Source: Candidatus Altimarinota bacterium (GTDB lineage Bacteria; Patescibacteriota; Gracilibacteria; BD1-5; UBA6164). Taken from it: DNA of 64,000 nucleotides. The DNA is taken from NCBI GenBank assembly GCA_019454605.1, contig JACFNZ010000003.1, positions 1-64,000 on the forward strand, written 5' to 3'. The notes under the pieces are model-generated. The model did no database searches, was not told where the DNA came from, and saw only the letters and a list, made by a program, of their open reading frames with translations. This document shows positions 1 to 64,000 of this stretch, one piece after another (position 1 is the first letter of the stretch; each line of letters opens with the position of its first letter). The position numbers and the translations under genes were made by a program.

Positions 1-1592
1 AAAGTAAGCAAAATACTTGGATTATTTTGAGTTATTATAGAATTATTTAAAGAATTCTTAAAGTTTGAAATATCATATTTTTCTTTATTGTTTTCATCAA
101 GTAAAACTACTGGATTATAATTTAGTAAAAAAGAATTTGTTTTTACACTTCAAATTATATCATTTTTTAATCAAATATTTCATCTTTTTGAGGTAAGAGA
201 TTTTGATATAGTATAATTTAGTGTTTTTTCATATCAAAAATCTCAAGTTTTAGGAAAAACTTCAATTATAGTTTTATTTTCTTCTAAATCATTTTCTCTT
301 TTAAAATAAGAAAATTTTAATAAATCATTTTTGTATTCTTTTAAAGCAAAGTTTTTTTCAAAATCATTTAAAGAAACTTCATCATTAAAGGCAAATTTTA
401 AACTTTCATCTAAATTTAAACTATTAATACTTGAATTTAGAGCAAAATCAGGAGTTGTTATTTCAAAAGTTTTTGAGTTTATTGTAATATCTCAAGAAAT
501 TGTTTTTATTCAAGATGGAATTGTAACTATATATTTTCATCAAGTTGGAAATCAATTTTCTGGTCTAAATTGCATAGTTGAAGTGGTAATCCAAACACAT
601 TTTCAAGGTATATTTGGAGATATTGAAATAGGACACTTTTCTTGATTATCTAGATTTGTTAAAGATATAATTGGTTTTGAAAAAGATATTGTAATATTTT
701 GATTTAAATCACTTATATTTCAATTTGGAGAAACAAACTCAATTACTGCTTCTCAATCCACTTTAAAAGTTTTTGATATAGTATTTTTTAAATTTTCTCA
801 TGATGAAGTAAGTGCACTATCAAGCACATTAACAAGTATATCAGTTTCTTTTGTAATTAAATCATCAACTACTAAGCTTAAAGTTTTAGAATCATCCCAA
901 GAAGATGTGTATTTTACTTCAGGATAGGTTTTTATATTTTTTTCAACAGATTTATGATCCATTGAGTTTGCAAAATTTATTTTCAAAACAGGTTTTTTAT
1001 ATTCTTGAAACTTATTTTCTATTTTTGAAATTTTTAAATCAGTATTTTTTAGAGTTTTAGCTGAAATATTAAATACAAAATTTCTTTTTGCTAAATTATT
1101 TTTTGCAATATTTTTATCTAAATATCAAAGTTCTAAAGCTTTTTTTATATATCAATCTTGCCAATTAGAAGTATTTTCTACATCAATATTTTTTGCTTTA
1201 AAAATCATTTTTAAAGCTTCTGCTTGAGTAATTAAATCGTTTGGTCTAAAAAGTGAGTTATTTGAAATATATCATATTTCTAATGCTTTAGTTGTATATT
1301 TACAAGCCCAGTCATTTGGAGAAATATCTTTAAAAGTATTATTTATACAATCATCGTTTGGTTTTATTCAAGCTAAATTTAACACAACTTTTAACATTTC
1401 TCTTCTTGAAATATTTGAGAGTAAATTATAGCTTTTAGGATCTTTTTGAGAGTTTATTATATTATTTTTTGATAATATAAAAGCATTTTCTATGTCGTTT
1501 GGATCTAAATCTGCCTTTAAATTAGGCAATATCATAAGTCATAATAGCACAAAAACTATACTTGACAAAATAACTTTATTTTTTGATATCAT
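1..1592 (-). CDS. SLH-domain surface protein with Ig-like repeats (3' end outside window)
   Basis: About 530 residues are visible; the C-terminus runs off the window. The N-terminus is a signal peptide (lysines, then a hydrophobic stretch ending LPNLKA). Two S-layer homology segments follow, at roughly residues 45-150, marked by FKDISPNDWA and FRPNDLITQAEALKMIF. From about 190 on there are beta-rich modules resembling bacterial Ig-like (SbsA/Big-type) domains, for example FVSPNGNISDLNQNITISF. TGA is glycine throughout. SLH domains usually anchor a protein non-covalently to the cell wall, so this is inferred to be an exported surface protein, possibly used in host contact. The start is the only ATG before the signal peptide. 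It could also be a large alpha-2-macroglobulin-like protein; the missing part would decide. Confidence 0.8.
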
Positions 1593-1672
1593 AAAAACTA
1601 TATTAGATTATAAATATTTATTATTATATGATTTATTTTTGCTAAATCAATAACTTAAAACTTATTTAAAAT

Positions 1673-1699
1673 AAAAAAGTGACAAATTATCACTTTTTT
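1673..1699. terminator. bidirectional palindromic terminator
   Basis: Perfect 10-bp stem (AAAAAAGTGA / TCACTTTTTT) with a 7-nt loop. The A- and T-tracts make it able to act on either strand. The last codons and stop of the PHP gene lie inside the stem. Confidence 0.7.
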
Positions 1700-2622
1700 A
1701 TTATTTTATCTTCATATTCTAAAAAACTTTCTTTTAATAATTCACTTGAAATAAATTCATTTTGTTCTCAAAAATATCAATGTTTTCAGTCATCAAGTCA
1801 ATCTTTATGAAAATCACTTCAAAAAGTCAAATAAAGTCAGTATTTTTCTTTATTTTTTAAAATTGACTCTACCCATATTTTTGTTGCTTTTGCATTTATT
1901 TCTATAGCATTTATTCAAGAATTTTCTATATAATAAGGTAAAACTCTTTCAAATTCCTCAATTCATCATTTTCTAAAAGTCACATTTGGATGAGCCATAG
2001 ACAAAACTCAAGAAGTTTTATTTACAAAATCTAAACAAGTTTCAATAGGAACTTCATAATCATTTATTATAACAGCATATTTATCGAATTTTTCTCAACC
2101 TCTTTTTAAAAACTTTAAATAAAAACCCTCTACATCAATTTTATTTCAATCATTTATTTTTTGGGCTAATAATACATTATTAGGATTTAAAAACATAAAT
2201 CTAACTATATCAAACTTATTTAAACTTTCATACTTTCTTCAAAAAGACACATAATATTTATACATCTCTTCTAAATCTATTTGAAATCATATTTGATTAA
2301 AAAAATCAACTTGTTTTTTTATAAGTCAAACTTTTGCTTCAATTACCTCATTAATTTTATCTTTAATTTCTTTTGATATTTCTTTTGCATAAAAAGTTAA
2401 ATGTAATGATTTATTGTGTTTTTTATTATAAGAGGAAATTTCTACAGAATTAGTACTTTTAATTCAGTATTTAGATACTTCATCTGCAAATCAATAACTT
2501 ACTCTATCGTGATCTGTTAAAGCTATAAAATCTAATTTTTGATCATAAGCTCTTTTTATAAGTTCATCTTTAGATAAATATCAATCAGATAAATTTGAGT
2601 GAAAATGCATATCTACTTTCAT
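1687..2622 (-). CDS. PHP-domain phosphoesterase
   Basis: 311 residues, with the PHP metal-site motifs in order: HFHSNLSDG near residue 6, TDHD near 37, SVEIS near 60, AHP near 219 and GSDFH near 275. These His/Asp/Glu residues form the trinuclear metal centre used to hydrolyse phosphoesters. The family includes RNase AM (5'-3' exoribonuclease / 3',5'-nucleotide bisphosphate phosphatase), histidinol phosphatase and polymerase PHP domains. The motif order is most like the RNase AM/YciV group, but the insert at residues 80-200 makes the exact substrate uncertain. Single gene, ending inside the terminator it shares with the SLH gene region. Confidence 0.8.
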
Positions 2623-2755
2623 ATATAAATAGTTAATATTTAAAATACAATTTTAGTATATTAAAATATAATGAAATACTTATATTTTATACAATATATG
2701 TAAAAATAAAAAATATATTTTTAAAAAATAGTTTTGTATAAAAAACAAAAGAGCA

Positions 2756-2787
2756 TATAATAAAGTGTAATATATTTTTACACTTTA
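2756..2787 (+). promoter_or_regulatory. -10 box with overlapping inverted-repeat operator
   Basis: A perfect TATAAT (2756-2761) runs directly into an inverted repeat, TAAAGTGTA (2761-2769) / TACACTTTA (2779-2787). The dyad ends seven bases before the TrmB-like ATG and would cover the predicted transcription start. Its position suggests autoregulation by the regulator it precedes. The -35 region (TTGTAT at 2734) is weak. Confidence 0.5.
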
Positions 2788-2793
2788 TTATTT

Positions 2794-3531
2794 ATGATTA
2801 ATATTTTAAAAAAATTATGACTTTCAGAAGATGAAGCAAAAATCTATTTATTTTTAATAAAAAATCAAAACAAAAACCTATGAGAAATATCAAAAAATAC
2901 TTTATTAAACAGACCTAAGTTATATAAAATATTGCCAAATATGTTAAAAGAAGGTATTTTATCAAGTGTTATAAATTGAAAAAGAACTCATTATATAGCA
3001 CAAGATCCTCAAATATTATCAAATTATTTCACAAAATTTAAAAATGATTTTGAGTTATTTTTACCACAAATAACAAAAGAATACAAAAATCAAGATAAAA
3101 AAATAATTTTGAAAAATATAAAATGAAAATCTTGAATAAAAAATATATTTTTAGATATAGCTCAAACATTAAATAAGTGAGATATATTTTATCGTTATAG
3201 CTCAAGATCTGATATAAAAAATACCTCTTTATCTAAAAAAGACTATGAAGAATATAAAGTATTAAGAGAACAAAAAAAATTAGAAAGATATGTTATAACT
3301 AGTGAGTTTTTAGAATGATTAAAGCCTAAAAGATTAGAAAAAGATGTTGTTATAATTCCTCCAAAATATGATTTATTTCAATACAATATTACAAAAATAA
3401 TTTATGCAAACAAAGTTGCTATAATAGATTATAACACTTATGAAAGCTTTATAATTGAAAATGAAGTTTTTGCTACATTTGAAAGAAAAATATTTATGAT
3501 GTTATTTAAACTTTTAAAAAAAACTAGTTAA
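2794..3531 (+). CDS. TrmB-like winged-helix transcriptional regulator
   Basis: 245 residues. Residues 1-75 fit the TrmB/PadR-type winged helix of sugar-sensing regulators: LKKLGLSEDEAKIYLFL, then a helix-turn-helix ending in NRPKLYKILPNMLKEGIL and a wing. The rest is an effector-like domain ending in YANKVAIIDYNTYESFIIEN, also typical of this family. Such proteins bind operators near their own gene, and an inverted repeat lies immediately upstream. No sugar transporter or enzyme is adjacent, so the ligand is unknown. The stop overlaps the convergent rlmH stop by a few bases. Confidence 0.75.
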
Positions 3532-3980
3532 TGATGGTAAGAACTTCACTTTTTAATCATTTCAATTCTATAAATTTGCTCAAGTAATATTAAATAAGCC
3601 ATAGAGTGAGGAAAAGTCATAGGAGAAAAAGAAAGTTTTAAATCAATCATATTTTTTAATTTTTCTATATTTATTCAATAAGCTCCCCCGATAATAAAAA
3701 TTATATTTCAAAAATTTTGTTTTTTATCTTCAATTATTTGCGATAATTTTTCTGTTGAAAATATTTCTCAAGTGATATATAAAAGTATTTTGTATCAAGA
3801 AATATCTTTTAATTTTTCATTTAAAATATTTGTTTCATCATCAATTATAGAAATCTCATCTTTTTTCTTTGAAGGTTTTAATTTAATTATTTCAATACTT
3901 TTTCAAAGTCTTTTTTCATACTCTTTTATAGCACTTTCAAAATGTTTATAACTATCTGCAAAAAATATTATTTTATACAT
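3528..3980 (-). CDS. rlmH: RlmH, 23S rRNA pseudouridine-1915 N3-methyltransferase
   Basis: 150 residues, the normal length. SPOUT-family features are visible: FIIGGAYG (cofactor loop, near 100), LSFSPMTFPHSMAYLILLEQ and the conserved C-terminal tyrosine-histidine end (KKGSSYHH). RlmH methylates pseudouridine 1915 in helix 69 of 23S rRNA after 70S assembly. The gene starts two bases after the end of proS, so the two are co-transcribed. Confidence 0.93.
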
Positions 3981-3982
3981 GA

Positions 3983-5197
3983 TTAAAAACTTTTTATTAT
4001 AGTATCATTTGAATTTCTTTTTTTAAATTCATATCATCAATTCTCTATTGTTTTATCTGAAACTACTATTCTATTTGGGATTCAAATCAAATCACAATCT
4101 CAAGCTTTTTGCCCAAATCAAATTTTTTCTCTATCATCAATTATCACTTCTTTTCACTCACTTTCTAATTTTTTAGCTAACTCTAAAGCTTTATCTAAAT
4201 GATCTCAAATAACTATTATATAATGACTTGCTGGAGCTATAGATTCTGGCCAAATAAGTCATTTTTCATCCATAAAGTATTCTGCAATTACTCACATTAA
4301 CCTTGAAATACCTATACCATAACATCACATAACAATTTCTTGTTTTTTATTGTTTTCATCAGTATAAGACAAATCAAAAGAATTTGAAAACTTTGTTCCA
4401 AGCTTAAAAATATTTCAAACTTCTGAAGTTTTAACTATTTCATATTTTCAAGATTGACAATTTACACATTTAAAAGGATTTTCTACTATTTCATCATTAT
4501 GAGCTTGTTTACAATCAAGACAAACATAAATATTATCTTCTCAAATTCAAAGTTTTGTTTGAAATTCATAAGAATATTTTGAAAAAGCTCCTCCAGATGC
4601 AAAAGCATATAAAGTATCTTCTCAAATTCAAAGTCTTTTAAAAATATTTTCATAAGCACCTTTAACTTCATCAAAATAAATATCTAAATCTTGTTGATTT
4701 TTATGAAATGAGTATAAATCTTTCATTAAAAATTCTCTTCATCTTAAAACTCATGATTTTGCTCTTTTTTCATTTCTAAATTTTGTTTGAAATTGGAAAA
4801 CTGACATATTTTCTAAATCTTTATATGAATTTATAAATTCTCACATAAGTGGAGTGACAACTTCCTCATGAGTTGGATTTAATCAATATTCCTTATCTCA
4901 AGCTCACATCAATTTAAATAAAACATCTACACTATCCCATCTTTTAGTTTTTTCCCAAGATTCTTTATTTGATAAAGAAGCCATAAGTACCTCTGTAGCT
5001 CAAATAGCAGTTAACTCCTCTCTAACTATATTTTTTATATTTTCTAAAACTTTTAATCAAAATGGTAAATAGTTATATACTCAAGCCATTTCTTGTCTAA
5101 CAAATCAAGCTTGTAATAAATAAGAAGTTGATTTATTATCACTTATTTTTGGAGCTGATTTTAATGTTTTAAATGGAAATTTAGATAAAAATAGCAT
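3983..5197 (-). CDS. proS: prolyl-tRNA synthetase, short form without editing insertion
   Basis: 404 residues, class II. Motif 2 is in [21 protein letters not shown], the proline-specific HEE sequence is in [10 protein letters not shown], and motif 3 lies in [18 protein letters not shown]. The C-terminal anticodon-binding domain ([17 protein letters not shown]) is present. The bacterial INS editing domain between motifs 2 and 3 is replaced by a short stretch with a cysteine pair (CLDC, CVNC). Mischarged Ala-tRNA-Pro must then be cleared in trans or tolerated. Heads the proS-rlmH pair; nothing upstream but the divergent elp3 promoter region. Confidence 0.95.
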
Positions 5198-5296
5198 AGT
5201 ATTATAGTTAAAAAATATTTTTTTAATAATATAAATTATTTTTAAAAAATCAATTTTTGACTATTAATATTTTTTTTATATTATAAAATCATCTTA

Positions 5297-6988
5297 ATGC
5301 TTATAAATAAAAAGATGGATAAATTAGAGATTATAGATGAAATAATTAAGACTTGAGTCAAAGTAAAAGATCTTGATAAAGATAAATTTCATAAATTAAA
5401 AAATACTATTTATAAAAAATATGGACTTAAAAAACCATTTCCAAGTACTGAAATTATAGATAGATTTTTAGAGTTAATTTTCTTATGAGTTGTGCAAGAC
5501 AATGCAAACTTTAGAAAAATTTTAAGAAAAAGATGAGTAAGAAGTCTTTCAGGAGTAACTGTAATTAGTTTACTTACAAAATCATTTTATTGTCCAGGAG
5601 AGTGCCTTTATTGTCCCACATTTGAATGACTTCCAAAATCATATATTCCAGATGAACCTGCAGTTCAAAGAGCTGTTTTAAATGATTTTGATCCTGTATT
5701 GCAAATTCATAATCGTCTAAGAGCTTTAGAGGTTACTTGACATAAAATTGAAAAAAATGATGTTAGAATTATAGGATGAACTTGGTCTGTATACCCAAAA
5801 CCTTATAGAGATGATTTTATAAAAGATATTTATGATGCTTTTACTACTTATGATGAGATGAAAACATATATTGAATCAACTGACTTATCTAATGATAAGT
5901 TTGCCTCTTTTAAACTAAAAGCTTGATTTGGACTTAAAAGATCAAAAACTTTAGAGGAAGCAAAAAAAAGAAATGAAACTGCAAGATGTAGAGTTATTTG
6001 AATGGCAATAGAAACTCGCCCTGACTGGATTGACCAAAAAGAATTAAAACTTTTAAGAGAATATTGAGTTACAAGAGTTGAAATTTGATACCAAACTACA
6101 ATTGATGAAATAAATGAGTTAAATAAAAGATGACATTGAAATAAAGAAAGTATTAAAGCAACAAAAGATTTAAAAGATGCTTGATTTAAAGTTGTTGCAC
6201 ATATGATGCCAAATCTACTTTGATCAACTCCTGATCTTGATAGAAAATCTTTAAAAGAAGTTTTTGACAATCAATTATTTAGACCCGATGAATTAAAAAT
6301 TTATCCAATGGTTGTAACTGATAATTCAGAGCTTACAAAAATTTGGAGAGATTGAGGTTTTACTCCTTATGATGATGAAACATTAATTGAATTAACTGCT
6401 GATTTAGAAGCAATGATTCCAGAATATGTCAGACTTAATAGAACATATAGAGATATACCAGCTTCAATGATTCTTGCTTGATCTAAATTATCAAATTTAA
6501 GACAAATAGTAGAAGAAAGACTAAAAAAAAGATGAATTAAAATGTATGATATAAGACATAGGGAAATAATGGATAAAAAAAATGATCCAAAAGATGCTAC
6601 TTCACATGTTTTTGAATATGATGCTAGTGATTGAAAAGAGTTTTTTCTAACTATGGAAGATAAATTTGACAGAACTATATTTTCACTTTTAAGACTTAGG
6701 CTTCCAAGTGAAAACAAATTTGTGCTTGATGTATTTCCAGAACTTAAAAACCGAGCTTTAATAAGAGAAATTCATACTTTTTGAGACCAATTAGGTATTT
6801 GAGAAAAATGATCTGAATTTGGTCAACATCTTTGATTTTGAAAAAAACTTATCAAACTTTCTGAAGAAATTGCTTTAAAAAATTGATTTAAAAAAATAGC
6901 AGTAATTGCTTGAGTTTGAGTTAGACAATATTATGAAAAAAGATGATATCATTTAGAAGGAGAATATATGATAAAAAATTTGATTTAA
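5297..6988 (+). CDS. Elp3-family tRNA uridine-34 acetyltransferase (radical SAM + GNAT)
   Basis: 563 residues. The radical SAM motif CPGECLYCPT is near residue 95; AIETRPDW, IGYQTT and MPNLLGSTPDLD are typical of Elp3. The C-terminal GNAT domain includes GSEFGQHLGFGKKLI and AGVGVRQYYEKRGYHLEGEYM. Elp3 adds a carboxymethyl-type group to C5 of wobble uridine. Single-subunit Elp3 occurs in archaea and a few bacteria, including candidate phyla, which points to lateral or ancient origin. A second in-frame ATG at 5315 is an equally good start: an AT-rich -10-like TATAAAAT lies only about ten bases before the first ATG. Confidence 0.9.
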
Positions 6989-7097
6989 ATAAACTTTTTT
7001 ATATAATCTATTTCGCTTCTAAAATAAAAAATAATATTTGTATTAAAAATACTATTTTTCCCGAAAAAAAATAAAGTATTTTAATATAAATTATCTC

Positions 7098-7103
7098 TAT
7101 AAT
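7098..7103 (+). promoter_or_regulatory. -10 box for rplK
   Basis: Perfect TATAAT, 19 bases before the rplK ATG. No clear -35 is visible. Confidence 0.45.
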
Positions 7104-7122
7104 AATTGATTAAAAATTAAAT

Positions 7123-7587
7123 ATGGCAAAAGCAATAAAATGATATATTAAACTTCAAATAAAGTGAGGACAAGCAAATCCAGCACCTCCAGTATGACCT
7201 GCTTTATGACAACACTGAGTTGCAATTCCTGAATTTACAAAAAGATTCAACGATGAAACTAAAGATAGAATGGGGCAAACTCTTCCAGTAATTATTACTG
7301 TTTATGAAGATAGAAGTTTCACTTTTATAGTAAAACAACCTCCTGCTTGAGTTTTAGTTTTAGAAAAATTAAAATTAAAATCATGATCTAAAGTTCCTCA
7401 AAAAGATAAAGTTTGACATTTAACATTTCAACAATTAAAAGAAATTGCTGAGCAAAAAATGGTTGATATGAATGCTGTTGATGTAGCATGAGCTATGTTA
7501 ACTATTGATGGAACTGCTAGACAAATGTGAGTTACTTCTGATATTCACTGAGTATCGCTAGAAGAAGTAAGAGCAAAATTAAAATAA
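7123..7587 (+). CDS. rplK: ribosomal protein L11
   Basis: 154 residues. The N-terminal proline-rich segment (NPAPPVGPALGQHGVAI), the central [20 protein letters not shown] and the C-terminal GTARQMGVTSDI are all conserved. L11 forms the GTPase-associated stalk base with 23S rRNA and, with release factors, affects termination. The glycines of the PPVGPALGQHG motif are encoded by TGA. It stands alone here: rplA, its usual operon partner, is about 19 kb away. Confidence 0.97.
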
Positions 7588-7590
7588 TTA

Positions 7591-7618
7591 AAAAACAATT
7601 TCATCTTGAAATTGTTTT
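7591..7618 (+). terminator. rplK terminator
   Basis: Hairpin with stem AAAACAATTTCA / TGAAATTGTTTT and loop TCT, followed by T residues, directly after the rplK stop. Confidence 0.8.
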
Positions 7619-7625
7619 TTACTAA

Positions 7626-7700
7626 GCTCCTATCGTCTAGTGGTTAGGATATGGCCTTCTCAAGGCTAGGACTGGAGTTCAATTCTCCATAGGAGTACCA
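7626..7700 (+). tRNA. tRNA-Glu (CUC)
   Basis: 75-nt cloverleaf with encoded CCA. Anticodon loop TTCTCAA gives anticodon CTC (codon GAG). Acceptor stem GCTCCTA pairs with TAGGAGT (G1-U72). A second tRNA-Glu with anticodon TTC is at 58392. Confidence 0.95.
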
Positions 7701-7789
7701 AAATAAAATAAAAATCAAATTATTTGACTTTTAATTTATTATTTTTAATATAGAAAATACATTAAAAAATAAAAAAGTAAGTAGTTTTT

Positions 7790-7817
7790 TTGACTTTTAT
7801 AATTTTTTATGTATAAT
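7790..7817 (+). promoter_or_regulatory. promoter of the pilin gene
   Basis: TTGACT (7790-7795), 16-base spacer, TATAAT (7812-7817). This near-consensus sigma-70 promoter predicts a leader of about 50 nt that holds a small hairpin (GTTTATT / AATAAAC) before the pilin ATG. It suggests strong expression. Confidence 0.7.
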
Positions 7818-7873
7818 ATGTACAGGTTTATTAAAAAATAAACTTTTATATTTTAATTTTTAACTTTTTCTTT

Positions 7874-8374
7874 ATGAAAAGTACAAATAAAAAATGATTC
7901 ACATTAGTTGAATTAATTATAGTTATTACTATTTTAGCTATTTTAGCTACAATTGCATTTTTATCTTTCCAATGATACTCTGCTGAAGCAAGAGATTCAG
8001 GGAAAATGTCAGAATTAAGTGAAACTGTAAAATCTATTGCTATTAAAGAAGCAAGAGATAATACTTTTACTCTTGATAAAATAGGTTCTTGAACAGAAGT
8101 AGATCCTAAAATATTTAGTTGAACTCTAGATAAATCATATTTAGGGTTAAATTCTAAAAATGATTATGCTGTAGCTTCTTGGTCATGAGTTTATGCTATT
8201 GCTGCAAAAATGGAAAAATATGATGATACTACTGCTTGAGTTCTTAATTTTAATAGTAATAATTATTTTGTTACTTGAAACTGATTCTTAACTTGAACTT
8301 CAATTCAAATAGCTTCATGAACAACAGTACCTTTAGCAGATTTCTTTGGAACAACTAATCTACCTACAAAATAA
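7874..8374 (+). CDS. type IV pilin-like protein
   Basis: 166 residues. A short leader (MKSTNKKG) is followed by the prepilin signature FTLVELIIVITILAILATIA: cleavage after Gly, Phe+1 and Glu+5, as recognised by PilD-type peptidase. The peptidase-site glycine is encoded by TGA. After the hydrophobic helix comes FQGYSAEARDSGKMSELSETV, typical of pseudopilin/PilE-like proteins, then a small beta-rich head. It is transcribed alone from a strong promoter and closed by a very strong terminator. The assembly ATPase and platform genes are at 17-22 kb. Confidence 0.9.
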
Positions 8375-8375
8375 T

Positions 8376-8427
8376 TAATTAACTAATAAAAAAATTCCCA
8401 AATGGGAATTTTTTTATTAGTTAATTA
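8376..8427. terminator. bidirectional terminator, 25-bp perfect palindrome
   Basis: Two perfect 25-nt arms separated by two bases, with GGGA/TCCC at the tip and A/T tracts at both ends. It serves the convergent pilin and hisS genes. The hisS stop codon lies within the right arm. Confidence 0.9.
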
Positions 8428-9736
8428 TATAATCACTAGCTGGACAGTAAAAATCAAGTGATGTTTTTCAAACTTTAGATTTAATATACTCTATTAAATC
8501 ATCTTTTTTTATTTCTTCTTGAGTTCATTCTTGCATATCTCTTACTTGATATATTCATGACTTTGATTCCATAACTCAAATCATCACTACATATCTAGCA
8601 TTTAGTCTATTTGCTTTTTTCATTTGAGCTTTAAGTGATGGAGTTCATAAAGATGATAAAGTATTTATTCAAGCTTCTCTTGCTTCAATAGTCAAAGGTA
8701 ACACTATTTTTTTTGCTTCATCTCAAAGTTGGATAAAATATAAATCTATTTTATCTTTATTTTTTATTAAAATTCATTTATCTCTTAATGCATCAACTAA
8801 TCTCTCCATTCAAAAAGCCATTCAAACAGCTGGAATTTCTTCTTTATGTCATAGTTTTTTTGAAAGTAAATCATATCTTCATCCTCAACCAAAACTATCT
8901 TGGCTTCTTCCTGAATTATCAACAAACTCAAAAACTGTATGAGTATAATAATCAAGTCCTCTAACTAAAGTATGGTCTTCTTCATATTCAACTCATAATA
9001 AATCAAGGTATTCTTTAACTTTAGTATAATGCTCTTTACTTTCTTTTTTTAAAAACTTTGACATTTTAGGTGCTTCTTTAGCTAAAATAATTTCATCTTC
9101 TATTTTAGTATCAAGTAATCTTAAAGGATTTGTTTCTAATTTTCTTAAAGCATCTTCAGAAAGTAGGTGTTTTTTTGTTTCATAAAAATTTGTAAGTTCT
9201 TCTAAATATTTTTGTCTATCTTTTAAACTTCAAATAGTATTAATTTTTACTTTAAATTCTCATTTAAGTCCTATGTTATTTAATACTTTATATCAAATAT
9301 AAATTAATTGTGCATCTAAAATAGGATCTTGTTCTCAAATAATTTCTGCTCATAATTGAAAAAATTGTCTAAATCTTCCTTTTTGTGGTCTATCATAACG
9401 AAAATGAGGCTCTACATAGTATAAAAATACTGGTTGTGGTTCTGATAATAAATCATTTTCTATATAAGATCTCATAATTGGGGCTGTAGATTCAGGTTTT
9501 AATACAAGTTCTCTTCACTTTTTATCAATCAAATTATACATTTCTTTATCAATAATATCTGTTCCTTCTCACAATGCTCAAGTAAAAACTTCTTTATGCT
9601 CTAAAACAGGTGTTGTAATTCTTTTAAATCAATTTTTCCTAAGTTCATGACGAAAAACCTTTTTTAAAAATGTATGATATAGGTGTGTTTCTGGTAATAT
9701 GTCTTGCATTCATCTAACTTTATTTGGTATAGGCAT
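8417..9736 (-). CDS. hisS: histidyl-tRNA synthetase
   Basis: 439 residues, class II. Motif 1 starts near GMQDILP; motif 2 is in FRYDRPQKGRFRQFFQLGAE; the histidine-specific loop LVRGLDYYTHTVFE and motif 3 (GMAFGMERLVDAL) follow; the C-terminal anticodon-binding domain is complete. The enzyme charges tRNA-His in the cytoplasm. A single gene, with its start 156 bases from the divergent PAP2 gene. Confidence 0.96.
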
Positions 9737-9892
9737 TATTTTATTGCTTAAAAAAGTAAAAAATCCCCCACTTATTGGAGAAAATAACTAATAACTAGTT
9801 TACACTATATTTTATTTTTTTCAAATTTATTTTTGAGATTTTGATAAAATTAATTATATTAAAATTAGTTTTTTTAATATTTACTTTTATAT

Positions 9893-10495
9893 ATGAATTT
9901 TTTTTTATTTTTACATGAAAATATAAATAAACCTATATCTGCTTTTTTAAATTCTTTTACTTCAAATGATTTTATAAAAGATATTATTTTTATTTTTGCT
10001 GATGCTCCTATTTTTTTAATTCCTTTATTTTTAGCTTGATATTGGATTTATTTTATTATAAAAAAAGATAATTTTAATAAAGAAAATCTGCTGTTTATAT
10101 TTTATTCAACTATTGTAGCAATACTTATAAGTCTATTTATTCAACAAATAATTCACATTGATAGACCTGAAACTTATTTAAAAAATACTTGAAATTTGAT
10201 TTTAAAACATATCCCCGATGCTTCTTTCCCTTCTGATCATGCTAGTGTATCAACTGCTTTTTTATTATCTTTATTTTTATTTTGATATAGAAAAATAAGT
10301 TATTTTATATTACCATTGTTTATAATAATGCTAATCTCAAGAATTGCGGGGTGAGTTCATTGGTTTTTTGATATAATAACTTGAGTTGTTGTTTGAACTT
10401 TTAGTGGTTTTTTAGTTTACAAAATAAAAGATTTTAGTATATTAAAAAATATAAATAAATTTATACTTAAAATAGCTAATTTTATAAAATTATAA
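9893..10495 (+). CDS. PAP2-family membrane phosphatase
   Basis: 200 residues, with several membrane helices. The three phosphatase signature blocks are present: HIDRPETY, FPSDHAS and SRIAGGVHWFFDIITG, with the catalytic histidines in the second and third. Bacterial members of this length usually dephosphorylate undecaprenyl pyrophosphate (BcrC type) to recycle the cell-wall lipid carrier. murG begins one base downstream, in line with that role. A general lipid phosphatase role is also possible. Confidence 0.88.
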
Positions 10496-10496
10496 T

Positions 10497-11537
10497 ATGA
10501 AAAATATTGCTCTTACTTGATGATGAACTGGATGACATATATTTCCACTTCTTGCAATTTATAATTATTTAAAAAAAGATTCTAATTTAAATTTTATATG
10601 GTTTTGAGATGAGGATTGACTTGAAGCAAAAATTGCAAATGAAAACTTAATTCCATTTAAATATGTTCCTTGTGGGAAAATTAATAGATTCTTTACAATA
10701 AAAAACTTTTTTGAACCTTTAAAAAATATAACTTGAATATTTTTTTGAATATATTATTTAATTTTATATAAAATTGATTTTATTATTGCAAAATGATGAT
10801 ATGTTTCTCTTCCTTTATGTATTGCTTGATTTATTTTAAGAAAAAAAATCTATATCCACGAATCAGACACAACTTCTTGAATAGTTAACAATTTTATTTC
10901 AAAATTTGCAACTAAAATATTTTATACTTTCCCAAATGAAAAAATTGACCAAAAAAAACATATATTAATTTGACAAATTTTAAATGAAGAATTATTAAAA
11001 TGAATTATTAAAAGAGATGATTTAGAAGAAGATGTAGAAGAAAAATTAGAAGTTTTAGTAATTGCTTGAAGTCAATGATCAACTAGTATATTTGAATCAA
11101 TAAAAAGTATATTAAATAATTTAAATGATATAAATTTTACTATCATACTTTGAGATAAAAACCTGCATTTTAGACAAGAGTTTGAAAAATTTAAAAATGT
11201 TACTTTATATGATTTTGTTTCACAAAAAGAACTTTGAACTATTTATCAAAAAACAGATATAGCTATATCCAGAGCATGAGCAACTACTTTATGGGAATTA
11301 TACTTTTTTTGAATTCATACTATTATAGTTCCACTTCTAAATAGTGCTCAAAACCATCAAATAAATAATGCAAATTATTTTAAAAATGAATTCCAAAGTG
11401 ATGTACTTAATGATGATGAAAATTTAAGTTTAGAGATTTTTAGAAAATTAACTAAATATAAAGATTTCAAAAAAAATTGATTAAATTTAAAAAATTTTAG
11501 TTACTCACTAGAACAAATAGAAAAAGAGATTTTATAA
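10497..11537 (+). CDS. murG: MurG, UDP-GlcNAc:lipid I N-acetylglucosaminyltransferase
   Basis: 346 residues. TGGGTGGHIFPLLA at the N-terminus, HESDTTSGIVN near 120, the second-domain loop IAGSQGS near 195 and SRAGATTLWEL near 260 match the donor- and acceptor-binding loops of MurG. It converts lipid I to lipid II on the inner face of the membrane. Five of the six glycines in the first G-loop are TGA or GGA, and the loop is intact only under code 25. The ATG follows the PAP2 stop by one base, which indicates translational coupling. Confidence 0.93.
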
Positions 11538-11548
11538 AATCTCTTTTT
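11521..11548. terminator. bidirectional palindromic terminator
   Basis: Perfect 28-nt palindrome (AAAAAGAGATTTTA and its complement). It overlaps the last codons of both murG and the convergent small gene, so both proteins end in the same encoded residues (KEIL). Confidence 0.7.
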
Positions 11549-11831
11549 CTATTATTTTGCCCATATCTTTTTTAACTTTCTCACATATTTCAAAAACTAA
11601 ACTTGTTAAATTATTAGATAATCCTTCTAAAGTTATTTCATCTAAATCCTCTATTGAATTATAATTATTTTTAGTTTTTTTAGATAAATCTTTCAACATA
11701 TCAAGTAAAGGATCATCTATATTTAAATAATTTCATATCTTTTTTAAATCTCTTTTAATCTTTCAAATTAATCTCTCTTTTTTTGTTTTAGAATCATTTA
11801 CAAATGTAAGAGAGTTTTGTATATTATCCAT
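11532..11831 (-). CDS. small hypothetical protein
   Basis: 99 residues, charged and mainly helical (starts MDNIQNSLTFVNDSKTKKE, ends KKDMGKIIEKEIL). No recognisable domain, signal or cysteine motif. It is a believable gene because it reads through TGA without TAA/TAG, has the codon use of its neighbours and ends in the shared terminator. It may be co-transcribed with pnp, whose stop is 63 bases upstream. Confidence 0.55.
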
Positions 11832-11894
11832 AATAATATTATATTTAAATAATCTAATAAACTCTATTATAAAATAATTATACAATTGTCAATA

Positions 11895-14132
11895 TTATAT
11901 GTTTTCTTTTTTATCTTTTAAATTTTCTATAGTTTTTGCTTCTTTTTCTTTTTTTAAAGCTTCATATTTTTCGACTTCTTCTTTAGATGGCTTTCTTTTA
12001 AGTCAAACTCTACCCTTTTCTTTATTTACTTCTATAACTTCAAACTCTACTTTATCTCATACTTTTAATATATCTTCTACTTTTTCCACTCTTAATGGTG
12101 ATAGTTTTGATATATGAATCATTCATGATTTTCATCTAAATTCTACAATTGCTCAAGTTCAATCAATAATTTTTACAACTTCTCAAACTCAATTATATCA
12201 AACTTCAACTTCCCATATAAATTCTTTTATTTCATTTATTGCTTTTTCTCATCAAATATTATTTTTTGCAGTTATTGTAGTATGTCAATCATCTGCAATT
12301 GAAATTTTTACATTATAATCTTTTTCTACTCTTTGAATATTTTCTCATCATTTTCAAATAAATCATTTAATTTTATCTAAAGGAATTAAAATACTCATAA
12401 TTAAAGGAGCATATGGAGATAATTTTTCCTCAACTTTTGGTTGAGCTTCAAGCATTGAATCTAAAATTTGATCAATTCAAACTTTAGCTTGAGTAAAGGC
12501 TTTATCAAAAACTTCAAGAGATAATCATTTAATCTTTACATCAAGTTGCATAGCTGTTATACCATTTGGGGACATTGTAACTTTAAAATCCATATCTCAT
12601 AAAAAATCTTCTTGAGCTTGTATATCTGAAAGTATTTTATAATTTCAAGTTTTTTCATCATAAATCATTCACATAGCAATTCATCAAACAGGTGCTGAAA
12701 TAGGCACTCAAGCTTGCATTAAAGCAAGTGTTGATCAACAAACTGATGCCATAGAACTTGATCAATTACAAGTCATAGTTTCTGAAACCACTCTTATCAT
12801 ATAAGGAAATTTTTCTTCACTAGGCAATACTGATTGTAATGCTTTTTCTGCAAGTTTTCAATGTCAAATTTCCCTTCTTCAAACTCATCTAAGCATCCTT
12901 ACCTCTCAAACAGAGTATGGAGGAAAGTTATAATGATGTATATATCTTGATGATGTTTCTTCATACATATCATCAATTAATTGTATATCTTCAGGTCATC
13001 ATAAAGTAACGACTGAAAGTATTTGAGTCATTCATCTTTGAAATAATCAAGATCCATGAGCTCTTGGTAATATTCAAGTTTCTGATTTTAGAGGTCTTAC
13101 TTCATCAAGTTTTCTTAAATCAAGTCTTTTTTCATGTTTTAATACATTTTCCCTCATAACTTTTTTTACTCTTTTATAAACAAGTTCTGAAATAGTATTT
13201 GATTTTAATCATAATTCTTCTAAATTTTCATCATTAACTCACAAAAATTCTTTTACTTCTTCTTCAATTTTTATTAATATTTTATGAAAATCTTTTTTTC
13301 AAAGTCAATAAAGTGATTCTAATTTTTCATTAGTTAAAAAATTTTCAATTTTTTCATAATATTCTTCATTAACTAAATTAAAAAAATGTTTTACTTCACT
13401 AATTTCAAATATTTTTTTATACTCATTTATAAAATCAATTTGAGCATTACAAAGCTCTTTTATTATATTAAAAGCAAACTCAAGTCATTTCATCATAATA
13501 TCTTTTGAAACCTCCTTGCTTTCTGATTCAACCATAGTAATTGCATCTAAAGTTCATGCAACTAGTAAAACCATTGATGATTGCTTTTCTTCTTCTATGC
13601 TTGGATTAAATATATATTTTCAATCAATATATATAATTTTTACTCAAGAAACAGGTCCTTCAAAAGGCACATTAGTCATTAAAAGTCATAATGATGCTCA
13701 TAAAATTCAAAAATATCCTAAATCTTGCTCTCAAGTTAAAGAAAGTGGTGAAACTATTATTTGAGTATCATTTATAAATCATTTAGGAAACATTGGACGA
13801 ATTGGTCTATCAATAAGTCTTGATGTTAAAGTAGCTAATTCTGAAGGTTTTCACTCTCTTTTTGAAAATCTATTTCAACCTATTTTTCAAGTTGCATAAT
13901 ATTTTTCAACATAATCAACAACTAAAGGGAAAAAATCTGCATTTTCATTTACTTGTTCATCTTTTATTCAAACATTTGTTAAAATAATATTTCATTTATC
14001 ATCACTAATTGTTACACTTCCATTTGCTAAAAATCAAAATTTTTTAGTTTCAAAAGTTATATTTTGACCTCAAATACTATATGTTTTTTTAAGTGGAACT
14101 ATATTTATAGCGTTTTTATCTGATAATCACAT
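11895..14132 (-). CDS. pnp: polyribonucleotide nucleotidyltransferase (PNPase)
   Basis: 745 residues. Two RNase PH domains are seen: [27 protein letters not shown] in the first; [32 protein letters not shown] and [11 protein letters not shown] in the second. They are followed by a KH domain ([20 protein letters not shown]) and an S1 domain ([19 protein letters not shown]). PNPase degrades RNA 3' to 5' using phosphate. The catalytic aspartate region LGDMDFKV is present. Many glycines of the KH GxxG loop are TGA. The start follows from the conserved N-terminal block. Confidence 0.96.
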
Positions 14133-14328
14133 AAAAAAAAAGTTATTTTATAAAATTGATATTTTAAAAAAGACAAAAGATTAAAGAAAAATTTGAATTT
14201 AATAGAAAACTTATCTTCAATATATTTATCTTTTTTTAAAAAATATCAAAATCAATTATAGAAAAATACAATATTTTTGCAATATTTAATTTTTTATGAT
14301 AAAATAAAGAAAAACTTATTTATACAAA

Positions 14329-16287
14329 ATGGAAAAATTAGAAAAAAATCAAAGTATTCCTGAAAATAAAAATCAAGATAATTTTTGATTAAATTCAATT
14401 ATTGAAAATACTAAAAAAAACACATTAAATATAATTGAAATTAAAGAATTTTTAGTTGATTCTTCTTTTATGGAAAAACACTCTAATGAAGAGTTAATAA
14501 ATTTTTTAATTAATTGAAAATACTCTTATTTAAATATAAATCAATTAAGAGAAGAAAATAATCAACGACAAATTAATAGAATTATAAAAATACTAGTAAA
14601 AAATTTTCCATTAATAGAATCACTAAGACTCTCTTCTTGAGATAAAATTTTAAATATACATTTAGCTTGAATAAAACAAATAAATGATAATATATGAAAA
14701 GAGTTTTGTGATAAATTAATTTTAAAATTTAAAGAATTTATAGCATTAAAAATAATTTTATTAAATAGTTGAAAAAGTACAAGAATTATAAAAGATGATT
14801 ATAAAAATATATGATTTATTTGAGAATTTAATAATATAGATAATTTAGGTATAATAAATAAAAATAAAAGTGATATAATAGAGAGATTAATTTCAAATAT
14901 GATTAAAGATATTTATCAAGAAGCTATTAAATTAGTATTAAATGATTTATCACTTACAAATCAAAATATATCAAATAATGAGAAAGATATATTAATAATA
15001 AAAAAATATCTTTTAATCTCAAAAATTATACATCAAAACTTTAATTTTTGAATATCTATAAATAACATACCTAATGAGTTAAATAATTTTGAAAGAATAA
15101 ATTTGCTTAGAAAAGCAGAAATTTCAAGCAGAAATTCTTTAAAAGAGAAAATAGTGTCTATAAAAGAATATAACGAAGATAATTTAATACATGATATAAA
15201 AGAAAATGATATTATATTAAATAATATTTTAGAAAATTATGAGCATGAAAAATTTTTACTAAATTGAAATAAATACGATGTTATATCAAATGAATTTTGA
15301 GAAAAAAGCTTATCTTTAGAATTAATTAGATATATAAGAAAAAATTCAACTTTAGTATTACCTAAAAGATTGAGCTCATTAGTTTCTTTGTATATCTCCT
15401 GATTAAATTCAAATTTAGATTTTATTTCTCCATTAATAAAGGAACTATCTGAAGATAATTTAGATTTTAAAATAGCAAGTAGAATAAATAGACAAATACA
15501 AAAATGAACAATTAATATATGATATTTAACTAAAAATTATAAATGATGAATTACTAAAGAAACTTTTATAAATAAGTTAGATGAAATGTCTTGAAGTTTT
15601 ATATCTATTGATATAAAAGATTTATGAGTTTATAATATATTAAGTTTTATAAAGTTATCTAAAGAAATTATAAATTTAGAAAAAGAACTTAAAGACTGAA
15701 AAATTAATAAAGATAAATTTGATAAAAAAATAAGCTTACTACTTTTAAATGCATGAAATGATTTAACTTTAGATCTACAAAAAATCCAAAAAGAATTTAA
15801 AAAACAATTCAAAAATTGAATTATCAAATTTTGATGAGATGAAATTGAAATTTTTATACCAGGTGAAAATAAAATACAAAAAAATATTATTGATAAAATT
15901 GAAAATATAATAAATAAAAGTAATTTTAGATACAGGCTAGTTACTAGTTCTATAAAGGGAAAAGATGACATCAATAAATTATATAAAAAATTAGATAATT
16001 TAAATCAAATTAACAAAATAATTGAACGAAATCTAGAAATAAGTAAAGAATATAATAATATAAAAACTACATTTTTAGAAATTGATGAAGAATTAAAACA
16101 AGTTATATTGGATAATATTTTTCCATTTAATAATTTAATAATAAATTTAAATAATATTTTAAATAAAACTCCTATTGATTTTAATAATGTAGCAGATAAA
16201 TTTATAATAGATTTACAAATGATGAATTTAAAAATGGAATTACTCAAAGAAGATGATACTGTTGAGATCAAAATTTTAAAAAAATAA
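14329..16287 (+). CDS. large hypothetical protein with a divergent GGDEF-like domain
   Basis: 652 residues, lysine/asparagine-rich and mostly helical for the first 400. Around residues 415-540 it resembles a GGDEF/polymerase palm: FISIDIKDLGVYN could be the first metal-binding strand, followed by a helical stretch and FGGDEIEIFIPGE, which matches the GGDEF loop. A long coiled-coil-like C-terminus follows. GGDEF proteins make cyclic di-GMP; here the substrate pocket is too divergent to claim activity. No signal peptide or membrane helix is seen. It sits alone behind an AT-rich promoter and ends at a strong terminator. Confidence 0.6.
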
Positions 16288-16319
16288 AAAAAGTTTGAAA
16301 AATTTTTCAAACTTTTTTT
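16286..16319. terminator. bidirectional terminator, 17-bp perfect palindrome
   Basis: AAAAAAAGTTTGAAAAA followed directly by its complement. Shared by the GGDEF-like gene and rpmE; the rpmE stop is at its edge. Confidence 0.85.
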
Positions 16320-16536
16320 ATTTTTTTAAAATTTCAGATTTTTTCATTCTAGCATAGAATTTATCAACAGCTCAAGTTTTTAATATTCTTTGTTCTCCTG
16401 TATAAAAAGGATGACATTTAGAACAAATTTCAACTCTTAATTCACTTTCTTTTAAAGTTGAAATTGCTTCAATTATATTTCCACAAGAACAAATGTATTT
16501 AACTAATTTAGAAGCTGGATGAATACCTTGTTTCAT
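16318..16536 (-). CDS. rpmE: ribosomal protein L31 (zinc-binding form)
   Basis: 72 residues. [20 protein letters not shown] is followed by [15 protein letters not shown]. The four-cysteine zinc site (CSC and CSKC) marks the C+ form of L31, which usually gives way to a C- form under zinc limitation; no second copy is in this window. L31 bridges the two subunits. Confidence 0.96.
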
Positions 16537-16588
16537 AATTTTTTAGTTAATTGCTCGCCAAAGTACGATGCAAAATATAAAATAGGAA

Positions 16589-16674
16589 TGGTGCCGGAAG
16601 AGAGACTCGAACTCTCACGCGATGAAGCGCTGGCTTCTAAGACCAGTATGTCTACCAATTCCATCATCCCGGCA
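16589..16674 (-). tRNA. tRNA-Leu (UAG)
   Basis: 86-nt class II tRNA with a long variable arm and encoded CCA. The anticodon loop CTTAGAA gives TAG (codon CUA). First of three tRNAs on this strand. Confidence 0.95.
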
Positions 16675-16685
16675 TTTTTAAAAAA

Positions 16686-16771
16686 TGGTGGGCCGAGTAA
16701 GATTCGAACTTACGAAGGCGTAGCCGGCGGATTTACAGTCCGCTCCATTTGACCGCTCTGGTATCGACCCA
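16686..16771 (-). tRNA. tRNA-Tyr (GUA)
   Basis: 86-nt class II tRNA with a long variable arm and encoded CCA. Anticodon loop CTGTAAA (GTA). Acceptor stem TGGGTCG / CGGCCCA. Confidence 0.95.
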
Positions 16772-16857
16772 TATAATTTAAAAAGTGAAAAGTTTTAGTA
16801 AAAAGAACTTTATACTTTAAACTTATAACTTTCCACTTTTACTTATTTTTTAAAAAA

Positions 16858-16934
16858 TGGAGCCAGTAATCGGATTTGAACCGATGACCATCCGCTTACA
16901 AGGCGGGCGCTCTACCAGCTGAGCTATACTGGCT
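16858..16934 (-). tRNA. tRNA-Thr (UGU)
   Basis: 77-nt cloverleaf with encoded CCA. Anticodon loop CTTGTAA (TGT). Acceptor stem AGCCAGT / ACTGGCT. Confidence 0.95.
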
Positions 16935-17027
16935 TGTATATTTTCTGGTTACTTAATATTTAATTAAGCTGTGATATATTATTAAAAATAATAAATAAGT
17001 CAAAAGTTTTTTTAAAAAAATATAAAA

Positions 17028-18239
17028 TTACATTTTTTTTGCTATTTCTCATAGTTTAAAGAAAGGTAACATTATGGCAATAACTATAGTTCAAACTAAA
17101 AATCAAACTATAACTATAATAAATGGCTCAAGCATTGTTGCTAAGTTTCATATATATCTTTTTAATTCATTACTATAATTTAATCATATTTTTTTCAAAC
17201 TTTGAGCTAAAGTTCAAGTCTCTTCTCAAGTGTTAACTATATAAGCAAACTCTTCAGGGAAAAGTTTATTTATATAAACACTTGTGTCATATTCTAGATT
17301 TAATCAAAGAGATTTAGATATAGTAAGTCAATTTTCTACCTCATTTTTTACTCTAACAATTTCTTTTTTATAATGTATATTTGTAACTACTTGGCTAGAA
17401 GTTTTTAAAGCTTCTAAAAGAAGTACTCAAGACTCCATAAGTAAAGAAAATGAATTTATAAAATAAATAACATTTGATTGTTTAACTATATATCAAAAAA
17501 CAGGCAAGTTTATTGCTATTTTCCCTAAAAATAACTCTCAAAAATAAGTTTTTTTAAATAGTTTAAAAAATATAAAAAATCAAAAAATACCTCCTATCAA
17601 AATATACCATTTATATCTAAAAAAATTTGAAATATTAATAACAACTTGTGTTAATGCAGGTAGTGCTGTTCAGGTTTGTGAAAAGCTTTCAGTTATTTTT
17701 GGTATAATAAATACCATCATAAAAGTAACCATTGCAAATGTTAAAAATAATAAGATAACTGGGTATATCAATGCTCATTTAACTTTTGATTTAAGTTCAA
17801 TATCTTCAAGCATTTTTTTATCCATTTCTGCTAAAATCTTTCATAAATTTCAAGTTTTTTCTCAAACTGAAATTAAAGCAACAAGTAAATTGTCAAATAC
17901 TTTTGGATGTTGTGACATAGTTTCACTTATTCAAATTCAATAATCAATATTTATTTTAATTTCATTTCATATTTTTTTTAAATATGGGTTTTTGATTTGT
18001 TTTACAAGTATTGATAAAGCTCATTTTATATCAAGTCAAGAATTTATAAAAATAGATAATTTATTTATAAATTGCCATACCTCTTTTTTTGATGCACTAT
18101 TAAATAAAGTAATTTCTATATTTAATCACTTTCTATTATTTTTTCTATTTTTAAGTCATTTTTGAGCTTTTTGCATTAACATCAAAAAATCTTTATTTTC
18201 AAAATTTCAGTACTTATCAAAAAAATTTTTATTTAGCAT
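17028..18239 (-). CDS. pilC: PilC/GspF-type inner-membrane platform protein of the type IV pilus
   Basis: 403 residues with two T2SSF repeats. The first includes INKLSIFINSGLDIKGALS and ends in a membrane helix (ALIYPVILLFLTFAMVTFMM); the second includes FSLLMESGVLLLEALK and the C-terminal ATMLEPFIIVIVGFLVG hairpin. It couples the assembly ATPase to pilin insertion or extraction. Last gene of the operon; nine bases separate it from the phosphatase gene. Confidence 0.93.
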
Positions 18240-18248
18240 ATTTTTTTA

Positions 18249-20129
18249 TTATATATTTCAGTTTTTAGATATTATATTAGAACACTCTGTAATAACTGTT
18301 TCAAAATCTCCTTTTTTATATAAATCATTTAACACTTGATATTTATCTCTTATTTTTTGATTTTTTTGTTTTTGTTTAAAAATACTTTCATTATCTATTG
18401 CTTTTTTTAAGTAAAAATTAATCTTTTTATGTATATATCATTCTTTAATATATCTAATACACTCAGTTTTTAACTTTGTCAGTTCTCAAGTAGTATAAAG
18501 TAAGTCAAGTGATTTAATAATATTTCTTAAAGCATTTTCTTTTTGAGATTTTTCTATCTCCCCCCTTATTTCTTCAAGAGTTTTTCATAAAAATTTCTTT
18601 TTATATTTTTTATCTATATTTTGTTTTAATAAAAGCTCTTCTACTTGATTATTTGTTTTTAATATATCTTTACTTTTATCTCTTTTTAATAATAATATTG
18701 TCACATCATCTAAATAATTTCATTTTCATCAAGTAAAAATTTTTAAATCAAGTAAAAATTTTTCATATATTTCTTCAAGTCAAGCATTTTTATACATTGA
18801 AAATTCTTTTAATTTTTTTCAAATTCTATCAATTGAATACATTTCTCAATCTGAATTTTTTGCTTCAACTATTCAATCAGTATAGGACATTAATATATCT
18901 CAATCATTTAAAATAATTTCCCTTTTTTTAATATTTGAAATATCTTTTATAAGCCTTATTCAAGCAGCTAGTCATCATGGAATTATTTTTTCAACTTCCT
19001 TTGTAGTATTTCTATAAACAAATATAGGCTCATGTCACATTCAAACAAAAGAAACTTTATTTTTCTCTTCATCATTTATATTAAAAAATATAGATGTAAT
19101 AAAATTTCAACTTTTTAAATCTTGTTTTAACAAATTATTTATTTCCAATATCAGATTTTCAATTTTTAATTTTTTAGAGAAATCTCAAAAATATTTATTT
19201 AATTGTCATATCGTAAATCAGGCTTTTATTCAATGTCAAGTTGCATCTCAAATAAAAAAAATATGATCTTTTTTATTATTTGAAATACCTAAACTATCTC
19301 AAGTAACTTTATCTGCTCAAAGTATTTTTCAATAAATATCATATCAAGAAACTTTTTCATCTCTAATTTCCCTAGAGCTTCAAGAGTGAACTAACTTTAA
19401 TTTTGCTTCTGCCACAGCCAAATCTTTTTCTTTTTTACTTTGTAATAATAAATTAACATCATCTAAAAGTTTTTTTTGCTTATATTTTTTCTTAAAAGTT
19501 AAATAAAAATTAAATTTATTTTTAAAATATTGATAAAAAGAACTTTTATCTTTTTTAATATCATTATCACTTAAAGTAATTTCTCAAATAAGAGCTTGAG
19601 CTTCTTTTAAAGTATCTTTTTTTATCTCTTTTTTCTTTTGTTCTTTATATTTTTCAAGTTCTTTAGTTATAGTTTTTTTTAAATCATTTCAAATATTTAA
19701 TATTTTTATATCTGAAGAATTTTTTTCTAAGTATGTGTTAACAAAATAAATAGCTTCATCAAAATTTCATTCTTGTAAATATTCTTTAACTTTATTTGTT
19801 AAATTTTTAATCTCTTCTTTTTGTTTTTTTTGTTTACTTCTTATTTGATATTCCTTTTTTTTCTTATCGTTTAATATTTTTAATTTTTCTATTTTTTGAA
19901 GTTTTTGTTTAAACTTTTTAATTTCAATATTTTTTTCTTTTTCTTTTATATTCTCTATATAATAATTAAATGATTCATTTTCTTTAGAAATAACCTCCAT
20001 AATCCCCTTAGATGCCTTATCAAAATCTTCAAAAATAATAAAATCTTCAATAATTTTTAAAATATTATTGAAGTTTTTTATATCTGAAGTGTCAATATTT
20101 TTTTTCTTTTTCTTAAAAAACTTAAACAT
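18249..20129 (-). CDS. SpoIIE-type (PPM family) serine phosphatase in the pilus operon
   Basis: 626 residues. The first 200 are lysine/glutamate-rich helix, probably coiled coil. The PPM/SpoIIE domain lies at about 205-450, with its metal-binding motifs in order: ADKVTGDSLGIS, FFIGDATGHGIKAG, SYTDGIVEAKN and GNYLDDVTILLL. A helical C-terminal region of about 170 residues follows. Such enzymes dephosphorylate anti-sigma-antagonist or other phosphoserine proteins, but no partner kinase or STAS protein is seen here. It lies between pilB and pilC with 3- and 9-base gaps, so it is inferred to regulate pilus assembly. The start at the lysine-rich MFKFFKKKKK is the first available ATG. Confidence 0.85.
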
Positions 20130-20132
20130 AGA

Positions 20133-21347
20133 TTATATTAATTTAAATGCTTCATCTAAAGTAGTTTCTCACATAGCCGCTTTTAATATAGCATCTTGTA
20201 ATATAGTAATCATTCACTCCTTTACGGCTATTTTATGTATTTCAGATGCTGGCGACATATTTAAAATATCTTTTTCTAAATATTCTCATAAAACTAAAAC
20301 TTCATGAACTCATTGTCTTCAAGTATATCAAGTATTATTACACTTCTCACATCAAATTCATTTATAGAAAGTTAAATTATTTATTTCATCTTGTTCCATT
20401 ATATCTTGTAATTCTTTTTTAATTTTTTCTCTAACATTTTCATTTATATTTTCCTCTTTTTTACAATTAGAACAAATTCTTTTCACAAGCCTTTGAGATA
20501 TAATCATTTTTACAGAACTTGTTATTAAAAAGGGTTCTATCCCCATATTTATAAGTCTTTGAACTGTTGCTGAAGCTGAGTTTGTGTGTATTGTAGATAA
20601 CACAAGGTGTCAAGTTAAAGCAGCCTCTATAGATAAAAGTGCTGTTTCTTTATCTCTTATTTCTCAAACCATTATTATGTCTGGATCTTGTCTAACTAAA
20701 CTTCTAAGTCATGAGGCAAAAGTATATCAAATTTCTGGTTTTATTTGAGATTGATTTACATAATCAATATTGTACTCAACTGGGTCCTCAAGTGTAGAGA
20801 TATTATACTCAAGAGGATTAAAATTTTTTAAAATTGAAAATAATGTTGTTGATTTTCAGCTTCAAGTTGGTCAAGCAACTAAAATAATTCCATATTTACT
20901 TTTCAAGACATTTTCTACTTTTTCTAAATTATTTTGAAAAAGTCATATTGATTTTAAGTTTATTAAGCTATCATTTTGTCTTAAAACTCTCATAACTACT
21001 TTTTCTCAATAAATAGTTGGGAGTGTTGATGCTCTTATATCTATAGTCTCTCAAGCTTTTTCTGATGTATAAACTATTTTTCAATCTTGTGGTTTTTTAT
21101 TTTCATCAATTTTAACTTTTGCTAAAACTTTTAATCTAGTAACTATAGTTGACAGGTGTTCTAAAGAAACTTTATCATATATTTCAAAATCTCAATCCTT
21201 CCTACACCTAATAAATAAAAAATCTTTAGTTGTTTCAATATGAATATCAGAAAAATTTTTTTCAATAGCAGTATCAAATAAATCATTAATATAAACTACA
21301 ACATCTTGCACATCTTTTCTAATACTTATTTTATTTATATCTTGCAT
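20133..21347 (-). CDS. pilB: PilB/GspE-family pilus assembly ATPase, lacking the N-terminal MshEN domain
   Basis: 404 residues. Walker A VAGPTGSGKSTTLF (near 185), the Asp box STLEDPVEY, Walker [17 protein letters not shown] and the His box [12 protein letters not shown] are all present. Two CxxC pairs (CSNC and CEKC) form the zinc site typical of PilB/GspE. The usual 150-residue N-terminal domain of PilB is missing; the protein starts almost at the N2 (PAS-like) domain. It powers pilus extension or retraction. The zinc site favours extension ATPase over PilT. Confidence 0.92.
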
Positions 21348-21353
21348 ACTGTA

Positions 21354-22445
21354 TTAATTATTTTTTAATTTTTGTAATAAATGTTTTCTTAATTTTTCTT
21401 TCATTATAACATTTTTATCTAATGTATCAAGGTTATTTTCATTGACAAAGTCAGTAGATTCATTTTCATTAACACTACTATCCATTACATCATTTAGCAA
21501 ACTATCCAAATTTAAATCATTTGGTGATTGATTTTCTTCTAGGTTTCCTTCATTCATATTATCAATTTGAGTCTTAGGGTCTTCTATTTCATTAGCATTT
21601 CATTTACTATTTTCCTCCACTTGTGTATTATTTTCCTCTACTATTCAAGTTTCTACTTCTGTATTTTTAGAACCTAAATCATCTACTAGGTTAGTTTCTT
21701 GAATTTTTTCTACTTGAGATTTGTTTTTAATACTTTTTACTTCATTTAAATTTGTTTTTAAGTTTTTATTATTTAAAAATATTCAACTTGATATACTAAC
21801 TCACAAAACAAATATTAAACTCAAAACTGGGATAAGAATTTTTTTTATACTTTTTTTATTTGAATTTAATTTAGCATATCTTTCCAAATTTGTTTCTCAA
21901 GATACATTTTGAATTTCTTTTTGTAAATTGGATATATTTTCACTTCACAATTTTATTTTTTCTTCTTTTATTTCTTGTTTTTCTTCTATTAACTTTATTT
22001 TTTCTCATTTAATTTCATCTTTTGTATGATTAAAAGAACCTTTATAACTTCAAAAAATTTCATTTTTTTCTTCATTAATAACACTAACTTGAGTGTCTCA
22101 ATCAATTATTGAAAAAGTATTTTTTTCTTCTACTTTTTCTTTTAATTTTTCATCTAATTCTTGTTCTTGAGTTACTTTTATAATAACTTCTTGATTATCT
22201 TCAGAAGTTATTAATTCTTCTTTTATTATAGTTTCTTTTTTTTCTTCTATAATATTTTCATTAAGTCATTTCAAAGAAATTTTTACTTTAGGCTTTTTTA
22301 TCTCAACAATTTCATCTTTAGCTTCACTTAACTTAATAGTTTCATTTTCTTCTTCTTTTTTTGTTCCTAAATCTTGATTTAAAGAAGGAATTATTTCTTC
22401 TTTATCTTTTTTTAATGCTGAAAGGTTTATTTTTAGTGTAGTCAT
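21354..22445 (-). CDS. single-pass membrane protein, first gene of the pilus operon
   Basis: 363 residues with a very acidic/lysine-rich, coiled-coil-like N-terminal part (about 1-200), one membrane helix (ILIPVLSLIFVLGVSISSGI) and a low-complexity asparagine/glutamate-rich C-terminus. The positive-inside rule puts the N-terminal part in the cytoplasm. No family recognised. By position it could recruit PilB to the membrane, as PilM/PilN or GspL-like proteins do; this is inference only. Six bases separate it from pilB. Confidence 0.7.
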
Positions 22446-22475
22446 AATAATTTTATTAAAAAGTTAATATAAATT

Positions 22476-22504
22476 ATTATAACATACATTTTACAAAGTG
22501 TCAA
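22476..22504 (-). promoter_or_regulatory. consensus sigma-70 promoter of the pilus operon
   Basis: Reading the minus strand: TTGACA (22504-22499), 17-base spacer, TATAAT (22481-22476). Both boxes and the spacing are the exact bacterial consensus. The predicted start near 22469 leaves a leader of about 24 nt. Confidence 0.85.
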
Positions 22505-22515
22505 AAATTATCTAT

Positions 22516-22549
22516 AAAAAAAATAACTTCAAATGAAGTTATTTTTTTT
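22516..22549. terminator. dnaK terminator
   Basis: 16-bp stem AAAAAAAATAACTTCA / complement with loop AA, and flanking A/T tracts. Lies just past the dnaK stop. Confidence 0.85.
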
Positions 22550-22550
22550 G

Positions 22551-24452
22551 CTACACTCTTGTAGTATTTTTAGAATCTCAATCACCTTCAACTACTCAAT
22601 CAACTACTCAATCTTCAGCTTTTGGAGCTTCACTTGAAGTATTTTGACTTTGAGCATAAATTGCTTGTCAAACTTTCATCATCACATCATTTAATTCTTT
22701 CGTTTTACTATCTAAATCTTCTTTTGAAGCATCTGATTTTCCTACAACCTCTTTAAGTGATGAAATTTTTTCTTCAACCTCTTTTTTATCATCTTCTGAA
22801 ACTTTATCTTTATTATCATCAAGTAATTTTTGAGCTTGATACAGTGCACTTTCTGCATGGTTTCTTGATTCTACTGCTTCTTTTTTTGCTTTATCTTCTT
22901 CTCTTTTACTTTCTGCTTCTTTTACTAGTCTATCAACTTCTTTATCATCCATACCAGTTGATCAAGCTATTGTGATATGTTGTTCTTTTCAAGTTCATTT
23001 ATCTTTTGCCTTAACTTTTAATACTCAGTTTGCATCAATATCAAATGTAACTTCAATTTGTGGAACTCATCTTGGAGCAGGAGCTATAGAGTCAAGCATA
23101 AATCTTCAAAGTGATTTATTATCTAAAGCCATTTCTCTTTCTCATTGTAATACATTTATTTCAACAGATGGTTGATTATCAACTGCAGTTGAGAAGGTTT
23201 CTGATTTAGATGTTGGAATGGTAGTATTTCTTGTAATCATTTTTGTTGCAACTCCTCACATAGTTTCAATTGAAAGTGATAATGGAGTTACATCAAGCAA
23301 TAATACATCTGTTACATCTCATCCTAAAATACCTGCTTGAACTCGGGCTCCCATAGCAACTGATTCATCTGGATTTATTCAAGCATTTGGTTTTTTGCCA
23401 AAAAATTCTTCAACTTTTTTTACAACAAGTGGCACTCTTGTAGAACCTCAAACAAGTAAAACTTGATCTAAATCACTTGATTTTAATCAAGCATCTTTTA
23501 ATACTTTTTCACAAGGAACTAATGATTTTTGTACTAAATCTGAAATTAATTCTTCAAATTTAGATTTTGTAATAGTCATCATCAAGTTTTTTGGACCTGT
23601 TGCATCTACTGTAATATATGGTAAATTTATATCATAACTAGAAGTTGAAGATAATTCTTTTTTTGCTTTTTCTGCTTCATCTCTCACTCTTTGTAAAGCC
23701 ATTGGGTCATTTTTTAAATCAACTCATTGCTCACGCTTAAATTCATCTACTATATAATCAAGAACTCTTTTATCAAAGTCATCTCACCCTAAATGAGTAT
23801 CTCAATTTGTTGCTAAAACTTCAAAAGTTCATTCACTTGATAATTCCAAAATTGAAATATCAAAAGTTCAACCTCAAAGGTCATAAACAGCAATTTTTTC
23901 ATTTTTATTTTTTCAAGCTCAATAAGCAAGTGCTGCAGCAGTTGGCTCATTTACTATTCTTTTTATTTCAAGTCATGCAATTTTTCAAGCATTTATAGTT
24001 GCTTGTCTTTGATCATCGTTAAAATATGCTGGAACTGTAACTACAGCTTCAGTTACTTTAGATCAAAGATATTTTTCAGCATCTTCTTTTAATTTTCATA
24101 AAACATGTGCTCAAATTTCTTCTGGTCTAACTGATTTTCAATTAAATTCTATCATAGCAGCTCAGTCACTTCATTTTGTAACTTTAAAAGGAACAGATGC
24201 AATTTCATCTTTTACTTCATCGTATTTTCTTCAAATAAATCTTTTTGCAGAAAATATTGTTCAAAGTGGATTAGTAATTGCTTGTCTTTTTGCAGGAGTT
24301 CAAACTATAATAGTTCCATCTTTTGCAGTTGCTACAATAGAAGGAGTTGTTCTATTTCATTCAGCATTTGGGATGATTTTTGCTTCTCATCATTCCATAA
24401 AAGCAACAGCTGAATTTGTTGTTCAAAGGTCTATTCAAATAATTTTTCACAT
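22551..24452 (-). CDS. dnaK: chaperone DnaK (Hsp70)
   Basis: 633 residues. [17 protein letters not shown] at the N-terminus, the phosphate loop [27 protein letters not shown] and [17 protein letters not shown] are the standard ATPase and substrate-domain signatures, followed by the helical lid and a short acidic C-terminus. Seven glycines within the first 20 to 30 residues are mostly TGA. It refolds proteins with DnaJ and GrpE; neither gene is adjacent, which is unusual. A CIRCE-like operator upstream suggests HrcA control. Confidence 0.97.
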
Positions 24453-24509
24453 ATTTTTTAAAATTAAATAATAATTTTTAAAAGTTAGTATTTCTAACTT
24501 CTTAAAAGG

Positions 24510-24537
24510 AGTATATTTATATTTTTTATATTGTCAA
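24510..24537 (-). promoter_or_regulatory. dnaK promoter
   Basis: Reading the minus strand: TTGACA (24537-24532), 16-base spacer, TATACT (24515-24510). The predicted leader of about 50 nt contains a hairpin (AAGTTAG / CTAACTT, 24482-24500). Confidence 0.7.
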
Positions 24538-24544
24538 ATATTTT

Positions 24545-24571
24545 TTAGCACTTTTTGTGATTAGGTGCTAA
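24545..24571 (-). promoter_or_regulatory. CIRCE-like HrcA operator
   Basis: TTAGCACTT-N9-AGGTGCTAA, compared with the consensus TTAGCACTC-N9-GAGTGCTAA: seven perfect arm positions on each side and the exact 9-base gap. It lies eight bases upstream of the -35 box rather than downstream of the promoter. CIRCE is the binding site of HrcA, so a heat-shock repressor is predicted elsewhere in the genome. Confidence 0.75.
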
Positions 24572-24589
24572 TAAATATTTTTCTAAAAT

Positions 24590-24616
24590 AAAAAACCTTT
24601 ATTTAAAAGGTTTTTT
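24590..24616. terminator. pyrH terminator
   Basis: Stem AAAAAACCTTT / AAAGGTTTTTT with loop ATTTA. The pyrH stop codon overlaps its edge. Confidence 0.8.
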
Positions 24617-25310
24617 ATTCACTAACTAAAGTTCATTCATCTCAGTTTATTGCATTTAATATAGCTTGTTTTTTAAATAAATTTACTATTTTTAATTTTA
24701 ATTTTCATTCTTTTGCAAGCGCAAATCATGTTTGATCCATTACTTTTATATCTCTTTTAATTACTTCATCATAAGTTAGTTTTTTATAAAGTATGGCATC
24801 GCTAAATTTTTTTGGATCTTTATCATAAACTCAATCAACTTTTGTTGCTTTTATCATAATATCACATCAAAGTTCCAATGCTCTTAAAACTCAAGCTGTA
24901 TCTGTAGTAAAAAATGGGTTTCAAGTTCAAGCTACACATATAACTATTCTACCTTTTTCCATATGCCTTATTCATCTTCTATTTATATAATTTTCTCAAA
25001 TTTCAGGTATATCAAGAGCTGACATTAATCTTGTTTGAATTCAAACTGACTCTAAAGCATCTTGCATAGCTACTCAATTCATAATTGTTGCAAGCATTCA
25101 CATATAATCAGCTGCTGTTCTATCCATTCCCTCAGAAGCTCAAGATATTCATCTAAAAATATTTCAACCTCATAAAACTATTGCAAGAGAAATATTTTTA
25201 TCATAAATTTCTTTTAATTCTAAAGCAAGAGATTTTAAAAACTTTGGGTCTATTCAATGAGTATTTTCTCATTGTAATGCTTCTCACGATATTTTTAATA
25301 ATACTTTCAT
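24615..25310 (-). CDS. pyrH: uridylate kinase
   Basis: 231 residues of the amino-acid-kinase fold. Signatures: KISGEALQG at the N-terminus, VLGGGNIFRG near 55, [21 protein letters not shown] near 70, [15 protein letters not shown] near 135 and [13 protein letters not shown] near 165. PyrH phosphorylates UMP to UDP. The ATG follows the lipoprotein stop by two bases, so both come from one transcript. Confidence 0.95.
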
Positions 25311-25312
25311 AA

Positions 25313-26251
25313 TTAGTTAGTCGTTAATTTTTTAAATAAATTATTTATATTTTCCAAATTTAAAAACTCTTTTGTTTTTAATTCATCATTTTTATCTTTT
25401 AAATTATCTTTTGATACTCAAGTTCAAGTTTCAATTAATATTTTGGCAAAATTATTATTTAATATATCTAAATAAAGCCTTTCATAATTATAATTTTCTC
25501 AAGACAAAGACAATACATTTACATAAAAAATATTTTCTCAAAAAGATCTACAAGTATTCCAATAATACCAAGTATAGTTATTTTTTAAAAATTCATCTAT
25601 ATTTTCACAAGTTATATCATCAAGTCAAGATATTTTTTGTATATCTAAATTTTCTTCATCTCAAGAAAATACAATTTTTTCTTCTCAAATATCTGGGATT
25701 ATAGCTCAAGAATTAAAGCTTGTATCATTTTTTTCTATATTTACAATAATTTCAATTTTTGAAACTAAATTTTCTCAAACATATCAATTTATTTCATATT
25801 TATTTGTTCAAAAATCTAGTGTTTCATATTTTTTATAAGCTCTATACAAAAAAGTTTTATCTCATTTTTTAAATGTCTTTAAAGTATAGTTATCTTTAGG
25901 GAAAGATGAGGTTTTATTTTCAAAATTAACAGTAATTTTATCAATATCTGGATTATTTACAATTCAATTTATATCAAATCAATCTTTAATTAAAGAAATA
26001 TCTTTTATATCTTTAATTTCCAGAAATTTATCTGTTAAATAATTTATCTCATAAGAATTTTCTTTTGTTTCTTCTTTTGTTTCCTCTTTTATCTCATCTA
26101 AATTTTTATCTTTATCAATATTTTCATCTACTAAAGACTTATTATTTTCATTATTATTTAATAATTCTTTTTTAGCATTTTCTACCTCTTGACTATCTCA
26201 AAAACAAGAATATAAAAATAAAGGTAGTAATAAAATAATTAATTTTTTCAT
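25313..26251 (-). CDS. putative lipoprotein
   Basis: 312 residues. MKKLIILLLPLFLYSC is a lipoprotein signal peptide with lipobox LYSC; Cys16 would be lipidated. An acidic low-complexity linker (about 25-65) and a mixed beta-rich domain follow, with two cysteines (ITCENID, NTCRSF) that may form a disulfide. No family is recognised. It should be anchored on the outer face of the membrane. First gene of a two-gene unit with pyrH. Confidence 0.75.
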
Positions 26252-26346
26252 AATTTTTTTATTAAAATATAATAACTATTTTATTATATAATTTAAAATG
26301 ATTTATCAAACTTTAAAAAAACTTTTTACTTTTTATAACTTTTTCA

Positions 26347-26399
26347 TATAATCTACTAGCCTTAAAAGGAAGAATTTTTAAAAATTCGATACTACCTTT
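26347..26399 (+). promoter_or_regulatory. rplA promoter and structured leader (possible L1 binding site)
   Basis: TATAAT (26347-26352) precedes a leader that can fold as an outer stem AAAGG (26365-26369) / CCTTT (26395-26399), an asymmetric internal loop (AA opposite GATACTA) and an inner stem GAATTT / AAATTC. L1 represses its own mRNA in many bacteria by binding a hairpin with an asymmetric internal loop that mimics its 23S rRNA site. The likeness here is structural only. Confidence 0.4.
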
Positions 26400-26418
26400 A
26401 TTACTTAACAAATTAAAT

Positions 26419-27111
26419 ATGGCAAAAAGAGGTAAAAAATATAATAAAGCTATAGAATTTATAAATCAAGATATAGCTTATTCTACAGCAGAAGCTTGTG
26501 ATTTACTTGAAAAAACTAATACTGTAAAATTTGATCCTACAGTTGAAGTTCATTTTAACTTAAACTTAGATCCAAAATATGCTGATCAAATGATTAGAAC
26601 TACTATATCTCTACCAAACTGAACTGGTAAAATTACTAAAGTTTGTGCTTTTTCTGATACTATTTCAGAAGCTGATTTAAAAAAAGCTTGAGCAGTTGTT
26701 GCTTGAGGTGAAGATTTAATCAATGAAATAGCTTTAGGAAATATACCACTTGACTTTGATGTTTGTGTTGCTACTCCTTCAATGATGAGACAAATGTGAA
26801 AAATAGCTAGAGTACTTTGACCTAAAGGACTTATGCCAAATCCAAAAACTTGAACTGTTTGAGATGATTTAGTTTCAATAGTAAAAGAAATTGCTGCTTG
26901 AAAATTTGAATTCAAAACTGATAAACAATGAAATATCCACTCTATTTTTGGTAAACTATCTTTTGGTAAAGATAAATTACAGGCAAATTTAGATAAATTT
27001 ATAGCTACTGTTAAAGAAGTAAAACCTTCTTGATCAAAATGAAAATATGTAAACACTGTTTATGTATGTAATGCTATGTGACCTTCTATAAAACTTGATA
27101 TCCAAGGTTAA
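26419..27111 (+). CDS. rplA: ribosomal protein L1
   Basis: 230 residues. MAKRGKKYNKAIEFI, VEVHFNLNLDPKYADQMIR and GPKGLMPNPKTGTVGDDL are conserved. L1 forms the mobile stalk that moves deacylated tRNA. Not next to rplK as in most bacteria; it has its own promoter, a structured leader and a terminator. The one GGT near the C-terminus contrasts with the TGA and GGT/GGA mixture in the body. Confidence 0.97.
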
Positions 27112-27120
27112 TTAATATTA

Positions 27121-27156
27121 AAAAAATAGTTAGAAATAAATTTCTAACTATTTTTT
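27121..27156. terminator. bidirectional terminator between rplA and the sufU-like gene
   Basis: 16-bp stem (AAAAAATAGTTAGAAA / complement), loop TAAA, with T/A tracts on both sides. Confidence 0.85.
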
Positions 27157-27554
27157 TAATTTCCAAAATCCAAAATATCATCTTTTTGTCAATCCTTTAG
27201 ATATTCATGGATAGCATTACGAGTTATAACAAGTCAAAAAACTGCTGCTCTCTTTCTACGAGGAGAAACATCCTCTCAAATAAGTTCTTTTATATAATTA
27301 TAATCTTTTTGCAAAACTTCATCTAAAGTCATTCAAATAATTGACTCTCAAAAAATTGATGCAGTTGCTGTTGTTATAATTGAAGTCATTCATTCAAAAG
27401 ACCAATCTTTTATAACTTGGTCTTCTATTTTTAAAAAAACCTCCATAGTGTCATCACAACTCCTATTATCTTCTTTATATCTAATAGTTGGAGAATCCAT
27501 TTCTCATCTATTTGGTGGGGTTTTACTATAAAAAGTTATTATTTCGTTTGTCAT
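27156..27554 (-). CDS. SufU/IscU-like Fe-S scaffold homologue lacking two of three ligand cysteines
   Basis: 132 residues. The fold is recognisable: DNRSCDDTMEVFLKIEDQ corresponds to the first-cysteine region, FEGMTSIITTATASIFGESI to the second-cysteine helix and PRRKRAAVFGLVITRNAI to the third. Only the first Cys (about residue 24) is kept; the other two ligands are replaced by Thr/Ser and Ala. Canonical SufU needs all three for zinc or cluster binding. It is two genes after sufS in the same operon, so a sulfur-acceptor role is still likely, perhaps as a one-cysteine persulfide carrier. Confidence 0.7.
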
Positions 27555-27557
27555 AAT

Positions 27558-28397
27558 TTATATAATTTTAAAATAAGAATCCTCAAATAGAACCTTATAA
27601 TCCATAAAATTTTCTTTAAAATCAGTATATCATTGTTGATCTTTTCACATATATTTATCTTTTAAATGGTCAAAGTTTATATACTTTAATCAATTTTTAA
27701 AACTATTTTTAAACCAAAAATCAATAAGTCCAGTTCAGGCTTGAAGTGTTTTTCATTCATTAGTTAAAAAAGATACCAAATGAGCTGATGAATTATTATT
27801 ATAATCAATAACAGATAGTCATGCAACAACTTGTCAATTATAAAAGCAAATCATATTTTTTATATCTTTTTGTTTATCAAATGAAGATATTGTCTTATGA
27901 TATTTCATAAAATCATACTTATATGGTTGCGATATTTTAGCTTCTTTATAATATTTTTGAAATATATCTGTATCAACTAATTCAATTCTAAGATCTGAGT
28001 TATTTAGAAATTTTTTTCTTGCTCTTATTGCTCTTTCTTTCCATTTTTTATAATAAAATTCATTTTCAATGATAGAAAATCAAGTTGTAGTAAAATGTGA
28101 ATTTAGCCATAAATTTTTCCATCAAGTAGGATTTTTACATCTAGTGTAAGGAATCCATATAACAATTCAGTGTTTAAATCAGTTTTTTTTTAATTCTTCT
28201 ATATTAGGTTCTTCATCAACTCTTTCAAATTTAGCTATTTGAAATAATCAAAATATATTTTTAATCCATCAAAACTTATTATTATTTAATTTTTGTATTT
28301 TTAAATTACAAGTTGTTAAATATTTTTCATAAACTGGGGAGATAGTTCTATAATAACCATGATCTAAGGGTAAATTTTCTCTTTTACAAACATCCAT
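27558..28397 (-). CDS. FemAB/GNAT-like N-acyltransferase (putative)
   Basis: 279 residues. Features recall the FemABX/GNAT fold: a central YNGQVVAGLSVIDYNN strand pair, the middle FYYKKWKERAIRARKKF helix and the C-terminal YINFDHLKDKYMGKDQ followed by YTDFKENF. In FemX-type enzymes the matching C-terminal block (glycine-rich loop then FK) binds aminoacyl-tRNA to extend peptidoglycan bridges. It is sandwiched between sufS and the sufU-like gene with gaps of 1 and 3 bases, so it is co-expressed with them; the functional link is not clear. Confidence 0.5.
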
Positions 28398-28398
28398 A

Positions 28399-29589
28399 TT
28401 ATTTAAAATTATCATCTAAAACTTTAAAAAACTTATCAATATCATCTGTTGAATTATAAATATACAAACTCATACGAGCTGAAGATCTTATACCTAAATA
28501 ATCCATAAATGGTTCTGTGCAATGCTGTCATGCTCTAATTGCAATATTGTTTTCTGCCATAATATCTGCAATATCAAGTGAATTTATTCAAGATATATAA
28601 AAAGAGAAAACTCAAACTCTACTTTTTAAATTTTTACCTCAAATTAATTTTATATAATCTCTTTTATTAAACTCATTTAAAGCATATTCAACTAATTTAT
28701 CCTCTATTTCTTTTAATTTCTCTAATCATCAAATATTTTCTATATATTCTAATGCTTTTAATAAAGACAAAGCTCAAGTGATATTTGGTGTTCAAGGTTC
28801 AAATTTGTATGGTAAATTTGAACTTCTAAAACTACATTGTTTTACTTCATTTATAGCTCAACCTCAAGAAAAAACTGGATTTAACTTTTCTAAAAGCTCT
28901 TTTTTTGCATAAATAACTCAAATTCAGCTATCTGCCATAATTTTGTGTCATGTAAAAAATAACATATCACAATTTAATTTTTTTACATCTACTTTTATGT
29001 GTGGAAATGATTGACTAGCATCAACTATAAATAAAGTATCATCTCTTTTTAATTTTCAAACTTTTTCTAAATCAAATATCTCTCAAGTTACATTTGAAAT
29101 ATGTGTTAAAGCTATAACCTTTACTCTAGAATCATATTTTTTTTCAAAATCTTCTATATCAAGAGAAAAATCATCTTTTATATTTACAAATTCAAGTTCA
29201 ATTCAAATTTCCTCTTTTAAAATTAACCAAGGAACAATATTTGAGTGATGTTCAACTATTGAAACAAGCACCTTATCTCAAGGGTTTAAAACTTTATTAT
29301 ATCTAAGAGTTTGAGATATTAAATTTAAAGCATAATTTGAATTATATGTATAAATTATTTCTTTATAACTATCTCAAGATAAAAACTCTGCCACCTTTTG
29401 TTTACTATCAAAATATATTTTCTCAGAATTTATTGCTATATCATAAAGTCATCTATGTATATTTGAATAACTATTTGATAAATATTCACTTATTCAATTT
29501 ATAACATAAGATGGTTTTTGTGTTGTTGAAGTACTGTCTAAAAATATTAAATCTTTATTGTTTTTAAATATTGGAAAATCTTTTTTCAT
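28399..29589 (-). CDS. sufS: SufS-type cysteine desulfurase
   Basis: 396 residues, PLP fold type I. The Schiff-base lysine lies in FFTGHKIMADSGIG (near 219); the cofactor Asp/Gln in VDASQSFPH; the catalytic cysteine in RAGQHCTEPF near the C-terminus. The GGG loop (FSGGGAI) is present. It removes sulfur from cysteine for Fe-S cluster or tRNA thiolation. First gene of a three-gene operon with the FemAB-like and SufU-like genes; no SufBCD in this window. Confidence 0.93.
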
Positions 29590-29598
29590 TTTATTTTA

Positions 29599-30054
29599 TT
29601 AATAATTTATATTTTTCATCATCATTTTTGCTTCTTTATCAATTGTTCTTTCTTTTAATAATTGTTTTTTATTATACTCTTTTCTTCATTTACAAAGTCA
29701 AACTTTTACTTTTATTAAACTTCAAGAAAAGTAAAATTCTAAAGGAATTATAGCAAATCATCATTCTTTATATTTTCAAGATAAATAATTTATAGTTTTT
29801 TTATGTAAAAATATTTTTCTATCTCTATTTCAAGCTACTGACTCTTTGTTTACTAATGTCTTCCAAGGTGTTATATGTGATTGTTTTATATATGGTATAT
29901 TTGAAAGTAATGAAATATAACTTCCTTTTAAATTAATTTGTCATGCTCTAACTCGTTTTACTTCATATCAAAACAATTCAACTCAAGCCTCCCAAGTTTC
30001 AAGTATTTCATAATCAAAATATGCCTTTTTATTTTTTGTTATAGTTTTTATCAT
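29599..30054 (-). CDS. smpB: SsrA-binding protein SmpB
   Basis: 151 residues. NKKAYFDYEILETGEAGVELFG, EVKRVRAGQINLKGSYIS and LIKVKVGLCKGRKEYNKK match the tmRNA-binding OB-fold and basic tail. SmpB delivers tmRNA to stalled ribosomes. The tmRNA gene is not in this window. It is one base downstream of the M23 peptidase gene. Confidence 0.95.
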
Positions 30055-30055
30055 A

Positions 30056-31216
30056 TTAATTTTGAAAAATATTGTATTGATTTTGTAGTAATTGCTTTAC
30101 ATTTAAAGTTGAATAATACCAATCCCATCACATATAATCAAGTTTTGTATAATTTCAAGCTTTTTTATAATTATATGGATTTTTTCTAAGCTCAATATGT
30201 AGATGATAATCTTTATAATTTTTATCTGGAATTCAAGTAATTCAAGTTTTTCAAATAAAATTTTCTTTTTTAACTATATCTCAAATCTTTAATTCTGGAT
30301 TAATTTCACTTAAGTGACTATAAAAAGCAACATCTCACTTCATAGTTTTAATCCAAACTTGATTTCATCTTAAATAATTTAAATTTATAAGTTTTTCTTC
30401 ATAAGATATATTTCACTTTTTAATTTTATTTAAATCTTCAAACTTAAATCAAGAAACTATATTTATAATAATTCAATCATCTAAAGAAACTACTTTAGTT
30501 CAATATGGAGCATCTATATCCCATCATTCATGTACTCATAAAGTATAATCTGCTCTATATGGTCTTGGTCAATTAGGAAATTTTGAAATATTTTTTCAAT
30601 CTGGTAATTTATGTCAAACAACAGGTATTAAGTATTTATCTTCTCTTTTTTTTATAATATTTTTTATAATATTTATATTATAAATATACTCTAAATATAA
30701 TCTATTTTTCTTTAAAAAATTAATATTTAAAGAATTTATTTTTACTTTAGAATAAAGCTTTAAACTATCTTGTTTTTTATCTAATTCAAATAGAATTTTT
30801 TCTAAATCTTTAGTTGAATAATCAGTGTATTTATTATAAAGATCAAAATCATTTATTAAATTTAATTCAAAACTAGTATTTGATATTATGTTATTTTCTT
30901 TATCTTTTAAATAAAAATTATTGTTTGAACATTTATCATCTAAAAAATTTAGTAAAAATATATAATTATTTTGATTTTTTGATAATAATTTAAAATCTAA
31001 ATTACAAACACTTTGAATTTTATAATTTGAAATATCTATATTTGACTCATAAACAACTAAATTTTGTCTAAAATCACTGTCTCATAAATAAATATCTTTA
31101 TTTAAAACTCATTTAAAATTTATATCACTATTTTTATAAAATGATGAATCAGTAATTGTATATCAAAAAGCAAATCACAAAAAAAGTAATATAAAAAATA
31201 TTTTTTTAAAATTCAT
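30056..31216 (-). CDS. M23-family (LytM) cell-wall metallopeptidase, membrane-anchored
   Basis: 386 residues. One N-terminal membrane anchor or signal (FKKIFFILFLGFAFGYTI), a 200-residue region without known domains, then the M23 domain at about 215-360. Zinc motifs: VHEGGDIDAPYGT (His and Asp ligands) and YHLHIELRKNPYN (HxH). It probably cuts peptidoglycan cross-links at the cell surface. Pairing with smpB in one transcript is unusual and may only be positional. Confidence 0.85.
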
Positions 31217-31277
31217 CTATCTTTTTTAAAATCTAAATACTAAAAGATTATAATTTTTTTTAAAAAAAATGCAAAAA

Positions 31278-31751
31278 CTAAAAAGACTTTTTATTATTTC
31301 ATAAATAAGCAAGTCACATAGCATCTGAAGCATCATCTGGTTTAGGAATTTCATCTAGTCAAAAAAGTATTTTTATTGCATTTTGCATTTGTTTTTTAGA
31401 TGCTTTTCAGTTTCAACAAATTCATTTTTTTAATTCAAGTGGAGTATATTCACAAATAAAAATATCGTTTATAGATAGTAAATAAATTATAACTCCTCTT
31501 ACTTGAGCTACATCTATTCAGGTTTTTAAATTATTTGTAAAAAATAACTTTTCAACAACTCAAATATCTGGTTTATATTTTAAAAATAGTTTTTTCAAAT
31601 CATCTCAAATTTCAGATAATTTATCTTTTAAACTAGCCTTTGGAGTAGTTGAAATAACTCAATAATCTAAAATCTCTATTTTATTTTTTTCTTTTTTAAT
31701 AACAGCATATCAAATAGTAGTAGTTCAAGGATCTATTCAAATAATTATCAT
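31278..31751 (-). CDS. ruvC: RuvC Holliday-junction resolvase
   Basis: 157 residues. The acidic catalytic residues are in IIIGIDPGTTT (Asp near 7), VVEKLFFTNN (Glu near 65) and PDDASDAMGLA (two Asp near 137). RuvC cuts four-way junctions with RuvAB. Single gene; ruvA and ruvB are not in the window. Confidence 0.94.
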
Positions 31752-31821
31752 TAAATTATAATTAGGATTTATTTATTTTATTATATAAGAAACTATTAAA
31801 TACTCAAAAAAAATATAAAAA

Positions 31822-31849
31822 TTGAAATATTTCAAAAAATAATTATAAT
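31822..31849 (+). promoter_or_regulatory. tig promoter
   Basis: TTGAAA (31822-31827), 16-base spacer, TATAAT (31844-31849), 31 bases before the tig ATG. Confidence 0.65.
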
Positions 31850-31879
31850 CTTTCTACTTATTTTTAATTTAATAATGAT

Positions 31880-33175
31880 ATGAAATCGAGTATAAAAAAA
31901 CTAGAAAAATCAATAATTGAACTAACTATTGAAGAAAGCAAAGAAAATATTGCAAAATATAGAAAAAAAGTCTTAAATGATTTAAGAAAAAATGCTGATA
32001 TAAAATGATTTAGGAAATGAAGCCATATTCCTGATGAAGTTATTTTAAAAAATTATTCAGAAGAAAGAATCTCAACTTTAATGATTGACGAAGCATTAAA
32101 TAAACTTTATGGAGAAGCTTTAAAGGAAAATAAAATACTTCCAATAGCTCAATGAGAGGTAAAAGAAATAAAATCTCAAGATCCTTTAATTGTTGTTATG
32201 CATATAGAGGTTTTTCCTGAAGTAAGTATTGATGATAAATATAAATCAATAAAACTTAAGAAAAATACTTTTAAAGTAGAAGAAAAAGAAGTTTTAGATG
32301 CACTAGATGAAATACAAAAAAAATTCACTCATTTCCATGAAGCAGAAAACGACTATGAAGCAAAAACTTGAGATAAATTATTTATAAATACTACTTGATA
32401 TGATGTTTCTTGAAATAAATTAGAAAATACTTCTATGGAAAACTATCCTTTAGTTTTATGAAGTAATGTTTTAGTTCCTTGATTTGAAGACTGACTTGTT
32501 TGAAAAAAAGTTAATGATAAAGTAAAATTAAACATAACTTTCCCTAAAGATTATCATAACGATAGCTTTAAAGGAAAAGAAACTATTTTTGATGTTGAAA
32601 TATTAAAAATTGAAAAATCTCATAAACCTGAATTTACTCCTGAGTTTATAAAAGATTTAAGAGGAAAAGAATTAGATTTTGAATGATTTAAAGCTTTAAT
32701 AAGAGAAGAATTACTTGAAACTAAAGAAACAAATGCAAGAATGCTTGATGAAAATGCTTTAATGGATGAACTTATGAAAATTTCAAAAGTTGATTTTTGA
32801 GATAGTATGTTAAAAAATCAAACTTCTAGAGTTTATGAAGAAATTAAACAAAATATAATTCAATCTTGAGCTAAAGTAAATGATTATATTTCATCTTTAG
32901 GATTAACTGAAAATGATTATATAGAGAAAAATATAAAACCTATTGCAATAAAAAGATTAACTTCTGAATTAATTCTTCATAAATTAGCTGAAATTGAAAA
33001 AACTACAGTTACTCAAGAAGAAGCAACACAAGAAATTGAAAAAATAATGTCAAGATTTGGTTCTGAAGATGTAGTAAAAAGACTAAAAGAATTATACACT
33101 CCTTGAACTAAATACTATGAAGAATTATCTCAAAGAATAGTTTATAGAAAACTAATTGATAGCTTTTTTAACTAA
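31880..33175 (+). CDS. tig: trigger factor
   Basis: 431 residues. The ribosome-docking loop GFRKGSHIPDEV is near residue 45; a central PPIase-like domain (about 150-240) follows, then the long helical C-terminal domain. It binds L23 at the tunnel exit and shields nascent chains. Both glycines of the GFRKG signature are TGA. Confidence 0.93.
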
Positions 33176-33213
33176 AAAATAAATACTAATTTTTAAAAAT
33201 TAGTATTTATTTT
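33176..33213. terminator. tig terminator
   Basis: Perfect 38-nt palindrome centred at 33194/33195 containing ATACTAATTTTT and its complement. Confidence 0.8.
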
Positions 33214-33240
33214 ATTGTTTTTATAAGTAAAAATTTAACA

Positions 33241-33275
33241 AAATAAAAAAACTTGTAAATCAAGTTTTTTTATTT
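33241..33275. terminator. terminator of the S10-spc ribosomal operon
   Basis: 15-bp stem AAATAAAAAAACTTG / complement with loop TAAAT. The rplO stop lies in its upstream arm (minus-strand reading). Confidence 0.85.
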
Positions 33276-33725
33276 TGTTTCAACAGATCATCCAGCTTTA
33301 GTGATTTTTTCAAGAGCTGATTTTGAAATTTTATCAGCTTTTAGAGTAATTTTTTTAGTTATTTCTCCATCAGCTAAAATTTTTACTAAATCATTTTTAT
33401 TTCTTAAAACTCAGTGATTTAATAAAACTTCTTTATTAATTTCAGTTATCCCATTTGATGCTAAAACTTCTAATTGAGAAATATTTATAGCAGTATATCT
33501 AACTGTAAATAAAGAATTTTTAAACCCTTTTAATTTAGGCATTCTTCTAAAAAGTGGTGTTTGTCCTCATTCAAACCAAGGAGCAACTCAACCTCAAGCT
33601 CTAGAATTTTGACCATTTAATCATCTTCCACAGTAAGTTCATTTTCCTGATCCATTTCATCTTCAAAGTCTTTTAGACTTTTTTTTAGAACCAAATTCTG
33701 GTTTTATGTCATTTAATGAAAACAT
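33270..33725 (-). CDS. rplO: ribosomal protein L15
   Basis: 151 residues. The glycine-rich N-terminal extension (about 20-50) is almost entirely TGA-encoded, followed by GQTPLFRRMPKLKGF and the C-terminal LKADKISKSALEKITKAGG. Last gene of the operon. secY, which usually follows, is not here; the operon ends at a terminator. Confidence 0.95.
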
Positions 33726-33758
33726 AATTATTTTTTTAATTAAATAAAATCAAGTTTC

Positions 33759-34247
33759 TTATTTAAAAGAAGTTAAAGCTTTTATAGTAGCTCTAGCATT
33801 ATTTATTTTGTTTGTAGAACCATATCTTTTACCTAAAACATCTTTATATCAAGCAACAGCTAAAACTTTTCTCATAGCTCAACCTGCAATTATTCAAGTT
33901 CATTCAGTAGCTGGATGAACCATAACTTTTGCTGATTTTAATTTCAACTCAATATTGTATGGTACAGTTCAATTTTCAATTTTCACTTTTACCATATTTT
34001 TCTTAGCATCATTAACAGCTTTAGCAATAGCATCAACAACTTCCCAAGATTTTCAAGTTCAAAGTCAAACTTTTCATTTTCCATCTCATAAAACTATTAC
34101 AGCTCTAAATCTTAATTGTCTTCATCAAGATGTAACTCTAGTAACTCTATCAATAGAAAGAAGTTCTTCTTTATACTCTTTTTCTTGTTTAAAAGTATTT
34201 GATTGTTTTTTAAAGTTTTTTTTAACTTCTCAATTAGTCATAAACAT
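33759..34247 (-). CDS. rpsE: ribosomal protein S5
   Basis: 162 residues. RVTRVTSGGRQLRFRAVIVLGDG and the C-terminal GGAMRKVLAVAGYKDVLGKRYGS are conserved (decoding-site loop and S5 fold). Two close in-frame ATGs exist (34247 and 34241). No rpmD (L30) lies between this gene and rplO. Confidence 0.96.
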
Positions 34248-34261
34248 TTTAAATTTAAATA

Positions 34262-34603
34262 TTAAAATTTTAATCAAGCAGATCTAGCAGCATTTGCTAA
34301 AGCTTCTACTCTACCTTGATAAGCAAAACCTCATCTATCAAAAACAACTTCTGAAATATTTAATGATAAAGCTTTTTTTGCCAAATTTTCTCAAACTTGA
34401 GATGCTCTCTCAGTTTTAGTTCATTTTTCAATTTTTATATCATTAAAAGAACATAAAGTAGTTCCAGTAACATCATCTATTAATTGAGCATATATATTAA
34501 CATTACTCCTATATATACTTAAACGAGGTCTAGAACTAGTTCAAGAGATTTTTGCTCTAATTCTTTTTTGTCTTTGTAATCTTTTTACAAATTTTTCTAA
34601 CAT
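34262..34603 (-). CDS. rplR: ribosomal protein L18
   Basis: 113 residues. [18 protein letters not shown] and [20 protein letters not shown] match the 5S rRNA-binding family. Normal length. Confidence 0.95.
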
Positions 34604-34609
34604 AATATT

Positions 34610-34644
34610 ATAAATTATAAATTATAAATTATAAATTACAAATT
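34610..34644. repeat. short tandem repeat between rplR and rplF
   Basis: Four exact copies of the 7-mer ATAAATT (34610-34637) and a fifth with one change (ACAAATT). Sits in a 92-base gap inside the ribosomal operon. Similar short AT repeats occur near 39370 and 58560. No function evident; probably replication slippage. Confidence 0.7.
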
Positions 34645-34695
34645 TAGAAGTTAAAATTAATTTTTATTATTAATTTCTAAATTCTAATTTTTTAA

Positions 34696-35241
34696 TTATT
34701 TACCTGTTTTTCAAGCTTTTCTTCTAATTACTTCTCAAACATATTTAATTCATTTTCATTTATAAGGTTCTGGTTTTTTCATTGCTCTTATTTTTGAAAC
34801 AAATTCTCAAAGTAATTGTTTATCACTTGAAGAAAAGTGAATAGTATTTTTTAATTTTTCATCAGCTTTTATAGTAACTCCTTTTGGAGCTTCTACTTCG
34901 ACTTTATGAGAATATCAAATACTTAAAATTAATTTAGTTCCTGACACTTCCATTTTATATCAAACTCAATTTATTTCAAGAGATTTTGAATATCAAACAG
35001 AAACTCAAGTAACCATATTATTAATATTTGCTCTAGTAGTTCCCCATAAAGCTTTAGATAAAGAATTTTCTAAATCTTTTGGATTTACTTTTATGTTATT
35101 TTCCTCAACTGAAACTGAAACTAAATCATGTATTTCTCAATTTAAGCTTCAAAGTGGTCAAGTAACTGAAATAACATTGTCAGTAATTTTTACTTCTACT
35201 TTTTCTGGAATAACTACAGGCAATTTACCAATTCTAGACAT
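34696..35241 (-). CDS. rplF: ribosomal protein L6
   Basis: 181 residues. MSRIGKLPVVIPEKVEV at the start and KKPEPYKGKGIKYVGEVIRRK at the end are diagnostic. Two L6 repeats are present; it binds the sarcin-ricin loop region. Confidence 0.96.
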
Positions 35242-35301
35242 ATATAAAAGTTATAAAGTTAAAAATTTAAAAGTTTAAAAGGATTTTTCCTTAAAAACAA
35301 A

Positions 35302-35697
35302 TTAAAATATTTCACACATAAGTTCACCTCAAACATTTAGAGCTCTTGCTTCATATCAAGTAACTACTCATTTTGGAGTTGAAATTACATATATTCATTG
35401 ACCATTTCTAGATTTTTTAATATCTTTTGCTCAAATATAAATTCTTTGTCCTGGTTTAGAAATTCTTTTAAATGTAGGAATATATTTTGTTAATCTTACG
35501 TCATTTAATTTAACTAGTAAAGATTTTTTATTATCTCCTTCATCAATTTCCTCAAAAGAAACTATGTATTTATTTTTTTGCAATATTTTTAATAAATCTG
35601 ATTTTAATTTAGAGTATGGAGACGAAACTTCTAAAATTCTTGCCATATAAGCATTTCTAAGTCTAGTCAATAAATCTCCTATTGGATCTATTATCAT
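35302..35697 (-). CDS. rpsH: ribosomal protein S8
   Basis: 131 residues. DPIGDLLTRLRNAYMAR at the N-terminus and STPKGVVTGYEARALNVGGELMCEIF at the C-terminus. Central 16S binder; in E. coli S8 represses the spc operon. Confidence 0.96.
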
Positions 35698-35730
35698 AAT
35701 TATAAAACTTAATAAACTAAATTTAATTTT

Positions 35731-35952
35731 CTACCAACTTGATTTTCTTACACCTGGTAATTCTCAAGCATTTGCTTTTTCTCTAATACAAATTCTGCAT
35801 AAATCGAATTTTCCTATATATCATCTAGTTCTTCAACATACGCTACATAAATTAAAAACTTTTGTAGCAAATTTTGGTTTTCTATTATCTGCTAAGCTTC
35901 TTAGAAATTTTGTTTTTAATTTCTCAGCTTTTGCAATTTTTGACTTTCTCAT
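35731..35952 (-). CDS. rpsN: ribosomal protein S14
   Basis: 73 residues, with two cysteine pairs ([20 protein letters not shown]) making a zinc site. The length lies between the zinc-type short form (61) and the long form, because of an N-terminal extension. It ends in a tryptophan coded by TGG, showing TGG still means Trp. Confidence 0.95.
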
Positions 35953-35977
35953 TATTTTTTACTTTAAAAATTAAAAA

Positions 35978-36517
35978 TTATTTAGAAAAAGGGAATCATA
36001 GATCTTCAAGTAACATTTTTGAAGATTTTGAATCTTTAGTATTTGTTTTAATTGTAATTTGTAAACCGTGTGGTTTTACAACATCTAATTGTGGAACTTC
36101 TGGAAATATAGTGTGTTCTTTAATTCAGAAATTGTAATTTCAATCTAAATCAAAACTTTTTTTATTTATTCATCTAAAATCTTTAACTCTTGGTAATACA
36201 ACATTTACAAGTTTTTCTAAAAATGCATACATATTATCTCATCTTAAAGTTACAGATAATCAAACAGGCATTCATTCTCTTAATTTAAAGTTTGAAACTG
36301 CTTTTTTAGCAAGTCTAACTACAGGTTGTTGTCCTGATATTAATGCTAAATCTTGTTTTAAAGAAGAATAATCTTTATTTCAAGTTTTAATATAAGTTCA
36401 AATTCACATATTTAAAACAACTTTCTCTATTTTTGGAGTTTGCATTACATTTGATAACTCTAATTTATTTTTCAAACTAGGAGCTACCTCTTTAATATAT
36501 TTATCTTTAATATACAT
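35978..36517 (-). CDS. rplE: ribosomal protein L5
   Basis: 179 residues. [39 protein letters not shown] and the C-terminal [24 protein letters not shown] are conserved. Binds 5S rRNA with L18. Confidence 0.96.
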
Positions 36518-36539
36518 TTTGTAGTAAATTAGTGAAATA

Positions 36540-36884
36540 TTATTTTATTATATAATCTTTAGCTTCTCATCATTTAACTTTTAAAGCCATTTTAGAGAAT
36601 CTAAATTTTTTAGTTGTTGATTTCTCTTCTACAAAGACAAATCACACTCTTGTTGGTTTTTTTGTAAATGGACATACTAGCATTACATTTGAAACTGCAA
36701 TTGGAGCTTCTTTTTTAACAGATTGCCCTGCTTGAGTTCCCATTTTTTTATAATTTCTAGTAACAATATTTACACCTTCAACAATTATTTTATTTGTTTT
36801 AGTCAAAACTTTTAAGACTTTACCTTCAGTTTTTTTATCTTTTCAAGATATAACTAAAACTTTATCATCTTTTCTAATTTTCAT
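36540..36884 (-). CDS. rplX: ribosomal protein L24
   Basis: 114 residues. The KOW motif [20 protein letters not shown] is at the N-terminus. Assembly initiator of the large subunit. Confidence 0.94.
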
Positions 36885-36903
36885 AAATTTTAATTATTAT
36901 ATG

Positions 36904-37272
36904 TTATAAAACTTCTGGAGCCATACTTACGATTTTTTGGAATCATTTAGCTTTTAATTCTCTTGCAACTGGTCCAAATATACGAGTTGCTTTTGGTTCA
37001 CCTTTTTCATCAATTATAACACAAGCATTGTCATCAAATCTTATAAAACTTCCATCAGGTCTTGAAATTTCTTTAGCAGTTCTAACAATAATTGCTTTTA
37101 CTACTTTTTTCTTTTTAACATTTCCATCTGGGTCTGCTTTTTTAACTGATACTACTATTGTATCACCAATTGAAGCATATCTTCTGTGAGAACCTCATAA
37201 AACTTTTATACATAAAACTTCTTTAGCTCAAGAGTTGTCAGCAACAACTAATCTTGATTCAGTTTGTATCAT
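36904..37272 (-). CDS. rplN: ribosomal protein L14
   Basis: 122 residues, the standard length. [21 protein letters not shown] and [24 protein letters not shown] are diagnostic. Confidence 0.97.
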
Positions 37273-37376
37273 ATTTTTTATAGTTATAAGTTATAAATTA
37301 TAAGTTTATATTTAAAAAATTGTAGCTAAATTTTAAGATATTAATTCTTAATTATTTAACACATATTTTTTAAATA

Positions 37377-37604
37377 TTAACTTTCACTAACAACTTCCCA
37401 TCTTTTCAATTTAGAAAGAGGTCTAGTTTCTTTAATAGTAACTAAATCTCAGATGTTAAATTTATTTTCTTCATCATGAGCATAAAATTTTTTAGTTACT
37501 TTAAATCTTTTTTTATATTTAGAGTGACTTTTGTAAAATTGAACAGATACAACTACTGTTTTATCCATTTTATTACTAGACACTACACCTTTTTTAAATC
37601 TCAT
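37377..37604 (-). CDS. rpsQ: ribosomal protein S17
   Basis: 75 residues. [38 protein letters not shown] and [14 protein letters not shown] match the OB-fold S17. Some 104 bases separate it from rplN. Confidence 0.95.
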
Positions 37605-37624
37605 ATTTTTAAAAATTTTAAATA

Positions 37625-37816
37625 TTAAATAGATTTTTCAGTTATAAGAGTATTTAATACTGCTATATATCTTCTTAAAGGTTTAACTAAATGAGTTTGT
37701 TTTAATTCATTTAAATTAAGCTTCATAGTTAATTCAAGTAATTTTTTTCTTGATTCAACTAATTCTTTATTAAGATCTGAAAGTTCTAATTTTCTTAAAT
37801 CTTTTATTTCTTTCAT
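37625..37816 (-). CDS. rpmC: ribosomal protein L29
   Basis: 63 residues: [38 protein letters not shown] (helical hairpin). It has no glycine and so no TGA, which makes it readable under the standard code. Confidence 0.95.
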
Positions 37817-37865
37817 AATTTTATTATAAAGTTTGTAAAATTTTTACTTTAAGTTCCTTATAAAA

Positions 37866-38270
37866 TTAGTCAACTAAAATTTTAGTTTTAACAGGTAATT
37901 TATAAGATGCAAGTCTAAAAGCAACCCTAGCATCTTCTGGAGATACTCAAGTTATTTCAAATAGTATTCTTCCAGGTTTTACAGGAGCTCTAAACATTTC
38001 TAAAGATCATTTACCTCACCCCATTGGAACTTCCAAAGGTTTAGTAGTAAAAGGTTTGTCTGGAAATATTCTAATCCAGATTTTTCCTCATCTTTTTACT
38101 TGACGAACCATTGCTCTTCTTGCTGCTTCAATTTGTCTTGATGTAATAAATCATCTAGTTGAAGCTTTTAATGCATAATCTCAAAAACTAATAGTAGACC
38201 CTCTTATTGCAAGTCATTTAAGTCTTCATCTATGAGTTTTTCTATATCTAGCTTTCTTAGGTTGTAACAT
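37866..38270 (-). CDS. rplP: ribosomal protein L16
   Basis: 134 residues. MLQPKKARYRKTHRGRLKG and VPMGGGKGSLEMFRAPVKPGRILFE are diagnostic. The Arg-containing loop MVRQVKRGGKIWIRIFPDK contacts the tRNA elbow region. Confidence 0.96.
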
Positions 38271-38341
38271 AAAAACTAACATTAGTATATAAATTTTTTC
38301 TAAAAGTCAAGTTTTTTATTTTTTCATGACTTTTATATTTT

Positions 38342-38977
38342 TTATTTCTTTTTAAATATATCTCCTTTATATATCCAAACTTTCAATCAAATAGTTCAAT
38401 ATACTGTTTCAGCTCTAGTAGATATATAATCTATATCTGCTCTTATTGTTTGAGTTGGTATATTTCATTCTTTAAAAGTTTCTCTTCTAGCTATATCTGT
38501 TCAGTTAAGTCTTCATCAAACTTTAACTTTTATTCATTTAGCTCATTTTTCCATTGCTTTTGAAATAGCTTGTTTAATTGCTCTTTTATAAGGCATTCTT
38601 TTTTCAATTTGATTTGAAATCATAAATCAAACTACTTTTGCATTAATTTCTGGAGTTTTTATTTCTTTTACAGTTATTTTAACTTTTTCTCCAGTTTTTT
38701 TAGCTAATTTACTTTCTAAAACTCAAATATTTTCACCTTCTTTTCATAAAATTAAAGATGATTTAGCAGTATAAATAGTTACTAAAACTTCCTTATCATC
38801 TCTTGATATTATAATATCTCAAGTTGGGATATCTTTAAATTCTGTTTTTAAAACAGCTCTAATTTTATTATCTATAAGTAACTTTGAAGCATATTCTTGT
38901 TTTGAAGCAAACCATGTAGCAGACCAATTTTTTATATATGGTATTCTAAAGGCTTGTGGACTTACTTTGTGTCACAT
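38342..38977 (-). CDS. rpsC: ribosomal protein S3
   Basis: 211 residues. The start MGHKVSPQAFRI, the KH region LILGKEGENIGVLESKLAKK and the C-terminal half GRLNGTDIARRETFKEGNIPTQT are conserved. S3 lines the mRNA entry tunnel. Confidence 0.96.
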
Positions 38978-39032
38978 AGTATATAAATTAATAATTAATA
39001 GTTAAAATTAATAATACAAAATTATTAATTGT

Positions 39033-39359
39033 TTATTTTACTTGTAATTCTAATCTAATATTAGAAGTTCTTTTTAAAATTGGATGCATTCTTCATCTAG
39101 AGATATGTTGTCCTCTTTTATATACAATTCATTTTGTAATAACAAGTTGATCTATATATAATTTTGAAGCATCTTGAGAGTTGTTATTTGTTGCGTTTGC
39201 AATTGCAGAATGTAATACTTTATAAAGTAAGTCTGCTCATTTTTTAGGAGCAAATTTTAAGAAATTTAAAGCCCAAGTAGCTTCTTTATTTCTTAAAAGC
39301 TCAGCAACAACTCTTAATTTTTTAGGAGAAATTCTTATATTTTTTCAATAAGCTTTCAT
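39033..39359 (-). CDS. rplV: ribosomal protein L22
   Basis: 108 residues. MKAYGKNIRISPKKLRVVAEL and the tunnel loop with KRGQHISRGRMHPI are present. The loop lines the exit tunnel and is a macrolide-resistance site. Confidence 0.95.
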
Positions 39360-39433
39360 AAATTTTTATAATTAGTAATTAATAATTAATAATTAGTAGG
39401 ATTTGACTGATAAAAATCAATCTAAACTACATA

Positions 39434-39700
39434 TTATTTTTTATTTCAAGAATGACCTCTAAATGTTCTTGTAAATGAAAATTCTCATAATTTGTGTCCT
39501 ACCATATCTTCTGTAACAAATACAGGAGTATGAACTTTTCAGTTATGAACTCAAAAAGTATGTCAAACAAATTCAGGAGATATAACTGAGGCTCTAGCCC
39601 AAGTTTTTATAACAGATTTTTTACCATCTGAATTTAGTTTTTCAACTTTTTTTAAAAGTTTTTCATCTATGTAAGGTCATTTTTTTAAACTTCTTGCCAT
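39434..39700 (-). CDS. rpsS: ribosomal protein S19
   Basis: 88 residues. [41 protein letters not shown] and [18 protein letters not shown] are diagnostic. Confidence 0.97.
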
Positions 39701-39742
39701 AGTTTATTTATAAGTTATAAAGTTTTAAAGGTTAATTAATGA

Positions 39743-40588
39743 TTACATCATTAATTTTCATTTTTTAGTTCTTAAAATCCATCTATTAGTAAATTTTTTC
39801 TTGCTTCTAGTTTTCTTTCATAAAGCAATTTTTCACCATGGAGTTTTTGGAGCCTTTAATCAAATTGGGTTATGTCCTTCTCAACCTCCATGTGGATGGT
39901 CAACTGGGTTCATATTTTTACCTAAAACTGTTGGCTTTATTCACATATGTCTGCTTCTTCAAGCTTTACCTATAACGATTTGGTTATGGAAAGTATTTGA
40001 AACTTGTCATAAACTAGCATAACATTTTTTATTTACAAGTCTTATTTCACCTGAAGGCATTTTAACTTGAGTATATTCTCATTCTTGAGAAAAAATTATC
40101 CCTTGAGATCAAGCTGATCTTACTGATGATGCTCATTGTCAAACTATTGTTTCAAGATTATAAATACTTAATCAAACTGGAATATTTCAAATTTGAAGTC
40201 TATTTCATAACTCTAAAGAAGCTTTTTCTTCAGTAATTATTTTATCTCAAACTTTAATCTCACTATGTGCTATCACATATCTTCTTTCTCAATCTTTATA
40301 ACAAACTAAAGAGATAAATGCACTTCTATATGGATCATATTCAACTGTTTCAACTTTTGCAGGAATTCATAATTTATCATGAAAATAAAAATCTATCAGT
40401 CTATATCTTTTTGCATGTCCTCAAGCTTGGTGTCTAACTGTAATTCTTCAAGTATTATTTCTTCAAGAATTTCTCTTTAGAGTAGTTGTTAGAGCTTTAT
40501 ATGGAACACTTGTTGTAATTTCTTCAAAAGTGTTACCAGTCATAGCTCTTCTTCAAGGAGTTGTTGGTTTAAATTTTTTAATTCACAT
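39743..40588 (-). CDS. rplB: ribosomal protein L2
   Basis: 281 residues. KPTTPGRRAMTGNTFEEI, AGSSVRSAGSQGII, MPSGEIRLVNKKCYASLG and the peptidyl-transferase-proximal NPVDHPHGGGEGHNP with its key histidine are all present. A small inverted repeat (ATTAATGA / TCATTAAT) overlaps its stop. Confidence 0.97.
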
Positions 40589-40634
40589 TTTTTAAAAATT
40601 AATATTAAATTTTTAATTTTCTTTTTTAAAGAAA

Positions 40635-40931
40635 TTAAATTTTAATTAAAGAAAAATCTATTTTAGCACTTTTATCTTTTAAAGTAATATATGCTTTTCT
40701 TGAAGTTCTTTTTCTTAAAACTATTCCTTTTTTACCTTGTTTAAATTTTTCTCTAGTATTTAATACTCTTACAGAAGAAATTGAAACTCAGTATACATCT
40801 AAAACAGCTTTTTTTATATCTATTTTAGTTGCACTATCAGAAACTTCAATAACATAAGTTCATTCTTTTAATTCTGATCTTGATGATTTTTCAGTTATGA
40901 TAGGTTTTTTTATGATTTCAAATAATCTCAT
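40635..40931 (-). CDS. rplW: ribosomal protein L23
   Basis: 98 residues. IIKKPIITEKSSRS and VIEVSDSATKIDIKKAVLDVYG are conserved. It is the tunnel-exit docking site for trigger factor, which is encoded 7.5 kb away. Confidence 0.95.
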
Positions 40932-40957
40932 AGCAAATAAATTATATTATAATTAAA

Positions 40958-41578
40958 CTATCTTAAAGTATTTAATTTTTCAATAGAATCTTTTAATAAA
41001 ACTAAAGTTTGGTATTTTAAAAGATCTTTTATATTTAAATAATCTACTGTTAATGTTTTTAAGTTAGGTATATTTCTTGAAGATTTTTCTACTATTTCAT
41101 TTTTAGTAGCAAGTCCAAGTAATACATTTTTTGTATAAGGTATAGAGTTTAAAACTGATACCATATTTTTAGTTTTAATTTCACCAAAATTTATACTATC
41201 TAAAACAATTAAATTATTAGATTGCATTTTTGATGATAACATAGAACATAAAGCAAGTCTTCTTTCTTTTTTATTCATAGATTTAGTAAAATTTACTGTA
41301 TTTCTAGGACCAAAAGTAACTCAACCTCAGATTCTAATTGGAGATCTAGATGCTCAAGCTCTAGCTCTTCAAGTTCATTTTTGTTTATATATTTTTCTTG
41401 TAGATCCTCTTACTTCACCTCTTGTTTTAGTATGAGCAACTACTAGTCTTGCATTTGATATTTGATACACTAAAGCTCTATGAATTAAACCTTCATTTAC
41501 TTCGGTACCAAACACAGATTCATTTAATTCAATAGTTCAAATTTCTTTTCCCTCTTGATTTAATAATTTAGTTTCCAT
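40958..41578 (-). CDS. rplD: ribosomal protein L4
   Basis: 206 residues. The tunnel loop TRGEVRGSTRKIYKQKGTGRARAG and GGVTFGPRNTVNFTKSMNKKERRLAL are typical. In other bacteria L4 regulates the S10 operon by binding the leader; a leader hairpin exists upstream of rplC. Confidence 0.96.
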
Positions 41579-41595
41579 TTAAATATAATTAAGGT

Positions 41596-42201
41596 TTAAA
41601 ATTTAATAGAGATTAAAGAGTTTCTTGCTCCTGGAACTGGTCATCTAACACCTAGTACTGAAAGCTCTTTATTGATTAACTCAACAGAAACTTTTTTAAT
41701 TGTAACTTTAACATCTCACATATGTCAGTGCATTTTTTTACCTGGTTTAGTTCTTCTTGGTTTTCTTGTACCTATAGATCATAGTGCTCTATGGAATTTT
41801 GAACCGTGAGTTTTTAATCACCCAGAAAAGTTGTGTCTTTTCATAGCTCAGGCAAATCATTTTCATTTTGAATATCAAGTTAATTCAACTAACTCTACTC
41901 ATTCAAGTATATCTAATGTTATCTCATCTCAAACATTAAATTTAGAAGATTCTTCACTTTTTAGTGGAACTTCTTTTATTTTAGAAAATTCAGAAAAGTT
42001 TAATGATTTTTTTCCTTCTTCAAGTTTACCTTCTTTTCCATCTTTTAAAACTCAAACAACAATTGATGAATATCAATTGATTTCTAAAGTTTTAACAGCA
42101 ACTACTTTTAATGTTGGAATTTTAAGTAAAGTAACTGGAACAAAATCATTTCATTTAACTATTCTTGTCATTTCTAGCTTAGAAGCTAATAGTCAAGCCA
42201 T
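41596..42201 (-). CDS. rplC: ribosomal protein L3, first gene of the operon
   Basis: 201 residues. ITRIVKGNDFVPVTLLKIPT, GYSKGKGFAGAMKRHNFSG and KTHGSKFHRALGSIGTRKPRRTKPGKKMHGHMG are diagnostic. rpsJ (S10), which normally precedes rplC, is absent; a promoter and leader lie here instead. Confidence 0.96.
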
Positions 42202-42227
42202 GTTAAAAAAATTAAAATATAATAGTT

Positions 42228-42273
42228 AGAGGTTAAACTAGTATCTCGACAAATACCGTTTAACTTAACCTCT
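42228..42273 (-). promoter_or_regulatory. leader hairpin of the ribosomal operon
   Basis: Long-range stem AGAGGTTAA (42228-42236) / TTAACCTCT (42265-42273) in the 5' untranslated region of rplC, enclosing a second possible pairing (GTTAAAC / GTTTAAC). It ends 27 bases before the rplC ATG. Candidate site for autogenous control, for example by L4. Confidence 0.5.
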
Positions 42274-42325
42274 TTAAAAACTTATCATTAGTCTTTTTTA
42301 TCAAAGACAAATAAATAGCCAGCAT

Positions 42326-42353
42326 ATTTTATAAAAAAAATAACTATTGTCAA
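42326..42353 (-). promoter_or_regulatory. promoter of the S10-spc operon
   Basis: Reading the minus strand: TTGACA (42353-42348), 16-base spacer, TAAAAT (42331-42326). The predicted start near 42318 gives a leader of about 115 nt. Confidence 0.6.
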
Positions 42354-42436
42354 AAGATTTTATTTTTATCTAAAAAACTTGAAAATATAAAGTAATTTAT
42401 AATAATAAAAAATTATTAATTAATTATTAACATTTC

Positions 42437-42775
42437 ATGGAACAAATAACATTTCAAGATTTTTTAGATATAGATATTTGTATATGAACTATTATAAAAG
42501 TTGATGATTTTTTAGAGGCTAAAAAACCTTCTTATAAATTAGAAGTGGATTTTTGAGAAAAAATTTGAATTAAAAAATCATCATCTCAATTAAAAACTAT
42601 GTATTCAAAAAAAGAACTTATATGAAAACAAGTTCTATGAGTTATAAATTTTCCAAAAAAACAAATTGCAAATTTCATGTCTGAATGTTTAATAACAGGC
42701 TTTATTCAAAACAATGGAGATGTGGTACTTGCTATTCCAGATAAAAAAGTAGATAATGGAATGAGGCTTTTATAA
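42437..42775 (+). CDS. csaA: CsaA-like tRNA-binding-domain protein
   Basis: 112 residues. IKVDDFLEAKKPSYKLEVDFG, GKQVLGVINFPKKQIANFMSE and the C-terminal DKKVDNGMRLL fit the CsaA family (OB-fold also found in MetRS and PheT). CsaA acts as a secretion chaperone and binds tRNA. Convergent with tyrS, 10 bases apart, with no clear hairpin between. Confidence 0.88.
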
Positions 42776-42785
42776 TTTTCTTAAA

Positions 42786-43991
42786 TTACCTAACCATCTT
42801 AAATTTTTTCTTTCAAACTTGTAACAATACATAATTTGTTTTATCCAAAATAATTTCAAATTTTGGATCAGTTTGAATTTCATTATTTACCTTTACAGTA
42901 TTAGCATTTAAAGCATCTCTAGCACTTGATGAATTATTACAAAGTCAAGATTTTACTAACACACTAACCAAAGGTAGAGAACTTTCTTCACACTCAATAT
43001 CAATTTTTTCAATATCTTTTTCATCTGGAACAAGTCAGTCTTTTAAAACTTTTTCAAAATATAAAAAAGCACTTTCTGCATCTTCTTCACTATGATATAA
43101 TTTTACTATTTCTTTTGCTAAATCTATTTTTATATTTCTTGGATTTTCATTCAAATCAAGTCTGTCTTGGTATTTTTTTATTTCACTAAAATAAAGAGAA
43201 GTACAACTTTCAAAATATTTTATAATTAAATCGTCTCAAATCTCCATAATTTTTACAAACATCTCATTTGGTGAAAAATTTAATCAAACAAAATTTTTAT
43301 ATGTTTTACTCATTTTTCTTCAATCAGTTCATTCTATTAAAGAAAAAGTCATTATATCTTGTTTTTCTTGATTTAAAGCTTCTTGAAGTCTTCTTCAGGC
43401 AAGTAAATTAAAATATTGGTCATTTCAACCTAACTCTACATCTGCATTTATCATTACACTATCATATCATTGCATAATTGGGTATAAAAATTCTTGCAAT
43501 GATATTCTAACTCACTCTTTATATCTTTTAGAAAAATTGTCTCTATCAAGCATTTCTGCTACAGAAAAATTTTTTGCAAGTTCTCAAACTTGATTAAATG
43601 AAGTTTTATCCATCCAGTCACTATTAAATCTAACCTCAACTTTATCTATATCAAGAATTTTTCAAAATTGATTTAAGTAATCTTTTGCATTATTTAATGT
43701 TTCTTGTCTTGAAAGCATTGGTCTTTCTGCTGTTTTATCAGACGTATCTCAAACTTGAGCTGTTGCATCTCAAATAATTAAAACTATTTGGTGTCATAGT
43801 TTTTGAAACTCTCTAAGTTTTAAGATAGGAACTGCATGTCAAATATGAACTTGACTTCAAGTTGGATCTATTCAAAATTTTATTCTTAAAACTTTTCAAG
43901 ATTTTAATTTTTTTTCTAAATTTGCTTTATCTATTACATTTGAAACTCACTTTTCTAGTAAATTTTTTATAATTTCATCTTTATTTGTCAT
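42786..43991 (-). CDS. tyrS: tyrosyl-tRNA synthetase
   Basis: 401 residues, class I. The HIGH motif appears as VHIGHAVP, KMSKS as GRKMSKTYKNF; the tyrosine pocket [26 protein letters not shown] is present. The C-terminal S4 domain (LVKSGLCNNSSSARDALNANT) binds tRNA. First of a run of minus-strand genes with cNMP protein upstream three bases away. Confidence 0.95.
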
Positions 43992-43994
43992 TTT

Positions 43995-44393
43995 TTAGTA
44001 ATTATTTTTTAAATTTTCTTCAAGCCTTTGCATAATATTTTTATTTATTAATTCACTTCAATTATTTACCATTTCTATTAAATCATCTTGAGATAATATT
44101 AAAAACTCTGCATTTTCTGATATAACTTTAATAGAAGCAACTCTTTGTTCTTCATTTAATAGAGCTATTTCTCAAAAAATTTCTCAAGTAGACAACTTTT
44201 TTATTTCTTGATTATTTATTTCAACTAAAACTTCTCAAGACTTGATAATATATCATTTACCATTTGATTCATCTCATTGTAAAATAACATATTCTCAAAA
44301 ACTGAATCTTTCAATTTTTGAACTTTTTAAAATTTCATCAACTATATCTTTTTCTATTCAAGAAAAAATTTCTAAATCATATATATTTTGCAT
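43995..44393 (-). CDS. cyclic-nucleotide-binding-domain protein
   Basis: 132 residues, one cNMP-binding beta-roll: LEIFSGIEKDIVDEILKSS, FSFGEYVILQGDESNGKWYIIKSG and the phosphate-binding segment GEIFGEIALLNEEQRVAS. No DNA-binding helix-turn-helix follows, so it is a stand-alone sensor rather than a CRP regulator. The usual Arg of the phosphate cassette is present. In the same transcript as tyrS. It might sense cAMP or another nucleotide; a nucleotide cyclase gene exists at 54.3 kb but is part of a separate defence locus. Confidence 0.82.
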
Positions 44394-44460
44394 AAAAAAT
44401 AATTAATTTTAATAAAAACTAGTTATTTTATAATGATTTTTTTAAAAAACTCAAGAAATT

Positions 44461-44730
44461 TTATTTATCTTGAGCTAGTTTCACAATATTTAAAATTTCT
44501 TGCATTTTTTTATCAAGTTCTTTTTCATTTCAAGCTTTGGCTCGAGATTTGACACAACATCACAAATGTGATTCAAGTAAATTAATATTTACTGATTTCA
44601 ATAATCATATAACAGCTAAATTTTGCTGTATAATATCAATACAATACTTATCATCTTCAATCATTTGATTAATTTTTTCAAGTGAAGTCTTTGCTTTTTT
44701 TAATCAAATTAAAACTTTTTTATGGTCCAT
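44461..44730 (-). CDS. CsoR/RcnR/FrmR-family metal- or aldehyde-sensing repressor
   Basis: 89 residues, the four-helix DUF156 family. Cys in DDKYCIDIIQQNLAV and His/Cys in LLESHLGCCVKS match the Cys-His-Cys metal site of the copper sensor CsoR. No metal pump is in this window, so the regulated genes lie elsewhere. The extra adjacent Cys makes persulfide sensing (CstR type) another possibility. Confidence 0.85.
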
Positions 44731-44818
44731 ATTTATTAGTAATTAATTATTAAATATCTATTTTTAAAATTTGTTACATGAGAGCATTTATTTCCTAAAT
44801 ATTATTTTTCTAAATAAA

Positions 44819-45295
44819 CTAATCTAAAATATTTTTTACACGATCTGAAGTAACTAATTTTGTACCATTAAAATTACTCTTAATTAAATAAAGATTTTGA
44901 ATTAATGAAATAAAGATAAAAATTTTATCTTTTATTTTATCATAACTAGGATTATATAAATTAGGTCAATTATTATCAATTAAAAACCTTATTACTTTAT
45001 TTTTCCAAGCATAATAAACCTCTTTCTCAATACTTCAAGCTCTATGTGTTATATAATAAGAACTTTTTTCTATATCATCATTTTTAAATTTATTAATATC
45101 TAAATATACATCATCAAAAGTAGGTATAAATGCAATTATATTTAAAAAATCATCTAATTTCAAATAAATATCTAATTTTTTATTTAAAAATAACTCTTCA
45201 AAATACACTCTAGATCTACTCTCTAAATATTTTCTATCATCAATACTTAAACTATCTTTTAAATATACAACATCATTATTATTAGTTTTTTCCAT
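44819..45295 (-). CDS. hypothetical protein
   Basis: 158 residues, charged, mixed helix/strand, no signal or membrane segment. Includes YLESRSRVYFEELFLNKKLDIYLKLDDFLN and KLVTSDRVKNILD. Three in-frame TGA codons fall at plausible glycine positions. The start is MEKTNNNDVVYLKDSL. No family recognised. Confidence 0.6.
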
Positions 45296-45356
45296 AAAAA
45301 AATTTATTTTTAAATAAATAATAAATTATTAAAATGTATTATAGTAAAATTTGAAT

Positions 45357-46253
45357 TTATTTCAAAATTTGTTTAATAATTTTATCATTTTTTCTCCATT
45401 TTTCCATAACTTTGACTTTTAATGACAAAAAGATTTTCTTCTCAAAAATTTTTTCAAGTTCGAGTCTACTACTGCTTCATATTTTTGTTATTAAACTTCA
45501 AGCTTTTCATACAATTATATACTTTTGACTATCTGTTTCGGTATATATATAAGATTGAATTTTTAATAATTCATCACTTTCATCTATTTCTTCAACTTCT
45601 ACATAAATAGAGTGAGGAATTTCTTCTTTTGTATTTAAAAATACTTTTTCTCTAATTATTTCTGATATTCTAAAATAAATATTTTGATCTGTGTAATAAT
45701 CTTCTGGATAAAATAAATTTCAAATATTTAAATGATTTTTTACTTCTTTTATAAGTTCATTTAATCAAGTATTTTTTAGAGAAGATATTAAAAAAGTATT
45801 TTTTTTGTCATTTATTTCATTTTTTAAAGGTAAATCTATCTTTGAAAAAACCTTTAAAATAGGAGATTTTACAAATTTTAAAATATTTTCAATTTGTTTT
45901 TCTTCTTCTCAATAAGGTCTTGATGAATCAATAAAATGCAATACAACATCAGCTTCTTTTAATGAATTTATTGCTTCGTTATTTATTTTTTGATTAAAAC
46001 CCAACTCACTTTTATGTATTCACGGAGTATCAAAAAAAATGATTTGACTATCTACGTCGTTATAAATAGCCAAAACTCTTTTTCTTGTAGTTTGGGGAAT
46101 ATTTGAAGTAATTGAAACCTTTTGTCACAATAAAGTATTAACAAAAGTTGATTTTCAAGTATTTGGTCTTCAAATTATAGCCACATATCATACTTTTTTT
46201 AATACATTAAAATCAGTATTTGTTAAAATATCTTCTAGTTTTAGTTCTTTCAT
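45357..46253 (-). CDS. era: GTPase Era
   Basis: 298 residues. G1 is [16 protein letters not shown]3 is FFDTPGIHKS, G4 is FSKIDLP. The C-terminal KH domain includes YIIVGKAGSLITKIGSSSR and ends in a basic tail ([16 protein letters not shown]). Era binds the 3' end of 16S rRNA in 30S assembly. The ATG lies inside the end of the upstream zinc-ribbon gene (13-base overlap in another frame), so the two are translationally coupled. Confidence 0.94.
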
Positions 46254-46609
46254 AAAAAGTCAGTAACATTGATATTTTTTATTTTGAAAATATCTCTTAA
46301 TTCTAAAATCTCATTTTCTTTTATTTTTTCTTTATCTTCTTCTTTTTTAAAGTTTCACATAATTTTTTTAGCAATTTCATCTTTACTTAATCATTTTAAA
46401 TTCATAATATTTCACAAATTTAACTGATTTGCTTCAGCTTTTATAAAAGTATGTTTTTGACATTTTTGACATAAAATATCTAAATTTATACTATTTCAAG
46501 CAGCTCAAACAACTTCTATATTATTGTCTTTAACTCACTCTAAACACTCAGGGCATTTGAAATTTAAAACTAAAGAATCAAGTAAATTTTTCAATAATTG
46601 GTAGTTCAT
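46241..46609 (-). CDS. small zinc-ribbon protein
   Basis: 122 residues. Two CxxC pairs (KCPECLEG and LCQKCQKHTFIKAE) separated by about 27 residues predict a zinc ribbon; the rest is helical. Its end overlaps the era start. No named family recognised. Possibly a nucleic-acid-binding helper of ribosome assembly, inferred only from the pairing with era. Confidence 0.7.
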
Positions 46610-46662
46610 ATTTTTTAATTAAAAATTAATTTTTTCTAATATATTAAAATATTAACATAATT

Positions 46663-48276
46663 TTACAAAACATCCAAAAGTTTTTTTATTTTATAACTTG
46701 ACTTTTCAACTCAAAGTATAAAGATTAATTCAAAAGCTCAAGGTGAAAATTCTTCTCAAGATAAAGCAACTCTTACAGGCCATAATACTTGACCATTTTT
46801 TAAGTCATTTTTTTTAATTTCATCTATAAAAATATTTTTAATTTCATCTATACTTTCAAAGTCTTTTTTTGTATTTGTTAATATTTCTAAAGTTAAGTTT
46901 AATCCTGATTTAACTATATCAAGATTTTCAATTTTCATTTTTGGATTTATAAGTAATTTTTTAACATCTTCTGTTATTTTAAAATCATTATAAAAAAATG
47001 TTGTTAATTCTTTATATTCTTTTAGTGTTACAAGTCTTGTTTGTAGTTCTTTTAAGATTTTTTTGTTGTAATCTAAATCATTTTTTAAAAAAGTATTTTG
47101 ATAAAATTCTGTTTCATATTTCTCTAAATATTTTACTAAAGTGTCATATAAGTCAGAAAAATCCATATTTTTTATAATATTTGAATTTACCCACTTTAAT
47201 TTATCTAAATCAACCAAAGCTCATGCTTTTGGCATTTTCTCTAATTCAAAGTTATACTCTAAATAATTTTTATCTAAATTTGAAGCTCTCCAATCCTCAA
47301 ATCAAGCATTTATCATATTATATAAAAAATCTAAAATAGCTTTTGGCAAAAATCAATTTTCTAAATAATATTCTAAATTTGCCTCATCATCTTTTCTTTT
47401 TGATAATTTTCTTCTAGAATCTCAATCAAGTTTTACTAAAGGGGAAATATGTGCATATTTTGGACTATTCCAATTCATAGCATCAAATAATTGTAAATGA
47501 AGTGGTAATGATGGTAACCACTCATCTCATCTAATAACTAAAGTTGTTTGCATCAAATAATCATCAACCACATGTGCAAAATGATAAGTTGGTAACCCTC
47601 AAACTTTTTGAATCACTATATCTAAAAAATTTTCTGCAATAGAAACTCTTCATTTTATTTCATCAAAAATTTCTATTTTTTTAGTAAAGTTTCAAGGAGA
47701 TTTAAATCTAATTACAAATTCTTTTTTTGATTCAAGTGCTTTTTTAACATCATCAAAAGAAGCATTTCTCCAAGGTGAGTAATTATCATAAATTCAAGTT
47801 GGCAATTTTGAAGCTTCTTGAATACTTCTAATTTCATTAATTTCATCTTGAGTTAAAAAACAAGGATATGCTAAATCTTTTTTAATTAAATCTTTTATAA
47901 AAGTCTTATAAATTTCTTCTCTTTGGCTTTGTGTATAAGGTCAAAAATCTCAAACATCTTTTAAATTTTCTCAAATAGGTCATTCATCAAATCTAATTCA
48001 AAATATATTTAAAATATCAATATATTTTTTCATAGCTCACTTTATTTCTCTTTTTTGGTCTGTATCTTCTGATCTTAAAAATAAAATTCAATTATTTTTA
48101 TGTGCAAAAATTTCATCAACCATAGTTGTATACAAAGTTCAAATATGAAAAAATCAAGTTGGACTAGGAGCTATTCTTGTAACAACTTTATTTGGATCTC
48201 TTTTTTTTAGATCTCATAAAATATCATTTGGAGTTTTTGTAATTTCTTTAAATAATAAATCTTCTAAATTATTCAT
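46663..48276 (-). CDS. gltX: glutamyl-tRNA synthetase
   Basis: 537 residues, class I. APSPTGFFHIGTLY carries HIGH; DGDSRRKLSKRKDD carries KLSKR. The zinc-less middle domain and a C-terminal anticodon-binding domain follow. As there is no sign here of GlnRS, a non-discriminating enzyme working with GatCAB is possible. tRNA-Glu species CTC and TTC are both in the window. Confidence 0.93.
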
Positions 48277-48358
48277 CTTAAGTTTTTTAAAAGTAATATT
48301 TACTTTGATTATATATTTTTTTAAAAAAATACTAGTTTAATTATGAAAATTTTAAATT

Positions 48359-48388
48359 AAAAAATACTATTTTAAAATAGTATTTTTT
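48359..48388. terminator. bidirectional palindromic terminator
   Basis: Perfect 30-nt palindrome (AAAAAATACTATTTT and complement) just beyond the stop of the small helical protein gene. Confidence 0.75.
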
Positions 48389-48393
48389 AATAA

Positions 48394-48747
48394 TTATTTA
48401 TTAAATCATTTAGCAGTTCAAATTAAATCTTCTAAATCATCTGCAATTCATCAAAGTAAATCATCTGTCCCGTATGATAATTTATTATTTTCTCAAAAAT
48501 CTTCAATATCTTTTAATAAACTTTTTAAAATTTCAAGTGATTTTTGTTTCTTCAAATCTAAACTATCATCTCTTAATTTTCAATCTAAATCAACATATCT
48601 TTCTCAAATACTATGAGCTATTTCAAATAATTTTTCATAAAAATCTCAAGTTTTTTCATGAAACACTAAATCAGATGTTTTTGTATCAATATGAATTTCA
48701 AGCATTTCAAGATAAGCTTTTAAGGCTTTTAAGTATAAATTTTTCAT
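48394..48747 (-). CDS. small helical protein, possibly ferritin/Dps-like, under a Fur-like box
   Basis: 117 residues, four predicted helices. LEMLEIHIDTKTSDLVFHEKTGDFYEKLFEIAHSIGERYVDL loosely recalls the helix-loop-helix of Dps/ferritin (His, His-Glu, Asp-Glu pattern), but the ligand set is not convincing. Strong promoter TTGACT-16-TATACT upstream, with a perfect Fur-like palindrome over the transcription start. The operator supports an iron or oxidative-stress role more than the protein sequence does. No certain family. Confidence 0.6.
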
Positions 48748-48768
48748 AATTTTAAAAGTTAAATTTTA

Positions 48769-48789
48769 AAATGAGAATTATTCTCATTT
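48769..48789. promoter_or_regulatory. Fur/PerR-like operator 1
   Basis: Perfect 10-1-10 palindrome AAATGAGAAT-T-ATTCTCATTT. The core TGAGAAT-N-ATTCTCA differs from the Fur 7-1-7 consensus TGATAAT-N-ATTATCA at one position per arm. It begins right after the -10 box TATACT (48798-48793, minus strand; -35 TTGACT 48820-48815) and covers the start point. Confidence 0.7.
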
Positions 48790-48826
48790 AGAAGTATATG
48801 AAAATTTATATTTTAGTCAAGTATTT

Positions 48827-49297
48827 TTATACTATAACTTTATCCATAAATAAAACACCATTTATATGGTCTATTTCATGTTGAACTATTCTTGATTGAG
48901 TTTTAGTTAAATATAAAATATTTTCCTTTTTTTTATCATCAATAAAAGAGATTTTCACTTCTGTAAACCTCTCTACTTTTCATTTTTCTCAAGGCAAAGA
49001 AAGACATCATTCATTTTCTATTTCAGTTTCTGTTGAGTGAGAAAGTATTTTTGGATTAATCATCATGATTGTTTTATAGTTTTCATCTTCCCAATTTTTT
49101 AACAAAGAAACAACTATAAGTCTTTTATTGTGTCAAATTTGAGGTGCAGCTAATCAAACTCATCAATTTTTAGGATTTTTTATGTATTTAATCATTTCTT
49201 TTCAAAGCTTTATATAAGAATCTAATTCAGATTTTTTAATCTCTTCACTAACAGTTCTTAGTATTTCATTTTTCATTCAAGTTTCTATTTTTAACAT
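48827..49297 (-). CDS. def: peptide deformylase
   Basis: 156 residues. The three active-site motifs are GVGLAAPQ, EGCLS (metal-ligand Cys) and QHEIDH (metal-ligand His and catalytic Glu). Removes the formyl group from nascent Met; the natural metal is Fe2+. It has its own promoter, with a Fur-like box, inside the end of the HIT gene. Confidence 0.95.
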
Positions 49298-49304
49298 ATT
49301 TTTT

Positions 49305-49323
49305 TATAATGATAATAATTCTT
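49305..49323. promoter_or_regulatory. Fur-like operator 2, at the def promoter
   Basis: 19-mer matching the Fur consensus GATAATGATAATCATTATC at 15 of 19 positions (core TATAATGATAATAATT). It lies immediately downstream of a minus-strand -10 box TATAAT (49329-49324; -35 TTGAAT 49350-49345), the same placement as the other box 0.5 kb away. Confidence 0.6.
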
Positions 49324-49341
49324 ATTATAATAAATATTTCA

Positions 49342-49782
49342 TTAATTCAAAACTAATTTTTGATTAATAGGATATCATTGTAATTCAAGCATTTTTCTTA
49401 AAAATTTTCATTCAAGTTTTCATCATAAAAAATGCATATGCAAATGCTCTACACTTCTATTTAACAAAGTTTCTCTTGTAAAAGAAAAATAACTTTCTCA
49501 AGCAAAAAATTTTTCTACTTCTTTATATACTTCAGCTAATTCAGTTAAGTGATTAGAAGTTAAGTCTTTAGATAATACTATATGATCATAAGGAACAGCC
49601 ATTATATGCCTATGATCTCAAGAATATGATGATAAGTTATATAATAAATAAAAATATTTTCATTTCCAAATTATATGTCACTCTTGATCTTTAACTTTAC
49701 AAAAGGGACAATTATCTTTATCTAAAATTTCAACTCAATTCATCTTTTTATGGTATTCTTCTCTTGATATTGGTTTAAACAT
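49342..49782 (-). CDS. HIT-family nucleotide hydrolase/transferase
   Basis: 146 residues. The histidine triad HLHMHFLGG is at residues 117-125; CPFCKVKDQEGHIIGKGKYF is the N-terminal strand with a CxxC. MAVPYDHIVLSKDLT is also typical. Members hydrolyse Ap4A or AMP-lysine-type substrates. Confidence 0.88.
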
Positions 49783-49792
49783 TTTTTTTATT

Positions 49793-50872
49793 TTATCAAT
49801 TTATTTTAGATGCAGCTTCTAGTTTTGCTTGTTCATCAGCTAAGGCAAGTGCTTCAATTATATGTCATAATTTTCACATCATAATTTGTGGGATTCAAGA
49901 AAAACTTTGTCAAATTCTATGATCTGTAACTCTATCTTGAGGAAAATTATAAGTTCTTATTTTTTCTGATCTATCTCCTGATCAAACTTGAGATAATCTA
50001 TGCTCTCATAATTCTTTTGCTCTTTTTTCTTCTTCAACAGCATAAAGTTTTGCCCTAAGAATTTGATATGCTTTTTCTTTATTTTTATGTTGTGATCTTC
50101 ATTCTTGACAAAATACAGATATTCAAGTTGGTATATGTGTCATATGTATTGCTGAATCAGTTTTATTTACATGTTGTCAACCTGCTCATGATGCACGAGT
50201 AGCTTTAATTTCTAAATCTTCTTCTCTCATATCAACATCAACCTCATCAACCTCAGGCATAATAGCAACTGTAATAGTTGAAGTATGAACTCTTCATTTA
50301 CTTTCTGTTTCAGGGATTCTTTGAACTCTATGAACTCAAGATTCATATTTAAATTTTGAGTAAGCTCATTCTCATCTTACTTCAAAAATCATTTCTTTTA
50401 TTCATCCTGTTTCATTTATACTTTCTTCAGAAACTTCTGTTTTAAATCATTCATTTTCTGCAAATATCATATATGATTTTGCTAATTCAGCTGCAAATAA
50501 AGATGCTTCATCTCATCCAGCTGCTGCTCTAAGTTCAACTATAATATTTTTATCATCATCTTTATCTTTTGGTAAAAGTGATATTTTAATTTTTTCTTCT
50601 AATTCTAATATCATGCTTTCTGATTCATCTTTTTGCATTTTTGCAAGTTCTCTTAACTCCTCATCTTTTTCATTATAAAGCATCTCAGTAGCTTCATCTA
50701 ATGATTTATAAGCATTTTTATATTCTGTGTAAAGCTCTACACTTTCTTCAAGTTGCTTTTTTTTAAAAGATAATTCTTTTAATTTTTTTTGATCTTTAAA
50801 AATCTCTGGTTTTGAGAGTTCTTCTTGTAAATTATTATATTCTATTACTAAGTTATCTAAGTTAAATTTCAT
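49793..50872 (-). CDS. prfA: peptide chain release factor 1
   Basis: 359 residues. The GGQ motif is in [18 protein letters not shown]; the codon-recognition motif of RF1 (PxT) appears as PET in [18 protein letters not shown], where RF2 would have SPF. RF1 reads UAA and UAG, the only stops in this code. One glycine of its own GGQ is encoded by TGA. Part of a transcript with obgE upstream (4 bases). Confidence 0.95.
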
Positions 50873-50876
50873 ATTT

Positions 50877-52241
50877 TTATAAATTAAATTTTAATTTTTC
50901 AAGTAAAATTTCTTGTTCTCAAACAATGACTTTTGGAGAAAATCAACTATCATCACTTCACTCAAAGAAAAAACTATTATCAATATCTTCTTCTTTTAAA
51001 ATAGTTTTTAATTCTTTTTCTATTTTTTTAATAACTCAAAGTTTATCAAGCACATCATAAACTCTCATAGTAGCCTCACTATTTGAAAAATTAGTCATTC
51101 TAACTATTTGTTCAAGTCTTTTTCAAGAAGCTCTAAAAGAATAATCTCATAAATATTCTAAATTTATTTGTTTTGGATCTGAAACTTCTTTTAAATTAAT
51201 TATTTTTAAATCTTCTTTATTTATAAAATTAATTTCTTCGTTATCTGTATAAATACTTGTATAATTTGAAACTAGAAAATCTTTTAACTCTTCAAGTCAT
51301 TCTCAAGTAGCTGATGAAACAACAAAAACTTTTTTATCACTATATTTCTTTTTAAATTCTCAAACTATAAAATCTTTCATTTCTTTATCTAGTAAATCTC
51401 ATTTTGAAAAAACAACTATTTCTTCTTTTTTTAATATATTTTTTGAAAATTCTCATAATTCAAATCTAATATCTTCATAATCATTTATAGCTTTATCTAG
51501 TCTATACAAATCGATTAAATGCAATAAAACTTTTGTTCTTTCAATATGTTTTAAAAACTCTATTCAAAGTCATTTTCATTTTGAAGCACCTGGGATTAAT
51601 CAAGGCACATCTTCTAAAACTAGAGATTTTTGTTTATAATCTAAAACTCATAAATGAGGTATCAATGTAGTAAATGGATAATCTCAAATTTTTGGTTTAA
51701 CATTTGTAATTGATGCTATTAAACTTGATTTTCAAGCACTAGGAATTCATATAATTCAAATATCAGCAACTAGTTTTAACTCAAGCAATACTTCACGAGA
51801 TTCTCATATATCTCACATTTCAGCAAAAGTTGGAGCTTGTCTTGTTGAAGTAGTAAAATGAGCATTTCAAAAACCTCATCTTCATCACAAACAAAGTAAA
51901 AATTTTAAATTATTTGAAGATAAATCAACTATTATTTCTTTTGTATTTAAATCCCTTACTATAGTTCAAGTAGGCACATAAATAATTAAGTCTTCTCAAG
52001 AAGCTCATTGCATTAAATTAGTTCCTCATTTTTGTCAATCATTTGCTTTTAAAACTTTTTTATGACGAAAATCAGATAATGTATTTAAATTAACTATTGT
52101 TTGTAAATATACATTTCATCAAGCTCATCAGTTTCACCCCCAAGGTCATCATTTTGGTATGTATTTTTCTCTTCTCCAAGTAACAACTCAATCTCATCAC
52201 TTTCAAGCTTCTATTTTAATAGCAACTTCATCTATAAACAT
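50877..52241 (-). CDS. obgE: GTPase ObgE/CgtA
   Basis: 454 residues. The glycine-rich Obg domain (about 1-155) is full of TGA glycines; G1 is GIPSAGKSSLIASI, G3 is LEDVPGLIPGAS, G4 is FSKGDLLDKE. A C-terminal OCT domain (SGKRLEQIVRMTNFSNSEATMRV) is present. It acts in late 50S assembly. Leader gene of obgE-prfA. Confidence 0.95.
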
Positions 52242-52369
52242 TTTTTATGATTTTAATTAAATAAATTTTTTAAATTATATAAGCATAACTAAAAAAGTCT
52301 ACTTATAAAAAGGTAAATTTATAACAAAGTATATATAAAAAATGAATTTTACAAAATAAAATTAAAAAT

Positions 52370-52507
52370 ATGTTTGAGATATCTGAGGTTTCTTATGAAA
52401 AGATTTTGAGAAAGTTTAAGTTTAAAAGAGGAAGTTGAAAAAACAATAATTTAATGAATTATAAAATCCTCTCTTTTGAGAGGATTTTTAGTGTTTCTAA
52501 TATTTAG
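52370..52507 (+). CDS. small open frame, doubtful gene
   Basis: 45 codons. The first 22 (MFEISEVSYEKILRKFKFKR) look protein-like, the rest is read through the terminator hairpin at 52463-52488. It may be the 5' remnant of a lost gene. Low coding confidence. Confidence 0.2.
52463..52488. terminator. terminator hairpin
   Basis: 11-bp stem AAAATCCTCTC / GAGAGGATTTT, loop TTTT, followed by T and preceded by A residues. About 120 bases beyond the stop of the zeta-like kinase gene, which it could terminate. Confidence 0.7.
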
Positions 52508-52609
52508 ATTTGAGTGATTTTTTCACTGCAACTTTATAAAGAAAACGGGTGATAAAATTTTGGTTAAATAACTTTGATTGTTCTTTTATACTTCATTTTA
52601 ATCACATTT

Positions 52610-53437
52610 CTATGAGTCTTTTTGTTTGTTTTGTCATAATGTTTTTTTAAGAAATAAATATCATCTTAATAACGGGGAAATTAATTCTAATTTTTTTTTG
52701 AAATTTACTAAACCATTCTCTAAAATATGTTTATTTGTAAATTCACTTCAATTGTAACCAATATTATAAAAATTGCAAAATTTTGTTATGTTCTTAATTT
52801 CTTCATGTATATTATAATCTTTTTTTCAAAATAAATGTGAATCATTATTATCTTTTTCACATATATAAAGCTTTAAAGATTTGTTTTTGTTTGCCACTAT
52901 GTAAATATTTTCAATTGAATTATAAAAACATTCAATAAATTTATCAAGTGGAACATTTCTCTCTTCATTTAACTCTCTTAAATAAGTATAATAATAAGAA
53001 ATATAAGGATTTTGAAAAATAAAATATATTTCTATCCTTCTTTTCTTTTTAATACAGTTTTCTATATTTCTTTTTGCATGAACTAAACTTTTAAAAGTTC
53101 CATCAAGAATAAATTTTATCTCATTTTGAAAGCAATATTTTAAAACATGATTTACGACACTACTCATAGCACTTTGATACTTGTGAGCATTACTTCATTT
53201 ATATCCCTCAAAATAGCTTCTATAACTATCAATATCTACAAAAAAGAAGTCTAAGTTCTTTGGAAGTGATTTGATAAATTCAGTTTTTCCAGCTCATGGA
53301 GCTCAAGCTAAAAATATTACAGAAGTTTTATCATTATTTTTTATTTTAAATTTATCTCATCATTTTATAATTTGGTTAATTATGATTTCTGAAACTTGCA
53401 AGATTCAATTTTCTGTTGTTGGAAATTTAGTAGACAT
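52610..53437 (-). CDS. zeta-toxin-like P-loop kinase
   Basis: 275 residues. Walker A is AGAPGAGKTEF near residue 47; it is followed by FFVDIDSYRSYFEGYK (acidic-Tyr-Arg sequence as in zeta toxins) and FILDGTFKSLVHAKRNI (corresponding to the substrate-side EGT/DGT region). Zeta toxins phosphorylate UDP-GlcNAc or other nucleotide-sugar-like substrates and poison wall synthesis; some relatives are toxins in other systems. The last 60 residues are basic. The gene follows the S24 repressor gene by 16 bases. No epsilon-type antitoxin is visible; the repressor may play that part. Confidence 0.75.
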
Positions 53438-53453
53438 ATGAGAGTATTAAAAA

Positions 53454-54062
53454 CTAAATTTTTCATAAATTTTTTTCAAAAATACCTTGAATAATTAAAT
53501 TTTCTGTCACAATTATCGTTTTATTTGCTGGATTAGTAGACCTGGGAATAAGTTTTATGATTCAATTTTCTTTTCTAAATTCTTTTAAAGTTGCACTATC
53601 ATCTATTAAAGCAACAACAATATCTCAATTACTACAATCTGTATTATGTCTAATTAAAATAATATCTCAATCTTCAATTCCTATTTTATTCATACTATCT
53701 CAATTTGCTCTAAGTAAGAAATAATTATTATTTCCTTTTATCATATTTTCTGATATAGGGAAATAGGTTTCAATATTTTCTTGAGCTAAAATAGGTCATC
53801 AACAAGCAATATCTCAAATTAAAGGAATTAACTTTGTTTTTATATTTAAAATTCAATTTTCTTTAATGAGTTCGATTTTTCAGTCAATATTAATAAAAAG
53901 TTTTCAGTTTTCTTTTAATCTTTCAATTGATAATTGAACAGATCTTAAAGATTTTTCCATTCAAAGCATTCTAGATACCTTTCTTACAGATACTTTTTCA
54001 TTATTTGATATTAAATTTTTTAATGTTTCTAAAACTTGTAAATCTAAGTTATAAAGTCACAT
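53454..54062 (-). CDS. S24-family repressor (LexA/CI/UmuD type)
   Basis: 202 residues. The N-terminal 65 residues form a winged-helix or HTH segment (LDLQVLETLKNLISNNEKVSVRKVSRML). The C-terminal S24 domain has the self-cleavage site region LIGDIACGGPILAQ (Cys-Gly, as in UmuD), the catalytic serine GDSM and the lysine in DSATLKEFRK. Such repressors are cleaved after RecA activation on DNA damage. Co-transcribed with the zeta-like kinase; divergent from the Pycsar-like genes across a shared promoter region with a dyad. Inferred to repress one or both units. Confidence 0.88.
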
Positions 54063-54123
54063 ATTTTATAATTTTAATTTTTAATTGGAATCAGTTTATT
54101 TATAAAGATTAAAAAATCAAATT

Positions 54124-54201
54124 ATTTTATTCACTTTCAAAATATATTTAGTCAATTTATTCAATTTATTTTGACTTAGATAAAATTTTTCTTATTATAA
54201 A
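54124..54201. promoter_or_regulatory. divergent promoter region with shared dyad
   Basis: AGTCAA (54150-54155) and TTGACT (54171-54176) form an inverted repeat; each half is also a -35 box (TTGACT) facing outwards. -10-like boxes: TAAAAT on the minus strand (54129-54124) and TATAAA on the plus strand (54196-54201), with long spacers of 19-20. A direct repeat TCAATTTAT x2 lies between. A likely operator for the S24 repressor. Confidence 0.5.
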
Positions 54202-54260
54202 TATGAAATTTAAAGGTTATAGCCTTATAAAACTTTTTTAAAAATTAATTATTATTATAT

Positions 54261-55079
54261 ATGACACAAAGTTTATATTTAGATTCTGTAAATGGTATAG
54301 TAAATGATGCAAAAACTATATTTCAAAACCCCATTTCTATAACTGATAGAAATACTTTACCAGCAGATTGAAATTATAAAATGAATAGTTGGTATAAAAT
54401 AAAAGATATAGTATCTATTTTTGTAGACATAAGATGATCTACAAAACTGAGTGCTACACTTCATGAAAAATCTACAGCATCAATTTATGAATTATTTACA
54501 GGAACAGCAATAAAGATATTCCATGAAATGTGAGCAGAATATATTGATGTCAAATGAGATGGAGTTTTTGCATTATTTAGTGCAAATAAAATTTATACAG
54601 CTTTATCATCTGCTATAACTTTCAAAACATTTGCTCAGAGGACTTTTAAGGTGTTGATTGATAAAAAATTTGAGTGAAAAAATATTGATATTTGATTTCA
54701 TATGTGAATTGACCAAAAAACTGTTTTAGTTAAGCAAATTTGACTAAAAGATAGTGATAGAAGAGATAGAAGAAAAAATGAAGTTTGGGCTTGAAAACCT
54801 GTAAATATGTCAGCTAAATTAGCATCATTATCAAATGATTGAGAATTAATAGTTTCAGATAGATTTTTTAAAAATTTATGAAAAGAGGAGTTGATTTTAA
54901 AATCTTGTTGATGTTGTAATGAAAAAGAAACAGGGGAAAAAGTAGATTTATGGGAAGAGGTAGACTTATCACAAAATGATAAATTTGATTTTGATAAAGC
55001 ATATATGTTAAAAAGTATGTGGTGTTCTACACATTGAAAAGAATGGTGTCAAAAAATAATTCAATTAGATAATAAGTAA
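54261..55079 (+). CDS. class III nucleotide cyclase, Pycsar PycC-like
   Basis: 272 residues. Cyclase homology domain at about 40-215: first metal Asp in IFVDIRGSTKLS, second in DVKGDGVFALF, and the later nucleotide-binding segment NEVWAGKPVNMSAKLASL. The C-terminal tail has a cysteine cluster (SCGCCNEKE, then MWCSTHGKEWC) that could bind zinc. In Pycsar systems this type of cyclase makes cCMP or cUMP on phage infection and activates the adjacent effector; base specificity cannot be read by eye. The next gene, 9 bases away, is a match for the membrane effector. Both glycines next to the metal-binding Asp residues are partly TGA. Confidence 0.85.
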
Positions 55080-55088
55080 AATCAAACT

Positions 55089-55577
55089 ATGAAAAATAAT
55101 ATAGACTTTCTTCAAAATGAGCTTATTAGAATAAGTGAATGGTTAAGATTTATAGAACAAAAATTGATTTTATTATCTGCATATTATTGACTATGAATAA
55201 GTTATATAGCTCAAAATATACAGGACATAAAAAGAATTTTTCAAGAAAATAGTTGTATAAAAATTTTTATATTTCTTTATTTTATTTTTACTTTAATATT
55301 ATGAATATATTTTCTATTTAGAGTAATTTTCCCAAACTTTAAAAATAATTCTAATAATAAGTCTTTTTTCTTTTTTAGACATATTTCAAATATGAAAATA
55401 TTAGACTATGTAAAAGATTTTCAAATATTAACAATTAAAGAAAAAGAAAATCAAATTTTAGAGCAGATACACATAAATTCAACTATTGCAAATGAAAAAA
55501 TGAATAATATAGCTTATGCATTTAAGATATTATTTATTAATTTATTATTTTTCTTTATTACTTTATTTACTATTTAA
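55089..55577 (+). CDS. Pycsar membrane effector-like protein (PycTM / DUF5706 type)
   Basis: 162 residues. Three hydrophobic segments: about 25-42 (KLILLSAYYGLGISYIA), 58-82 (IKIFIFLYFIFTLILG...) and 143-162 (AFKILFINLLFFFITLFTI). The second is followed by FFFFRHI and the amphipathic helix DYVKDFQILTIKEKENQIL, the order seen in the DUF5706 effector domain (membrane pair, FFGHI-like turn, helix, last membrane segment). Such effectors disrupt the membrane once a cyclic pyrimidine nucleotide binds. Adjacent to the cyclase gene in one operon. Recognised from fold order and context; remote homology should be tested. Confidence 0.8.
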
Positions 55578-55702
55578 AGGAGTAGGCTTCTTCTTCAAAA
55601 CTTGCAAATTTAAGCTTTTTTAATAAATTAAGTTAGTCGCATGGACGACTATAAAATTATTTTTTAACTTAAAAATATGTTAAAACTACTTTTGAGAGTG
55701 GC

Positions 55703-55843
55703 ATGTCCAACGAATATTGGCAATTATCTAAATTTAAATTTATACTAGTTTATTTAAGAGGTTATATTGTTAGTTCTGCTGGAGTAGGTTTTGAAATGAA
55801 AACTGATAGGGAAAAGAAGGTTTTTACTAGTAATTATAACTAA
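55703..55843 (+). CDS. possible small protein of 46 residues
   Basis: MSNEYWQLSKFKFILVYLRG..., all glycines by GGN codons with no TGA, and Trp by TGG. No family recognised. It lies within the candidate ncRNA; either may be real. Codon use differs from the neighbouring genes. Confidence 0.25.
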   Translation: MSNEYWQLSKFKFILVYLRGYIVSSAGVGFEMKTDREKKVFTSNYN

Positions 55844-55875
55844 ATCTTTCCCCGTGCGACTCCAAAAATAACTCT

Positions 55876-55914
55876 AAGAAAAATCCCAAAGATTATATCT
55901 TTGGGATTTTTCTT
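55876..55914. terminator. strong terminator, 18-bp perfect stem
   Basis: AAGAAAAATCCCAAAGAT and complement with loop TAT, and a T-rich right arm. About 300 bases past the Pycsar effector stop. Confidence 0.9.
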
Positions 55915-55993
55915 TTAAACTTGAATTTCTTTAAAAAAATCATAAACTACAAAAGCCAAAATTACAAATTTTACATTACTTAACAAATCAAAT

Positions 55994-56041
55994 ATGGAGG
56001 GTTTAATTATCCTTTCCTCTAAATATTCATTTGTTGAGTAA
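55994..56041 (+). CDS. putative leader peptide upstream of the methyltransferase
   Basis: 15 codons (MEGLIILSSKYSFVE), ending exactly where the long hairpin arm (56042) begins. The first codons contain a 12-nt segment complementary to the loop of that hairpin. This order of leader ORF, alternative pairings, terminator and gene resembles transcription attenuation. Not proven coding. Confidence 0.35.
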   Translation: MEGLIILSSKYSFVE

Positions 56042-56156
56042 AAAGTTGTAGTTTTGGCGAACATTAAGGTGATTAAATCCTCCTTTTTGTTTGCTAAAAC
56101 TACAACTTTAAAAAACCTTTTATTTTGGCACCTACTTTAACAGTAAGTGCTTTTTT
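55996..56156 (+). promoter_or_regulatory. attenuator-like leader of the methyltransferase gene
   Basis: Three pairings are seen. (a) 22-bp stem 56042-56063 with 56088-56109, two G-U pairs. (b) 55996-56007 (GGAGGGTTTAAT) with 56072-56083 (ATTAAATCCTCC), the latter within the loop of (a), so the two can make a pseudoknot or alternate. (c) hairpin GCACCTACT / AGTAAGTGC (56128-56150) followed by TTTTTT and then directly the methyltransferase ATG: an intrinsic terminator in front of the gene. Regulation by conditional termination is inferred. Confidence 0.6.
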
Positions 56157-57140
56157 ATGACAAAGAAATCTTGAAATTCAAATTTAAGAAAAGCTAATAA
56201 AGCTAAAAATGATGAATTTTATACTCAAATTAATGATATTGAAAATGAGCTAAAAAACTATAAACATCACTTTAAAGATAAAATAGTTTTTTGTAATTGT
56301 GATGATCCAGAATACTCTAATTTTTTTAGGTATTTTGTATGAAACTTTAAGCATTTATGACTTAAAAAACTTATTACCACTCACTTTCATGAGCAAAAAC
56401 AAACCTATAAAATAGAAGTAAATTCTAAAAATATTGATGAAATCACAAAATATATTAAAAACCTTTCTCTTTTTGAAAATTGAGAAGTATTTAAACATTT
56501 CTGAGAGAAACTTTCTTGAAATGGTGATTTTAGAAGTAATGAAAGTATAGAGATATTAAAAATATCAGATATAGTGGTAACAAATCCACCATTTTCACTT
56601 TTTAGAGAATATATAGCTCAGCTTTATGAATATGATAAAAAGTTTTTAGTTTTATGAAATATGAATGCTATAACATATAAAGAGATTTTTCCTTTAATAA
56701 AAGAAAATAAACTTTGGTCATGATATGGGTTTAATATGAGTTTAGTTTTTGAATCAATCTATGAAAATACTCTTGAAGCAAATGTTAATTTTTGTAAACA
56801 AAAATGATATTTTTGAAAAAATTATATAAAAACTCCAGCTATAAATTGGTATACGAACCTAGAGCACAACAAAAGAAATGAAAAAATGATTTTATATAAA
56901 ACTTATCTTTGAAATGAAGAGTATTATCCAAAATATGATAATTATGATGCTATAAATATAGATAAAGTAGCAGAAATACCACTTGATTATAAATGAGCTA
57001 TGTGAGTTCCTATAACTTTTATAGATAAATATAATCCTGAACAATTTGAGATAATTAAATTTAGAAAATGAAATGATGAAAAAGATTTAGTTGTAAATTG
57101 AAAAAGTCCCTATTTTAGAATATTAATTAAACCTAAATAA
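56157..57140 (+). CDS. EcoRI-type adenine-specific DNA methyltransferase
   Basis: 327 residues. KDKIVFCNCDDPEYSNFFRYF at the N-terminal end of the catalytic domain, GDFRSNESIEILKISDIVVTNPPFSLFREYI with the catalytic NPPF (near 150), and LVLGNMNAITYKEIFPLIK are characteristic of the EcoRI methylase family (m6A). The rest is target-recognition sequence. Followed after 26 bases by a DUF262-HNH nuclease gene, so a restriction-modification or related defence pair is likely. The ATG directly follows a T-tract of a terminator-like hairpin. Confidence 0.9.
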
Positions 57141-57166
57141 AATATTTAAAACTTAACTAAAAACCC

Positions 57167-58273
57167 ATGCAAATACAACTCCATGAAATCACTATAAAAG
57201 AACTTACCACTTGATACATAAATAATCAAGAAGAATGAGTTATTTGACTGAATTGAAAGCTAAATATAAGACCAAAATACCAAAGAGAGTTTGTGTATGA
57301 TGACAAAAAAAGAAATGCAGTTATTGAAACTATCAAAAAAGATTTTCCACTTAATGTAATGTATTTTGTAGAAAATGAAGATAATACACTAGAAGTTCTT
57401 GATGGTCAACAAAGAACTATAAGTATTTGTGAATATGTTGAGTGAAATTTTTCTCTTGAAAACAGATATTTTCATAATCTTACAGATACTGAAAAAAATC
57501 AAATCCTTGATTATAAATTGATGGTGTATTTTTGTAAATGAACTGACAAAGAAAAACTTGATTGGTTTCAAACAATAAATATTGCTTGAGAAAAACTTAC
57601 TCCTCAAGAATTAAGAAATGCAGTTTATACTTGAGAATGGTTAACAGATGCAAAAAGACATTTTTCAAAAAGCACTTGTCCAGCATATGGATTATGAGAA
57701 AAATATATGACTTGAAGTCCTATCAGACAAGAATATTTAGAAAAAGTTATTTCTTGGATAAATAACTGAAAAATTGAAGAGTATATGTCAATTCATCAAC
57801 ACAACAAAGATGCAAATGAGATTTGGCAATATTTTCAAGATGTAATTGCTTGGATTAAAAAACTATTTCCTGATTATAGAAAAGAACAAAAATGACTTGA
57901 ATGGTGAGTATTTTTTAATAAATACAAAAATAATTTATACAACACAAATACTTTAAAAACAGAAGTTGAAAAACTTATGCAAGATGATGATGTGACTTCT
58001 AAAAAATGAATTTATGAATATTTACTTTCTTGAGATGAAAAACACTTAAGTATAAGAACTTTTAGTGATACTCAAAAAAGACAAGTTTATGAAACTCAAG
58101 GTGGAATTTGTGCTTTATGTATAAAAAAATGAAAATCAAAAGATGAAAGTCATTTTGAGATTAATCAAATGGAAGCAGATCATATCACTCCTTGGAGTCA
58201 GTGAGGAAAAACCTCTATAGATAATTGCCAAATGCTTTGTAGAGAGTGCAATAGAAGAAAAAGTGATAAATAA
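57167..58273 (+). CDS. DUF262-HNH endonuclease
   Basis: 368 residues. DUF262 (ParB-like/GmrS-related NTPase-type) segment: RPKYQREFVYDDKKRNAVI and LEVLDGQQRTISICEY (DGQQR signature) at 27-100. A helical middle part is followed by a C-terminal HNH domain: [41 protein letters not shown] (the HNH His-Asn-like set with two Cys pairs binding zinc). DUF262 proteins include the GmrSD and BrxU nucleases that cut modified DNA. Here it is paired with an m6A methyltransferase, so it would either cut unmethylated DNA or require methylation. No specificity is visible. Confidence 0.85.
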
Positions 58274-58391
58274 AAGGATTTTTAAATTAAAACTTCTTTT
58301 ATCTAAAATATACAAGAATTAAGCAAAAAAAATTTGACAAGAAAAAAAAATATATATAATATCAAGGCTTTATTTATAAGCAAAAATATTT
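58274..58391 (+). promoter_or_regulatory. promoter of the tRNA cluster
   Basis: TTGACA (58334-58339), 15-base spacer, TATAAT (58355-58360), about 30 bases before tRNA-Glu. A perfect pair of boxes, with slightly short spacing. The rest of this gap is AT-rich with nothing else seen. Confidence 0.7.
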
Positions 58392-58466
58392 GCGGCTATC
58401 GTCTAGTGGTTAGGACATCGGGTTTTCATCCCGGCAACCGGAGTTCGATTCTCCGTAGCCGTGCCA
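58392..58466 (+). tRNA. tRNA-Glu (UUC)
   Basis: 75-nt cloverleaf with encoded CCA. Anticodon loop TTTTCAT gives TTC (codon GAA). Acceptor GCGGCTA / TAGCCGT (G1-U72). Confidence 0.95.
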
Positions 58467-58480
58467 TTTTAAAAATATAT

Positions 58481-58555
58481 CGCGGAGTAGAGAAGTGGCA
58501 TCTCGCAAGGCTCATAACCTTGAGGTCGTCTGTTCGATTCAGACCTCCGCAACCA
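58481..58555 (+). tRNA. initiator tRNA-Met (CAU)
   Basis: 75-nt cloverleaf with encoded CCA. Anticodon loop CTCATAA (CAT). The acceptor begins with an unpaired C1 x A72, the hallmark of bacterial initiators. The anticodon stem (CAAGG / CCTTG) lacks the usual three G-C pairs, which is unusual. Confidence 0.85.
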
Positions 58556-58642
58556 AAATTAAAATTATAAATTAGGAATTATAAATTAAAAGTTAAATTT
58601 TAAAAACTTCTAATTGGTAATTCCTAATTTTGTAATTAATTC

Positions 58643-58719
58643 GTCAGTGTAGCTCAGTTGGTTAGAGCGCGGGATTCATATCCCCGAGGTCGGTGGTTCA
58701 ATTCCACTCACTGATACCA
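58643..58719 (+). tRNA. tRNA with CAU anticodon (elongator Met or lysidine-Ile)
   Basis: 77-nt cloverleaf with encoded CCA. Loop TTCATAT, anticodon CAT. Acceptor GTCAGTG / CACTGAT (G1-U72). It cannot be told from the sequence alone whether it reads AUG or, after C34 modification, AUA. Confidence 0.85.
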
Positions 58720-58730
58720 TAAAAATTATT

Positions 58731-58776
58731 AAAAAATCCTCTTTAAATAACTTAAGTTATTTAAAGAGGATTTTTT
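58731..58776. terminator. terminator of the tRNA cluster, 23-bp perfect palindrome
   Basis: AAAAAATCCTCTTTAAATAACTT-type arms (58731-58753) mirrored in 58754-58776, with GAGGATTTTTT at the end. Confidence 0.85.
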
Positions 58777-58786
58777 AATAAAATAT

Positions 58787-58813
58787 TTGACACAAAAATA
58801 AAAAATATATAAT
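58787..58813 (+). promoter_or_regulatory. promoter of the antiporter gene
   Basis: TTGACA (58787-58792), 15-base spacer, TATAAT (58808-58813). Both boxes are perfect; same spacing as the tRNA promoter. Predicted start near 58820. Confidence 0.7.
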
Positions 58814-58829
58814 CTGGATGTTTTATTTA

Positions 58830-58940
58830 AAAAAATAATATAAAATAAAAAATGTCTCTTTTTTATAATATCATACTATCATGACAACCTCCTAATGTAA
58901 TAAAATAATTACTATAGTATTTTATTTTATATTATTTTTT
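58830..58940 (+). promoter_or_regulatory. long leader hairpin enclosing a leader ORF
   Basis: Perfect 21-bp inverted repeat: 58830-58850 with 58920-58940, enclosing a 69-nt loop that contains the 18-codon frame at 58852-58908. The right arm ends eight bases before the antiporter ATG and so could hide the start region. Confidence 0.55.
58852..58908 (+). CDS. putative leader peptide of the antiporter gene
   Basis: 18 codons, MSLFYNIILSGQPPNVIK, with one TGA glycine and a Pro-Pro pair. Polyproline-containing leaders in other bacteria stall ribosomes and switch leader structure (as in Mg2+ transporter leaders). Coding status is unproven. Confidence 0.35.
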
Positions 58941-58948
58941 AAATTCTT

Positions 58949-61087
58949 ATGGAAGTTACATTTTTAAGTGCAAGTTTGTCACTATTTTTTTTACTCACTA
59001 TTTCTATTTTTACATACCTTTTATCTAAGAAAATTAATTTTCCCTATACAGTATTATTAATTATTGTATGACTGCTATTAATTCCTCTTTCTAAAATAGA
59101 AGTTTTCTCTTTTATTAATCATTTTGAGCTTACTCCAGATGTATTATTTTATGTATTTTTACCAATATTAATATTTGAATCTGCTTATAATATGAATTAT
59201 AGGCAAGTTATAAAAAACTGGAAATCAATTAGTAGTTTGGCTATTATAGGTCTTATTATTTCAACCTTTGTTATTGGTGGACTTATGTACTTTATTTTCC
59301 CACTACTTGGATTTCAAATACCATTTTTAGTATGTTTATTATTTTGAAGTCTTATTTCTGCAACAGACCCAGTAGCAGTACTTTCTATATTTAAAAATAT
59401 TTGAGCTCCAAGAAGACTTACTTTAATTTTTGAATGAGAAAGTTTATTTAATGATTGAACTTCTTTAGCATTATTTCTTGTAATTTTAGGAATTGTGTTA
59501 AATGGAGAAATGTCTGTATCTACTTATATAGAAGGATTTGGTTCATTTATATCAATGATGATTGGTGGAATATTATTTTGAAGTTTTACTTGAATATTAT
59601 TTTCAAAAATAATTTGAAAAATTAAAAATAATGAAATGGCTGAAATCAGTTTAACTATGATTTTAGCTCATTTAACTTTTATACTTTCTGAAATAATTTC
59701 TCATAATATAAATATTTTATGATTTGATATAAAAATTTCTTGAGTAATTGCTACTTCTATTGCCTGAATTATTATTTGAAACTATGGAAGATATAAAATA
59801 TCTCCAAAAGTAGAAGCACATATGAATCAATTTTGGGAATTTTTTGCATTTTTATGTAATTCACTAGTATTTATACTTATGTGACTTATACTTTCTCACA
59901 TAAATGTAAATTTTTGAATGTTTATCATCCCAATACTTGCAACTATTGTTATAGTAATTATTGCAAGAGCTATAAGTATTTATGTTCCTATTGGTTTTTT
60001 AAATGCTTTCAAATTAGAGGAACATATCCCTGCTTCTTGGCAACATTTACTTTCTTGGGGAAGTTTAAGATGAGCATTAGCATTAATGATGGTACTTATG
60101 ATACCTTGAATATGAGATACTAATTATGATAAAATTCTTATATTTCAACAATCAATTGGATGGAAATTTGATTTTGATATAAGAGAATTTTTAATTGTTA
60201 TTACTATTTGAAGCATTATGTTTACTCTTTTTATCAAAGCAACTACTATTGGTTATATGATGAAAAAATTATGAACAACTCAACTTCATGATTTAGAAAA
60301 ATTTGAGCAACAAGAATGAAAAATTTTAGCATACTTAAAAATGCTTGAAAAATTGGATAGTCTATACCAAAAAAAATATCTTACTATTAGCGAAGTAAAT
60401 AATTTAAAAAAGAAATATGAAAAAGAATTAAAAAATTCTGTTGAAATTTTGAAAAATTTTATCAAAACACAATGAAAAGATAATTGAAAATCATTAATCC
60501 AAAGAGCACTTTCACTTCATGCTCTTTGAATTGAAAAACAATATTTGAAAGATTTATTTTCATATAATGAAATTGAAGAAAAAAATTTTAAATATATTTT
60601 AAATAAAATTAATAGACAAATTGAAAGACTTGAATTAGGAAAACCTCAATTAAAAGATATTGCTGATGAAAAAATATCATTAGATTTTTTCCAAAAACTA
60701 GTAGAGTTCTTTTCAAATGAAAAAAATAATTTTATTGATAATTATGTAATAAATAGAACAAAAGCTATTATTACTAGAAAAGTAATTAAAGAATTAAAAA
60801 TGCTTTCTGAAATAAACTTTGGTTTTGAAAAAGAAATGTTTGATGAAATTATTGATCTTTACAAAAAATTTAATCTCATTGCAAATGAGAAAAAAGATAC
60901 TATTTTTAACGAACATAAAACTGAAATTTCAGTAGTAGAAGGAAAACTTGCTGATAAATCTCTTTTAAAACTAGAAGAAAATGTTATTAATGATTTATAT
61001 TGTAAAGAAATTATTACTCCAAAATTGTATATTACATTTATGGATGAAATTGAAAAAGAAATTCTAAAAGATATAAAATCAATCTAA
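58949..61087 (+). CDS. NhaP-type (CPA1) Na+/H+ antiporter with large cytoplasmic C-terminal domain
   Basis: 712 residues. About 12 membrane helices over the first 445; the ion-binding region ISATDPVAVLSIFKNIGAPRRL with FEGESLFNDG is the CPA1 signature (the ND pair of electroneutral antiporters). The last 265 residues are soluble, lysine/glutamate-rich and helical, much longer than the average bacterial NhaP tail, and may sense pH or a ligand. It exports Na+ (or K+) in exchange for protons. Strong promoter and a structured leader indicate regulation. Confidence 0.92.
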
Positions 61088-61117
61088 AAAAACTTAAGTT
61101 TTCACTTAAGTTTTTTT
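61086..61117. terminator. bidirectional terminator between antiporter gene and pheS
   Basis: 13-bp stem AAAAAAACTTAAG / CTTAAGTTTTTTT with loop TTTTCA. Confidence 0.85.
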
Positions 61118-61125
61118 ATTTTCTT

Positions 61126-62181
<1,056 letters not shown>

Positions 62182-62281
62182 AAAAACTATTTATTTAAAT
62201 TATTAAATAAAACTATAATAAAAAATATCAATAAATCAATAAGAAAATATAGTTAATTATTTACTAAATTTGTGTAATTTT

Positions 62282-64000
62282 TTAATCTTTTTTAATTACA
62301 CTCACATGTAACTCTCTTAATTGTTCTTCATCTATCAAACTTGGTGCATTCATCATAAGATCTTGAGCTTTTCAAGCTTTTGGGAAAGCATAAACTTCTC
62401 TTATATTTGACTCATCTGTTAAAATCATCATAAATCTATCCATTCAAATAGCAAAACCTCAATGTGGTGGAACTCAGTATTGGAAAGCTTCATACATTGC
62501 TCAAAATTTATCAATTACTTCATTTTTAGATCTTCATACAGTTTCAAATGCTTTAATTAAAATTTCTACATCATAATTACGAAGAGATCATGATAGTATC
62601 TCATATCAATTACAAGAAAGGTCATATTGATTTGCTTTCATTGCTAATAAATTATCACTATTAAATGCTTCTATTCATCAAATAGGCATAGAAAATGGAT
62701 TGTGTGCAAAGTCTATTTTTCATGAAATTGGGTCTTGTTCAAACATTGGGAAATCAATTATCCAACATAAAGCAAGTTTATTTTTATCTGCTAAATTAAA
62801 TTTGTCTCTTAAAGCAAGTCTTACTTTATTTAAAATACCAACAGCTTTTGTAAATTCATCTGCTGAAAAAAACACTATATCACCTGATTTTGGATTTAAT
62901 CTACTTTCAATTTCCTTAATTTCATCTTCACTCATAAATTTTAAAATAGGTGATTTTTTTCATCATTCTTCATTGTCATCATAAATAATATAAGCAAGTC
63001 ATTTTGCTCCTTCATTTTTAGCAACTTCAGTTAATTCATCAATATCTTTTCTTGACATAACTTGTCATTCAAGTTTTATTGCTTTTATAACTCAAGAATT
63101 ATCATAAACTGATTTAAATACTGAAAAATTAGAATTTGAAAAAATATCTGTTAAGTCAATAAATTTCATTCAAAATCTTAAATCTGGTTTGTCTGATCAA
63201 TAATTATTTAAAGCCTCATCATAAGACATTGAGTAAAATTTTTGATCCATTATTTCTTTATTTGAAAGAGATTTTACTGAATCAAATATATAATTTTCAA
63301 CTACTTTAAATATATCTTCTCTTTCAACAAATGACATTTCACAATCTATTTGATAAAATTCACAAGCGTGACGATCTGCTCTTGGGTCTTCATCACGAAA
63401 ACAAGGAGCTATTTGAAAATATTTATCAACTCATCAAACCATTAAAAGTTGTTTATATTGTTGTGGAGCTTGAGGTAGTGCATAAAATTTACCTGGATGT
63501 AATCTTGAAGGAATTAAAAAATCTCTTGCTCATTCTGGTGATGAAACTGTAAATATAGGAGTTTGAACTTCATTAAATTGATTATTATAAAACCAATTTC
63601 TTGTAAAGTTTAAAAATTTAGATCTAAATAATACATTGTTTAAAACTTTTTTTCTTCTTAAATCAATATATCTATGTTTATATCTTATTTCTTCATTTGA
63701 AGTAGTTTTGAAATCATCAAGTTCAAATGGAGGAGTTTTTGATTTTGAAAGTATTTTAACTTCTGTTATAATTACTTCTATATCTCAAGAGTGTAAGTTT
63801 GGATTAGCTTGTCAATCAGGTCTTGATCTAACAGTTCAAGAAGCCTGTATAACAAATTCTGATCTAAATTCATTTGCTATTTTATGAGCATCTTCACTAT
63901 ATTCTGGATCAAAAACTATTTGAGTAAGTCAATATCTATCTCTCAAATCTATAAATATAATTCCTCCATGATCTCTTCTATTTGAAACCCATCAAGATAA
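62282..64000 (-). CDS. aspS: aspartyl-tRNA synthetase (5' end outside window)
   Basis: About 572 C-terminal residues are visible. The OB-fold region ([38 protein letters not shown]), motif 2 ([25 protein letters not shown]), the GAD domain inserted between motifs 2 and 3, FAHNPFSMP and motif 3 ([12 protein letters not shown]) are present; this is the bacterial type. The start codon is off the window edge. The protein may charge both Asp and Asn tRNAs in organisms lacking AsnRS. Confidence 0.95.

Follow-up and report, generated by a model that had tools for sequence, protein, structure and literature searches.

The window, i.e. the whole 64-kb stretch of DNA analysed here, belongs to a 1.0 Mb genome of the Gracilibacteria type, in which TGA is read as glycine (table 25). 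It contains an operon for restriction and modification (R-M), in which a methyltransferase gene is followed by the gene of a putative Type II restriction enzyme, as called by PADLOC. Immediately 5' of the operon lies a Pycsar pair at 54261-55577, consisting of a PycC cyclase and a PycTM effector (PADLOC E 5e-104 and 8e-26), forming a small defence island. Further upstream, on the minus strand (52610-54062), a Zeta-toxin-fold protein adjoins an S24/LexA-like protein, possibly as a toxin unit with a repressor.

In front of the methyltransferase, the first-pass annotation had described a 15-codon frame, a 22-bp hairpin right after its stop codon, a loop segment complementary to part of the frame and a terminator at the ATG. 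All four are indeed located there, and the loop complementarity, GGAGGGTTTAAT (55996-56007) with ATTAAATCCTCC (56072-56083), widens to 55996-56011 with 56068-56083. They are the visible part of a conserved RNA element that spans 55955-56156 of the window and additionally comprises a hairpin around the frame (HP1), the 5' segment a1 and a closure of a1 with a segment at the base of the terminator (P1'). The features are as follows:

55921-55926 and 55943-55948, plus strand: promoter, TTGAAT and TAAACT with a spacing of 16 nt; the arrangement is recurrent in other copies
55955-55972, plus strand: a1, GCCAAAATTACAAATTTT, predicted 5' end of the transcript (position relative to the promoter, partner swap, growing-chain folds)
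55976-56041, plus strand: HP1, with a 13-bp stem (55976-55988/56029-56041) and segments A and B in the loop (fold; same architecture in orthologues)
55994-56041, plus strand: 15-codon frame MEGLIILSSKYSFVE, from ATG 55994 to TAA 56041, inside HP1; not conserved
55996-56011, plus strand: A, partner of A' in the HP2 loop or, locally, of B (A:A' covariation, partner swap)
56013-56020, plus strand: B, weaker local partner of A within HP1 (fold; inspection of other leaders)
56042-56109, plus strand: HP2, 22-bp hairpin with arms 56042-56063 and 56088-56109 (covariation, prefix folds)
56045-56058, plus strand: a1', in the 5' arm of HP2; a1'' sits in the 3' arm
56068-56083, plus strand: A', complement of A in the HP2 loop, with a T run after it (covariation)
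56122-56129, plus strand: P1', ATTTTGGC, complementary to a1 and overlapping the terminator base (GCC/GGC compensation)
56128-56156, plus strand: predicted intrinsic terminator, stem 56128-56150 and T6 56151-56156, abutting the methyltransferase ATG at 56157 (counts in R-M leaders compared to the window)
56157-57140, plus strand: M.EcoRI-family adenine methyltransferase, TGA read as Gly (PF13651, E 6e-121; PADLOC MTase_II)
57167-58273, plus strand: GmrSD_N (DUF262) and HNH nuclease, putative restriction enzyme (PF03235 and PF01844; PADLOC REase_II, E 1e-129)

The 221-nt leader folds with -65.6 kcal/mol, compared to -32.7 +/- 3.7 kcal/mol for dinucleotide shuffles (z -9.0), none of 200 of which was as good. 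As a1 starts 6 nt past TAAACT, with the -35 hexamer 16 nt upstream of the latter, it is assigned as the predicted 5' end of the RNA. The spacing is kept in other copies: in 55 of 60 elements a1 is preceded, at a distance of 5-9 nt and mostly of 6-7 nt, by the end of a -10-like hexamer, and the -35 hexamer, most commonly TTGCAA (25 exact), lies 15-17 nt upstream of the -10. A promoter-like copy similar to that of the element (CTTCAAAACTTGCAAATTTAAGC...) is also found in the non-coding stretch at 55578-55870, which is perhaps a decayed second copy.

SD-like 4-mers are lacking within 22 nt of the ATG in all 57 genes of at least 120 aa in the window. The GGAGG of the leader is hence unlikely to be a ribosome-binding site. 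Sequestration of an SD sequence by pairing of GGAGG with CCUCC was rejected on the same count and because A is not GGAGG in most copies. The gene leaders in the window are AT-rich, some with TTAACTTAA-like stretches. A further strong hairpin with a T-rich tail (2750-2794, -9.7 kcal/mol) ends just 5' of the ATG of the gene at 2794-3531; it has no match to the covariance models of the element.

Distribution of the element and its genes

Covariance searches detected about 95 copies of the element in about 50 Gracilibacteria genomes. A first model (R1), which covers the 22-bp hairpin through the ATG and was built on 16 seeds, has matches in 37 of 353 genomes of the class; a second model (R2), built on 56 copies, has matches in 59 of them, mostly of the same order, the weakest being doubtful. 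In 380 genomes across the phylum, including G000, R1 matched G000 and none of the other 379. Records with the full architecture found by a strict pattern are MAGs named 'Candidatus Gracilibacteria' or 'Patescibacteria', plus one 4.35-kb contig binned as Flavobacteriaceae (L107 600-760), where the full element may reflect mis-binning or transfer. Strict-pattern matches in Desulfofustis, Oribacterium, a Bacteroidetes MAG and Geobacillus were discarded as simple terminators lacking the architecture. As to a viral origin, the pattern, which is a strict one, is absent from 2.9 million viral contigs. When the window and ten other loci were scanned with Rfam 15, all matches were below threshold and attributable to chance, none coming near the gathering score, and no report of such a leader was found in the open-access full-text literature. 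Judging by sequence, the leader represents a family of folding RNAs that had not been catalogued before.

The possibility that the hairpins are missing upstream of orthologous methyltransferases does not hold, as at least 17 of ~25 methylase loci carry the same leader with a different sequence, in two families. A third methylase family has a diverged form of the leader at two loci, and several methylase loci, e.g. L009, L021 and L031, do not have the same leader. Within the genome of the window, a second copy precedes a C5 methylase and a third (L084) a membrane protein. One contig (L091 461-1050, G001:C16) contains a full element followed by a 154-aa gene, and the next gene on it is preceded by just the 3' half of a second element; the arrangement reflects either duplication or recombination within the element.

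About 34 of 96 copies lie in front of R-M genes, as assigned by inspection and Pfam, a share that is inflated because the R1 seeds were methylase leaders; the R-M matches outside the EcoRI family were not among these seeds, except L003. The R-M genes comprise the M.EcoRI family, C5 methylases, N6/N4 methylases including Type III Mod-like ones, a ResIII/HsdR protein and a Tsp45I nuclease, and the element is found in front of genes of Types I, II and III. The other copies precede genes for pilin-like N_methyl proteins, subtilases with TPRs, an SNase, zinc-ribbon/TM2 proteins, and secreted or membrane proteins without assignment. Given the genes it precedes, the element is not a methylase-specific device but a cis-acting RNA of general use in this lineage. 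Autoregulation by the methylase via its own recognition site is unlikely for the same reason, as non-R-M genes and unrelated methylases also have the element in front of them.

A terminator with a T run at the ATG is present in 33 of 34 R-M leaders and 29 of 62 other copies, compared to 3 of 57 genes in the window by the same test, one of which is the methylase described here. In the lone R-M exception, L061, which has the same leader as L017, an insertion precedes the terminator, which lies further downstream. In several non-R-M copies the hairpin is AT-rich and no T run follows it. The conditional termination predicted by the first-pass annotation hence gains from the recurrence of the hairpins, the loop pairing and the terminator with compensatory changes, while its restriction to the methylase operon is not borne out, given the pilin-like, subtilase, nuclease and zinc-ribbon genes.

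Conserved and mutually exclusive pairings

On a MAFFT alignment of 56 copies (A2), made independently of the A:A' model, RNAalifold predicts unaided only A:A', with 10 of 11 pairs being compensatory; the columns 34/139 contain C-G 16 times, U-A 16 times and G-C 15 times. For A:A' and HP2 together, A2 has 218 doubly changed cells, compared to 69 in shuffled and 33-57 in slid controls. On a 102-row covariance-model alignment, which is fitted to the A:A' structure and includes a few antisense and partial matches among its rows, two-sided changes are seen in all 16 pairs of A:A', with 324 doubly changed cells compared to 92 shuffled and 33-64 slid. No shuffle reached the covariation score of A:A'. 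The pseudoknot or switch suggested earlier from this single locus is thus corroborated, as the loop pairing and both hairpins recur with compensatory changes before orthologous methyltransferases; the structure lies well below shuffles in energy, and covariation is present in both A:A' and HP2.

In a partner swap, segments were exchanged between loci with equal freedom to pick the best duplex (10000 permutations). Own and swapped partners gave -27.1 and -14.8 kcal/mol for A:A', -15.1 and -9.1 kcal/mol for a1:a1', and -17.0 and -10.4 kcal/mol for a1':a1'', with 0 of 10000 permutations being as good in each case. The fact that a1' has two mutually exclusive partners, a1 and a1'', is thus conserved according to both swaps and covariation. 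For the a1-P1' contact the values are -14.8 and -12.8; the conserved sequence of this contact makes the test less sharp here. The contact does show compensation, GCC occurring with GGC or GGT in 37 elements and GCT with AGN in 13. G-U pairs (166) are tolerated ~17 times more often than A-C pairs (10), which indicates that the RNA of this strand, and not a DNA site, is selected.

Conservation near the HP2 loop is limited to GAACA, a short AG-rich stretch and the U run, and these are largely paired in the model. No conserved unpaired core clearly stands out as a ligand site.

A predicted transcription switch

The sequence data show the promoter position, the terminator, and pairings that are conserved and exclude each other. 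Together with the folding models, these features make it probable that the leader belongs to a new family of cis-acting RNAs and works as a transcription-attenuation switch. Transcription would start at a1, and in the growing chain a1 would pair with a1' to give one long hairpin that encloses HP1. Should this shape persist, a1 is held by a1' and cannot block the terminator, which would therefore form and stop the polymerase just before the methylase ATG. If a1'' captures a1' instead, HP2 would form and a1, which repeats the sequence of the HP2 3' arm and thus competes with it, would be set free to pair with UUUUGGC at the start of the terminator. This would weaken the terminator and allow transcription of methylase and nuclease. 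Through A:A', HP1 is linked to the HP2 loop, and this pairing probably determines the balance or reacts to a signal. We infer that termination is conditional, that A:A' favours one of the shapes and that a signal exists.

In the growing-chain folds HP1 appears first, followed by the long a1:a1' hairpin at 100-140 nt, HP2 after a1'' at 160-180 nt, and finally the closure of a1 on P1'. The effect of a1 pairing on the terminator is a computed one: when a1 was masked, the median probability of the closing pair of the terminator increased from 0.54 to 1.0, with a rise in 31 of 32 R-M leaders. In folds of the full-length leader, terminator and a1 closure are often partly present together, as their overlap is only 2-3 nt. 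The calculations exclude the A:A' pseudoknot, which energy models cannot score, and its duplex of about -27 kcal/mol could shift the balance.

The third methylase family (L023, L033) has a terminator of different construction, a1'' being its 3' arm. For L033, a1:a1' forms when a1 is free, with a terminator probability of 0.74, while masking a1 leads to a1':a1'' and a terminator probability of 0.00. In silico, the two lineages hence agree by different contacts: termination accompanies a1:a1', and read-through a1':a1''. A simpler subtype (L155, L157, L161, L164) has a1:a1', HP1, A:A' and a 5-bp mini-hairpin AAACA/UGUUU without a long a1''; it precedes zinc-ribbon, subtilase and TPR genes. This subtype suggests that the core fold consists of a1:a1' and the A:A' pseudoknot, and this core might be stabilised by a signal, giving termination. 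As about half of the non-R-M copies have no clear terminator and some have no long a1'', the output mechanism is not uniform.

The same RNA could instead act on translation, with the hairpin that abuts the AUG blocking ribosome loading until the switch opens it. In R-M leaders the hairpin ends ~5-12 nt before the AUG, access to an AU-rich leader may matter where SD motifs are missing (0/57), and the AT-rich hairpins without a T run point in the same direction. However, at least four Ts within 7 nt past the hairpin in 33 of 34 R-M leaders, and separate terminators before the gene in L168, L169 and L171, argue for a transcriptional output, and we consider translational control unlikely.

Alternating pairings followed by a terminator before the gene are also the anatomy of antisense-controlled attenuators of the pT181/pIP501 kind, in which a counter-transcript or trans RNA sets which hairpin forms. 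A and A' differ between copies of the same genome in many genomes (cross -17.2 vs own -27.2 kcal/mol), and therefore one shared trans RNA cannot fit all, although some paralogues share A and A', e.g. in G001 and G030. The antisense matches of the models are explained by self-complementarity. Such control seems quite improbable. We give slightly less credit still to a constitutive structure that stabilises the mRNA or fixes a partial read-through without any signal. The diverse downstream genes and the lack of a known ligand or regulator would fit it, but the two exclusive conserved partners each of a1' and a1 are hard to explain by stability alone.

Two other readings can practically be dismissed. 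Leader-peptide attenuation, in which translation of the 15-codon frame would govern the hairpins, draws on the context of ATG 55994, which resembles that of rplA (26400-26422; 96% identity over 23 nt); it is refuted as a family property by the frame itself, since an ATG frame of at least 6 codons is found in only 22 of 69 leaders, with no common position or sequence. A DNA-level site, e.g. for recombination or a cassette, could be suspected from the half element on L091, but the G-U tolerance, the fixed promoter spacing and the sense-side location just before a gene speak against it.

Relation to known systems and biological meaning

Like terminator-platform riboswitches, the element is a promoter-proximal structured RNA with a pseudoknot or loop-loop pairing, exclusive helices and a terminator before the first gene. 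It differs from them in having no known ligand or Rfam 15 match, in its 12-16 bp loop pairing of freely changing sequence, and in that its genes are R-M and surface genes and not one metabolic pathway. In purine riboswitches a closing helix holds two parallel hairpins joined at their loops. The predicted read-through shape has the same topology, with closing helix, two hairpins and loop-loop pairing; the likeness is one of topology only, as the element has no conserved junction core and a far longer kissing helix. In pT181/pIP501 attenuators a 5' segment pre-empts the antiterminator, letting the terminator form. Pre-emption by a 5' segment is also part of our model, whereas the pairing partners here are copy-specific and show no sign of a shared antisense RNA.

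Control of R-M systems is a standing puzzle, since the nuclease must not outrun the methylase. As in known R-M regulation, it is the expression of methylase and nuclease that would be controlled here. The regulation described so far involves C proteins, methyltransferase autorepression, promoter methylation, antisense RNA and start-site hairpins (PMC12707154); the text of that article contains neither 'riboswitch' nor 'attenuat', and it does not describe an RNA switch in front of operons of Types I, II and III.

More tentatively, the element could be a new riboswitch class, found only in Gracilibacteria, that responds to a cellular signal and uses attenuation for the joint control of all R-M types and of cell-surface or secreted genes. 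It is a concrete candidate for such a class, as two models, about 95 members and clear, testable predictions are at hand. A conserved RNA switch in front of unrelated R-M systems would imply that these were wired into a host-wide RNA circuit after their acquisition, in a lineage with reduced genomes.
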